From the IMG/VR virus record IMGVR_UViG_3300042305_001455, positions 1 through 33,104 of that record: DNA of 33,104 nucleotides. One strand, given 5' to 3'. Shown piece after piece: positions 1 to 33,104 of this stretch. The notes below the pieces were generated by a model that saw only the letters and a program-made list of their open reading frames with translations, did no database searches and was not told the origin of the DNA. The translations under genes were made by a program, and so were the position numbers. This stretch comes from a virus. Numbering within the stretch: the stretch's first letter is position 1; each line of letters opens with the position of its first letter.

Positions 1-134
1 ACTACGCCGGCGGGGCACCGACGCCGGCCGAGCAGACCTGGGCGAACGCCGGCCTATGGGAGATCGCCGGGGCCGCCCGGGCCGCCCGGCTCCAAAATCC
101 GCACCCGGCCGGGTCGCGGGAGCGGAAGTGGTGG
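1..134. repeat. Terminal direct repeat, left copy
   Basis: These 134 bases recur at 32971-33104. Positions 1-126 are identical to 32971-33096. Position 127 is A here and C at 33097, and the last seven bases match again. The repeat lies wholly inside one open reading frame that is in the same phase in both copies. The simplest reading is a contig overlap from a circular or circularly permuted genome, not a separate genetic element. A true short terminal repeat of the virion DNA cannot be excluded from sequence alone. Confidence 0.95.
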
Positions 135-785
135 GACGCCGCCGCGGCGGCGAACGTCCCGTTCATGCTGACGGCGGCCGCCATGGTCCACGAGTACGTC
201 GAGGCGGCCCTGCCGGATCGCGTCGCGTTCGTGAGCCGGGACTCGATCCTGTTGGCCCACGTCTACCATGCCGTGTACCGCCGGACCGTGCAGATCTTCC
301 ACGCGAGCCGCCAGACGCTCCGGCAGCCGTCGGCCGACTTCGTCCGCTACGTCCGGCGGCTGGCCCAGGGGACGCTGTTCGTGGACCTCCACGGCACGGG
401 CAAGACCGTCCGGGAGTTCGGACGGCAGACGGGCATCGACCTGTCCTACGTCTTCGTGTGCGGCCAGCGGCGGCTACCGGCCCACGCCCCGGCCCTGGTC
501 GAGCTCCGCGGCATCGGCGAGGGGACGGCGATCGAAGTGATGAACTACCACGACGAGGGCCGGGTGATCGACGTGGTCGGCGACCGCGTGGTCCGGGCCG
601 ACCTCGAGTACGACCTCGCGCCGGTGGATGTCCACCGGGCGGCGACGCTGGCCGGGGCCGCCCGCTGCTGCCGGCGGCCGGTGGGCGTGACGGCGGCCCA
701 CGTCTCCCGAGCGGTCGAGGCGGTCCGGAAGGCGGTCCCGCGCGAGCTGCTCCGCCAGCACCAGGTCGAGCACCGCGCGCGGTGA
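1..785 (+). CDS. COG5610-type HAD-family protein, C-terminal part (continues from 32475)
   Basis: The frame is open from the first base of the window and ends in TGA at 783-785. Joined to 32475-32970 it gives one protein of 426 residues, of which this is about residue 166 onward. The HAD catalytic motifs lie in the other part. This part carries the region seen behind the HAD domain in COG5610-like proteins: a segment around VAFVSRDSILLAHVYHAVY, then FHASRQTLRQPS, then TLFVDLHGTGKTVREF. In that family these follow the phosphatase-like fold and often accompany glycosyltransferases. The stop abuts the convergent integrase stop with no base between. Position 127 makes a codon AAG (Lys) here but ACG (Thr) in the right-hand copy. 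The substrate is unknown. Confidence 0.8.
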   Translation, partial: YAGGAPTPAEQTWANAGLWEIAGAARAARLQNPHPAGSRERKWWDAAAAANVPFMLTAAAMVHEYVEAALPDRVAFVSRDSILLAHVYHAVYRRTVQIFHASRQTLRQPSADFVRYVRRLAQGTLFVDLHGTGKTVREFGRQTGIDLSYVFVCGQRRLPAHAPALVELRGIGEGTAIEVMNYHDEGRVIDVVGDRVVRADLEYDLAPVDVHRAATLAGAARCCRRPVGVTAAHVSRAVEAVRKAVPRELLRQHQVEHRAR

Positions 786-803
786 TCAGCCGGCCGCGGC
801 CGG
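783..803. other. Abutting convergent stops and a GC-rich 14-bp palindrome
   Basis: TGATCA at 783-788 is both stop codons at once: TGA for the + strand HAD-type gene and, read on the minus strand, TGA for the integrase. Two bases further, 790-803 is a perfect 14-bp palindrome (CCGGCCGCGGCCGG) inside the integrase C-terminus. It may act on converging transcripts, but no U-tract is present, so a terminator role is only a guess. Confidence 0.4.
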
Positions 804-1685
804 GGGCGGCTCCTCCGGCTTGAAGATCCTCGGCATCGCCTGCCAGGCCTTCGGCCGGCTGGCGTCCACCACGCGGGGGTCGAGGTACGATCGCCGCGTG
901 ATCCGGTCGGACGAGTGCCCGAGGAATGCGGTGGCGTCGAGGCCGGCCGCGGCCAGGTGGGACGCCGTGGACCGCCGCAACGCGTGGAACTGGACATCGC
1001 GGCCGTCCCCGAGCCCGGCCCGCCGGGTGATCACCTTCCACCGCTTCCGGAGGGCGTTTCCAGAAGCCGTCCACCAGAAGGCGGTCGGGCCCGTGTGGTC
1101 GGCGACCTGGTCCATGAGGTCGCAAGCCTCCGGCGAGAGCTCGTAGACCCGCTCCTTTCGGCCGCCCTTCCGCACGGCCGCCGGCACCGTGAGCGTTGGC
1201 CGCCGCCAGCAGTGGCGGGGCGTCGATAGGATCGCGTTGATCCGCTCGCCGGTCTCCAGCCCGACGGCGATGAGGGCCGGGAACCAGACCGCGGCCGGCA
1301 CGGGGCCGATCCAGCCGGCCGCCAGCCGCGCGGCCGCGGCCAGGCGGGCGAGCTCGTCGGTCGTGAACGCCCGCGGCACCCGCTCCGGGATCAACTCCGG
1401 GGCGACCGCCGGCCGGAGGCGGACGAGCCCGCGGGCCTGGGCGAAGTTCCAGATGGACAGGATCCCGGACCGCTCCCGGGCGACGGAGTTCGGGGCGAGT
1501 TTCTCGCCCCGGGTGGTGAGCCACCGGGACACGACCAGGTCGTCGAGGTCCTCGAGGACGGCCGGCCGGCCGAGCCACCGGGAAAACTGGGTGATCGCGT
1601 GCCGGAGCAACCGGACACTTTCGCGGGAGCGGCCGCGGAGCCGCAGGGGTACGTAGAAGTCGACGAGGAACTGCTCGAGCGTCAT
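786..1685 (-). CDS. int: Tyrosine recombinase (phage integrase)
   Basis: Site-specific recombinase expected to join phage attP to a host attB. From the ATG at 1685 it is 299 residues. That start has GGAG nine bases upstream; an in-frame GTG at 1718 would add 11 residues. An N-terminal SAM-like arm- or core-binding domain (LEQFLVDFYVPLRLRG...) precedes the catalytic domain. Visible catalytic set: Arg in ETGERINAIL, Lys in the RKGGRKERVYEL strand, HALRR (HxxR), LGHSS histidine, and the tyrosine in RRSYLDP. It is the only convincing minus-strand gene and is divergent from the excisionase-like gene at 1953. Its stop codon directly abuts the stop of the HAD-type gene. The set looks intact, so activity is expected; the integration target is not visible. 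Confidence 0.93.
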   Translation of the reverse strand: MTLEQFLVDFYVPLRLRGRSRESVRLLRHAITQFSRWLGRPAVLEDLDDLVVSRWLTTRGEKLAPNSVARERSGILSIWNFAQARGLVRLRPAVAPELIPERVPRAFTTDELARLAAAARLAAGWIGPVPAAVWFPALIAVGLETGERINAILSTPRHCWRRPTLTVPAAVRKGGRKERVYELSPEACDLMDQVADHTGPTAFWWTASGNALRKRWKVITRRAGLGDGRDVQFHALRRSTASHLAAAGLDATAFLGHSSDRITRRSYLDPRVVDASRPKAWQAMPRIFKPEEPPPAAAG

Positions 1686-1762
1686 GGTGCGTGTCTCCAG
1701 AAAAAGTGGATACCTCACGCCTCCATGCCGTGTGTTACCTCCGTGTGAAATCCGGTTATCCC

Positions 1763-1779
1763 GGTCATTCCGAATGGCC
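1763..1779. promoter_or_regulatory. Imperfect 17-bp dyad in the int/HTH divergent gap
   Basis: GGTCATTC, one central C, then GAATGGCC: eight-base arms with one T/G wobble. It lies 78 bases upstream of the integrase ATG, in the roughly 267-base gap (1686-1952) between integrase and the HTH gene. Its size and position suit an operator or a recombinase/excisionase arm site. There is no direct evidence of binding. Confidence 0.35.
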
Positions 1780-1829
1780 GCGGCACCGTTGGTCGGCGGA
1801 CGTTCGTTCCCACCCCCGCCACTTCCAAA

Positions 1830-1856
1830 GGTTCCGATCCCGACGGGATCGCAACC
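1830..1856. promoter_or_regulatory. 27-bp dyad in the int/HTH divergent gap
   Basis: A perfect 8-1-8 palindrome (CGATCCCG, A, CGGGATCG; 1835-1851) is extended after one C/C mismatch by GGTT on the left and AACC on the right. It is the strongest symmetry in the gap between the divergent integrase and HTH genes, centred 72 bases from the other dyad. It is a candidate operator, excisionase site or part of attP. The remainder of 1686-1952 shows no gene I can support and no convincing promoter pair. Confidence 0.45.
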
Positions 1857-1952
1857 GCGACCAGTGAACGCTACGCGGCCCGACCGGCGGAGGCCAGCCG
1901 GGCCGCGGGCTTGATCGGCGGCAGCGTCACCCTAGCATCGGAGGCTATGGCG

Positions 1953-2189
1953 ATGATCGTGGACAAGTCTGGCCGGCAGCTCTGCACCACTGCCGAGGCA
2001 GCGAAGGAGTTTGGCTGCGGCCCGTCCTACATCAGGACGTTGGCATCCAAAGGGATCCTGTGGACGAAGGTTGAATCTCCCCGGGTCGTTTTCTACGACC
2101 TCGACCAGGTCAAGCGGGTGGCCAAGGAGAACCGGGCCACAAGGAAGAAGCGAGGCGGCCGCCCGCCCCGCGGCAGCCGCGCGGCCTGA
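1953..2189 (+). CDS. Small excisionase-like helix-turn-helix protein
   Basis: 78 residues from the ATG at 1953, which has GGAGG eight bases upstream; an ATG at 1947 is too close to that site. The core (CTTAEAAKEFGCGPSYIRTL, then a short wing and VVFYDLDQVKRVAKENR) has the pattern of MerR/excisionase-type winged-helix domains: helix-turn-helix, a basic residue-bearing hairpin and a closing helix. The tail is very basic (RKKRGGRPPRGSR). It is the first gene divergent from the integrase, the usual place for a recombination directionality factor or a lysis-lysogeny regulator. I infer one of those roles. No separate CI-like repressor was found, so it may also regulate the early region. Confidence 0.65.
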   Translation: MIVDKSGRQLCTTAEAAKEFGCGPSYIRTLASKGILWTKVESPRVVFYDLDQVKRVAKENRATRKKRGGRPPRGSRAA

Positions 2190-2211
2190 CGCGGCAACCG
2201 CGTATTCTCCC

Positions 2212-2238
2212 GGCAAAAACGCTGGTTGTTTTTTTGCC
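2212..2238 (+). terminator. Weak stem-loop with T-run after the HTH gene
   Basis: GGCAAAAA (2212-2219) pairs with TTTTTGCC (2231-2238) around an 11-base loop. The T-run sits in the 3' arm. It lies 23 bases after the HTH stop. The A/T-rich stem makes it a weak terminator candidate. Confidence 0.3.
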
Positions 2239-2248
2239 TGGAGACCTC

Positions 2249-2278
2249 TTGACCAAAAGGCGATAACTCTACTAGATT
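2249..2278 (+). promoter_or_regulatory. Candidate sigma70-like early promoter
   Basis: TTGACC at 2249-2254 and TAGATT at 2273-2278, 18 bases apart, in a locally A/T-rich stretch that stands out from its surroundings. It would start transcription near 2286, just ahead of the run of small early genes and the recombination genes. It is called from motif and position only. Confidence 0.35.
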
Positions 2279-2338
2279 CCCCGTCGCGTCATGGATGACA
2301 CGACGGAAGTCTGGTCGTCGAGTGCATGGAGGTACGTC

Positions 2339-2410
2339 ATGGGCGCCACGGTGTGGATCGAGTTGCTGATCGTGGTCCTGCGGATCGTGTCCGCTGGGCT
2401 GGCCGGATGA
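2339..2410 (+). CDS. Tiny hydrophobic (single-helix) protein
   Basis: 23 residues, ATG at 2339 with GGAGG (2328-2332) six bases upstream. Almost the whole peptide is hydrophobic (VWIELLIVVLRIVSAGLAG), so it would form one membrane helix. The same frame is open from an ATG at 2291, which has no ribosome binding site and would add 16 polar residues. The stop overlaps an in-frame ATG of the next gene's reading frame (ATGA at 2407). It is too short for family assignment. The good ribosome binding site and its place right after a candidate promoter are the only support. Confidence 0.35.
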   Translation: MGATVWIELLIVVLRIVSAGLAG

Positions 2411-2457
2411 GACCCGCTATCAAGCCGCAACGCCAAAAGGCGAAAAGGAGACATGGC

Positions 2458-2694
2458 ATGGATGCCGACACGGAACGGATGCCGGGTGACGCGGAGGCCG
2501 CCGGGGCCGCCGCCGGGATGGCCGACACCTACGGCCACGGCCTGACGGTCGGGGACGAACACTGGTTCCAGCCGTCGGTCGGCGCCATGCCGATCCCTGG
2601 CCGCGTGCTCGACGTGACGCCCGGCCACATCACGCTGGCCGACCGCCACGGGAACGAGCACATCATCCACCCCTGCCTGCTGGCGGGGTACTGA
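2458..2694 (+). CDS. Hypothetical small early protein
   Basis: 78 residues from the ATG at 2458, preceded at seven bases by AAGGAG. The same frame also has ATG at 2407, which would add 17 basic residues. The second half looks like a small beta-rich fold: GDEHWFQPSVGAMPIPGRVLDVTPG, followed by ITLADRHGNEHIIHP, as in small SH3-like or OB-like domains. No family is recognised. It sits between the tiny membrane peptide and another short gene, with two bases to the next start, so it is probably part of the early transcript. Confidence 0.55.
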   Translation: MDADTERMPGDAEAAGAAAGMADTYGHGLTVGDEHWFQPSVGAMPIPGRVLDVTPGHITLADRHGNEHIIHPCLLAGY

Positions 2695-2696
2695 CG

Positions 2697-2960
2697 ATGG
2701 GCACGAAGCATTTCAGCCGGGCGGATACCGCCCTGCACCGCTCGGCCCACCGGCCGGACCACGCGATCAGCCGTGAGGGCCGCATGGCCTACCACGTCAC
2801 GGTCGCGGTGTGCCGGCCACTGCGGGCCCTTGCGGCCCTGATCGAGGAGATCGAGCGGGTCGGCTGCGCGGTGAACAGCCGGACGCTCCTCCAGGCGAAG
2901 ACGGCCCGGGACCGGGCCTGGCCGTACCTCGAGGACGAAACCGGGGAGGTGTGGCGATGA
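2697..2960 (+). CDS. Hypothetical small early protein
   Basis: 87 residues, starting two bases after the previous stop and ending in an ATGA overlap with the next gene. The middle (RPLRALAALIEEIERVGCAVNSRTLLQAKTAR) reads as two amphipathic helices; the N-terminus is His/Arg-rich. No motif or family is recognised. Position and coupling suggest an accessory early protein. The overlapping minus-strand frame is a high-G+C shadow. Confidence 0.55.
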   Translation: MGTKHFSRADTALHRSAHRPDHAISREGRMAYHVTVAVCRPLRALAALIEEIERVGCAVNSRTLLQAKTARDRAWPYLEDETGEVWR

Positions 2961-3202
2961 CCGTCGAGCAGTGGCTGGGGCTGTGGGTGATCGCGGCCGG
3001 GATCGTGATGGCCGTCGGCACCGCGGCCCTGGTGGTCGCCGGGGCCCTGATCGTGAACGCACAGGAAGACCGCCGCTACGGAGTGCGGCGGGGAAGGAGC
3101 CGGCCGGAGGCCGGCAGGCACGGACGGACATCCCGATCCGGCGATGGATCGCCGGACGGGGCGGCGGCCCGCGTGGGCCGACCGCGGATCTTCAACCAGT
3201 AG
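2957..3202 (+). CDS. Small single-pass membrane protein
   Basis: 81 residues from the ATG at 2957, with GGAGG (2945-2949) seven bases upstream and ATGA overlap with the preceding stop. Residues about 9-32 (WVIAAGIVMAVGTAALVVAGALIV) are one transmembrane helix. The rest is a basic, Gly/Arg-rich cytoplasmic tail ending RVGRPRIFNQ. No family is recognised. Small early membrane proteins of phages are often exclusion or host-takeover factors, but nothing here proves that. Confidence 0.55.
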   Translation: MTVEQWLGLWVIAAGIVMAVGTAALVVAGALIVNAQEDRRYGVRRGRSRPEAGRHGRTSRSGDGSPDGAAARVGRPRIFNQ

Positions 3203-3214
3203 GAGGTACCGACG

Positions 3215-4159
3215 ATGGGCATTGCGATCCGGAAGGCGAGACGGTCCGGGACAAAGCTGCGGATCCTGTTGACGAGCCCGAGCGGGGGCGGAAAGACCTA
3301 CGGGTCCCTGCTTCTGGCGAAGGGGCTGGGTGGGCGTACGGTCGTGATCGACACCGAGCATGGCTCGTCCGACCTGTACGACGATCTGCACGAGTTCGAC
3401 GTAATAGACCTCAAGCCGCCGTTCACACCAGAGCGTTACGTCGAGGCGATTGCCGACGCCGAGGCGGCAGGGTATCAGGTGATCGTGATCGACTCGGTCA
3501 CTCACTGCTGGTCTGGCAAGGGCGGGTGTCTGGAACTGGTCGACGACATCGCGAAGGCCCAGTTCCGCGGGAACACATGGTCGGCCTTCTCGGTGATCAC
3601 GCCGCGATGGCGGGCGTTCGTCGACGCGATCCTTCGGTCTTCTGCCCACATAATCTGCACCGGCCGCTCGAAGACCGAGACCGCCCAGGTCGAGGACCAC
3701 GGGAAGAAGAAGGTCGCGAAGTTGGGCATGAAGCTGGAGGCCCGCGACGGCCTCGAGTACGAGTTTACGACCGTGCTCGACCTGGTCCATGAGGGGAACT
3801 ACGCCACCGTCTCGAAGGACCGGACCGGGATCTTCTCTGGAGACCCGAAGCCGATCACTGTCGAGACCGGGAAGCGGCTGGCTGAGTGGCTGGCGAAGGC
3901 CGAGCCCTCCCCGGCGACCAAGCCCGAGCGTGTCCAGCCGCCGGCGGCCGCCCCGAACGACGGCGAGCCGCCGCTGTTCGAGCTGGTGTCTGGGCACATC
4001 GCGGCCTGCCGTGACGTGCGGGCCCTGGGCCGCATGGGCGACCGGGTGGACGTGCTCGCGAGCGAGGGGCAGCTCACGGCCGACGAGGCCACCCGCCTGG
4101 AGCACATGATCAAGGCCCGCCACGACGAGATCGAGCCGGCCGTGGGGGCCACGACATGA
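3215..4159 (+). CDS. Sak4-like RecA-fold recombinase ATPase (AAA_24)
   Basis: Phage nucleotide-binding protein of 314 residues. Walker A is SPSGGGKT at residues 21-28 and Walker B is VIVID at 89-93. The spacing and the sensor-like ICTGRSK segment fit the AAA_24/Sak4 family, single-strand annealing recombinases of RecA fold. A linker after about residue 225 leads to a helical C-terminal domain (LFELVSGHIAACRDVRALG... to the end). GGAGG precedes the ATG by eight bases. An SSB-like gene follows three genes later; Sak4 proteins are known to work with a partner SSB, so the two probably act together in recombination-dependent replication or repair. Start and frame are secure; biochemical activity is inferred. 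Confidence 0.85.
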   Translation: MGIAIRKARRSGTKLRILLTSPSGGGKTYGSLLLAKGLGGRTVVIDTEHGSSDLYDDLHEFDVIDLKPPFTPERYVEAIADAEAAGYQVIVIDSVTHCWSGKGGCLELVDDIAKAQFRGNTWSAFSVITPRWRAFVDAILRSSAHIICTGRSKTETAQVEDHGKKKVAKLGMKLEARDGLEYEFTTVLDLVHEGNYATVSKDRTGIFSGDPKPITVETGKRLAEWLAKAEPSPATKPERVQPPAAAPNDGEPPLFELVSGHIAACRDVRALGRMGDRVDVLASEGQLTADEATRLEHMIKARHDEIEPAVGATT

Positions 4160-4410
4160 TCCTTCACAAGATCGAGGTGGGGAACGTGGTGACGCCGGAG
4201 GGCGTGTTCATCCGCAAGCGGCAGGCCGACGCGGTGGACGTGGCCGGCGTGATCTACGCGGACGAGTTCAACGGGCGATACCTGGAGCTCGCCACGGGCT
4301 GGCGTGAGTCGCGGCGGGACGCGTTGCTCGCCGCGGCCGACCTGCTGATCGAGCGGGCGACCGCGCTCCTCGAGCAGGCGGACAAGCTCGCCCGGGAGGC
4401 CAACTCGTGA
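4156..4410 (+). CDS. Hypothetical protein between Sak4-like and SSB-like genes
   Basis: 84 residues, ATGA overlap with the Sak4-like gene and GTGA overlap with the next. The N-terminal half is likely beta (ILHKIEVGNVVTPEGVFI), the C-terminal half a long helix (RRDALLAAADLLIERATALL and on to EQADKLAREA) that may form a coiled coil. No known family is recognised. The tight coupling implies a role in the recombination module. Confidence 0.6.
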   Translation: MILHKIEVGNVVTPEGVFIRKRQADAVDVAGVIYADEFNGRYLELATGWRESRRDALLAAADLLIERATALLEQADKLAREANS

Positions 4411-4655
4411 ACGGGCAGACGTGGTGGGCGTTCTCGTCGATGCGGGGCGACACGGCTCCGCGGACGTGGATCCGCTGGTCGGAGTTATGGGCCTGGGTCC
4501 GGGCGGAGTTCCCGGCCCTGGGGACGTGGGACGTGCGGCAGGCGGTGCGGGACATCCCGACCGACCGCCGCTATGGGCACAAGCACTACACGAACGAGCA
4601 CCAGGCCGCGATCCGAGCGTATGCGGAGCGGGCCGGGCTCACGGGAAAGGAGTGA
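4407..4655 (+). CDS. Hypothetical Trp-rich small protein
   Basis: 82 residues from a GTG at 4407 overlapping the preceding TGA. It has six tryptophans, with a segment WSELWAWVRAEFPALGTWDV followed by RQAVRDIPTDRRYGHKHYTN, which could be a small DNA-binding or adaptor fold. No family is recognised. It ends four bases before the SSB-like start, whose ribosome binding site lies inside this gene's 3' end. Confidence 0.55.
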   Translation: MNGQTWWAFSSMRGDTAPRTWIRWSELWAWVRAEFPALGTWDVRQAVRDIPTDRRYGHKHYTNEHQAAIRAYAERAGLTGKE

Positions 4656-4659
4656 GGCG

Positions 4660-5133
4660 ATGGAGTGGGAACTGAACGAGTATTTCGAGCCGGTCGCCGC
4701 GGCGGAGCCGGAGGTCGAGGTCGTCCCCGAGGGCGTCCACGAGTTCCGGATCACGAAGGTCGTCGAGGACACGAAGCGGATGCGGGTGGACCTGGGCCAC
4801 GACGACCGCCGTTACGGCCTCGTCTTCGCCGATCTGCCGAAGGGCGTGTCGTGGGCGTCCAAGATCGTGGGCCAGCTCGTCGAGGCCCTGGGGATGTCGG
4901 CCAGCGAGTGGGCCGCGGCGACGCCGGCGACGCTCAAGGGCCGGCGAGTGCGGGCAAAGATCTACCACAAGGTCGGCAACAGCGGCCGGCTGTTCGTGAA
5001 CGTCGGCGGGTTCGAGCCGTCGGAGCAGGCGGCGGAGCCGGTGGCCGCCGCCAGCCGGCCGGCCAGGCGGACGCCGACGCAGAAGGCCGACGCGGCGGCG
5101 GCCGGCATGCCGGAGGACGAGATCCCGTTTTGA
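4660..5133 (+). CDS. Single-stranded DNA-binding-like protein with SSB-type acidic tip
   Basis: 157 residues, ATG with AAGGAG seven bases upstream. Residues about 25-125 read as a beta-rich domain (GVHEFRITKVVEDTKRMRVDL, DDRRYGLVFADLP, GRRVRAKIYHKVGNSGRLFV), resembling the DUF669-like or OB-fold partners of phage recombinases. After an Ala/Pro-rich linker the protein ends in MPEDEIPF, nearly the DDDIPF tip by which bacterial SSBs recruit repair and replication enzymes. Three genes upstream is the Sak4-like annealing protein, the usual partner. The tip and context make an SSB role likely; the fold of the core is inferred, not proven. Confidence 0.7.
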   Translation: MEWELNEYFEPVAAAEPEVEVVPEGVHEFRITKVVEDTKRMRVDLGHDDRRYGLVFADLPKGVSWASKIVGQLVEALGMSASEWAAATPATLKGRRVRAKIYHKVGNSGRLFVNVGGFEPSEQAAEPVAAASRPARRTPTQKADAAAAGMPEDEIPF

Positions 5134-5212
5134 CTCTGCCGGCCGCTCCCGGCCGTAGCGGCTTCGCAAGCCGCGGGGAGGGCGCCGCCGGCGGTCGCGC
5201 AAAACACCGGCA

Positions 5213-5251
5213 GCATGCGACGGGTCCGGGGCCTTTCACCCGGGCGCATGC
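5213..5251. other. Extended hairpin in the gap after the SSB-like gene
   Basis: GCATGCG (5213-5219) pairs with CGCATGC (5245-5251), and inside it CGGGT (5221-5225) with ACCCG (5238-5242). A smaller seven-base hairpin lies at 5158-5174. The gap 5134-5293 has no gene I can support. There is no U-tract, so it may be a processing, stability or attenuation element as easily as a terminator. Confidence 0.35.
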
Positions 5252-5293
5252 CGGCCGCCCCACGAGACGGGGCACCATACACAAGGACGTGAG

Positions 5294-5653
5294 ATGAGCG
5301 ACTACTACTCGGAGCGGTTCTTTGGGCCGCTGTTCGACCAGCCGCGGCAGGCGGGGGCGGCGGCCGGGGCGGCCTGCCTGGCGAAGGCCGAACGGACGAC
5401 GGCGTTCGACGCCGACCGTGCCCGGGCCGCTGTGCTCGAGCTGCTCGCCGACGGCCGGCCGCGATCCGGGGAGGAGATCACCGACCACTGCCAGGAGCTC
5501 GGCTTGGTCCCGCACGACGCCCGGGCCTTCGGGGCGGTGATCGGGACGCTGGCCCGGCGTGGGCAGATCGAGGCGGTCGGGTTCGTCGCGCGAGCGAAGG
5601 GGCACGGGACGAGCGGCGGAAGGTTGTGGCAAGCAGCGGCGGCGTCGCGGTGA
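5294..5653 (+). CDS. Hypothetical winged-helix-like protein
   Basis: 119 residues, ATG with AAGGA six bases upstream. Residues about 38-115 show the layout of a winged helix: DRARAAVLELLADGRPRSGE, then EITDHCQELG, HDARAFGAVIGTLARRGQIE, then a strand pair with a Gly-rich wing (VGFVARAKGHGTSGGRLWQ). It could bind DNA as a regulator or replication accessory. The N-terminal 35 residues are Ala/Gly-rich and probably flexible. No named family is recognised. Confidence 0.6.
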   Translation: MSDYYSERFFGPLFDQPRQAGAAAGAACLAKAERTTAFDADRARAAVLELLADGRPRSGEEITDHCQELGLVPHDARAFGAVIGTLARRGQIEAVGFVARAKGHGTSGGRLWQAAAASR

Positions 5654-5701
5654 CGTGCGGCCGAGGTTGGTGAAAGGACGCGAAAGCAAAGGAGACGAGA
5701 G

Positions 5702-6559
5702 ATGGCTACGGCTCAATTCGAGACAGCGGAATATGTTTCCCTGCCAGCGGGCAAGGGCAAGGTTTCAAAGGTGACTCGCTATGGATGGATTCTCCGCGAC
5801 CGGCCCGGCGAGTTCATGTTGATTGACAAGCACGAACTGAAGGTGGACCACGCGTATCAGAGAGATAAGGTGCTGGTCAACAAGATACGCGACATTCAAG
5901 CAAACTGGTCTTGGGCCGGCTGCGGTTGCATTCTTGTTGCGATGAGACCCGACGGTTCGTTCTGGGTCTTTGACGGTCAGCACCGGGTTCTTGCCGCACG
6001 GAACCGCGCTGATATCGGCGAGCTGCCATGCTTGGTGTTTGAGTGTGACGACGTGACGCAAGAGGCGGCAGGCTTTCTTGTTTGCAACGGCGAGAGGAAG
6101 CCCGTCACCGCAGCGGCAAAGTTCAAGGCTCTTGTGTTGACTGGTGACAAGGCGGCAGTTGCTGTTCAAGAGATTTTTGATCGGCTCGACGTGTCGCTCG
6201 TTGAGCAGCCCTCACGCGCAGGGGAAATCAAGTGCATCGCGAAGTGCCTTTATCTCGCCGAATTAGACCAAGGACTGTTTGCGAGGTCTCTCGAGGCAGC
6301 CATTGAATTGTGCGGCGAATCACCAGTTACCAAGGACATTCTTGAAGGCCTGTCTTGGATTCAGCGGAAGCATGGCCTGCTTTCTGATCATCGGTTCATG
6401 AAGCGGCTCCGCTCTGTCTCTGTTGCTGAAATCATGACAAGCATCGCGAAGTTTGCCGCCGCTGAAGGCAAGCGCGGGGAGCGCGTTTGCGGGACTGCCA
6501 TCCTCAAGCTCGTCAACAAGGGGCTTAGGCACAAGTTCGTTGACGAAGGCGATGAGTAG
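5702..6559 (+). CDS. ParB N-terminal-domain-like protein (DUF6551-like)
   Basis: 285 residues, ATG with AAAGGAG seven bases upstream. The key motif is FWVFDGQHRVLAARN at residues 87-101, the DGQHR/ParB-Srx fold signature. It is followed by CLVFE and by NGERKPVTAAAKFKAL, as in phage and plasmid ParB-like proteins of the DUF6551 type. The remainder is helical. Members can be nucleases, CTPases or regulators, and the sequence does not decide which. Base use is unlike its neighbours: two sampled 60-base lines (5821, 6121) hold 30 and 28 G+C, against clearly higher values on both sides, and codons with A/T third bases are common. This suggests recent acquisition. Confidence 0.75.
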   Translation: MATAQFETAEYVSLPAGKGKVSKVTRYGWILRDRPGEFMLIDKHELKVDHAYQRDKVLVNKIRDIQANWSWAGCGCILVAMRPDGSFWVFDGQHRVLAARNRADIGELPCLVFECDDVTQEAAGFLVCNGERKPVTAAAKFKALVLTGDKAAVAVQEIFDRLDVSLVEQPSRAGEIKCIAKCLYLAELDQGLFARSLEAAIELCGESPVTKDILEGLSWIQRKHGLLSDHRFMKRLRSVSVAEIMTSIAKFAAAEGKRGERVCGTAILKLVNKGLRHKFVDEGDE

Positions 6560-6574
6560 TTGCGCAGTTCGACG

Positions 6575-6618
6575 CCGCCCCGTGATAGGCACGATGCCGC
6601 TTCGACGCGGCGGGGCGG
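6575..6618 (+). other. Stem-loop region before the helicase ribosome binding site
   Basis: CCGCCCCG (6575-6582) can pair with CGGGGCGG (6611-6618). An alternative inner stem is GCCGC (6596-6600) with GCGGC (6607-6611); the two compete for base 6611. It ends four bases before the GGAGG (6622-6626) of the helicase gene, so it could affect translation or stop transcription from the ParB-like gene. Inferred only. Confidence 0.25.
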
Positions 6619-6633
6619 AATGGAGGTAAAACA

Positions 6634-7935
6634 ATGAACTACGACGAACTGGACATGGAGACTTCCTACATCTGCGGACTTCTCGAGCTGACGTTCGACA
6701 ATCCGGAGCGGGCCTCCAAGATCGTGACGATGGTGCCGCGTGATGCCTTCGAGGACGAGACACTCGCGGACATTCAGCACATGTGCTCTTCGCTGATGAC
6801 GAACGTCGAGCAGCCGAGCATGGCAGACATGGCTCGACACCCGATCTGGCAGTCCGTCCGGATCCGTGCCATCGAGTGCATCGAGGCGTTCGTCAAAAGC
6901 CGCTGCGCCTACAGCCTCGGGGCCGAGAGGTTCGCGTGGCATGTGAGGTCCGACTGGAAGAAACGGCTACTGGCGGCAGCCGGAACTGACCTCAAAGTCG
7001 CGATCGACCGGCAGGCCTCCCCCGCGGAGGTGATCGCGGCCGCAAGGGTTGTGGAGGAGGCGGCTGAGGGTGCCGAGTACGGCGACAGGACACCGACGCT
7101 CATGGACGCCGTCGACGAATGGCTGCGGATGGAAAGGACTCCGGTTGTCCCGACAGGGTTCAACCCGATTGACATGCTCTGCGGCGGCGGGCTGCCTCTA
7201 GGTGGCTTGTTTGTTGTGGCAGCCCCTCCTTCGGTAGGCAAGAGTGCCTTGGCTTTGCAGCTCACTCTCGGGGCCTTGGACCACGACCGCGAGATGAACG
7301 CGGTGTGGTGCATGGGCGAGATGACGATGGAGGCCATGGCCCGCCGGGCCACCTGCAACTGGTCGGCTCGTGGCGGGATGCACCCGGTGACGATGGGCGC
7401 GGCGGAGCGCGGTACCGACCTGGCTCGCGGTGCCGGCGTCAACCTCGCACACGCGATTGGCGGACGGATGCAGTTCGTGAAGCCGCCTCTGGCAATGCAG
7501 AAGATCGAGGAGATCGTCGTCGCCAGCCGGGCAAGGCTTTTGGTCGTCGACTACGTCCAGCTCGTCGAGCTCGAGGGCGCGAACGATCGGAGGGCGGAGA
7601 TAGACGGGATCGTGAAGCGTGTCCGCCGGCTGTCACTGGAGCACAACGTCGCCACGATCTGCCTTAGCAACGTGTCGAAGGTCGTGAGCGGAGACACCAG
7701 GATCGGCGCTATCGGCAAGGAGTCGAGCGAGCTGGACTTCGCGGCCGACCTCCTACTGCTCGGGATCGCCGAGGAGCGGAAGGACCAGCCTGGGCCTAGA
7801 CCGGTGAAGTGGGCCTGCAAAAAGAACCGCCACGGCGACTGCCAGGACATCGAGACGATGTTCGATGGCAGGCTCCAGACCTTCACAGCGGCCATGGCTT
7901 CGCCTGACGCGGCCTTTGACGACTGGAGCGCATGA
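6634..7935 (+). CDS. DnaB-like replicative helicase
   Basis: 433 residues, GGAGG seven bases before the ATG. A short N-terminal helical domain (1-150; DMETSYICGLLELT, VPRDAFEDE) is followed by the RecA-like core. Walker A is APPSVGKS at 197-204 and Walker B LLVVDYVQL at 302-310. The entry PTGFNPIDMLCGGGLPLGGL and the late SSELDFAADLLLL and KNRHGD segments are typical of DnaB-family motifs. It would be the ring helicase of phage replication. The initiator gene with the iteron array starts one base after its stop, so origin, initiator and helicase form one unit. No separate helicase loader was recognised. Confidence 0.92.
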   Translation: MNYDELDMETSYICGLLELTFDNPERASKIVTMVPRDAFEDETLADIQHMCSSLMTNVEQPSMADMARHPIWQSVRIRAIECIEAFVKSRCAYSLGAERFAWHVRSDWKKRLLAAAGTDLKVAIDRQASPAEVIAAARVVEEAAEGAEYGDRTPTLMDAVDEWLRMERTPVVPTGFNPIDMLCGGGLPLGGLFVVAAPPSVGKSALALQLTLGALDHDREMNAVWCMGEMTMEAMARRATCNWSARGGMHPVTMGAAERGTDLARGAGVNLAHAIGGRMQFVKPPLAMQKIEEIVVASRARLLVVDYVQLVELEGANDRRAEIDGIVKRVRRLSLEHNVATICLSNVSKVVSGDTRIGAIGKESSELDFAADLLLLGIAEERKDQPGPRPVKWACKKNRHGDCQDIETMFDGRLQTFTAAMASPDAAFDDWSA

Positions 7936-7936
7936 G

Positions 7937-8566
7937 ATGCCACTCAAGGACGGATCGGCCTCCAGGGGCGAAATGCGGAGGCGTCACGAGGAGATCATCA
8001 GGAGCGGCGTCCTGCGCAGGGTGCGGTCAGAGGGGCGGCTGGTGTTCGCCCTGGCCCTCTGCTGGGCCGACTACAAGACCTGCCAATTCCGGATGTCTGT
8101 ACGCGGTGCGGCAACGACGGCCGGCGTGGAGCCTACAACTGTCCGCCGTGGCCTATCACAACTCCTTGATCTCGGGGTGATCGAGGCCGGCCCGACAGAA
8201 CCCGGCAAGCGGCAGAGGTACAGGTTCCGCACCCCCCAAAAGAGCGCGCACGAGCCGTGCCCGGGGGGGGCACGAGTGGTGCCCGGGGGCGCGCACGAGC
8301 CGTGCCCGGGGGCGCGCACCAGTGGTGCGCAGAGCGCGCACGAGCCGTGCGCGGGGCGCGCACACCCCGTGTCCGGCGCGCGCACAGGCTGTGCCCCCTA
8401 TTCCTCAATTGTCCTCAAGGGTTCCTCAAGAACCCGTGAGGACACAAGTGTCCTCACCGGCCGTACCGGGCCTGACGGCCCGGCCGGCCGAATGGCTGAA
8501 AGCGACCCAGTCAACTCTGATGCAGCAAGCATGGCGGCGAAGCTGCGGGCGGAGGCGGGGGCGTGA
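7937..8566 (+). CDS. Winged-helix replication initiator-like protein containing the origin
   Basis: 209 residues from the ATG at 7937. Residues about 30-98 form a winged-helix domain (GRLVFALALCWADYKTCQF, VRGAATTAGVEPTTVRRGLS, QLLDLGVIEAG, KRQRYRF), like phage replication initiators. Residues 104-153 are a low-complexity linker rich in AHEPCPG-type words, produced by seven DNA iterons. Their 22-23 base period drifts through reading frames, so selection is on the DNA, not the peptide. The short C-terminal tail is polar. It lies directly after the DnaB-like gene, parallel to the lambda O gene, where initiator binding sites lie inside the initiator gene. Initiator function is inferred from fold, iterons and context. 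Confidence 0.72.
   Translation: MPLKDGSASRGEMRRRHEEIIRSGVLRRVRSEGRLVFALALCWADYKTCQFRMSVRGAATTAGVEPTTVRRGLSQLLDLGVIEAGPTEPGKRQRYRFRTPQKSAHEPCPGGARVVPGGAHEPCPGARTSGAQSAHEPCAGRAHPVSGARTGCAPYSSIVLKGSSRTREDTSVLTGRTGPDGPAGRMAESDPVNSDAASMAAKLRAEAGA
8248..8394. repeat. Seven dyad iterons, probable replication origin
   Basis: Seven 13-bp units of form GCAC-N5-GTGC start at 8248, 8270, 8293, 8316, 8338, 8360 and 8382, at spacings 22, 23, 23, 22, 22 and 22 bases, about two helical turns. Units 1, 3 and 5 are identical (GCACGAGCCGTGC). Units 4 (GCACCAGTGGTGC) and 7 (GCACAGGCTGTGC) are perfect palindromes. Unit 6 has one change (GTGT). All sit on one DNA face within a winged-helix gene and next to the helicase gene. 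An A/T-richer tract with short repeats follows at 8397-8430. This is the layout of an iteron origin of lambda-O type. Confidence 0.8.
8401..8483. other. A/T-richer tract and three hairpins beside the iterons
   Basis: Three CCTCAA words lie at 8403, 8413 and 8424, about one helical turn apart. Then come three successive perfect inverted repeats: GGGTT/AACCC (8419-8435), GTGAGGACA/TGTCCTCAC with a four-base loop (8436-8457), and CCGGGCC/GGCCCGG with a four-base loop (8466-8483). Next to the iterons this could be the unwinding and loading part of the origin. The hairpins could also be primer or termination signals. Confidence 0.5.
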
Positions 8567-8733
8567 GAACGACGCAGGCGTCCGCTACGCGATTGAGAGC
8601 ATTCGCAAAGCGACCGATTTTCCAGCGCAAGCGGGCTCAAGGCGTCGAAAAATGCAGGAATCGCGGAAAATCAGTCGGAATAGACGGCTTTCCCGAGCGG
8701 CAAAGCAGCGAACAACGGAGGCGGCAAACATGA
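8563..8733 (+). CDS. Possible small basic protein
   Basis: 56 residues from GTG at 8563 with GGAGG (8551-8555) seven bases upstream. It overlaps the stop of the initiator gene (GTGA) and its own stop overlaps the next ATG (ATGA). The peptide is very basic (FAKRPIFQRKRAQG, SSEQRRRQT) and has no recognisable motif. The double overlap and good ribosome binding site support a real coupled gene; the lack of any motif keeps confidence low. If it is not a gene, 8567-8729 is an untranslated gap. Confidence 0.4.
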   Translation: MRTTQASATRLRAFAKRPIFQRKRAQGVEKCRNRGKSVGIDGFPERQSSEQRRRQT

Positions 8734-9017
8734 GCGATACGAATGAGCGGTCTGTTGCATCGGCTGGTTCTCAGCCGGTGGCGTGGAGCGTCGATTGGGA
8801 TGGAGAGATAGATTGCGATTTCGTCTATCGCGACAGAGAGAGCGCGATGGATGTCATTGCCGACAACGACGAAACCAGCGGCGTCGTTGTCCCGCTCTAC
8901 CGCCAGCCGCAGCCCACGCTCACCGACGAGGAGCGGCAGGTGATATTTCGCGCGATGTATCGGGCTGCCGGCGTAGACTCCGCAGTGCTCGGTTCGCTGT
9001 TGGAGCGGACGAGGTGA
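8730..9017 (+). CDS. Hypothetical phage protein with PLYRxP motif
   Basis: 95 residues, ATG with GGAGG eight bases upstream. The core VAWSVDWDGEIDCDFVYRDR, a helix (ESAMDVIADN), then GVVVPLYRQPQPTLTDEERQ is a small alpha/beta domain that recurs in many phage early regions, always with the PLYR-x-P ending. The function of that family is unknown. It lies between the origin and RusA. Confidence 0.65.
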   Translation: MSDTNERSVASAGSQPVAWSVDWDGEIDCDFVYRDRESAMDVIADNDETSGVVVPLYRQPQPTLTDEERQVIFRAMYRAAGVDSAVLGSLLERTR

Positions 9018-9098
9018 GAACGCCAGCGATCAGCGGCCCGCGAAAGGCGGCGAAGCCGGCTGGATTCGCCCGCCAGGCCCGATACCGTGGCCGGTCGC

Positions 9099-9539
9099 AT
9101 GGATGCGATCACGTTCACGGTCCCCGGGCCGCCGGTTCCGCAACCACGCCCCAAGATCTCCACATGGGGCGGCCGCGGCCGCGCCTACGTCGAGGCCCGC
9201 CACCCGATCCACGCGTACCGCCAGGCGGTGGAACTGGCCGCCACGATCGCCGCCCGGGCCGGCTGGACCTACACCGACGACGCGGTGGTCCTCGAGGTCG
9301 AGGCGATCTTCCCACGGCCGCCGTCACACCTGACGAAGACCGGCGAGCCCCGGGCGGGGGCGCCGGCGTGGCCGCCGCGGTGCGATTGGGACAACCTCGG
9401 GAAGGGCGTGTCGGACGCGATCAAGAAGTGCGGCAAGGTCTTCCACGACGACGACCAGGTCGTGGACGGCCGGGTCCGGAAACGGTACGCCCAGCTCGGG
9501 GAGCCGGCCCGGACCGTGGTCCACATCCGGAGGGTGTGA
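9099..9539 (+). CDS. rusA: RusA-family Holliday junction resolvase
   Basis: 146 residues from the ATG at 9099; a GTG at 9087 would add four, and neither has a clear ribosome binding site. RusA dimers cut four-way DNA junctions during recombination and before packaging. Visible family features are the opening FTVPGPPVPQPRPK, the acidic core DWDNLGKGVSDAI (Asp96, Asp98, Asp106) and FHDDDQVVD (Asp117-119). Length fits the family. Together with the Sak4-like and SSB-like genes it completes a recombination module. A second frame from GTG 9014 through this region lacks any motif and is judged a shadow. Confidence 0.9.
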   Translation: MDAITFTVPGPPVPQPRPKISTWGGRGRAYVEARHPIHAYRQAVELAATIAARAGWTYTDDAVVLEVEAIFPRPPSHLTKTGEPRAGAPAWPPRCDWDNLGKGVSDAIKKCGKVFHDDDQVVDGRVRKRYAQLGEPARTVVHIRRV

Positions 9540-9540
9540 C

Positions 9541-9891
9541 GTGCCCGCGAAGCCGCCGCCGCCTCGACACTGGCTTACGCGCCGCCAGGAGATGATCGTC
9601 CGCCGGCTGATCGCGGCCGGCGCCACCCAGGCGGAGGCCGCCCGGGCCGCCGGCGTGAGCTACTCGCGGCTCCGGACGCGGATGTCGGACCAGCTCCGCG
9701 ACCTGCGGGTCGGCCGGGGGCAGCGGACACGGGGCGGACGATTCGAGGAGATCCCGGAGGACGAGATCGCCGCCCGGGCCCGGGCCCTCCGCGAGACGTG
9801 GACGCCCGACAGGGCCGTTGAGGCCTGGAACCCGGCCTGGCGGCCGGCTGGGGCGAACTTCGCCGCCCGCGACGACGAGGGGACACTGTGA
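9541..9891 (+). CDS. Helix-turn-helix protein
   Basis: 116 residues from GTG at 9541, GGAGG (9529-9533) seven bases upstream. Residues about 12-60 hold a helix-turn-helix (RRQEMIVRRLIAAGATQAEA, ARAAGVSYSRLRTRM), like sigma-region-4 or LuxR-type HTH domains. The rest is charged and has EIPEDEIAARARALRETW. It stands at the change from replication to virion genes, a fitting place for a late-gene activator, which is inference. Near its end is a GGCGAA-C-TTCGCC palindrome (9852-9864). Confidence 0.65.
   Translation: MPAKPPPPRHWLTRRQEMIVRRLIAAGATQAEAARAAGVSYSRLRTRMSDQLRDLRVGRGQRTRGGRFEEIPEDEIAARARALRETWTPDRAVEAWNPAWRPAGANFAARDDEGTL
9852..9864. other. 13-bp GGCGAA-N-TTCGCC palindrome
   Basis: A perfect palindrome with one central base, inside the end of the HTH gene and 32 bases before the next start. 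The same core, GCGAA-N-TTCGC, occurs at 14092-14104 before the portal gene and at 19442-19452 before the capsid gene. It could be a shared regulatory site, although this copy is also coding (NFAA-like codons). Confidence 0.3.
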
Positions 9892-9895
9892 CGCT

Positions 9896-10063
9896 ATGCC
9901 ACGACTCCCCGCACCCCGCCGCGGCCCGATCCGGAACAATCGGATCCTCTCGCTGCTCCGCAAGCAGCTCCGCCGCCGGCCGGCGTCGCCGAACACGATC
10001 CTCGCCGAGAACGGCAACCAACTCCAGGCCGAGAACGGCCATTTCCTCCGCACGGAGCAGTAG
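9896..10063 (+). CDS. Small protein with ENG-type repeat
   Basis: 55 residues from ATG 9896. The N-terminal half is basic (MPRLPAPRRGPIRNNRILSL). The C-terminal half has a short repeat, TILAENGNQLQAENGHFL, resembling the LxxENGxxLxxE words found in phage structural and fibre proteins. The ribosome binding site is weak and distant. Its position at the head of the fibre-like genes supports a virion accessory role. Confidence 0.5.
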   Translation: MPRLPAPRRGPIRNNRILSLLRKQLRRRPASPNTILAENGNQLQAENGHFLRTEQ

Positions 10064-10066
10064 ACC

Positions 10067-10573
10067 ATGCCCGACGTGAAGATCTCCGCACTCCCTGCCG
10101 GCACGGCCGCCGCGAACGCGGTCGTGCCGGCCACGAACGCCGCCGGCACCACGACCGAGAAGGTCACGCTGGGGGCCATCGCGGCCCTGGGCGGCGGCCC
10201 GCCGGCCACCCACGCGAGCACTCACCAGACGGGCGGGGCGGACGCGATCAACCCGGTGATCGTCACGCCGTCGGCCCTGTCGGCCAGCCAGAATAACTAC
10301 GCCCCGGGGGTGTGCGACATCCTCCGGCTTTCGAGCTCGACCGCGATCGACATCACGGGGCTTGTGGCCGGGACGGTGGACGGGGCCCTCCGCCTCGTGA
10401 TCAACGTCAACGCGTCGGGCGGATCGGCGATCACGCTGAAGCATGAGTCGGCGTCGAGCACGGCGGCGAACCGGTTCCGCAACACGACCGGCGGCGATTT
10501 TATCCTGCCGGCTGACGGCGGGTCGGCCCTGCTCACCTACTCGACCGCGATCTCGCGGTGGAGGATTCTGTGA
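10067..10573 (+). CDS. Tail fibre/decoration-like virion protein
   Basis: 168 residues. It opens with VKISALPAGTAAANAVVP and GTTTEKVTLG, a common start of phage fibre proteins, then has THASTHQTGGADAI (48-61), the H-x3-H..GG-x-D word of phage fibre stalks. The second half is a beta-rich Gly/Ser domain (LRLVINVNASGGSAITL, GGSALLTYSTAISRW). It probably forms a trimeric fibre or a capsid/tail decoration. It overlaps the next gene by GTGA. It lies upstream of the terminase genes instead of after the tape measure. Confidence 0.65.
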   Translation: MPDVKISALPAGTAAANAVVPATNAAGTTTEKVTLGAIAALGGGPPATHASTHQTGGADAINPVIVTPSALSASQNNYAPGVCDILRLSSSTAIDITGLVAGTVDGALRLVINVNASGGSAITLKHESASSTAANRFRNTTGGDFILPADGGSALLTYSTAISRWRIL

Positions 10574-11346
10574 GCCGCTGGCAGAGTGCGACGCTCCGCG
10601 CGCGACAGTTCGACCCGCGCACCATCCCGAATCTGGGCATGTGGCTGGACGCGAGCAACGGCGGCAGCCTGACGCTCAACGGCAACACCGTCAGCGAGTG
10701 GCGCGACCTGTCGGGCAACGGGCGGCATGTCTCGCAGGCGACCGCCGCGTCGCAGCCGAATGCGGTGAACCGCACGCAGAACGGCCGGCGCGTCCTCGAC
10801 TACACGGGCGGCCAAGAGATGCTCGGCAACGCCGCGACGCTGGGGCTTCTGCGAAACGTGAGCGGGGCGACGATCATCGCGGCCGTCAAATGGGACGCGC
10901 TGTCCACCATTTCGCTCGGCTATACGGCCGTAATCTTTTCGTCTGGATCCAATTCCACGCAGGCCCGCGCGGCTCTCGGTTCTATTGCTTCGGTCGCCAA
11001 CAGTTTGTCGGTTGGCGGTCGCAGGCTGGACGCCGATTCATTTGCCCGGGCAAACGGCACAGGAGCGACCAGTCCGAGGGTCGCGTCGGCCGTGTGCGAC
11101 TACGCCAACTCGGACGCATTCATCTACGCCGAAGGTTCTCTCGCCGGCAGCAACACGTCGTTCCAGACCACCGGCAACACGTCCGACACCGATAGCCTGG
11201 CCGTCTCTGTCGGCGGCGGCAACGGCGCGAACCTGCTGGACGGCTGGATCGGCGAGGTACTGGTGTGGCCCCGCGTGCTCACCGACGCCCAGCGGTTGCA
11301 GGTTGAGCGGTACCTCGGCCGCAAGTGGGGCATCACCGTTGCATGA
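10570..11346 (+). CDS. LamG/concanavalin-like adhesin domain protein
   Basis: 258 residues from GTG 10570, GGAGG five bases upstream, overlapping the previous stop. The pattern PNLGMWLDASNGGSLTLNG, VSEWRDLSGNGRHVSQ, AVKWDALSTISLGY and LLDGWIGEVLVWPRVLT is that of LamG/concanavalin A-like beta-sandwich modules. In phages these occur in receptor-binding or decoration proteins. The closing helix (DAQRLQVERYLGRKWGI) is typical of this group. With the preceding fibre-like gene it probably forms the host-recognition pair. Sugar specificity cannot be read. Confidence 0.75.
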   Translation: MSRWQSATLRARQFDPRTIPNLGMWLDASNGGSLTLNGNTVSEWRDLSGNGRHVSQATAASQPNAVNRTQNGRRVLDYTGGQEMLGNAATLGLLRNVSGATIIAAVKWDALSTISLGYTAVIFSSGSNSTQARAALGSIASVANSLSVGGRRLDADSFARANGTGATSPRVASAVCDYANSDAFIYAEGSLAGSNTSFQTTGNTSDTDSLAVSVGGGNGANLLDGWIGEVLVWPRVLTDAQRLQVERYLGRKWGITVA

Positions 11347-11627
11347 TGAGATACTTCCGCTCCACGCCCGCAGTGTACGCAAGCATCTGCGCCCAGTTGG
11401 ACGCGGCTTACGGGTACCCGAACGCGCAGACGAAAACCGAGCGGACGCTGCCGCTGGTGGCGGACCTGCCGAGCGACGATCAGGGGCGCGTGTACCTGGC
11501 AGTGGCGGCGGACTACTGCGAGTTCGTCCTGCCCTCGCAGATGCTGCCCGAGCTGATCTCTCTCGGTTTAGTTGACGAGATCACGCACGCCGAATACCAC
11601 GCGGCCATTCCCACGACTGAGCCCTGA
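11343..11627 (+). CDS. Hypothetical protein after the adhesin gene
   Basis: 94 residues, ATG overlapping the previous stop (ATGA). It is alpha/beta and mildly acidic (STPAVYASICAQLDAAYGYP, RTLPLVADLPSDDQGRVYLA). No family is recognised. Coupling to the LamG-domain gene suggests an accessory or chaperone for that protein. Confidence 0.55.
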   Translation: MMRYFRSTPAVYASICAQLDAAYGYPNAQTKTERTLPLVADLPSDDQGRVYLAVAADYCEFVLPSQMLPELISLGLVDEITHAEYHAAIPTTEP

Positions 11628-11628
11628 C

Positions 11629-11925
11629 ATGCCCGACCGCGTCGAACGCTGGCGGCCCAGGATGTTCCGCTCACCGAAGCGGCACCGCGAGCAGGCTCAC
11701 TACCAGACCGCCGACTGGCGGGCCAAGCGCGAGCGGATCCTCGTCCGCGACGCGTTCTTGTGCCAGGCCTGCCATCGCGTGACCACGGGCCACGATGCGA
11801 ACGTAGACCACATCGTGCCACTCGAGGACGGCGGCGCCGACCACGACGAAAACCTGCAGACCCTATGCCGATCGTGCCACGGGGCGAAGACACGGGCCGA
11901 GCAACGCCGAAAGGGCGTGTTATAG
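11629..11925 (+). CDS. HNH endonuclease
   Basis: 98 residues from ATG 11629. A basic N-terminus leads to a zinc-ribbon HNH core: CQAC (CxxC), then VDHIVPLEDGG, then ENLQTLCRSCHGAKT with the second CxxC and the closing His. This nickase type sits next to terminase genes in HK97-like phages and is needed with terminase for DNA packaging in several of them. Its position immediately before the terminase small subunit supports the same role. Confidence 0.88.
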   Translation: MPDRVERWRPRMFRSPKRHREQAHYQTADWRAKRERILVRDAFLCQACHRVTTGHDANVDHIVPLEDGGADHDENLQTLCRSCHGAKTRAEQRRKGVL

Positions 11926-11942
11926 GGGGGGTGGGGTCGTTT

Positions 11943-11962
11943 GGAATGTAATATTACAATCC
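11943..11962. promoter_or_regulatory. A/T-rich palindrome ahead of the terminase genes
   Basis: TGTAATATTACA (11947-11958) is a perfect 12-bp palindrome, extended after one A/A mismatch by GGA and TCC. It is the most A/T-rich spot of the 98-base gap between HNH and terminase small subunit, in otherwise G+C-rich DNA. It may be an operator, part of a late promoter, or part of the packaging site. Confidence 0.4.
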
Positions 11963-12023
11963 CTAGTCCCACGCGACCTCGACGCGCGTTTCTGTCGGGT
12001 TTTGACAACTTCGGAGTGAGGTA

Positions 12024-12509
12024 ATGGGCAGCCGAGGACCGATTCCCGACCCGACGAGCGAGCGGTCGAAGACCGGCCGCAACACCCGCACCCGGCCCCG
12101 GCCGGCCGGCCCAGGGGCCGACGAGATCGCCGCCCCGGCCTACGTCCAGGCCGTGCCGGCGGCCGCCGACTTCTGGCGGCGGATCGCCCCGCTGCTGATC
12201 GCAGACGGCCGGCTGGCCCCCGAGCAGGTGGACGCGTTCGGCCAGCTCGCCCGGCTCCACGCCGACATCCTCCAGCTCCAGGACCAGGTCGCGGCCGAGG
12301 GATGGATCACGGCGAACGAGAAGGGCCAGGCGGCGTCCCCGGTCGCGCGGCTCCTGCGTGACTCGCGGAGGGACTTCGTCACACTGGCCAGGGACTTCGG
12401 CCTGACGGCGGCGGCCGCTGCCCGGATCCCGCAGGAGCCAACCAGTGGCGAAGAAGACGACGACGCGGAAACCGCGGTCCTCCGCAAACTCTCGATCCGC
12501 GGCGGCTGA
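12024..12509 (+). CDS. terS: Terminase small subunit, P27 family
   Basis: 161 residues, GGAG seven bases before the ATG. The opening GSRGPIPDPTSERSKTGRN is the P27-family signature, followed by helical segments (AADFWRRIAPLLIADGRLAP, VDAFGQLARLHADIL) and an acidic tail (SGEEDDDAETAV). TerS recognises the phage packaging site and hands DNA to the large subunit. It overlaps the large subunit gene by 65 bases. It is the usual partner of HNH and TerL in HK97-type packaging. Confidence 0.88.
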   Translation: MGSRGPIPDPTSERSKTGRNTRTRPRPAGPGADEIAAPAYVQAVPAAADFWRRIAPLLIADGRLAPEQVDAFGQLARLHADILQLQDQVAAEGWITANEKGQAASPVARLLRDSRRDFVTLARDFGLTAAAAARIPQEPTSGEEDDDAETAVLRKLSIRGG

Positions 12510-14088
12510 TCCGAAGACGCGGCCGGAGTACCTCCCCGGCTACCAGTGGGACGCGGCCGCCGCGGAGGCGCCGGTCGAGTTCATCCAGACGCTCTGCCGC
12601 CACCCCGACGAGCGCGGTGGCGAGCCGGCCCGGATCGACCTCATCGAGTGGCAGGCCGACAAGGTCCTGCGGCCGCTGTTCGGCTGGCGACGCCCCGACG
12701 GCCGGCTGCGATTCCGCCGGGCCGGGATCTTCGTCCCGAAGAAGAACCGCAAGAGCTCGCTCATGAGCCAGCTCGCCCAGTACATCCTGACGTGCCATGC
12801 CCCGGCCCAGGACGTGTTCCTCGCGGCGAACGACCGGCTGCAGGCCCGCACCATGTACCGCATGGTGCGGCAGTCGGTCGAGGCGTCGCCGAAGTTGTCG
12901 AAGATGCTCGAGGTGATCGACTCCAGGTCGATCATCCGCAACGCGTCCACCGGCAAGGAAATACGCTGCCTTTCCTCCGACTCGTGGCGGAACGAAGGCT
13001 TGAATGGATCAGTGATCCTCGATGAGATACATAGTTTCCGCACGCCCGACCTCGTGGACGCGTTGACCTACGCGACGCGCGGCACCGCAAACGGCCTCGT
13101 GATCTCGATCTCGACGGCGGGCTCCGACCGCAACGGCATCGGCTGGCGGTGGTGGCAGGACTGCGAACTGGCGATGAAGGATCCGAAGGCGAACCCCACG
13201 TTCTACGGGCTGATCTACGCGGCGAAGCCCGACGACCCGCGCGGCTTCGGCGACCCCGCCGTCTGGCGCGAGGCCAACCCGTCGATGGGCGTCGCGTTCC
13301 CCGAGGACGAGTTCGCCGCCGACTACCAGGACGCGACGACCGACCCGCGGAAGATGTCGAAGTTCCTCCGCTACTCGCTCAACGTCTGGCAGCAGGCCGA
13401 CGCCCGCTGGTTCCAGGGGCCGATCGACTGGTCGGCCTGCGGGGCCGGGCCGCTGCACCCGGTCGCCGGCCGGCCCTGCTGGGTCGGCGTGGACCTGGCC
13501 AGCAACCTCGACATGACCGCGGCGGCGTTCGTGTTCAAGGAGGCCGACGGCTCCTACTCGGCCGAGTGGAAATACTGGGTCCCGCGCGAGACGGTCGCCG
13601 ACCGCGTCCGCGAGGGAATCCCATACGACGCGTGGATCCGCGATGGCTGGGTGAGGGTGACGGACGGCCACCGGCTCGACCACGAGGCCGTCGCCCGGGA
13701 CATCATCGAATGGGGCGAGCGGCACGAGATCCGGGCCGTGGGCGTGGACCCGTGGCAGGCCGGGGCCCTGGAGACGCTGCTCCAGCGCGAGGGGCTGACC
13801 GTCCGGGACATCCCGCAGCGGACCGCCTACCTCAACTCCGCGTGCAAGCTACTCGAGGCCCTGGTCGTGGAGAAGCGGCTCCGCCACGGCGGGAACCCCG
13901 TGGCCGCGTGGAACGCGAATAACGTCTGCGTCTACACCGACGCGACCGGGATGATCAAGCCCGATAAAGGCAAATCCACCGAGAAGATCGACGGCATCCC
14001 GGCCCTCGTCAACGCGCTGTGCCTGGCGAGCACCGACGAGGACACGGCCGCCGGCAGCCTCGACGATTACCGGATCACGATGATCTGA
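12445..14088 (+). CDS. terL: Terminase large subunit
   Basis: 547 residues from GTG 12445, AGGAG seven or eight bases upstream. It is the ATP-driven DNA packaging motor and nuclease. Walker A-like PKKNRKSS (98-105) has Arg where many relatives have Gly, a deviant form that is normal for Terminase_1-type enzymes only in part. Walker B is VILDE (190-194). The RNase H-like nuclease domain begins at CWVGVDLASNLDMTA with Asp350 and has AVGVDPW (Asp435) and a later KIDGIPALVNAL. Length is normal. It overlaps TerS and precedes portal after a 61-base gap. Confidence 0.93.
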   Translation: MAKKTTTRKPRSSANSRSAAADPKTRPEYLPGYQWDAAAAEAPVEFIQTLCRHPDERGGEPARIDLIEWQADKVLRPLFGWRRPDGRLRFRRAGIFVPKKNRKSSLMSQLAQYILTCHAPAQDVFLAANDRLQARTMYRMVRQSVEASPKLSKMLEVIDSRSIIRNASTGKEIRCLSSDSWRNEGLNGSVILDEIHSFRTPDLVDALTYATRGTANGLVISISTAGSDRNGIGWRWWQDCELAMKDPKANPTFYGLIYAAKPDDPRGFGDPAVWREANPSMGVAFPEDEFAADYQDATTDPRKMSKFLRYSLNVWQQADARWFQGPIDWSACGAGPLHPVAGRPCWVGVDLASNLDMTAAAFVFKEADGSYSAEWKYWVPRETVADRVREGIPYDAWIRDGWVRVTDGHRLDHEAVARDIIEWGERHEIRAVGVDPWQAGALETLLQREGLTVRDIPQRTAYLNSACKLLEALVVEKRLRHGGNPVAAWNANNVCVYTDATGMIKPDKGKSTEKIDGIPALVNALCLASTDEDTAAGSLDDYRITMI

Positions 14089-14091
14089 CCG

Positions 14092-14106
14092 GGCGAAGTT
14101 CGCCGG
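14092..14106. promoter_or_regulatory. GGCGAAGTTCGCC dyad before portal
   Basis: A perfect 13-bp palindrome (GGCGAA-G-TTCGCC, then GG) in the 61-base gap between TerL and portal. GCGAAGTTCGCCGG recurs exactly at 19442-19455 in the gap before the capsid gene. It may be a shared control site for head genes. Confidence 0.35.
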
Positions 14107-14149
14107 AACGGCGGCAGGCGGGACGATTGTGGGACCTCGAGGCCCACTC

Positions 14150-15691
14150 ATGCCGCGCAAGCCCGCCCACCCTGCACCCGCTACCAGGCGAGCACCGCGC
14201 CGCAGACAGGCCAAGAGGACCGCGGAGGTCCGGGCGGTGTGGTCGCCGCTGGGCTTCGGGCAGATCTCGGCCAGCGACATCGGCACGACGGAGGCGATCC
14301 GGGTCTCGTCGATCCTGGCCGTGGTGCGGTGGCTGGCCCAGGCCGTCGCGATCATGCCGGTGCAGGTCCTCCGGACGCTGTCCGACGGCCGCAAGGAGGA
14401 CGCAAACCTCCCCTGCTCCTACACGCTCCGCAAGAGACCGAACGGCTGGCAGTCGGCCTACGACTTCTACCAGCTCATCGCCTACTGGACCGCCCTCCAC
14501 GGCAACGCTTACGCCCGCGTGATGAGCGGCCCGCGGGGCTTCTGCTCCGAGCTGCGGCCCATGCACCCGACCCGCGTCAAGGTCTCCCGCAACCTCGACT
14601 ACTCGCTCACCTACGAGTTCTGGTCGGACACCGGGGCGTGGGAGGTGATCCGCGAGCCGGTGATCCACTGGCGGTGGCTGTCCGACAACGGCGTGGTGGG
14701 GATGGCGCCCTCGGAGCTGTGCGGGACCTCGATCGTGCTCGCCCGCCAGCTCGACATCGCGGCCCAAAGTTTTTGGGCCAACTCCGCCCGGCCCGACATG
14801 GTGATGGAGCTCCAGGAGAAGATCCCCGACGAGGCGATGGCGGCCCTGCGGGCCCAGCTCCGCGAGATCTACGGCGGCCCGAAGAACCGCGGCTCCGTCG
14901 CCGTGCTGCCGAAGAAGACGCAGCTCAAGCCGATCGAGTCGAACAGCATGGAGGCGAACCAGTACCAGGAACTCCGGGACTCGATCCTTCCCGACATCGC
15001 CCGGGCCTGGGGCGTGCCGAGCACGCTCGTCGGCGATCACAAGATGGCCCGCTACTCGAACGTCGAACAGGAGCACCTGTCGGCGCAGACGTGGTGCCTG
15101 CTGCCGTGGGCCCGCCGCATGGAGGGGCCGCTCGACATGATGCTCCAGCCGGTCTACGGCGAGGACGTGTACGCGCGGCTCGACAACCGCGGGATCCTGC
15201 GGGCCGACACGGCCGGCCGTGTCCAGCTCTACCAGGCCTTGTTCAACATGGGGGCGCTGAAGCCGCAGGAGCTCCGCGAGCTGGAGGATCTGCCGCTGCT
15301 CGAGGATCCGGCCGCCGACGAGACGTACATGCAACTCGGGTTCTCCACGCTCGCGAACGCGGCCGCGGTGGCCGAGGACGTGCCGGCGGAGGATCCGGCA
15401 GCCGAGCCCGGCCGGGGGCCGGGGGCCGGCGTGCCGGAGGCCGGCGGCTTCCGCGAGGGCCAGTACGTCTACTGGTCCGGCGGCGAAGGCACGATCGAGC
15501 ACCTGATGATCGACGGCGTGCTCGGCGTCGAGGGCTCCCCATTCGCGATCACGGCCACCGAGGCCGAGCCGGCCGCGAGCGTCCGCGTCTACCAGGACGG
15601 CGAGCCGACGGAGTTCACCGTGGGGAAGCGGGTGTCGGAGCTGTCCGCAGATCCACTCGACGAGGAGGCCGACGATGTCGCTGGAACCTGA
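14150..15691 (+). CDS. HK97-family portal protein
   Basis: 513 residues from ATG 14150, which has GAGG seven bases upstream; GTG 14129 would add seven. Portal forms the dodecameric DNA entry ring at one capsid vertex. Family features: EAIRVSSILAVVRWLAQAVA and MPVQVL near the start, YDFYQLIAYWTALHGNAYA, a long helix region, and DIARAWGVPSTLVGDH with YSNVEQEHLS. The last 110 residues are Ala/Pro/Glu-rich with a small beta domain (GQYVYWSGGEGTIEHLMI), an extension beyond the usual core. Its 3' end overlaps the protease start by 17 bases. Confidence 0.92.
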   Translation: MPRKPAHPAPATRRAPRRRQAKRTAEVRAVWSPLGFGQISASDIGTTEAIRVSSILAVVRWLAQAVAIMPVQVLRTLSDGRKEDANLPCSYTLRKRPNGWQSAYDFYQLIAYWTALHGNAYARVMSGPRGFCSELRPMHPTRVKVSRNLDYSLTYEFWSDTGAWEVIREPVIHWRWLSDNGVVGMAPSELCGTSIVLARQLDIAAQSFWANSARPDMVMELQEKIPDEAMAALRAQLREIYGGPKNRGSVAVLPKKTQLKPIESNSMEANQYQELRDSILPDIARAWGVPSTLVGDHKMARYSNVEQEHLSAQTWCLLPWARRMEGPLDMMLQPVYGEDVYARLDNRGILRADTAGRVQLYQALFNMGALKPQELRELEDLPLLEDPAADETYMQLGFSTLANAAAVAEDVPAEDPAAEPGRGPGAGVPEAGGFREGQYVYWSGGEGTIEHLMIDGVLGVEGSPFAITATEAEPAASVRVYQDGEPTEFTVGKRVSELSADPLDEEADDVAGT

Positions 15692-16658
15692 ACGCCGCTA
15701 CCTGCCGGTGTCCGACTACCCCGACGCGATCACCGTCCAGAAGCGGGACGGCGAGGAGCCGGTCGTGGTCGGGATCTCGCCGCCGTGGGACTCGCTGTCC
15801 GTGGACCTGGGCGGCTTCCGCGAGAAGTTCGCCCCGACCGCGTTCGACGGACTGGTCGACCGCAAGCCGAACGACCCGCGCGGGCGGATCGACGTGCCGT
15901 TCTACCGGGAGCACGACCCCGCGCGGATCACGGGCCGGACCTCGAACGGCCGGCTGGAGCTGCGGAAGGAGCCGCGCGGCCTGGGCTACACCCACCGGCC
16001 GGCCCCGACGACCGACGGGCGAGACCTGATCATCCTCGTCGAGGATCGGACGATCACGGCGGCCTCGTTCGCGTTCACGACCGCTCCCGACGGCGAGACG
16101 TGGACGGAGGACGAGAAGGGGAACGTGGTGCGGACGGTCTTCCGCGCGTCCGGCCTCTACGACATCTCCGCCGTCAGCCGGCCGGCCTATCCGCAGAGCT
16201 CGATCGGCGTCCGCTCGCTGCCGCTCTGGAAGAACGCCCGCGGCCTCGTGGCCGCCCGGGCCGAGCCGAAGCCGCTCACGATCTCCATCGACTACGACCG
16301 GACGTTCACCGCCGCGCCCGGCCTGTGGCGGTCCTTCATCACGGACGCCACGGGGCGCGGCAATACCGTGGTCTGCATCTCGCGTCGCGAGGACACGGAG
16401 GCCAACCGCGAAGAACTGCGGCTGGCGTTCGGGGACCTCGACCTGGCCCAGATCGTGCTCTGTGGCACAGACCGCCAGAAGCGGTCGGCCGCCGCGGCCG
16501 CCGGCCTCGAGGTGGACGTGTGGATCGACGACTACCCCGAGGGGATCCCGGAGGCGCCGGTCGCCCGGGGCGCCCCGCCGGTCAAGGTCTCGACGCTCGC
16601 CGGTGCCCGGGCCGCGGCCGCGGCCGCCGTCGCAAGGATGAGGCTCCATGCCGGGTAA
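15675..16658 (+). CDS. Prohead protease fused to a HAD-like domain
   Basis: 327 residues. Residues about 10-185 are an HK97-type (U35) prohead protease: FREKFAPTAFD, the catalytic histidine in FYREHD (His80), the serine in TITAASFAF (Ser131) and the ending YDISAVSRPAYPQSSI. It matures the capsid shell. Residues about 198-292 form a second domain with HAD marks: TISIDYDRTFT (Asp206-x-Asp208-x-Thr210), WRSFITDATGRGN, VVCISRRED, a Lys in DRQKR and VDVWIDDYP (283-288, acidic motif IV). One uninterrupted frame covers both, so it is a fusion. Most HK97-like proteases lack this. The role of the HAD domain is unknown; phosphatase activity is inferred from motif only. Confidence 0.85.
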   Translation: MSLEPERRYLPVSDYPDAITVQKRDGEEPVVVGISPPWDSLSVDLGGFREKFAPTAFDGLVDRKPNDPRGRIDVPFYREHDPARITGRTSNGRLELRKEPRGLGYTHRPAPTTDGRDLIILVEDRTITAASFAFTTAPDGETWTEDEKGNVVRTVFRASGLYDISAVSRPAYPQSSIGVRSLPLWKNARGLVAARAEPKPLTISIDYDRTFTAAPGLWRSFITDATGRGNTVVCISRREDTEANREELRLAFGDLDLAQIVLCGTDRQKRSAAAAAGLEVDVWIDDYPEGIPEAPVARGAPPVKVSTLAGARAAAAAAVARMRLHAG

Positions 16659-16806
16659 GCGCTGCCCAAAGTGCGGCGGCCGCTGCCGCGTCGAATCGTC
16701 CAAGCGGTGCGGACCCGAACAGGTCCAGTACCTCGAGTGCCTGACGTGCCGGCAACGCCGCCGGCAGGTCGTCCCCGCCGATACCGTCTGGAGGCGACAG
16801 CGATGA
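16648..16806 (+). CDS. Small zinc-ribbon protein
   Basis: 52 residues from ATG 16648, overlapping the end of the protease gene by 11 bases and the next gene by ATGA. Two CxxC pairs, CPKCGG near the start and CLTC after a 28-residue spacer, with a YLE strand between them, make a zinc ribbon. The tail is basic (CRQRRRQVV). It may bind nucleic acid or stabilise another protein. It starts the unusual cassette between protease and capsid. Confidence 0.6.
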   Translation: MPGKRCPKCGGRCRVESSKRCGPEQVQYLECLTCRQRRRQVVPADTVWRRQR

Positions 16807-17171
16807 TCAGCGACTTCCCCAGGGCCGCCGCCGAGCGGCAGTCGGGCCTGCTCGACAAGGTCCACTCGTTCGTCGCGGAGGCATCCGTGGTGGCCGCCGA
16901 CGGCCTGACGTGGGCCGAGTTCGGCGATCTCATGCTGGCCCTTCTGCGGCTGGTCGTGACGTTCCTCGACACGGTGTCGGCCATGACCGGCCCGGAAAAA
17001 AAGGCCCTGGCCCTCGACGCGGTCGGCTCGCTGTTCGACGCGGTCGCCGACAAGGCCGTGCCCGCGATCGCCTGGCCGGTGTGGATCCTGGCCCGGCCGG
17101 CCGTCCGCTCGCTCGTGCTCGCGATCGCGGCCGGGGCGATCGAGCAACTGCTACCCCTCGTGAGGGCCTGA
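16803..17171 (+). CDS. Hypothetical protein of the protease-capsid cassette
   Basis: 122 residues, ATGA overlap with the zinc-ribbon gene. It is mostly helical. Two moderately hydrophobic stretches, FGDLMLALLRLVVTFLDTV and, nearer the end, VRSLVLAIAAGAIEQLLPLV, could lie on or in a membrane. Between them is TGPEKKALALDAVGSLFDAV. No family is recognised. Holin-like action is possible, given the neighbouring membrane proteins and peptidase, but the pattern is not a classic holin. Confidence 0.55.
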   Translation: MISDFPRAAAERQSGLLDKVHSFVAEASVVAADGLTWAEFGDLMLALLRLVVTFLDTVSAMTGPEKKALALDAVGSLFDAVADKAVPAIAWPVWILARPAVRSLVLAIAAGAIEQLLPLVRA

Positions 17172-17174
17172 CTC

Positions 17175-17732
17175 ATGGACGTGACGATCCTCGCCCTGAT
17201 CGCCGGAGCGGTCTACCTGTTCGCCGGGGACCGTCTGGTGCCGGCCGTGGCGGCCCTGGCCGACCGCGTGCCACACCTGGAGCGGCGGCACCTGATCGCC
17301 GCCGGCATGCTGGCGGCGGCCGCCGTGCTGTGGAGCCGGTCGGGCCCGACGGCCCCGACGCCGGCCCCCGGCCCCGAGCCGGCCGCGGCAATCGACCTCC
17401 GCGGGGCGTTCGTCGGGCCCGACGCTGCCGCCGACGCCGCGGCGGTGTCGGCCCACTTCGCCGAGCTGGCCGACGAGCTCGAGCACGACGGCATGGCCGC
17501 GGAGCCGCTGATCCGTACCGGCGTCGCCTGGGACGAGCTGCGGTCGCGGGCCAAGGCGATGCGGTGGCGGGGCGTGTCGCTGGGCGAAAAGCATCCGCGG
17601 GCCCGGGAGGCGATCCGCGAGTACCTCGACCGCACGGCCGGCACGAGCGGGGCTCCGCTGTCGCCGGCCCAGCGGTCGGCCTGGGTCGCCGCGTACCGCG
17701 AGATCGCGAGGGCCGCCGATGTCTCGCTCTGA
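17175..17732 (+). CDS. Membrane-anchored hypothetical protein
   Basis: 185 residues, three bases after the previous stop. Residues 3-18 (VTILALIAGAVYLFAG) and 40-53 (LIAAGMLAAAAVLW) are hydrophobic helices. A Pro-rich linker (PTAPTPAPGPEPA) then joins a soluble helical domain (FAELADELEHDGMAAEPLIR and on). The domain should lie on one face of the membrane. It overlaps the start of the peptidase gene by 14 bases. No known family is recognised. A two-helix membrane protein next to a peptidase suits a lysis helper, which is inference. Confidence 0.55.
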   Translation: MDVTILALIAGAVYLFAGDRLVPAVAALADRVPHLERRHLIAAGMLAAAAVLWSRSGPTAPTPAPGPEPAAAIDLRGAFVGPDAAADAAAVSAHFAELADELEHDGMAAEPLIRTGVAWDELRSRAKAMRWRGVSLGEKHPRAREAIREYLDRTAGTSGAPLSPAQRSAWVAAYREIARAADVSL

Positions 17733-18852
17733 CGCCCGTCACCTGCGGCTGCTCGCGTTCGTCCTGCTCCTGGGCGTGGCGGCCGCTTACCTGATCGGCG
17801 GCCTCCGGGCCCGGCCGCCGGCGGACTGGTTCGGCCTCGCCGGCGAGAGCGACTACGGCTACCGGCCCGACCCCGAGGGCGTGGCGGAGTTTCTACGTGA
17901 GCTGCCGGAGCCGATGTTCCGCCAGGCCGGGGCCGACACAATCTCGCACGCCAAGGGCGTGGACACGTTCCTCTACCGCTCGGCCTACAACGCGCACCAG
18001 GCCCTCTACGGCCGGCCCTGGGTGGTCGAGCGGCAGGGCATCGGCGACTGCACCTCCTGGGGCTGGGCCCACGGGGTCTGGATCGCCCAGTGCGTGGACT
18101 GGGAGACGGGCCGGCTGGCGAACCCGCCCCCGTTCCCGGCCACCGAGGCGATCTACGGCGGCTCGCGCGTCGAGGCCCGCGGCCGTCCCGAGGGCGGGGG
18201 CGGCTGGTCCGACGGCAGCTACGGCGCCGCCGCGGCCCGGTGGGTCAAGGACTGGGGCATCGTCTACCGCGAGCGGTTCGACCGGTTCGACCTCTCGGCC
18301 TACTCGGCCGACCGGGCGAAGAATTGGGGGAACTGGGGATGCGGCGGCCAGGGCGACGGCGGCCGGCTCGACGCGATCGCGAAGCGGCACCCGGCCGCCC
18401 ATGTCGCGATGGTCAAGACGTTCGCGGAGGCCGCCGCCGCGATCGAGGCGGGCTTCCCGATCCCGGTCTGTTCACTGGTGGGATTCGAGTCGGTCCGGGA
18501 CCAGCACGGGTACGCGCGGGCCTCCGGGCAGTGGGCCCACTGCATGTGCTTCGTGGCGGTCCGCTACGCCAAGAACGGCTCGCCTGACGACGCCCTGCTC
18601 TGCCTCAACTCCTGGGGGCCGCGGTGGATCTCCGGCCCGAAGTGGCCGGCCGACATGCCCGACGGCGCATTCTGGGTCCGCCGGGCCACCGTGGACCGGA
18701 TGCTCGGCAGCCAGCCGGACTCGTTCGCCGTCGGCAGCGTCCAGGGCTTCGGGTGGCGTGACCTGTCAAACGACGTGCTCGCCGAACCGCCCGCCGACTC
18801 CGGCCCGGTGAACATCCCCGGGCTCCGCTACACCGACGAGGGGAACCGATGA
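17719..18852 (+). CDS. Membrane-anchored papain-like (C1-type) cysteine peptidase
   Basis: 377 residues. Residues 9-28 are a single hydrophobic helix after a basic start, so it is a signal anchor or uncleaved signal. The catalytic set of the papain fold is complete and in order: Gln106 and Cys111 in RQGIGDCTSWGWAHG, His274 in QWAHCMCFVAV, Asn297 in CLNSWGPRW. The NSWG-type word with a following aromatic-rich stretch is characteristic of C1 peptidases, unlike CHAP or NlpC/P60 phage lysins. It lies among membrane proteins between protease and capsid. No other endolysin candidate was found, so it may act in lysis, or on the host envelope or capsid. Confidence 0.78.
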   Translation: MSRSDARHLRLLAFVLLLGVAAAYLIGGLRARPPADWFGLAGESDYGYRPDPEGVAEFLRELPEPMFRQAGADTISHAKGVDTFLYRSAYNAHQALYGRPWVVERQGIGDCTSWGWAHGVWIAQCVDWETGRLANPPPFPATEAIYGGSRVEARGRPEGGGGWSDGSYGAAAARWVKDWGIVYRERFDRFDLSAYSADRAKNWGNWGCGGQGDGGRLDAIAKRHPAAHVAMVKTFAEAAAAIEAGFPIPVCSLVGFESVRDQHGYARASGQWAHCMCFVAVRYAKNGSPDDALLCLNSWGPRWISGPKWPADMPDGAFWVRRATVDRMLGSQPDSFAVGSVQGFGWRDLSNDVLAEPPADSGPVNIPGLRYTDEGNR

Positions 18853-19100
18853 GACTCGACCGTAACACGCTCGTGATCCTGGTGGTCGTCTTCGCGGCCG
18901 GCTGGTGGACCAGTTCGCGGCCCGCCCCGGCCCCCGGCCCGGCCGACCGGCCGGTGGTCCGGTGGATCGCCCGGGCCGCAAAGAACCTGCTCTGGGTCGC
19001 GCTGGTGGCCGAGCCGCCGCCGCCGGCCGCCGCCCGCACCGTCCACGCGCGGGTGGACCGCGACGGGTTCCGGATTCTCGAAAACGGAACGACGCTATGA
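18849..19100 (+). CDS. Small N-anchored membrane protein
   Basis: 83 residues, ATGA overlaps at both ends. Residues about 6-20 (NTLVILVVVFAAGWW) form one membrane helix, followed by a Pro-rich linker and a short tail (VHARVDRDGFRILENG). No lipobox is seen. Together with the next gene it resembles a pair of small overlapping envelope proteins, the style of spanin pairs, but neither sequence is diagnostic. Confidence 0.55.
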   Translation: MRLDRNTLVILVVVFAAGWWTSSRPAPAPGPADRPVVRWIARAAKNLLWVALVAEPPPPAAARTVHARVDRDGFRILENGTTL

Positions 19101-19435
19101 CCAAGCTCTGGCGGTGGCTGATCTCGCTCCTCGTCTGGCTGTCGGCCGACCCGGCCGACGTGGACCTCGAGCATCCGCGGGCCGCCGCGGCGGTGTCTGC
19201 CGCGCGGGCCTCCATGATCCGCGAGACGGCGCCGCCGCCCCCGGCACCGCCGGCACCGGCGGCGTGCGACTGCGGTTCGACGTGCGTCCGCGGAGTGTGG
19301 CGGCCCGACAGCCGCGTCGAGCAGATCTGCCGCTGCCCGTGCGAGCGGTGCAAGCGGAGCCGGGCCGAGGGCGGCGTGAAGGAGCGATGCCCGGATGGCC
19401 GCTGCCCGACCGCGCCAAAAAGCGTTCTACCGTAG
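19097..19435 (+). CDS. Small Cys-rich membrane or exported protein
   Basis: 112 residues. The N-terminus (MTKLWRWLISLLVWLSA) is a short hydrophobic anchor or signal. A Pro/Ala-rich linker leads to a Cys-rich domain (CDCGSTC, then ICRCPCERCK, then CPDGRC) with nine cysteines, which could bind metal or make disulfides. It ends the cassette before capsid. No family is recognised. Its ATG overlaps the previous stop. Confidence 0.55.
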   Translation: MTKLWRWLISLLVWLSADPADVDLEHPRAAAAVSAARASMIRETAPPPPAPPAPAACDCGSTCVRGVWRPDSRVEQICRCPCERCKRSRAEGGVKERCPDGRCPTAPKSVLP

Positions 19436-19441
19436 GACGGC

Positions 19442-19455
19442 GCGAAGTTCGCCGG
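19442..19455. promoter_or_regulatory. GCGAAGTTCGCC repeat before capsid
   Basis: GCGAAGTTCGCCGG is identical to 14093-14106 before portal; the first 11 bases are a perfect palindrome with a central G. Both copies lie in short untranslated gaps before major head genes and are followed by CGGCGG. The gap 19436-19517 has no gene I can support. Confidence 0.35.
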
Positions 19456-19517
19456 GCGGCGGGATGCCCATAGATTCGCACCCGTCAGCCGACATCCCAC
19501 ACGAAGAGGAACCGACC

Positions 19518-20750
19518 ATGCCGTCCGCCAAGTACCTCGCCCTCCAGGACGAAGCCGCCACCATCGCCAACGAGATCGAGACTCTCCGCACCATGACGGG
19601 CGCGGACGAGGCCGAGAAGGCGAAGATCGAGGAGCGGCTGGCCGAGCGGTCGGCCCGGGCCGAGATCGTGGGGCGTGAGGCGGCCGCCGAGCGTTCGCTC
19701 GACGACAAGGTCGCCGCCATGCGGTCGATCAACGCGACCAGCGACAGCGACAGCCGGAAGGATGTCGAGAAGGCCGACAAGCGGCGCGGCCCGGCGATCC
19801 ACATCATGCCGGGCAAGAGCCTGCGTGGATTCGGCACGGTCGATGCCGCCGAGCGGGCCGGCCGATTCCTCCGGGCCCTGGCCCTGGGCGACCGGGCCGA
19901 GGCCCGCGCGATGGGCGAGACCTCGCCGACCTACGACGGCACCGGGGCCGAGCTCGTCTCCCCCGAGCTGTTCCGCGGCTACATCGACGTCCTCGGCTAC
20001 CAGTCGGTCGGCGTGCAGCTCGCCCAGGTCTACACGACCTCGAGCCACACGCTCGAGATCCCGACGATCGGCGAGATCGCCGCGGACTGGTTCGACGAGC
20101 ACGAGGTGGTGACCGACGACGAGGCCGCCACGGCGCGGGTCACGATCGCGCTCCACAAGATGGGGCGGATCATCTCCTTCTCGAACGAGCTCATCCAGGA
20201 CGCGGCCGCGGTCGTGAACCTGGCCCAGCTCGCGGCCAACCGCTTCGGCCTGGCCATCGCGAAGAAGATCGACGAGGTCTGGCTCCAGGGCGACAACGCG
20301 AAGGGCATCGACGGCCTCGTGGACGAGATCTCGAACGCGAACGAGGTCGAGGCCGGCACCGACTACGACGGGGCGGACCTCGCGAGCGTGGTCGGCAAGA
20401 TCGACAGCCGCGCCATGAACACCGCCTGGGTGTGCAGCTCGGCCGGCTGGGAGCACATCATGAAGAGCTCGGTCGTCTCGCAATCGACGACGATCGGCGA
20501 CCGGGTCTTGCCGGTCGTGATGGGCGCCCCGGTCTACAAGTGCCTCGGCCTGCCGGCCGGGACGCTCGCCCTGTACGGCGACTTCTCCATGGCGACCGCG
20601 GTCGCCGTGAAGAGCAACGGCCTGGTGATCTCGGCCTCCGAGCACGCCGGCTTCTCGACGGACGCCGTGAAGTACCGCGGCCTCCAGCGGGTCGGCATCG
20701 CCAACCACGACGCAACTTTCGTGGCGAAGCTGGTCGAGGCCGGCAGCTGA
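19518..20750 (+). CDS. HK97-fold major capsid protein
   Basis: 410 residues from ATG 19518, GAGG about eight or nine bases upstream. Residues 1-95 are a charged helical delta (scaffold) domain (EIETLRTMTGADEAEKAKIE...). The mature shell part begins near 115-135, probably after protease cleavage. HK97 features: GTGAELVSPELFRGYIDVL, then SSHTLEIPTIGEIAADWFDE, KMGRIISFSNELIQDA, a P-domain helix, and VLPVVMGAPVYKC, SMATAVAVKSNGLVISASEH near the end. Length and architecture fit the family. It is unusual that six genes separate it from the protease. Confidence 0.92.
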   Translation: MPSAKYLALQDEAATIANEIETLRTMTGADEAEKAKIEERLAERSARAEIVGREAAAERSLDDKVAAMRSINATSDSDSRKDVEKADKRRGPAIHIMPGKSLRGFGTVDAAERAGRFLRALALGDRAEARAMGETSPTYDGTGAELVSPELFRGYIDVLGYQSVGVQLAQVYTTSSHTLEIPTIGEIAADWFDEHEVVTDDEAATARVTIALHKMGRIISFSNELIQDAAAVVNLAQLAANRFGLAIAKKIDEVWLQGDNAKGIDGLVDEISNANEVEAGTDYDGADLASVVGKIDSRAMNTAWVCSSAGWEHIMKSSVVSQSTTIGDRVLPVVMGAPVYKCLGLPAGTLALYGDFSMATAVAVKSNGLVISASEHAGFSTDAVKYRGLQRVGIANHDATFVAKLVEAGS

Positions 20751-20768
20751 ACGTGACCAACGCGCGAG

Positions 20769-20802
20769 GCCCGGCGGGTGGCAGGGATGCCGCCCGCCGG
20801 GC
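20769..20802 (+). terminator. Strong hairpin after the capsid gene
   Basis: A 14-bp stem with a single G-U pair (GCCCGGCGGGTGGC with GCCGCCCGCCGGGC) and six-base loop, 19 bases after the capsid stop. No U-tract follows, so it more probably protects or attenuates the capsid mRNA than terminates fully. The next gene's ribosome binding site begins 13 bases later. Confidence 0.5.
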
Positions 20803-20824
20803 TATGGCGTTCCCGGAGGGTGAC

Positions 20825-21028
20825 ATGGCCGACCAGCACCCGATCCGCCTCCTGCGGGCTTACCGGGGCTACCGGGCCGGGTCCGTGATCGACGCCACGG
20901 CTGGACTGGCGGACCGGCTCGTCCATGATGGCGTCGCGGTCCGCGAGCCGTCGCGGCCGCTGCTCGACCAGGCCCGGGACGGGGCGGTCGAGCGAGCCGT
21001 GGCCACGATCCAGCCGGAGGTCCGATGA
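20825..21028 (+). CDS. Small protein between capsid and connector
   Basis: 67 residues from ATG 20825, GGAGG five bases upstream; an ATG at 20804 in the same frame lacks a site. The sequence (IRLLRAYRGYRAGSVIDATA, GLADRLVHDGVAVRE) is like the small beta-helix proteins found after capsid in many HK97-like phages. It overlaps the connector start by GTCCGATGA-type coupling. Function unknown; a head accessory role is likely. Confidence 0.55.
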   Translation: MADQHPIRLLRAYRGYRAGSVIDATAGLADRLVHDGVAVREPSRPLLDQARDGAVERAVATIQPEVR

Positions 21029-21588
21029 TCCGCCCCGACACGCTCCGGGTCCTGACGCCGCCGGCGTCCGAGCCGATCAGCCTCGAGGAGGCGAAGCGGC
21101 AGATCGGGCTCATGGAGGACCAGGCCGAACACGACGACCTGCTCGCCGGCCAGATCGCGACGGCCCGCCGGCTGGTCGAACAGCGGCTCGGGATCGCGAT
21201 CCTGGCCACCGAGTACCGCGCGACCTGGCGGTCGGCCCCGGCGATCCTGCGGCTGCCGGCCCCGCCGCTGCTGACGGGCAGTGCCTATTCCCTGACCGTC
21301 ACCTCCGACGGCGAGGAGTTGGCCGAGGGGGACGACTACGAGATCGACCTCGACGCGGTGCCGGCCGAGATCGAGTTGTCGGCCGGGGCCGGGACGAAAG
21401 TGGTCGTGACCTACTGGGCCGGCGTCGAGCCGGGGGACGCGATCGATCCGCTGCTGCGGTCGGCGATGCTCGCCTACGTCGATCACCAGTTCAATAACCG
21501 CGGGGTCCTGGCGAGCGAATCCTCGACCGAGCTGCCGCAGGCATTCGAGACCCTGCTCGCGGCCAGCTCATGGAGCGGGGGGTGGTGA
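21025..21588 (+). CDS. Head-tail connector (gp6-like)
   Basis: 187 residues. The opening LRVLTPPASEPISLEEAKRQ, then helices with DDLLAGQIATARRLVEQRLG, a beta part (YRATWRSAPAILRLPAPPLL), and the ending RSAMLAYVDHQFNNRG are the pattern of phage gp6-like/phiE125 gp8-type connector proteins that bind under the portal. ATGA overlap with the previous gene. Position between capsid and closure genes agrees. Confidence 0.85.
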   Translation: MIRPDTLRVLTPPASEPISLEEAKRQIGLMEDQAEHDDLLAGQIATARRLVEQRLGIAILATEYRATWRSAPAILRLPAPPLLTGSAYSLTVTSDGEELAEGDDYEIDLDAVPAEIELSAGAGTKVVVTYWAGVEPGDAIDPLLRSAMLAYVDHQFNNRGVLASESSTELPQAFETLLAASSWSGGW

Positions 21589-21589
21589 C

Positions 21590-21925
21590 ATGGCCCGCCT
21601 GCCGTCCGGACTACTGACCGAGGTCTTCGAGATCCAGGAGCCGGTCTCGACCCGCAACGCCGCGGGCGAAAGCGTCACGACCTGGGAGGCCGTGCGACAG
21701 GTCTACGGCGCCTACGAGGCCGTCAGCTATTCCGAGCAGGCCCGCCGCGGGCAGATCGGCGGCAACCTCCAGGCGACGGTCCGGATCCGCTACGTCGCCG
21801 GCGTCACGGGCAGCATGCGGCTCCGGTGGGTCTCGCGGGACGACCGGATCCTCATGGTCGCCGGCGTCGTGGAACGCGGCCGCCGCGAGGAGCTCGAGCT
21901 CACCGTCGAGGAGCAGGCGACGTGA
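21590..21925 (+). CDS. Head closure protein (SPP1 gp16/head-tail joining type)
   Basis: 111 residues. A beta-barrel pattern is visible: VFEIQEPVSTRNAAGESVTT, WEAVRQVYGAYEAVS, ATVRIRYVAGVTGSMRLRW, DRILMVAGVVERGRREELEL. This matches the phage head-tail joining (stopper) family in length and in the final strand. It would close the head after packaging. Next in the standard order after the connector. Confidence 0.82.
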   Translation: MARLPSGLLTEVFEIQEPVSTRNAAGESVTTWEAVRQVYGAYEAVSYSEQARRGQIGGNLQATVRIRYVAGVTGSMRLRWVSRDDRILMVAGVVERGRREELELTVEEQAT

Positions 21926-22461
21926 TCGCGCTCAACTGGTTTACCGTGAACGGCCAGATCGGCAGCATGGTCCAGCGGTTCGCCGAACTGCCGCGGCACA
22001 TCGCGAAAAAGCATATGCGGGCCGCGGTCCGGAGGGCGATCAAGGAAGGCGTCCCAGTGCTGCGGAAGCTGACGCCGAAAGGGCTGCCACGGAACACGCG
22101 GGCCGCTGTGAAGCGAGACGCAGGCGGCCGGTTCTTGCAGGGCAGCGGCAAGAAAATGCGAATCCGCGGCGGAGCGCTGCGGCGGTCCGTGACCACGAAG
22201 GCGAAATACATCGGCCGCAATCGCGACGGCGTGGTCTACGGGGTGGTCGGCTATAGGGCCGGCACGGAAAGCCGAAAAGCGATCTGGCTGGAGTTCGGCA
22301 CGTCACGGATCAAGCCGCGCGAGATCATGCAGAAGTTTCGCCAGCAGTACGGCGGCCCGGCGGCGAAGACGCTCGCCCGAGAAATGAGGAAGGCCCTCGC
22401 GGCCGCGGCCCGCGAACTGGCCAGCGGCAAAAACTCCAACCCGAACTACCGGAGGAAGTGA
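21922..22461 (+). CDS. HK97 gp10-like tail completion protein
   Basis: 179 residues from GTG 21922 overlapping the previous stop. Basic, with helix FAELPRHIAKKHMRAAVRRA, then LRKLTPKGLPRNTRAAVKRD, a beta part and IWLEFGTSRIKPREIMQK, the conserved (A/W)LEFGTS..P word of the HK97 gp10 family. It works in joining tail to head. Its sequence has more A/T third bases than the neighbours but no sign of disruption. Confidence 0.85.
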   Translation: MIALNWFTVNGQIGSMVQRFAELPRHIAKKHMRAAVRRAIKEGVPVLRKLTPKGLPRNTRAAVKRDAGGRFLQGSGKKMRIRGGALRRSVTTKAKYIGRNRDGVVYGVVGYRAGTESRKAIWLEFGTSRIKPREIMQKFRQQYGGPAAKTLAREMRKALAAAARELASGKNSNPNYRRK

Positions 22462-22883
22462 TGGGATCCCCTCACGTTTGGCTGAAAGCCGCGATCGAGG
22501 ACGCCGTCGGCAGCGACGGCGTCACCGCGTGGCCGGTCGAGATGACCGGCGGCGGTGAGCCCCCCTACGCGGTCTACACCCGCCAGAGCACGATCCGGGA
22601 ACTGCTCCTGCCGGACGCCCTGGACGAGATCCCGGTGGCCGACGCCCTGTTCCCGGTGGCCACGTTCCAGGTCGTGGTCTTCGCCGACAGCTACGTCCAG
22701 GCCTGGGAGATCGCCGACGCGATCACGGCGGCCGTCCACAAGTTCGCCGGGACGGCCGAAGGCGAGACAATCCAGACCGCCCTTGTGACGGACGTTTCGG
22801 ACGGCGACAGCGGATTCCTCGAGGGGCGAGAGCAACCCACGTTCACGGTCGAGATCACGGTCGAGATCACCTATCAGGAGTGA
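22461..22883 (+). CDS. Tail completion protein, DUF3168/gp17-like
   Basis: 140 residues from ATG 22461, GGAGG five bases upstream; a GTG is directly upstream at 22458. It has the expected order: a helix (WLKAAIEDAVGSDGVTAWPV), PYAVYTRQST, a strand (FPVATFQVVVFADSY), helix (AWEIADAITAAVHKF) and a final strand TVEITVEITYQE. This matches tail terminator or completion proteins placed between gp10-like and tail tube genes. Confidence 0.75.
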   Translation: MGSPHVWLKAAIEDAVGSDGVTAWPVEMTGGGEPPYAVYTRQSTIRELLLPDALDEIPVADALFPVATFQVVVFADSYVQAWEIADAITAAVHKFAGTAEGETIQTALVTDVSDGDSGFLEGREQPTFTVEITVEITYQE

Positions 22884-22886
22884 CCA

Positions 22887-23276
22887 ATGCCAGACTTCGT
22901 CACGTCGCACGGCACGACGTTCACCTTCGACGGCAACACGTACAAGTGTATGGACGTGAGCCACGAGAAGAGTGCCCCGTCCCGGGAGCGGCTCGATATG
23001 ACCACGCTCGACGTGGCCCACGGCGAGGAGGCCGTGATGCTCCTGGCCCCGATCGTGCCGAAGCGCGACCCGCGGAAGTTCACGATCGCCTACCGCTCGC
23101 TCGACAACACGGTCGAGATCGAGGAGGGCACCGTGGGCGAGCTCGACACGGCCGACGGCAGCGGCACCTACCGCGTCACGGCGGCCGGCTTGAGCCGGAA
23201 GACCAACGCCTACGTCGAAGGGTCGGCCACGTTCGAGGAGCAGATCGAGGACGAGGACCAGGGCGGCGGCTCCTGA
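22887..23276 (+). CDS. Tail tube-like protein 1
   Basis: 129 residues. It has the beta-sandwich pattern of siphovirus tail tube proteins: FVTSHGTTFTFDGNTYKCMD, RERLDMTTLDVAHGEEAV, KFTIAYRSLDNTVEIEEG, TYRVTAAGLSRKT, SATFEEQI. The opening SHGTxFxFDG is shared with the next gene. Two adjacent tube-like genes are present; which one polymerises into the tube is not decided by sequence. Confidence 0.7.
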   Translation: MPDFVTSHGTTFTFDGNTYKCMDVSHEKSAPSRERLDMTTLDVAHGEEAVMLLAPIVPKRDPRKFTIAYRSLDNTVEIEEGTVGELDTADGSGTYRVTAAGLSRKTNAYVEGSATFEEQIEDEDQGGGS

Positions 23277-23291
23277 TAGGAGGGACCGCCC

Positions 23292-23699
23292 GTGCCCGGC
23301 TTCTTCTCATCTCACGGCACCGCGGAGGAGCCTACCTCCGTGGAGTTCGACGGCGTGCCGATCGGCTACCTGACCGGATTCGACTGGGAGGCCAAGGCCG
23401 GCGAGGTCCACGAGACGACCAACGTGACGAGCCCCGTGATCGGCGAGGGCGCGAACGCCCGCGTCCAGCGGCAGTACGACTGCACCAGCGTTGAGCCTGT
23501 CACGCTGAACATCACGTTCAAGGGCCCGCCGTCGTTCACCCAGGACGACCGTGGACTCAAAGCGAATCTCGTGTTTACTGCCCCCGGAGCGTCGTTTTCC
23601 GGCGAGGCGATTCTCCAGTCCTTCGCCCACTCTGGCCGCGTGAACCAGTGGAGCGAGGGCACGGCGTCGTTTCAGCTCACCGGCGTGGAGGGATCATGA
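23292..23699 (+). CDS. Tail tube-like protein 2
   Basis: 135 residues from GTG 23292 with GGAGG eight or so bases upstream. The opening PGFFSSHGT and VEFDGVPIGYLTGFDWEA resembles the previous protein, and HETTNVTSPVIG, EPVTLNITFKGP, EAILQSFAHSGRVNQ and WSEGTASFQLTG are the tail-tube pattern. Its stop is followed by the chaperone start in an ATGA overlap. It may be the major tube protein, with the previous one a tube terminator or minor copy, or the reverse. Confidence 0.7.
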   Translation: MPGFFSSHGTAEEPTSVEFDGVPIGYLTGFDWEAKAGEVHETTNVTSPVIGEGANARVQRQYDCTSVEPVTLNITFKGPPSFTQDDRGLKANLVFTAPGASFSGEAILQSFAHSGRVNQWSEGTASFQLTGVEGS

Positions 23700-24055
23700 G
23701 CCTGTCGTTCGATGAACTGCTGGACCTGGCCGCGATCAAGGGCGGGCCGCTGGAGCTCGAGGTCCAGAGTCTGGGCGGGAAGAAGGTGTTCGTCCGCAAT
23801 CCGTCGAGCGCGGACGTGGACGCGTGGCGGATGCACTGCAACCGCCACCAGGGCGGCGACGCTCCGCTGGCCGCCCGGCTGGTGCAGCTCATGCTGTGCG
23901 ACGAGCACGGCCGGCGGACCGTGCCGCAGACGGCCGAGGCCCTCGAATCGCTCGCCGCGAGCAACCCGCGGGTGATCGACGAGATCGCCAAGTTCTGCCT
24001 GCCGCTGTGCCAGGAGCCCACGGAGGAGGCGATCGACGACGAAAAAAAAGACTGA
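23696..24055 (+). CDS. Tail assembly chaperone, short form (G-like)
   Basis: 119 residues, ATG 23696 overlapping the previous stop. Helical and acidic toward the end (SFDELLDLAAIKGGPLELEV, RNPSSADVDAWRMHCN, AKFCLPLCQEPTEEAIDDEKK). It sits between tube and tape measure genes, like lambda G. The last codons before its stop (GAA AAA AAA GAC TGA) hold an A8 slippery run, and a conserved downstream frame with no start of its own follows. Ribosomes shifting by -1 there make the long form listed separately. Confidence 0.82.
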   Translation: MSLSFDELLDLAAIKGGPLELEVQSLGGKKVFVRNPSSADVDAWRMHCNRHQGGDAPLAARLVQLMLCDEHGRRTVPQTAEALESLAASNPRVIDEIAKFCLPLCQEPTEEAIDDEKKD

Positions 24056-24627
24056 GGGGCGACCCGTGGGAACTGTTCACCTACCGCCTATGCCTCCAGC
24101 TCGGCATCGCGGACGTGGAGAAGTTCAAGGCGAGGATCTCCCGGCGACAGATACGGCGATGGATGGCGTTCTATTTGATCGAGCCGTGGGGCCAGCCGTG
24201 GCTCCAGGCCGGCAGGATGACGAGTCTGATCCGGTCGGCGTTCACCGGGAGATTTGACCGGCACGACGAGGAGCGGTTCCTCATCACCTACAAGGCTGGA
24301 GACGAGTACCGGGCGAAGGTCCACCGCACGGACGCGGAGATCGCGGAGCAACTGGCGAGCCTGCCCGGTCTGAAGAAACGGAGTTCGACATGTCGGTCAT
24401 CGGCAAGGTCTCGGCCGTCTTCACGGCCAACTCGTCCGGCCTCGTCACCGGGGTCAACCAGGCCGCCGCGTCGATGCGGCGGATGGAGTCGGGGGTCTCG
24501 TCGCTGGCGGGCGGGATGCGGACGCTCGTCGCGATCCAGGGGGCCCAGTTCTTCGGCGGGATCGTCTCGGCCGCCGGCGGCTACGTCCGCTCGCTCGTCT
24601 CGATGGGGCAGGCCCAGGCCGAGGTGA
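23696..24627 (+). CDS. Tail assembly chaperone, long frameshifted form (GT-like)
   Basis: Join of 23696-24049 and 24049-24627 by -1 shifting, about 310 residues. After the shift the frame reads RLRGDPWELFTYRLCLQLG, then VEKFKARISRRQIRRWMAFY, LIEPWGQPWLQAGRMT and DEERFLITYK, the T-type domain. No start codon serves this frame before about 24162, so the frameshift is needed. The frame stays open 238 bases into the tape measure gene, where the predicted peptide becomes Arg/Ser/Pro-rich and shadow-like. Either the long tail is tolerated or the protein is processed; the T domain itself is secure. Confidence 0.75.
24022..24049 (+). promoter_or_regulatory. Programmed -1 frameshift site with upstream SD-like stimulator
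   Basis: The slippery heptamer is A AAA AAA at 24043-24049 within eight As (24042-24049), three bases ahead of the zero-frame stop (24053-24055). GGAGGAGG at 24022-24029 lies 13 bases upstream, a distance at which Shine-Dalgarno-like pairing stimulates -1 shifting in bacteria, as in dnaX. Known phage pairs G/GT use the same principle. Confidence 0.8.
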
Positions 24628-25916
24628 TCGACACCCAATCGAAGTTGGCCGCCCGGCTGGGCATGACCTATGGGGAGTTCGCCGGGCTGGCCCTCGCCGG
24701 CGACCTGGCCGGCGTGGGCATGGACAAGATCGCCATGGCAGCGACGAAGGCCGACGTCGCCTTCGTCAAGGCCCAGCGGGGCAGCAAGACCGCCCAGGCC
24801 GGGTTCGCCAATCTGGGCTTGTCGCTGGCCGACCTGTCCGGGATGTCGGCCGCGGAGCGGTTCAAGGCGATCTCGTCGGCCATCGCCGAGCTGCCGACGG
24901 AGGCCCAGCGGTCGGCGGCCGCGGTGCAGATGTTCGGCCGCGCCGGGGCCGAGCTGCTGCCGCTGTTCGCCGGCGGAGCCGAGGGGATTGCGGAGGCAGC
25001 GGCAGAAGCCGAGCGGCTTGTCGCCTCACTCACGACCGCCCAGGGGCAGGACGTGGAGGCGATGAATGACTCATTCACCAAAAGCGCAGAGGTCATAAAG
25101 CGAATCGTCCAACAAGTCGTCGCCTACCTCGCGCCGGCGATCAAGTCCGTGTCGGATCAGTTTCGCGACCTCGTCGGCTCGATCGGCGGGGCGAACATCG
25201 GCCAAACTATCGGGGACGGGATCCTCCAGGGGGCGCGGTTCCTGGCCGGCGTGGGCGACTACATCATCGCGAACTTCGGGAGCGTGTTCGAGTATTTCTC
25301 CGCAGTCGGCGAGCAGTGGGGCGCGGTGGCCGACTTCATGAACCGCGCGGCGAACTTCATGTCGGGCGTGTTCAACGCGGCCCAGGCCGGGCTCGGGATG
25401 ATCGTGCTCGGATTCACCGGGTCGTTCGAGGTCCTGGCCAGGATCGCGCAGAACATCGGCCAATACCTGGGCTTCGATACGTCGAGCATCGACGCGGTCG
25501 TGGCGGGGGCCGCGGCGTTCAACCAGTCGGTCTCCGACGGGATCTCGGAGAACCTGTCGCAAGCCCAGGCCGGATTCTCCGCGGCCTTCGCGGAGAACGC
25601 GACGCCGGTCGGGGCCGCCGTCGCCGGCCCGCTCACGACCGCCCTCGACGGCGCCATCGCCCAGGCCCAGTCGTCCGCCGCCCAGATCGAGGAGTCAGGC
25701 AAGGGCGCCGCCTCCGAGATGGCAACGGCGGTCGCGGAGGCGATCGAGCCGCAGGCCGTGAAGGGCATCGACAGCCGGTCGAGCGAGGGCGTGGCCGAGA
25801 TGTTCCGTTTGATGCGCGGCGGCGACACGGTGCAGGAGCAGCAACTCTCCGCCCTGGAGCAGATCGCGGCCAACACGAGCCAGCAGACCGAAGACGACCT
25901 GATCGCGGAGCTGTAA
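24390..25916 (+). CDS. Tail tape measure protein
   Basis: 508 residues, GGAG six bases before ATG 24390. It is Ala/Gly-rich and largely helical with several hydrophobic stretches (GAQFFGGIVSAAGGYVRSLV, FLAGVGDYIIANFG, AAQAGLGMIVLGFTG). The start, IGKVSAVFTANSSGLVTGVN and AASMRRMESGVSSLA, is typical of tape measure proteins. This large gene directly follows the chaperone pair. It sets tail length and is injected with the DNA. At 508 residues a short tail is implied. The C-terminus (EQQLSALEQIAANTSQQTED) is polar. Confidence 0.82.
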   Translation: MSVIGKVSAVFTANSSGLVTGVNQAAASMRRMESGVSSLAGGMRTLVAIQGAQFFGGIVSAAGGYVRSLVSMGQAQAEVIDTQSKLAARLGMTYGEFAGLALAGDLAGVGMDKIAMAATKADVAFVKAQRGSKTAQAGFANLGLSLADLSGMSAAERFKAISSAIAELPTEAQRSAAAVQMFGRAGAELLPLFAGGAEGIAEAAAEAERLVASLTTAQGQDVEAMNDSFTKSAEVIKRIVQQVVAYLAPAIKSVSDQFRDLVGSIGGANIGQTIGDGILQGARFLAGVGDYIIANFGSVFEYFSAVGEQWGAVADFMNRAANFMSGVFNAAQAGLGMIVLGFTGSFEVLARIAQNIGQYLGFDTSSIDAVVAGAAAFNQSVSDGISENLSQAQAGFSAAFAENATPVGAAVAGPLTTALDGAIAQAQSSAAQIEESGKGAASEMATAVAEAIEPQAVKGIDSRSSEGVAEMFRLMRGGDTVQEQQLSALEQIAANTSQQTEDDLIAEL

Positions 25917-25919
25917 GCC

Positions 25920-26831
25920 ATGGCATGGGTGAGCTACGAACGGGTGATCGAGGGGACCTCGATCTCGGGGAAGTTCGGCGAAAGCCTGCGCATCCCCGAG
26001 CGGTGGCAGATCCGGGTGGACGACCCGCTCACCAGTAAGCTCGACATTCTCGTGGGGGTCTCGACGGAGATCGGCGTGACCTGGGGCTCGCCCCACTGGG
26101 ACATCCCGCAGCTCCTCGCGATGGAGTTCGACCTCTCGCCGGTGGGCCGCGACGGCATGCGGTGGGTCCTGACCGTCCAGTATTACACCCCGCAGAACGG
26201 CAAGGCCCCGACGGAGAACGGGATCCCCGAGGACTCCTGGGAGCGCGGCGGCGGCGTGACCACCGTCCCGGCGTTCGAGGACTACGAAGGCGAGATGATC
26301 ACCAACTCCGCGGGCGATCCGCTGGAGGGCCTGCAACGCGAGCGGCCGGAGCGGTCGTGGTCGCACGTCAAACACTACACCGACGACGCCAACATGGAGG
26401 CCGACATCTCCGCGGCCGATGGCAGGGTGAACGAGAACGCGTGGGCCGACGGCGATCCGAAGACCTGGAAGTGTTATTTCAAGGGCGCGAAGCGGGTCTC
26501 GACGACGCGGCTCGACGGCACCGAGGACGGCGGCCTGCTCGAATACATCGAGGCCCAGTGGGAGTTCCGCTACGACCCGACGACATGGAAGCTCATGCCG
26601 TGGGACGTGGGCTTCATGGAGCTTGACGGGTCGGGCGGCAAGAAGACGATCACGACGGAGGACGGGAAGGCCGTGAAACAGCCGGTCGGCCTCAACACCG
26701 ACGGAACGGCCCTGGGGGCAGGCATCGAGCCGAACGTGATCCGCGACGGAGACGGGGCCGACGTGTACGGCCTGGCCGACTTCGAGGAGATCTTCGGCAC
26801 CCCGCACCTGATGCCGGAGGGCAGCTCCTGA
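25920..26831 (+). CDS. Minor tail protein candidate
   Basis: 303 residues, three bases after the tape measure stop. It is beta-rich and acidic (YERVIEGTSISGKFGESLRI, QIRVDDPLTSKLDILVGVST, CYFKGAKRVSTTRLDG). No named family is recognised. The position after tape measure is that of distal tail or baseplate proteins, so a tail tip role is inferred. Its stop overlaps the next start by one base (TGATG). Confidence 0.6.
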   Translation: MAWVSYERVIEGTSISGKFGESLRIPERWQIRVDDPLTSKLDILVGVSTEIGVTWGSPHWDIPQLLAMEFDLSPVGRDGMRWVLTVQYYTPQNGKAPTENGIPEDSWERGGGVTTVPAFEDYEGEMITNSAGDPLEGLQRERPERSWSHVKHYTDDANMEADISAADGRVNENAWADGDPKTWKCYFKGAKRVSTTRLDGTEDGGLLEYIEAQWEFRYDPTTWKLMPWDVGFMELDGSGGKKTITTEDGKAVKQPVGLNTDGTALGAGIEPNVIRDGDGADVYGLADFEEIFGTPHLMPEGSS

Positions 26832-27184
26832 TGGCCGGCGTGAAGTTCACCGAGTCGGCCGCGCGGCGGATCGCCGCCGCGACGCTGGCGGTGGAGGGCG
26901 GCGGCCGCGATCAGCCGCCGATCAAGTTCCGCGCCCCGCCGTCGGACGATGGCGGCGACGGCGAGCCGGTGCGGATCGGCAAGACGACCGCCCAGTGGAC
27001 CAAGGGCACGCTCGCCACGATCCGGCTGTACGAGGAAGGCGCGCCGCCAGGGGAGACGGCGACGTTCCCACTGGAGGAGATCGAAGACTGCGTGAACAAG
27101 TTCGGGACCGTCGCGAGCAACAAGTGGGTCGCCCTCATGAAGGGCAAGAACGGCTACTACTACCTGATCGCGGCGGAGTGCTGA
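26831..27184 (+). CDS. Hypothetical small tail-region protein
   Basis: 117 residues, TGATG overlap with the previous gene. A helix (VKFTESAARRIAAATLAVE) is followed by a disordered linker and a compact beta domain (PVRIGKTTAQWTKGTLATIR, WVALMKGKNGYYYLIAAEC). Helix-plus-barrel proteins of this style occur in tail regions of related phages without known function. It ends one base before the GTG start of the large tip protein. Confidence 0.55.
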   Translation: MAGVKFTESAARRIAAATLAVEGGGRDQPPIKFRAPPSDDGGDGEPVRIGKTTAQWTKGTLATIRLYEEGAPPGETATFPLEEIEDCVNKFGTVASNKWVALMKGKNGYYYLIAAEC

Positions 27185-27185
27185 C

Positions 27186-29756
27186 GTGGACATCCTGGCG
27201 GCCATCGCATCCGACCCGTCGGTCCTGCCGCTGTGGCTGGTGCTCGCGTTCGCCGCCGGCATGTACCCGGTCGGGATGCTGTTCGGGTGTCAGGTGTGCT
27301 GCAACTACTGCCTCCAGTGTTGCCCGGACCGCCCCGAGCAGGTGGTGATCGACTTCCACCTCGAGGAGGCGGGCGAGCAGGTGGTCAAGGCGACGCCGTG
27401 GCGGATGTTCGACCAGAGTTTCGGATTTAGGTATCACCGATTCGACCCGCTCGACGAGATAGCAGACACTGCAAACCACGACCCCTACGGCGAATACACG
27501 CCGGAGAACGTGTACGGCTACATGCCCACGTTCATCGCGACCGGCGATACGTCCGGCGCTCGCCGGATGTTGGTCTCTCAAATCTATTTCCTGGCCAACG
27601 ATACGCCGCCTGGATACGGCGAAAATAGATATCGGCCGGTGATCAACACGGTCGGCAGCCGATCTATGGGACCTGTGTTCACGACGAACACGCGATACGA
27701 GTTTCTGGAAGAATCAGTCAGCGTTTCGTCGGTCCCGCCGGCGACAGCGATCAGCGGCCCGGACCTGTCGTTTCAACTGACTCCGGGCTCGGGCGGATGT
27801 ACCGGCTCGTTCGCTGGCGACCGCGGCAGCTACTCGACGGAGATCACGCCCGAGGCTGACTACAAGGTGTTATGCCAGGGCGACGAGGGCACCGTCATAT
27901 ACGACATCACGGACGGGCGGCCTGACGGATGCAATAAGACGTGCGTCCCCGGACTGGTACGGACGATGAACCATCCGGCGAACTGCAAGCTCGCCCTAGC
28001 AGGAGATGGCGGCCTGTCCCCAACGGGTCAAGCCGAAGGTTCCGTCGCCGAGGTAAGCCAGCTCACGATCGCGGTGAACGTCCTTCGGCAGCGGCAGGAG
28101 TTCGTGCTCGGCGACCTGCCCTACACGCCGCCGATCATCAATACCTGCTCGGACAACCTGACGGCGACGGCGACGACCTACTGGACATCCGCCCTGCCCG
28201 GGGCGGGTCGCATCTTTCCGGACGGCACCGGCGAAGCGACGCAGGCATGGTGCCAGACGGTCCGCACCTACACCCTCGACACGACCGAGCAGGACTGCGC
28301 CCCGTTCGAGGATTGGCCGTACACGGACGTGACCACGGACAGCGACGGCGAGTACGAGGACGAGCTGGTCCGCCTTACGATCTCGAGCTGCTTCGGGTCG
28401 GGCTTCGCCGGCCGGGCCACCGAGCCAGCCGGGATCCCGGGCGAGGACGATGGGCCGATCACCGCCCTCGACATCCAGAACGCCGGCACGGGATACGCCG
28501 TGCCCGGCCGCGTCGAGCCGACGATCAACGTCTCGAGCAACGCCGGCACCGGGGCCGATCTGCTGGTCACGATGACCGAAGGCGAGGACGAGTGCGGCCG
28601 GCCGGTGTGGTCGATCGACTCGATCCAGATCGCGTCGGGGTCCGGCGACGACGGCGGCCAGGACTACATCGACGGCGAGAACCTGTCGATCACAGTCGAG
28701 GCCCCCGGCGTGGAGGTGACGCCGGCCGCCGGAACCGCCGTTGTCGGCCGCGAGGAGCCGGAGCTCGACATCTACTCCTACAACACGGGCAGCAACGCGG
28801 AGATCACGTTCACCTACACGGAGAACGCCGGGCCGCCGAAGACGTGGACGCCGGACTCCGCCACCGTGGACTCCGTGGGCAGCGGCTACGCCTACGGAGA
28901 GTATGTGGACCTGGTGCCGAAGACCTCGGCCGACCAGTCGGCCAACGAATACTACCTGGGCTACGCGCAGATCGAGACGCTCGTGTCCGAGCCGACCGTG
29001 AGCCTGTCGGGCGGGTCCGGCACCGGTGCCGATCTGCCGGTGACGCTGACGAGCAACGGCGGCGCCCCCGAGACCTGGGGAATCTCTGCCGTGACGATCC
29101 TCGACGGCGGGTCGGGATACGTCGAGGGCGACATCCTGACGATCGATCGCGGCGAGGACGACGTGGAACAGTCGGCCGCCACTGTGACCGTATCAGGCGT
29201 GGACGGCAGCGGGGCCATTACCGGCGTTACCATCGACGCTGCCGGTGAGTATTACTACGAGTCGGGCCACGTCTCGGCCGTGAACATCATCGACGGCGGA
29301 CAATACTACCGCTCGACCGGGATCCTGGAGAGCGTCGAGATCACGGACGGCGGGTCGTTCTATCTGGAGGACGAAGACGCGCCGGCGATCGTGGCCGACA
29401 TCACGGTGGAGGTCGAGCAGTTGTCGCCGTCGTCCGGGTCGGGCCTCCAGGTCTCGGCGGTCGTGGACGACGATGTCCACTCGGCGACGTTCGGCCAGAT
29501 CACCGGGCTCACGATCGACGACGGCGGGTCGGACTACCTGGCCATCCAAGATGAGCCGAGCGTGTGCCACGTCGGGGCGCCGTATCGGCGGGCCTACACG
29601 ACGAAAATCACAGCATTATTTCCAAGTTCAACAACCATGTACGAGTGCGACAATTTTTCTGGAGACCCACTGACATCTCGCCGCCGCGGCTTCCTCTTCC
29701 GCCGCCGCTGCCCCGACTACACCTACCAGATCAGCCTCCAGTCGGGGTCCTCCTGA
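27186..29756 (+). CDS. Large tail tip or fibre protein with Cys-rich membrane-like start and GGxGY repeats
   Basis: 856 residues from GTG 27186. Residues 13-34 are hydrophobic (LPLWLVLAFAAGMYPVGMLF), directly followed by a Cys cluster (six Cys between 35 and 46). A globular part reaches about residue 410. The rest contains about eight units of the type ITxVTIxDGGSGYxxGD, for example SAVTILDGGSGYVEGDIL, SVEITDGGSFYLEDED, TGLTIDDGGSDYL; such units form beta-rich fibres or baseplate stalks. It is the largest gene and lies at the tail tip position. Many other cysteines are scattered along it. Host contact is likely; the N-terminal helix-Cys part is unexplained. Confidence 0.7.
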   Translation: MDILAAIASDPSVLPLWLVLAFAAGMYPVGMLFGCQVCCNYCLQCCPDRPEQVVIDFHLEEAGEQVVKATPWRMFDQSFGFRYHRFDPLDEIADTANHDPYGEYTPENVYGYMPTFIATGDTSGARRMLVSQIYFLANDTPPGYGENRYRPVINTVGSRSMGPVFTTNTRYEFLEESVSVSSVPPATAISGPDLSFQLTPGSGGCTGSFAGDRGSYSTEITPEADYKVLCQGDEGTVIYDITDGRPDGCNKTCVPGLVRTMNHPANCKLALAGDGGLSPTGQAEGSVAEVSQLTIAVNVLRQRQEFVLGDLPYTPPIINTCSDNLTATATTYWTSALPGAGRIFPDGTGEATQAWCQTVRTYTLDTTEQDCAPFEDWPYTDVTTDSDGEYEDELVRLTISSCFGSGFAGRATEPAGIPGEDDGPITALDIQNAGTGYAVPGRVEPTINVSSNAGTGADLLVTMTEGEDECGRPVWSIDSIQIASGSGDDGGQDYIDGENLSITVEAPGVEVTPAAGTAVVGREEPELDIYSYNTGSNAEITFTYTENAGPPKTWTPDSATVDSVGSGYAYGEYVDLVPKTSADQSANEYYLGYAQIETLVSEPTVSLSGGSGTGADLPVTLTSNGGAPETWGISAVTILDGGSGYVEGDILTIDRGEDDVEQSAATVTVSGVDGSGAITGVTIDAAGEYYYESGHVSAVNIIDGGQYYRSTGILESVEITDGGSFYLEDEDAPAIVADITVEVEQLSPSSGSGLQVSAVVDDDVHSATFGQITGLTIDDGGSDYLAIQDEPSVCHVGAPYRRAYTTKITALFPSSTTMYECDNFSGDPLTSRRRGFLFRRRCPDYTYQISLQSGSS

Positions 29757-29757
29757 C

Positions 29758-30141
29758 ATGCTCTGCCAGTTCACGTTCCGACCCGAGGACGGCCGGCACC
29801 GCGCGACGTGCGTCCACTGCGGCCGGACGGCCCTCGTCCGCAGCCGCCGCGTCTACGCCGCCTGCCGGGCAGCGGCCGACCCGCTCTCCCCCGAGCAGCT
29901 CGCCGCCATCGTGGAGAGCGGGGCTGAACCCGACGGATTCCGGCCTGTGAAGCTGGGCGACCTGGCCGAACGCTGCCTGCGGTTCGTCGGCCTGACGAAA
30001 CGGCGGTGGCGCCGCTGGACTCGTTCCGAGACGTGCGGATGCTCATCCAGGCAGGCACGGATGAATGCCTGGGGCGACAGGGCGCAGCGGAGGATCCGCG
30101 ACGCCCTGCTCGCCGTGAAGCGGTTCTACCTGCAAGCCTGA
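29758..30141 (+). CDS. Small Cys-motif protein
   Basis: 127 residues, starting one base after the previous stop. The N-terminus has CQFTFRPEDGRHRATCVHCG (a CxxC) and the C-terminus CGCSSRQARMNAWGDRAQRR, another Cys-rich word that recurs in small phage proteins. Between is a helical stretch (LSPEQLAAIVESGAEPDG). It may be a metal-binding tail or head accessory; no function is known. Confidence 0.55.
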   Translation: MLCQFTFRPEDGRHRATCVHCGRTALVRSRRVYAACRAAADPLSPEQLAAIVESGAEPDGFRPVKLGDLAERCLRFVGLTKRRWRRWTRSETCGCSSRQARMNAWGDRAQRRIRDALLAVKRFYLQA

Positions 30142-30155
30142 CCACGGAGGGACGA

Positions 30156-31181
30156 ATGGCCGTAGCACCGAAAACCAGCCTCGACGACCTGTCGCAGTTG
30201 GCCGCCCGGATCATCGCCGCCCACCCCGACGCCCCGGCGAAGACGCTCGGCCGCCGGCTCCAGGCCGAGTCGAACGGCGCCCTGACGCTGAACCAGGCCT
30301 ACGGCCGGATCCGCTACCTGATGGGCGTGAAGGGCGCGGAACACAGGAGGGTCTCGGCACGCGTCGGCCGCCCGGCACGGCCTCCCCGGCAGGCCGGCCA
30401 GGTCTACTCGATGCCGGCGTCGAAGGCCGACTCGTGGGAGCCACACGTCCTCGACGTGACCGGCCCGATCGGGATCCTGTCGGACATCCACGTCCCGTTC
30501 CACTCGGAGGTCGCGCTGCGGGCCGCGGTGGACGCTCTGGCCGGCGACCGCATCCAGGCCCTGGTCCTCAACGGCGACACGGCCGACTTCTACGCGATCA
30601 GCCGGTGGACGAAGAACCCCGCCAAACGGAACTTCAAGGGCGAGCTCGCCGCGATCCGCGAGCTGCTCGGCTGGATCCGGCAGACGTTCCCCGAGATCCC
30701 CATCGTGTTCAAGAGCGGGAACCATGAGGAGCGGTGGAACCACTGGCTGTACCAGCACGCCCCCGAGATCAGCGACGAGCCGGAGATGGGGCTCGCCCAC
30801 TGGCTGCGGCTGGCCGAGCACGGCATGACGCTGGTCGAGGATCAGCGGCCGGTGATGGCCGGCCGGCTGCCCGTGCTCCACGGTCACGAGAAGGGGAAGG
30901 GAATCTCGGCCCCGGTGAACCAGGCCCGGGGCGCTTTCCTCCGGCTGCACCACACCGTGCTCGAGGGCCACGGCCACCGGACGAGCGGCCACTGCGAGCC
31001 GGACATGTTCGGGGCGGAGGTGTTCTGTTGGTCCACCGGCTGCCTGTGCGACCTGCGGCCGGAATACGCCCGTATCAACAAATGGAACCACGGCTTCGCC
31101 GTGGCCACCGTCCACGCCGACGGCTCCTTCGACGTGGCGAACCAGCGGATCACCGCCGACGGAAAGGTAAGGACCTCGTGA
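30156..31181 (+). CDS. Calcineurin-like metallophosphoesterase
   Basis: 341 residues from ATG 30156, GGAGG five bases upstream. Residues 1-60 are helical and may bind nucleic acid or partner. The phosphoesterase core has all motifs in order: SDIHVPFH (Asp110, His112), NGDTADF (Gly140-Asp144), SGNHEERW (188-194), LHGHEKG (242-247) and EGHGHRT (270-276). These bind two metal ions. Substrates of such phage enzymes include nucleic acids and small phosphate esters; the sequence does not decide. Its stop overlaps the next gene's GTG, starting a tightly coupled cassette. Confidence 0.85.
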   Translation: MAVAPKTSLDDLSQLAARIIAAHPDAPAKTLGRRLQAESNGALTLNQAYGRIRYLMGVKGAEHRRVSARVGRPARPPRQAGQVYSMPASKADSWEPHVLDVTGPIGILSDIHVPFHSEVALRAAVDALAGDRIQALVLNGDTADFYAISRWTKNPAKRNFKGELAAIRELLGWIRQTFPEIPIVFKSGNHEERWNHWLYQHAPEISDEPEMGLAHWLRLAEHGMTLVEDQRPVMAGRLPVLHGHEKGKGISAPVNQARGAFLRLHHTVLEGHGHRTSGHCEPDMFGAEVFCWSTGCLCDLRPEYARINKWNHGFAVATVHADGSFDVANQRITADGKVRTS

Positions 31182-31885
31182 GGCCGGCCGTGTGGCTCGA
31201 CGCCGCGGACCTGGCCGACGCGGAGCGGCGGGCGAGCCGCTTCATGGGGGCATGGACTGGCACCTCCGGAACCCTAGCCTCCTACGTTGTCCATCTCGTC
31301 CGCATGGTCCGATACCTGGAGGGCCGGCCCGTGACTCGACGCGCGACGCTGATCGGGATCACCGGGGAGATCGGGGCCGGCAAGAGCCTGGCGGCGTCGA
31401 TGGTGCCGGGCGCCGTCACCGTTCATTTCGCCGACCCGATCTACGCGATGGTTTCGGCGCTGACCGGCCTGTCTCCGGATGCCCTTCGCGACCGGCGGAC
31501 CAAGAACGAGCCGATCTTCTGGCTGGGCAAGAGCCCGCGGCAACTGCTCCAGACCGTCGGCACCGACTGGGGCCGGCAGATGATCGACCCCGACATCTGG
31601 GTCCGCAACCTGGAGGAGCGGATCGTGCGGATGGAGCGGCAGGGGTACGACCTGATCGTGGTCCCGGACGTGCGATTCAACAACGAGGCCGAGTTCATCC
31701 GCCGCCGCGGCGGCCAGGTCTGGCAGATCCTCCGCCCGGCCAACCGCGAGCCGCAGTCCACCCACGCCAGCGAGAGCGGGATCTCGCCGGAGCTGATCGA
31801 CCGCTCGATCGTGAACAGCGGCACGCCGGACGACCTCCGGCGGCTGGTCGCGGAGGCCTGCCGATGTTCGACCGCGTCGTCGTGA
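31178..31885 (+). CDS. dNMP kinase-like P-loop protein
   Basis: 235 residues from GTG 31178, overlapping the previous stop. P-loop GEIGAGKS is at residues 63-70. QTVGTDWGRQMIDPDIWVRN and VVPDVRFNNEAEFIRRRGG are hallmarks of phage deoxynucleoside monophosphate kinases (T4 gp1-like). The first 51 residues precede a second good start, GTG 31331 with GGAGG eight bases upstream, from which a standard-size enzyme of 184 residues would begin. The upstream part may be a separate N-terminal domain. It would supply dNDPs, perhaps a modified one. It overlaps the glycosyltransferase gene by 22 bases. Confidence 0.75.
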   Translation: MRPAVWLDAADLADAERRASRFMGAWTGTSGTLASYVVHLVRMVRYLEGRPVTRRATLIGITGEIGAGKSLAASMVPGAVTVHFADPIYAMVSALTGLSPDALRDRRTKNEPIFWLGKSPRQLLQTVGTDWGRQMIDPDIWVRNLEERIVRMERQGYDLIVVPDVRFNNEAEFIRRRGGQVWQILRPANREPQSTHASESGISPELIDRSIVNSGTPDDLRRLVAEACRCSTASS

Positions 31886-32478
31886 TCTCGCTCGCCCGCC
31901 GGACCGACCGGCTGGACGCGTTCTACGCTCGGCTGGGCGGCCGGCTCGACGCCGTGCCCTACCCTGCCACCGACGGCCAGCAGGATCCGCCGCCGGCCTG
32001 GTGGAAGACCACGCCCGGGGCCTGGGGCTGCTACTGCTCGCACCGCGCGGTGATCGACTACGCGCTCGCCATCGACATCGACTCGGTCCTGATCTTCGAG
32101 GACGACGCGACCTTCGTCCCCGACTTCGCCGACCGGCTGGCCGGCCTCGAGGTCCCGCCCGATTGCCAGATGCTCTACCTGGGCGGCCAGCACCTCGCCA
32201 CGGCCCGGCCGGGGCCGCCCGGCCTCGTCCGTGGCCGGAACATCAACCGGACCCACGCCTACGCGGTGATCGGCCGGCCGGCCCTGGAGCTGCTCCGCGA
32301 TCACCTGCGGCCCGACCCGGCCCTGTGGCGGGCCCGGCACCACATCGACCACCACTACGGGCTCCTCCACCGCGACGGGCGGATCGTGGCCTACGCGGTG
32401 AAGCCCTGGATGTGCGGCCAGGCGGCAGGCATGAGCGACGTGTCAGGGAGGACTGTCGGCGAGAGGATGTTCCGATGA
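31864..32478 (+). CDS. Glycosyltransferase family 25-like protein
   Basis: 204 residues from ATG 31864. The opening DRVVVISLARRTDRLDAFYA, the helix GAWGCYCSHRAVIDYAL, the metal-binding triad region LIFEDDATF (Glu79-Asp81), YLGGQH and RTHAYAVI are in the GT25 order (LPS/LOS-type galactosyl- or glucosyltransferases). No membrane segment is present. It would transfer a sugar to an unknown acceptor: host glycan, virion protein or possibly DNA. It is ATGA-coupled to the HAD-type gene. Confidence 0.85.
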   Translation: MFDRVVVISLARRTDRLDAFYARLGGRLDAVPYPATDGQQDPPPAWWKTTPGAWGCYCSHRAVIDYALAIDIDSVLIFEDDATFVPDFADRLAGLEVPPDCQMLYLGGQHLATARPGPPGLVRGRNINRTHAYAVIGRPALELLRDHLRPDPALWRARHHIDHHYGLLHRDGRIVAYAVKPWMCGQAAGMSDVSGRTVGERMFR

Positions 32479-33104
32479 CCTCGTGGGACTTCTTCGACAC
32501 GCTCATGGGGCGGGCCGCCGGGCATGAGCCGTGGCGGGTGTTCGAGGCCGTCGGCGGGGCGGCCTACGTCCCGGTCCGGCAGGCGGCCGAGCGGGCCAGC
32601 GATAAGACGTGGCCGGGCATCTTCGCGGAGGTCGAGCGGATCACCGGCTGGAGTCGTGGGCGGGTCCAGGCCCTGGCCGCCGACGAGTGGGTGGCCGAGC
32701 TGGCCGGGGCGTTCCCGATCGCGGCGAACGTCGCCCGGGTCCTGCCGGGGGACACGATCGTGTCGGACACCTACTTCTCGGCCGGCCAGGTCCGCGAGCT
32801 GGCCGACCGGATCGGCATCCCGCAGGGCGTGGACATCGTCACGTCGTGGGACGGCAAATGGACCGGCCGCTGGTGGCGGTCGAAGGCCGCGGCGGAGGCC
32901 GAGGTCCACGTCGGGGACAACCGACGCAGCGACTACGAGCAGCCGCGGGCCGCGGGCCTGCGGGCCGAGCACTACGCCGGCGGGGCACCGACGCCGGCCG
33001 AGCAGACCTGGGCGAACGCCGGCCTATGGGAGATCGCCGGGGCCGCCCGGGCCGCCCGGCTCCAAAATCCGCACCCGGCCGGGTCGCGGGAGCGGACGTG
33101 GTGG
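32475..33104 (+). CDS. COG5610-type HAD-family protein, N-terminal part (continues at 1-785)
   Basis: ATG overlaps the glycosyltransferase stop (ATGA). The frame is open to the window end. HAD motifs are seen: I, WDFFDTL (Asp5 and Thr9; the +2 residue is Phe7, not the Asp of typical phosphatases, as in COG5610/dehalogenase-like members), II, TIVSDTYFS (Ser97), III, Lys137, and IV, HVGDNRRSDYE (Asp148, Asp153). The protein continues in phase at position 1 after removing the 134-base repeat: 426 residues in all. COG5610 proteins are regularly linked with glycosyltransferases in surface polysaccharide loci, matching the neighbour here. Reaction unknown. Confidence 0.85.
   Translation, partial: MTSWDFFDTLMGRAAGHEPWRVFEAVGGAAYVPVRQAAERASDKTWPGIFAEVERITGWSRGRVQALAADEWVAELAGAFPIAANVARVLPGDTIVSDTYFSAGQVRELADRIGIPQGVDIVTSWDGKWTGRWWRSKAAAEAEVHVGDNRRSDYEQPRAAGLRAEHYAGGAPTPAEQTWANAGLWEIAGAARAARLQNPHPAGSRERTWW
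32971..33104. repeat. Terminal direct repeat, right copy
   Basis: Copy of positions 1-134 with C at 33097 instead of A at 127. Removing one copy gives a circular unit of 32,970 bp and an uninterrupted HAD-type gene. The mismatch may be an end-of-contig error or a real variant in the sampled population (Lys versus Thr). Confidence 0.95.

Follow-up and report, generated by a model that had tools for sequence, protein, structure and literature searches.

A putative replication origin of phased dyads inside the winged-helix initiator gene of an unnamed phage family

In phage lambda, phased imperfect dyads lie within the O gene at steps of 20, 24 and 23 bp, followed by an AT-rich tract and then by a 12-bp inverted repeat. 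Lambda-type O proteins are dimers, one of which binds at each dyad, and a single iteron spans 19 bp as an imperfect inverted repeat adjoining the AT-rich tract (PMC7466680). Gene 18 of phage P22 holds four in-gene repeats, also with steps of 20, 24 and 23, and has downstream of it gene 12, which encodes a DnaB-type helicase. Phage L carries six in-gene 11-bp repeats and a gp12 like that of P22 (PMC8022706). In Streptococcus phages of the Javan26 type, a DnaB-like helicase gene lies upstream of the replication initiation gene, with a hypothetical gene between them and a DnaI-type loader gene after. Here we describe a module found in a viral sequence from IMG/VR, 33,104 bases long and of the linear class, which was analysed as a whole and is called the window. 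The family to which it belongs would add a third arrangement to those known for origins that lie within initiator genes.

The organisation of lambda is found in the window family in its three parts: dyads within the gene, an easily melted tract directly after them and an inverted repeat after the tract. A resemblance to the lambda O/ori plan had been proposed in the original prediction for this DNA, and it fits better than was seen then, because beyond the array come an unstable tract and an inverted repeat. There are nevertheless several differences. Lambda has four dyads, whereas there are usually seven here, of a different motif and with a stricter spacing of 22 bp; the phased short repeats of the unwinding tract are a feature of the window family; the window initiator lacks the long C-terminal domain; and a helicase gene stands upstream in place of the loader P downstream. 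Homology of the window protein to lambda O or to P22 gp18 was not significant (hhalign probabilities of 0.5% and 1.7%, respectively). As in P22, a phage-coded DnaB-type helicase is adjacent to the initiator, but the order initiator (18) then helicase (12) is reversed, with the helicase first in all 33 loci tested, and P22 and L have another motif and fewer repeats. Since these two phages already pair in-gene iterons with a phage DnaB-type helicase, to call the module an undescribed replicon type, as had been done, is too strong; the module is better described as a new and as yet unnamed family within a known plan. Among named phages, the helicase of the Javan26 type matches that of the window best, with about 27% identity.

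We consider it highly probable (roughly 0.88), judging from the sequence and its relatives, that the region of about 8246-8444 is a phage replication origin lying inside its own initiator gene; the encoded initiator would bind it and recruit the phage helicase. This reading is based on the adjoining helicase gene and on the succession of phased dyads, unstable tract and inverted repeat, in that order. It is strongly supported by conservation and appears by far the best explanation of the locus. The element had been placed at 8248-8394, where the dyads indeed are; it is longer, reaching about 8444, and the block downstream of the array had been missed (Table 1).

Table 1. Coordinates of the module in the window
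Feature	Position	Strand	Remarks
DnaB-like replicative helicase gene, 433 aa	6634..7935	+	Pfam DnaB_C 6e-21; phrog_19 DnaB-like 1e-31
Putative replication initiator gene, 209 aa	7937..8566	+	winged helix aa 10-100; putative origin-encoded disordered tail
Dyad 1, GNNCAC-N5-GTGNNC	8246..8262	none	13-mer 8248-8260
Dyad 2, GNNCAC-N5-GTGNNC	8268..8284	none	13-mer 8270-8282
Dyad 3, GNNCAC-N5-GTGNNC	8291..8307	none	13-mer 8293-8305
Dyad 4, GNNCAC-N5-GTGNNC	8314..8330	none	13-mer 8316-8328
Dyad 5, GNNCAC-N5-GTGNNC	8336..8352	none	13-mer 8338-8350
Dyad 6	8358..8374	none	13-mer 8360-8372, last base T
Dyad 7	8380..8396	none	13-mer start 8382; centre 9 bp from the downstream block, a distance fixed in nearly all relatives
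Putative duplex-unwinding element	8398..8437	none	least stable 40-mer of the putative origin; least stable 0.4% of the window
CCTCAA direct repeats, three copies	8403..8429	+	starts 8403, 8413, 8424; steps 10, 11 bp
Inverted repeat, potential hairpin	8410..8444	none	arms 8410-8424 and 8430-8444; one mismatch; loop CTCAA

The array has a GC content of about 80% and consists of dyads at steps of 22, 23, 23, 22, 22 and 22 bp. The array and the 22-23 bp spacing stand as first described, with the correction that the 13-bp dyad GCAC-N5-GTGC occurs in six exact copies (dyads 1 to 5 and 7); in the remaining one, the sixth in order, the 13-mer ends in GTGT and the core CAC-N5-GTG is intact. The dyads had also been taken to fall all on one face of the DNA. 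By arithmetic at 10.5 bp per turn this holds roughly for neighbours, which are 2.1-2.2 turns apart, while a drift of about three quarters of a turn accumulates over the array. The longest phased chain of CAC-N5-GTG units comprises seven in the window and at most two after dinucleotide shuffling of the whole window (500 shuffles) or of the gene alone (2000), and no second dyad array was found anywhere in the 33,104 bases. When codons were resampled synonymously with the protein kept (5000 trials), a mean of 1.6 of the seven sites survived and all seven never did. Going along the array, the codon position taken by the first C of CAC is 1, 2, 1, 3, 1, 2 and 3, which bears out that the dyads rotate through the reading frames.

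Relatives were collected by two routes. For the protein route, an alignment as well as the single initiator and helicase sequences served as queries against viral contigs. The loci so obtained have 34-82% identity to the initiator and nearly all carry five to seven dyads at steps of 22-24 bp (six in L049, at 34% identity), with a fixed distance from the last dyad to the downstream block. Orthologues that keep the peptide and lose the dyad spacing were looked for, as this was the outcome named against the original prediction, which came through the comparison: all orthologues recruited by protein, down to about 32% identity, keep dyads, usually seven. In locus L012 two dyads and the downstream block remain; its stretch 3995-4381 is a near twin of L008 minus five dyads (110 bp, with a frameshift), and may reflect either a real deletion or a collapse in assembly. 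For the second route, IMG/VR was scanned for four phased CAC-N5-GTG units with genes ignored. This DNA-only scan returned 27 stretches, 19 of them on contigs new to the set, and in every one of the 19 the array lies at the same place and in the same orientation within a winged-helix ORF, nearly always as seven dyads with steps of 22, 23, 22, 22, 22 and 22. A protein search started from this DNA-found group, the second clade, gave 20 loci, 18 already present in the DNA scan; the two extras are L088, with seven dyads, and L089, with seven dyad positions of which some have degenerate cores. In L089 (3815-3963) these include GCCTAC-N5-GTG and GTA for GTG, and the recognition-helix motif reads AQRG instead of VRRG; a co-evolution of site and protein is possible from these letters. 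The longer relatives have a single array place per record. As many contigs are close relatives, we judge the independent lineages to number nearer 20 than 35.

The location that had been described, within a winged-helix gene that immediately follows one for a DnaB-like helicase, holds in all 33 loci tested, with helicases of 37-97% identity to that of the window. This constancy bears on two other explanations that invoke neighbouring genes. The array could be a centromere-like partition site for the ParB-like (DUF6551) protein encoded at 5702-6559, just upstream of the helicase gene in the window. That gene was matched in three of the 33 loci, the array being in all, and a scan of eight nearby proteins gave no ParA. 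With the ParB-like gene absent from 30 loci we rejected this explanation as extremely improbable; the gene itself, being found in so few loci, is probably a mobile passenger. The array could also be a pac or cos signal for DNA packaging, given a weak terminase-small-subunit-like HTH gene at 9541-9891. A terminase-like gene is found in only seven of the 33 loci and at varying distance, while the helicase is always adjacent, and we give packaging hardly any credence. A RusA-like resolvase gene lies downstream at 9087-9539 in the window and RusA follows the module in 18 of the 33 loci, so it may belong to a wider replication-recombination block. Other genes observed 3' of the initiator encode a LexA-like HTH protein (L011, L029, L049 and L088) or a small secreted protein (L018, L021, L034 and L041).

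The conserved unit is DNA and not peptide, as had been proposed, which is upheld by the dyad consensus, by invariant third codon positions and by the synonymous resampling. In the clade recruited by protein, third codon positions in the dyad core are invariant in eight of eight columns, compared with 15% in the winged-helix part. Since third positions within the dyads do not vary, selection appears to act on the DNA. In the second clade every core column is invariant, in a clade that was partly chosen by the pattern; for this reason the G and C at ±8, which lie outside the search pattern, are the fair test, and they are 83-100% invariant. Moreover, in L023 and L012 the downstream block keeps its DNA unaltered although its reading frame differs from that of the window. 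From these other frames and from the codon-position and resampling tests, we rejected the idea that the repeats arose through selection on the peptide.

In a set of 71 unique dyads, the letters that stay constant are CAC/GTG plus the G and C at ±8. The unit of conservation is therefore the 17-bp GNNCAC-N5-GTGNNC: the core of GCAC-N5-GTGC, which had been given as the conserved unit, is kept, and the outer G and C of that 13-mer vary in relatives. This consensus also allows us to weigh whether the seven dyads act as stem-loops, in RNA or in single-stranded DNA, and not as protein sites on duplex DNA. Single dyads could form short hairpins, and the inner pair at ±2 is complementary more often than expected by chance. 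On the other hand, positions ±6 and ±7 vary in the same 71 dyads without pairing above chance (p of 0.06 and 0.47), and the fixed letters at ±3, ±4, ±5 and ±8 are the pattern of a protein site. By eye the outer arms seem compensatory (GCGCAC/GTGCGC, GGTCAC/GTGACC, GGACAC/GTGTCC), but no covariation was found at ±6 and ±7, and dyad hairpins were rejected as very unlikely. From their constant and free letters, the dyads look like protein sites rather than hairpins.

Past the last dyad the GC content falls from about 80% to about 50%, so that the AT content of the putative unwinding tract reaches just about 50%, a point against the origin reading. In the block 8398-8437, invariance extends to 93% of third codon positions within the window clade, compared with 15% in the winged-helix part. 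The tract has three or four short repeats at steps of 10-11 bp, and pooled repeat matches at lags of 10, 11 and 21 number 71, 49 and 52 versus about 2-3 expected. In other lineages (the second clade) CAGT occupies the offsets of CCTCAA, often four times (offsets 4, 14, 25 and 35). The inverted repeat overlaps this unstable repeat tract, and in some relatives the initiator ORF stops within it. Its arms stay complementary while their letters differ between lineages, which denotes a coordinated change. Among 14 sequences (the second clade and L049), one arm column pair reads CG in six, TA in five and GC in three, and another reads TA in five and AT in nine, both without exception, in counts that are uncorrected for shared ancestry. 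Unlike the dyads, the inverted repeat may function as a hairpin.

The initiator ORF opens right past the helicase stop. An AlphaFold2 model of its product has residues 10-100 with pLDDT mostly above 90 and a tail mostly below 50; the disordered tail is the part encoded by the dyad array, as expected if the array-encoded peptide is a passenger. Residues R70, R71 and G72 in the recognition-helix region are nearly invariant among relatives, and the dyad core is invariant too. A search of solved structures by sequence gave chance-level HTH matches only. By fold, the nearest solved structures (Foldseek against the PDB) are regulators of the ArsR, MarR and CodY types, winged helices of the dimeric type; against a viral library, the matches are to many viral HTH proteins, with GpO-N and replication O proteins among them. 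The window initiator itself has no PHROG match at E 0.01, and several of its relatives have weak matches to O-like or replication-initiation PHROGs. These results raise the question of whether the dyads are operators, where a winged-helix regulator binds inside its own gene and blocks or tunes transcription. The regulators of nearest fold do bind dyads, and a few family members match a transcriptional regulator PHROG. Nevertheless, the best PHROG matches of the family are replication initiators, and seven sites some 300 bp into the gene, invariably with a replicative helicase gene ahead of them and an unstable repeat block plus inverted repeat behind, are unexpected for an operator. An operator array seems to us very unlikely, and autoregulation could be a secondary role of the dyads.

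For the in-gene origin, the following sequence of events can be proposed. The winged-helix protein would bind each GNNCAC-N5-GTGNNC dyad as a dimer, and seven phased dimers would assemble into a single nucleoprotein complex. This complex would strain and open the adjacent low-stability tract 8398-8437, where the repeats phased at 10-11 bp and the inverted repeat may help to open the strands or hold them single. The DnaB-like helicase, produced from the preceding, nearly abutting gene, would then be placed at the opened tract, and theta replication would begin. GC skew lends this reading no support: the minimum anticipated near 8.3 kb was absent in the window, where the cumulative skew is lowest at base 354 and highest at base 29592.

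No relatives of the initiator were found among 50,697 named phage records. The module is present on one MAG contig labelled as uncultured Planctomycetaceae and was absent from 391 other genomes of the planctomycete phylum; the phage family possibly has a planctomycete host, which we take as a lead only. To our knowledge, replication in the phages of such hosts has hardly been studied. The family is a widespread, unnamed phage group, probably of soil and water, for which the module provides a precise and testable candidate origin. In addition, the regularity and conservation of the array make it usable as a marker for origins and initiator genes in uncultivated phages.

More tentatively, a separate initiator lineage may have reached the lambda plan independently and evolved a bipartite origin, an idea that we hold as possible but doubtful. 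It would combine an unchanging array of about seven dyads with an unwinding tract of four short repeats, at helical steps, whose letters are swapped in concert (CCTCAA to CAGT, and others) with both hairpin arms. If true, recognition would include a second step that evolves fast, perhaps made by the helicase or by single-strand contacts, and this step would load the phage helicase with no loader involved. The concerted change of the phased repeats and both hairpin arms is the one feature of the family that deserves experiments. With the dyad array fixed and the tract repeats changing together, it can be tested directly what reads the melted strand.
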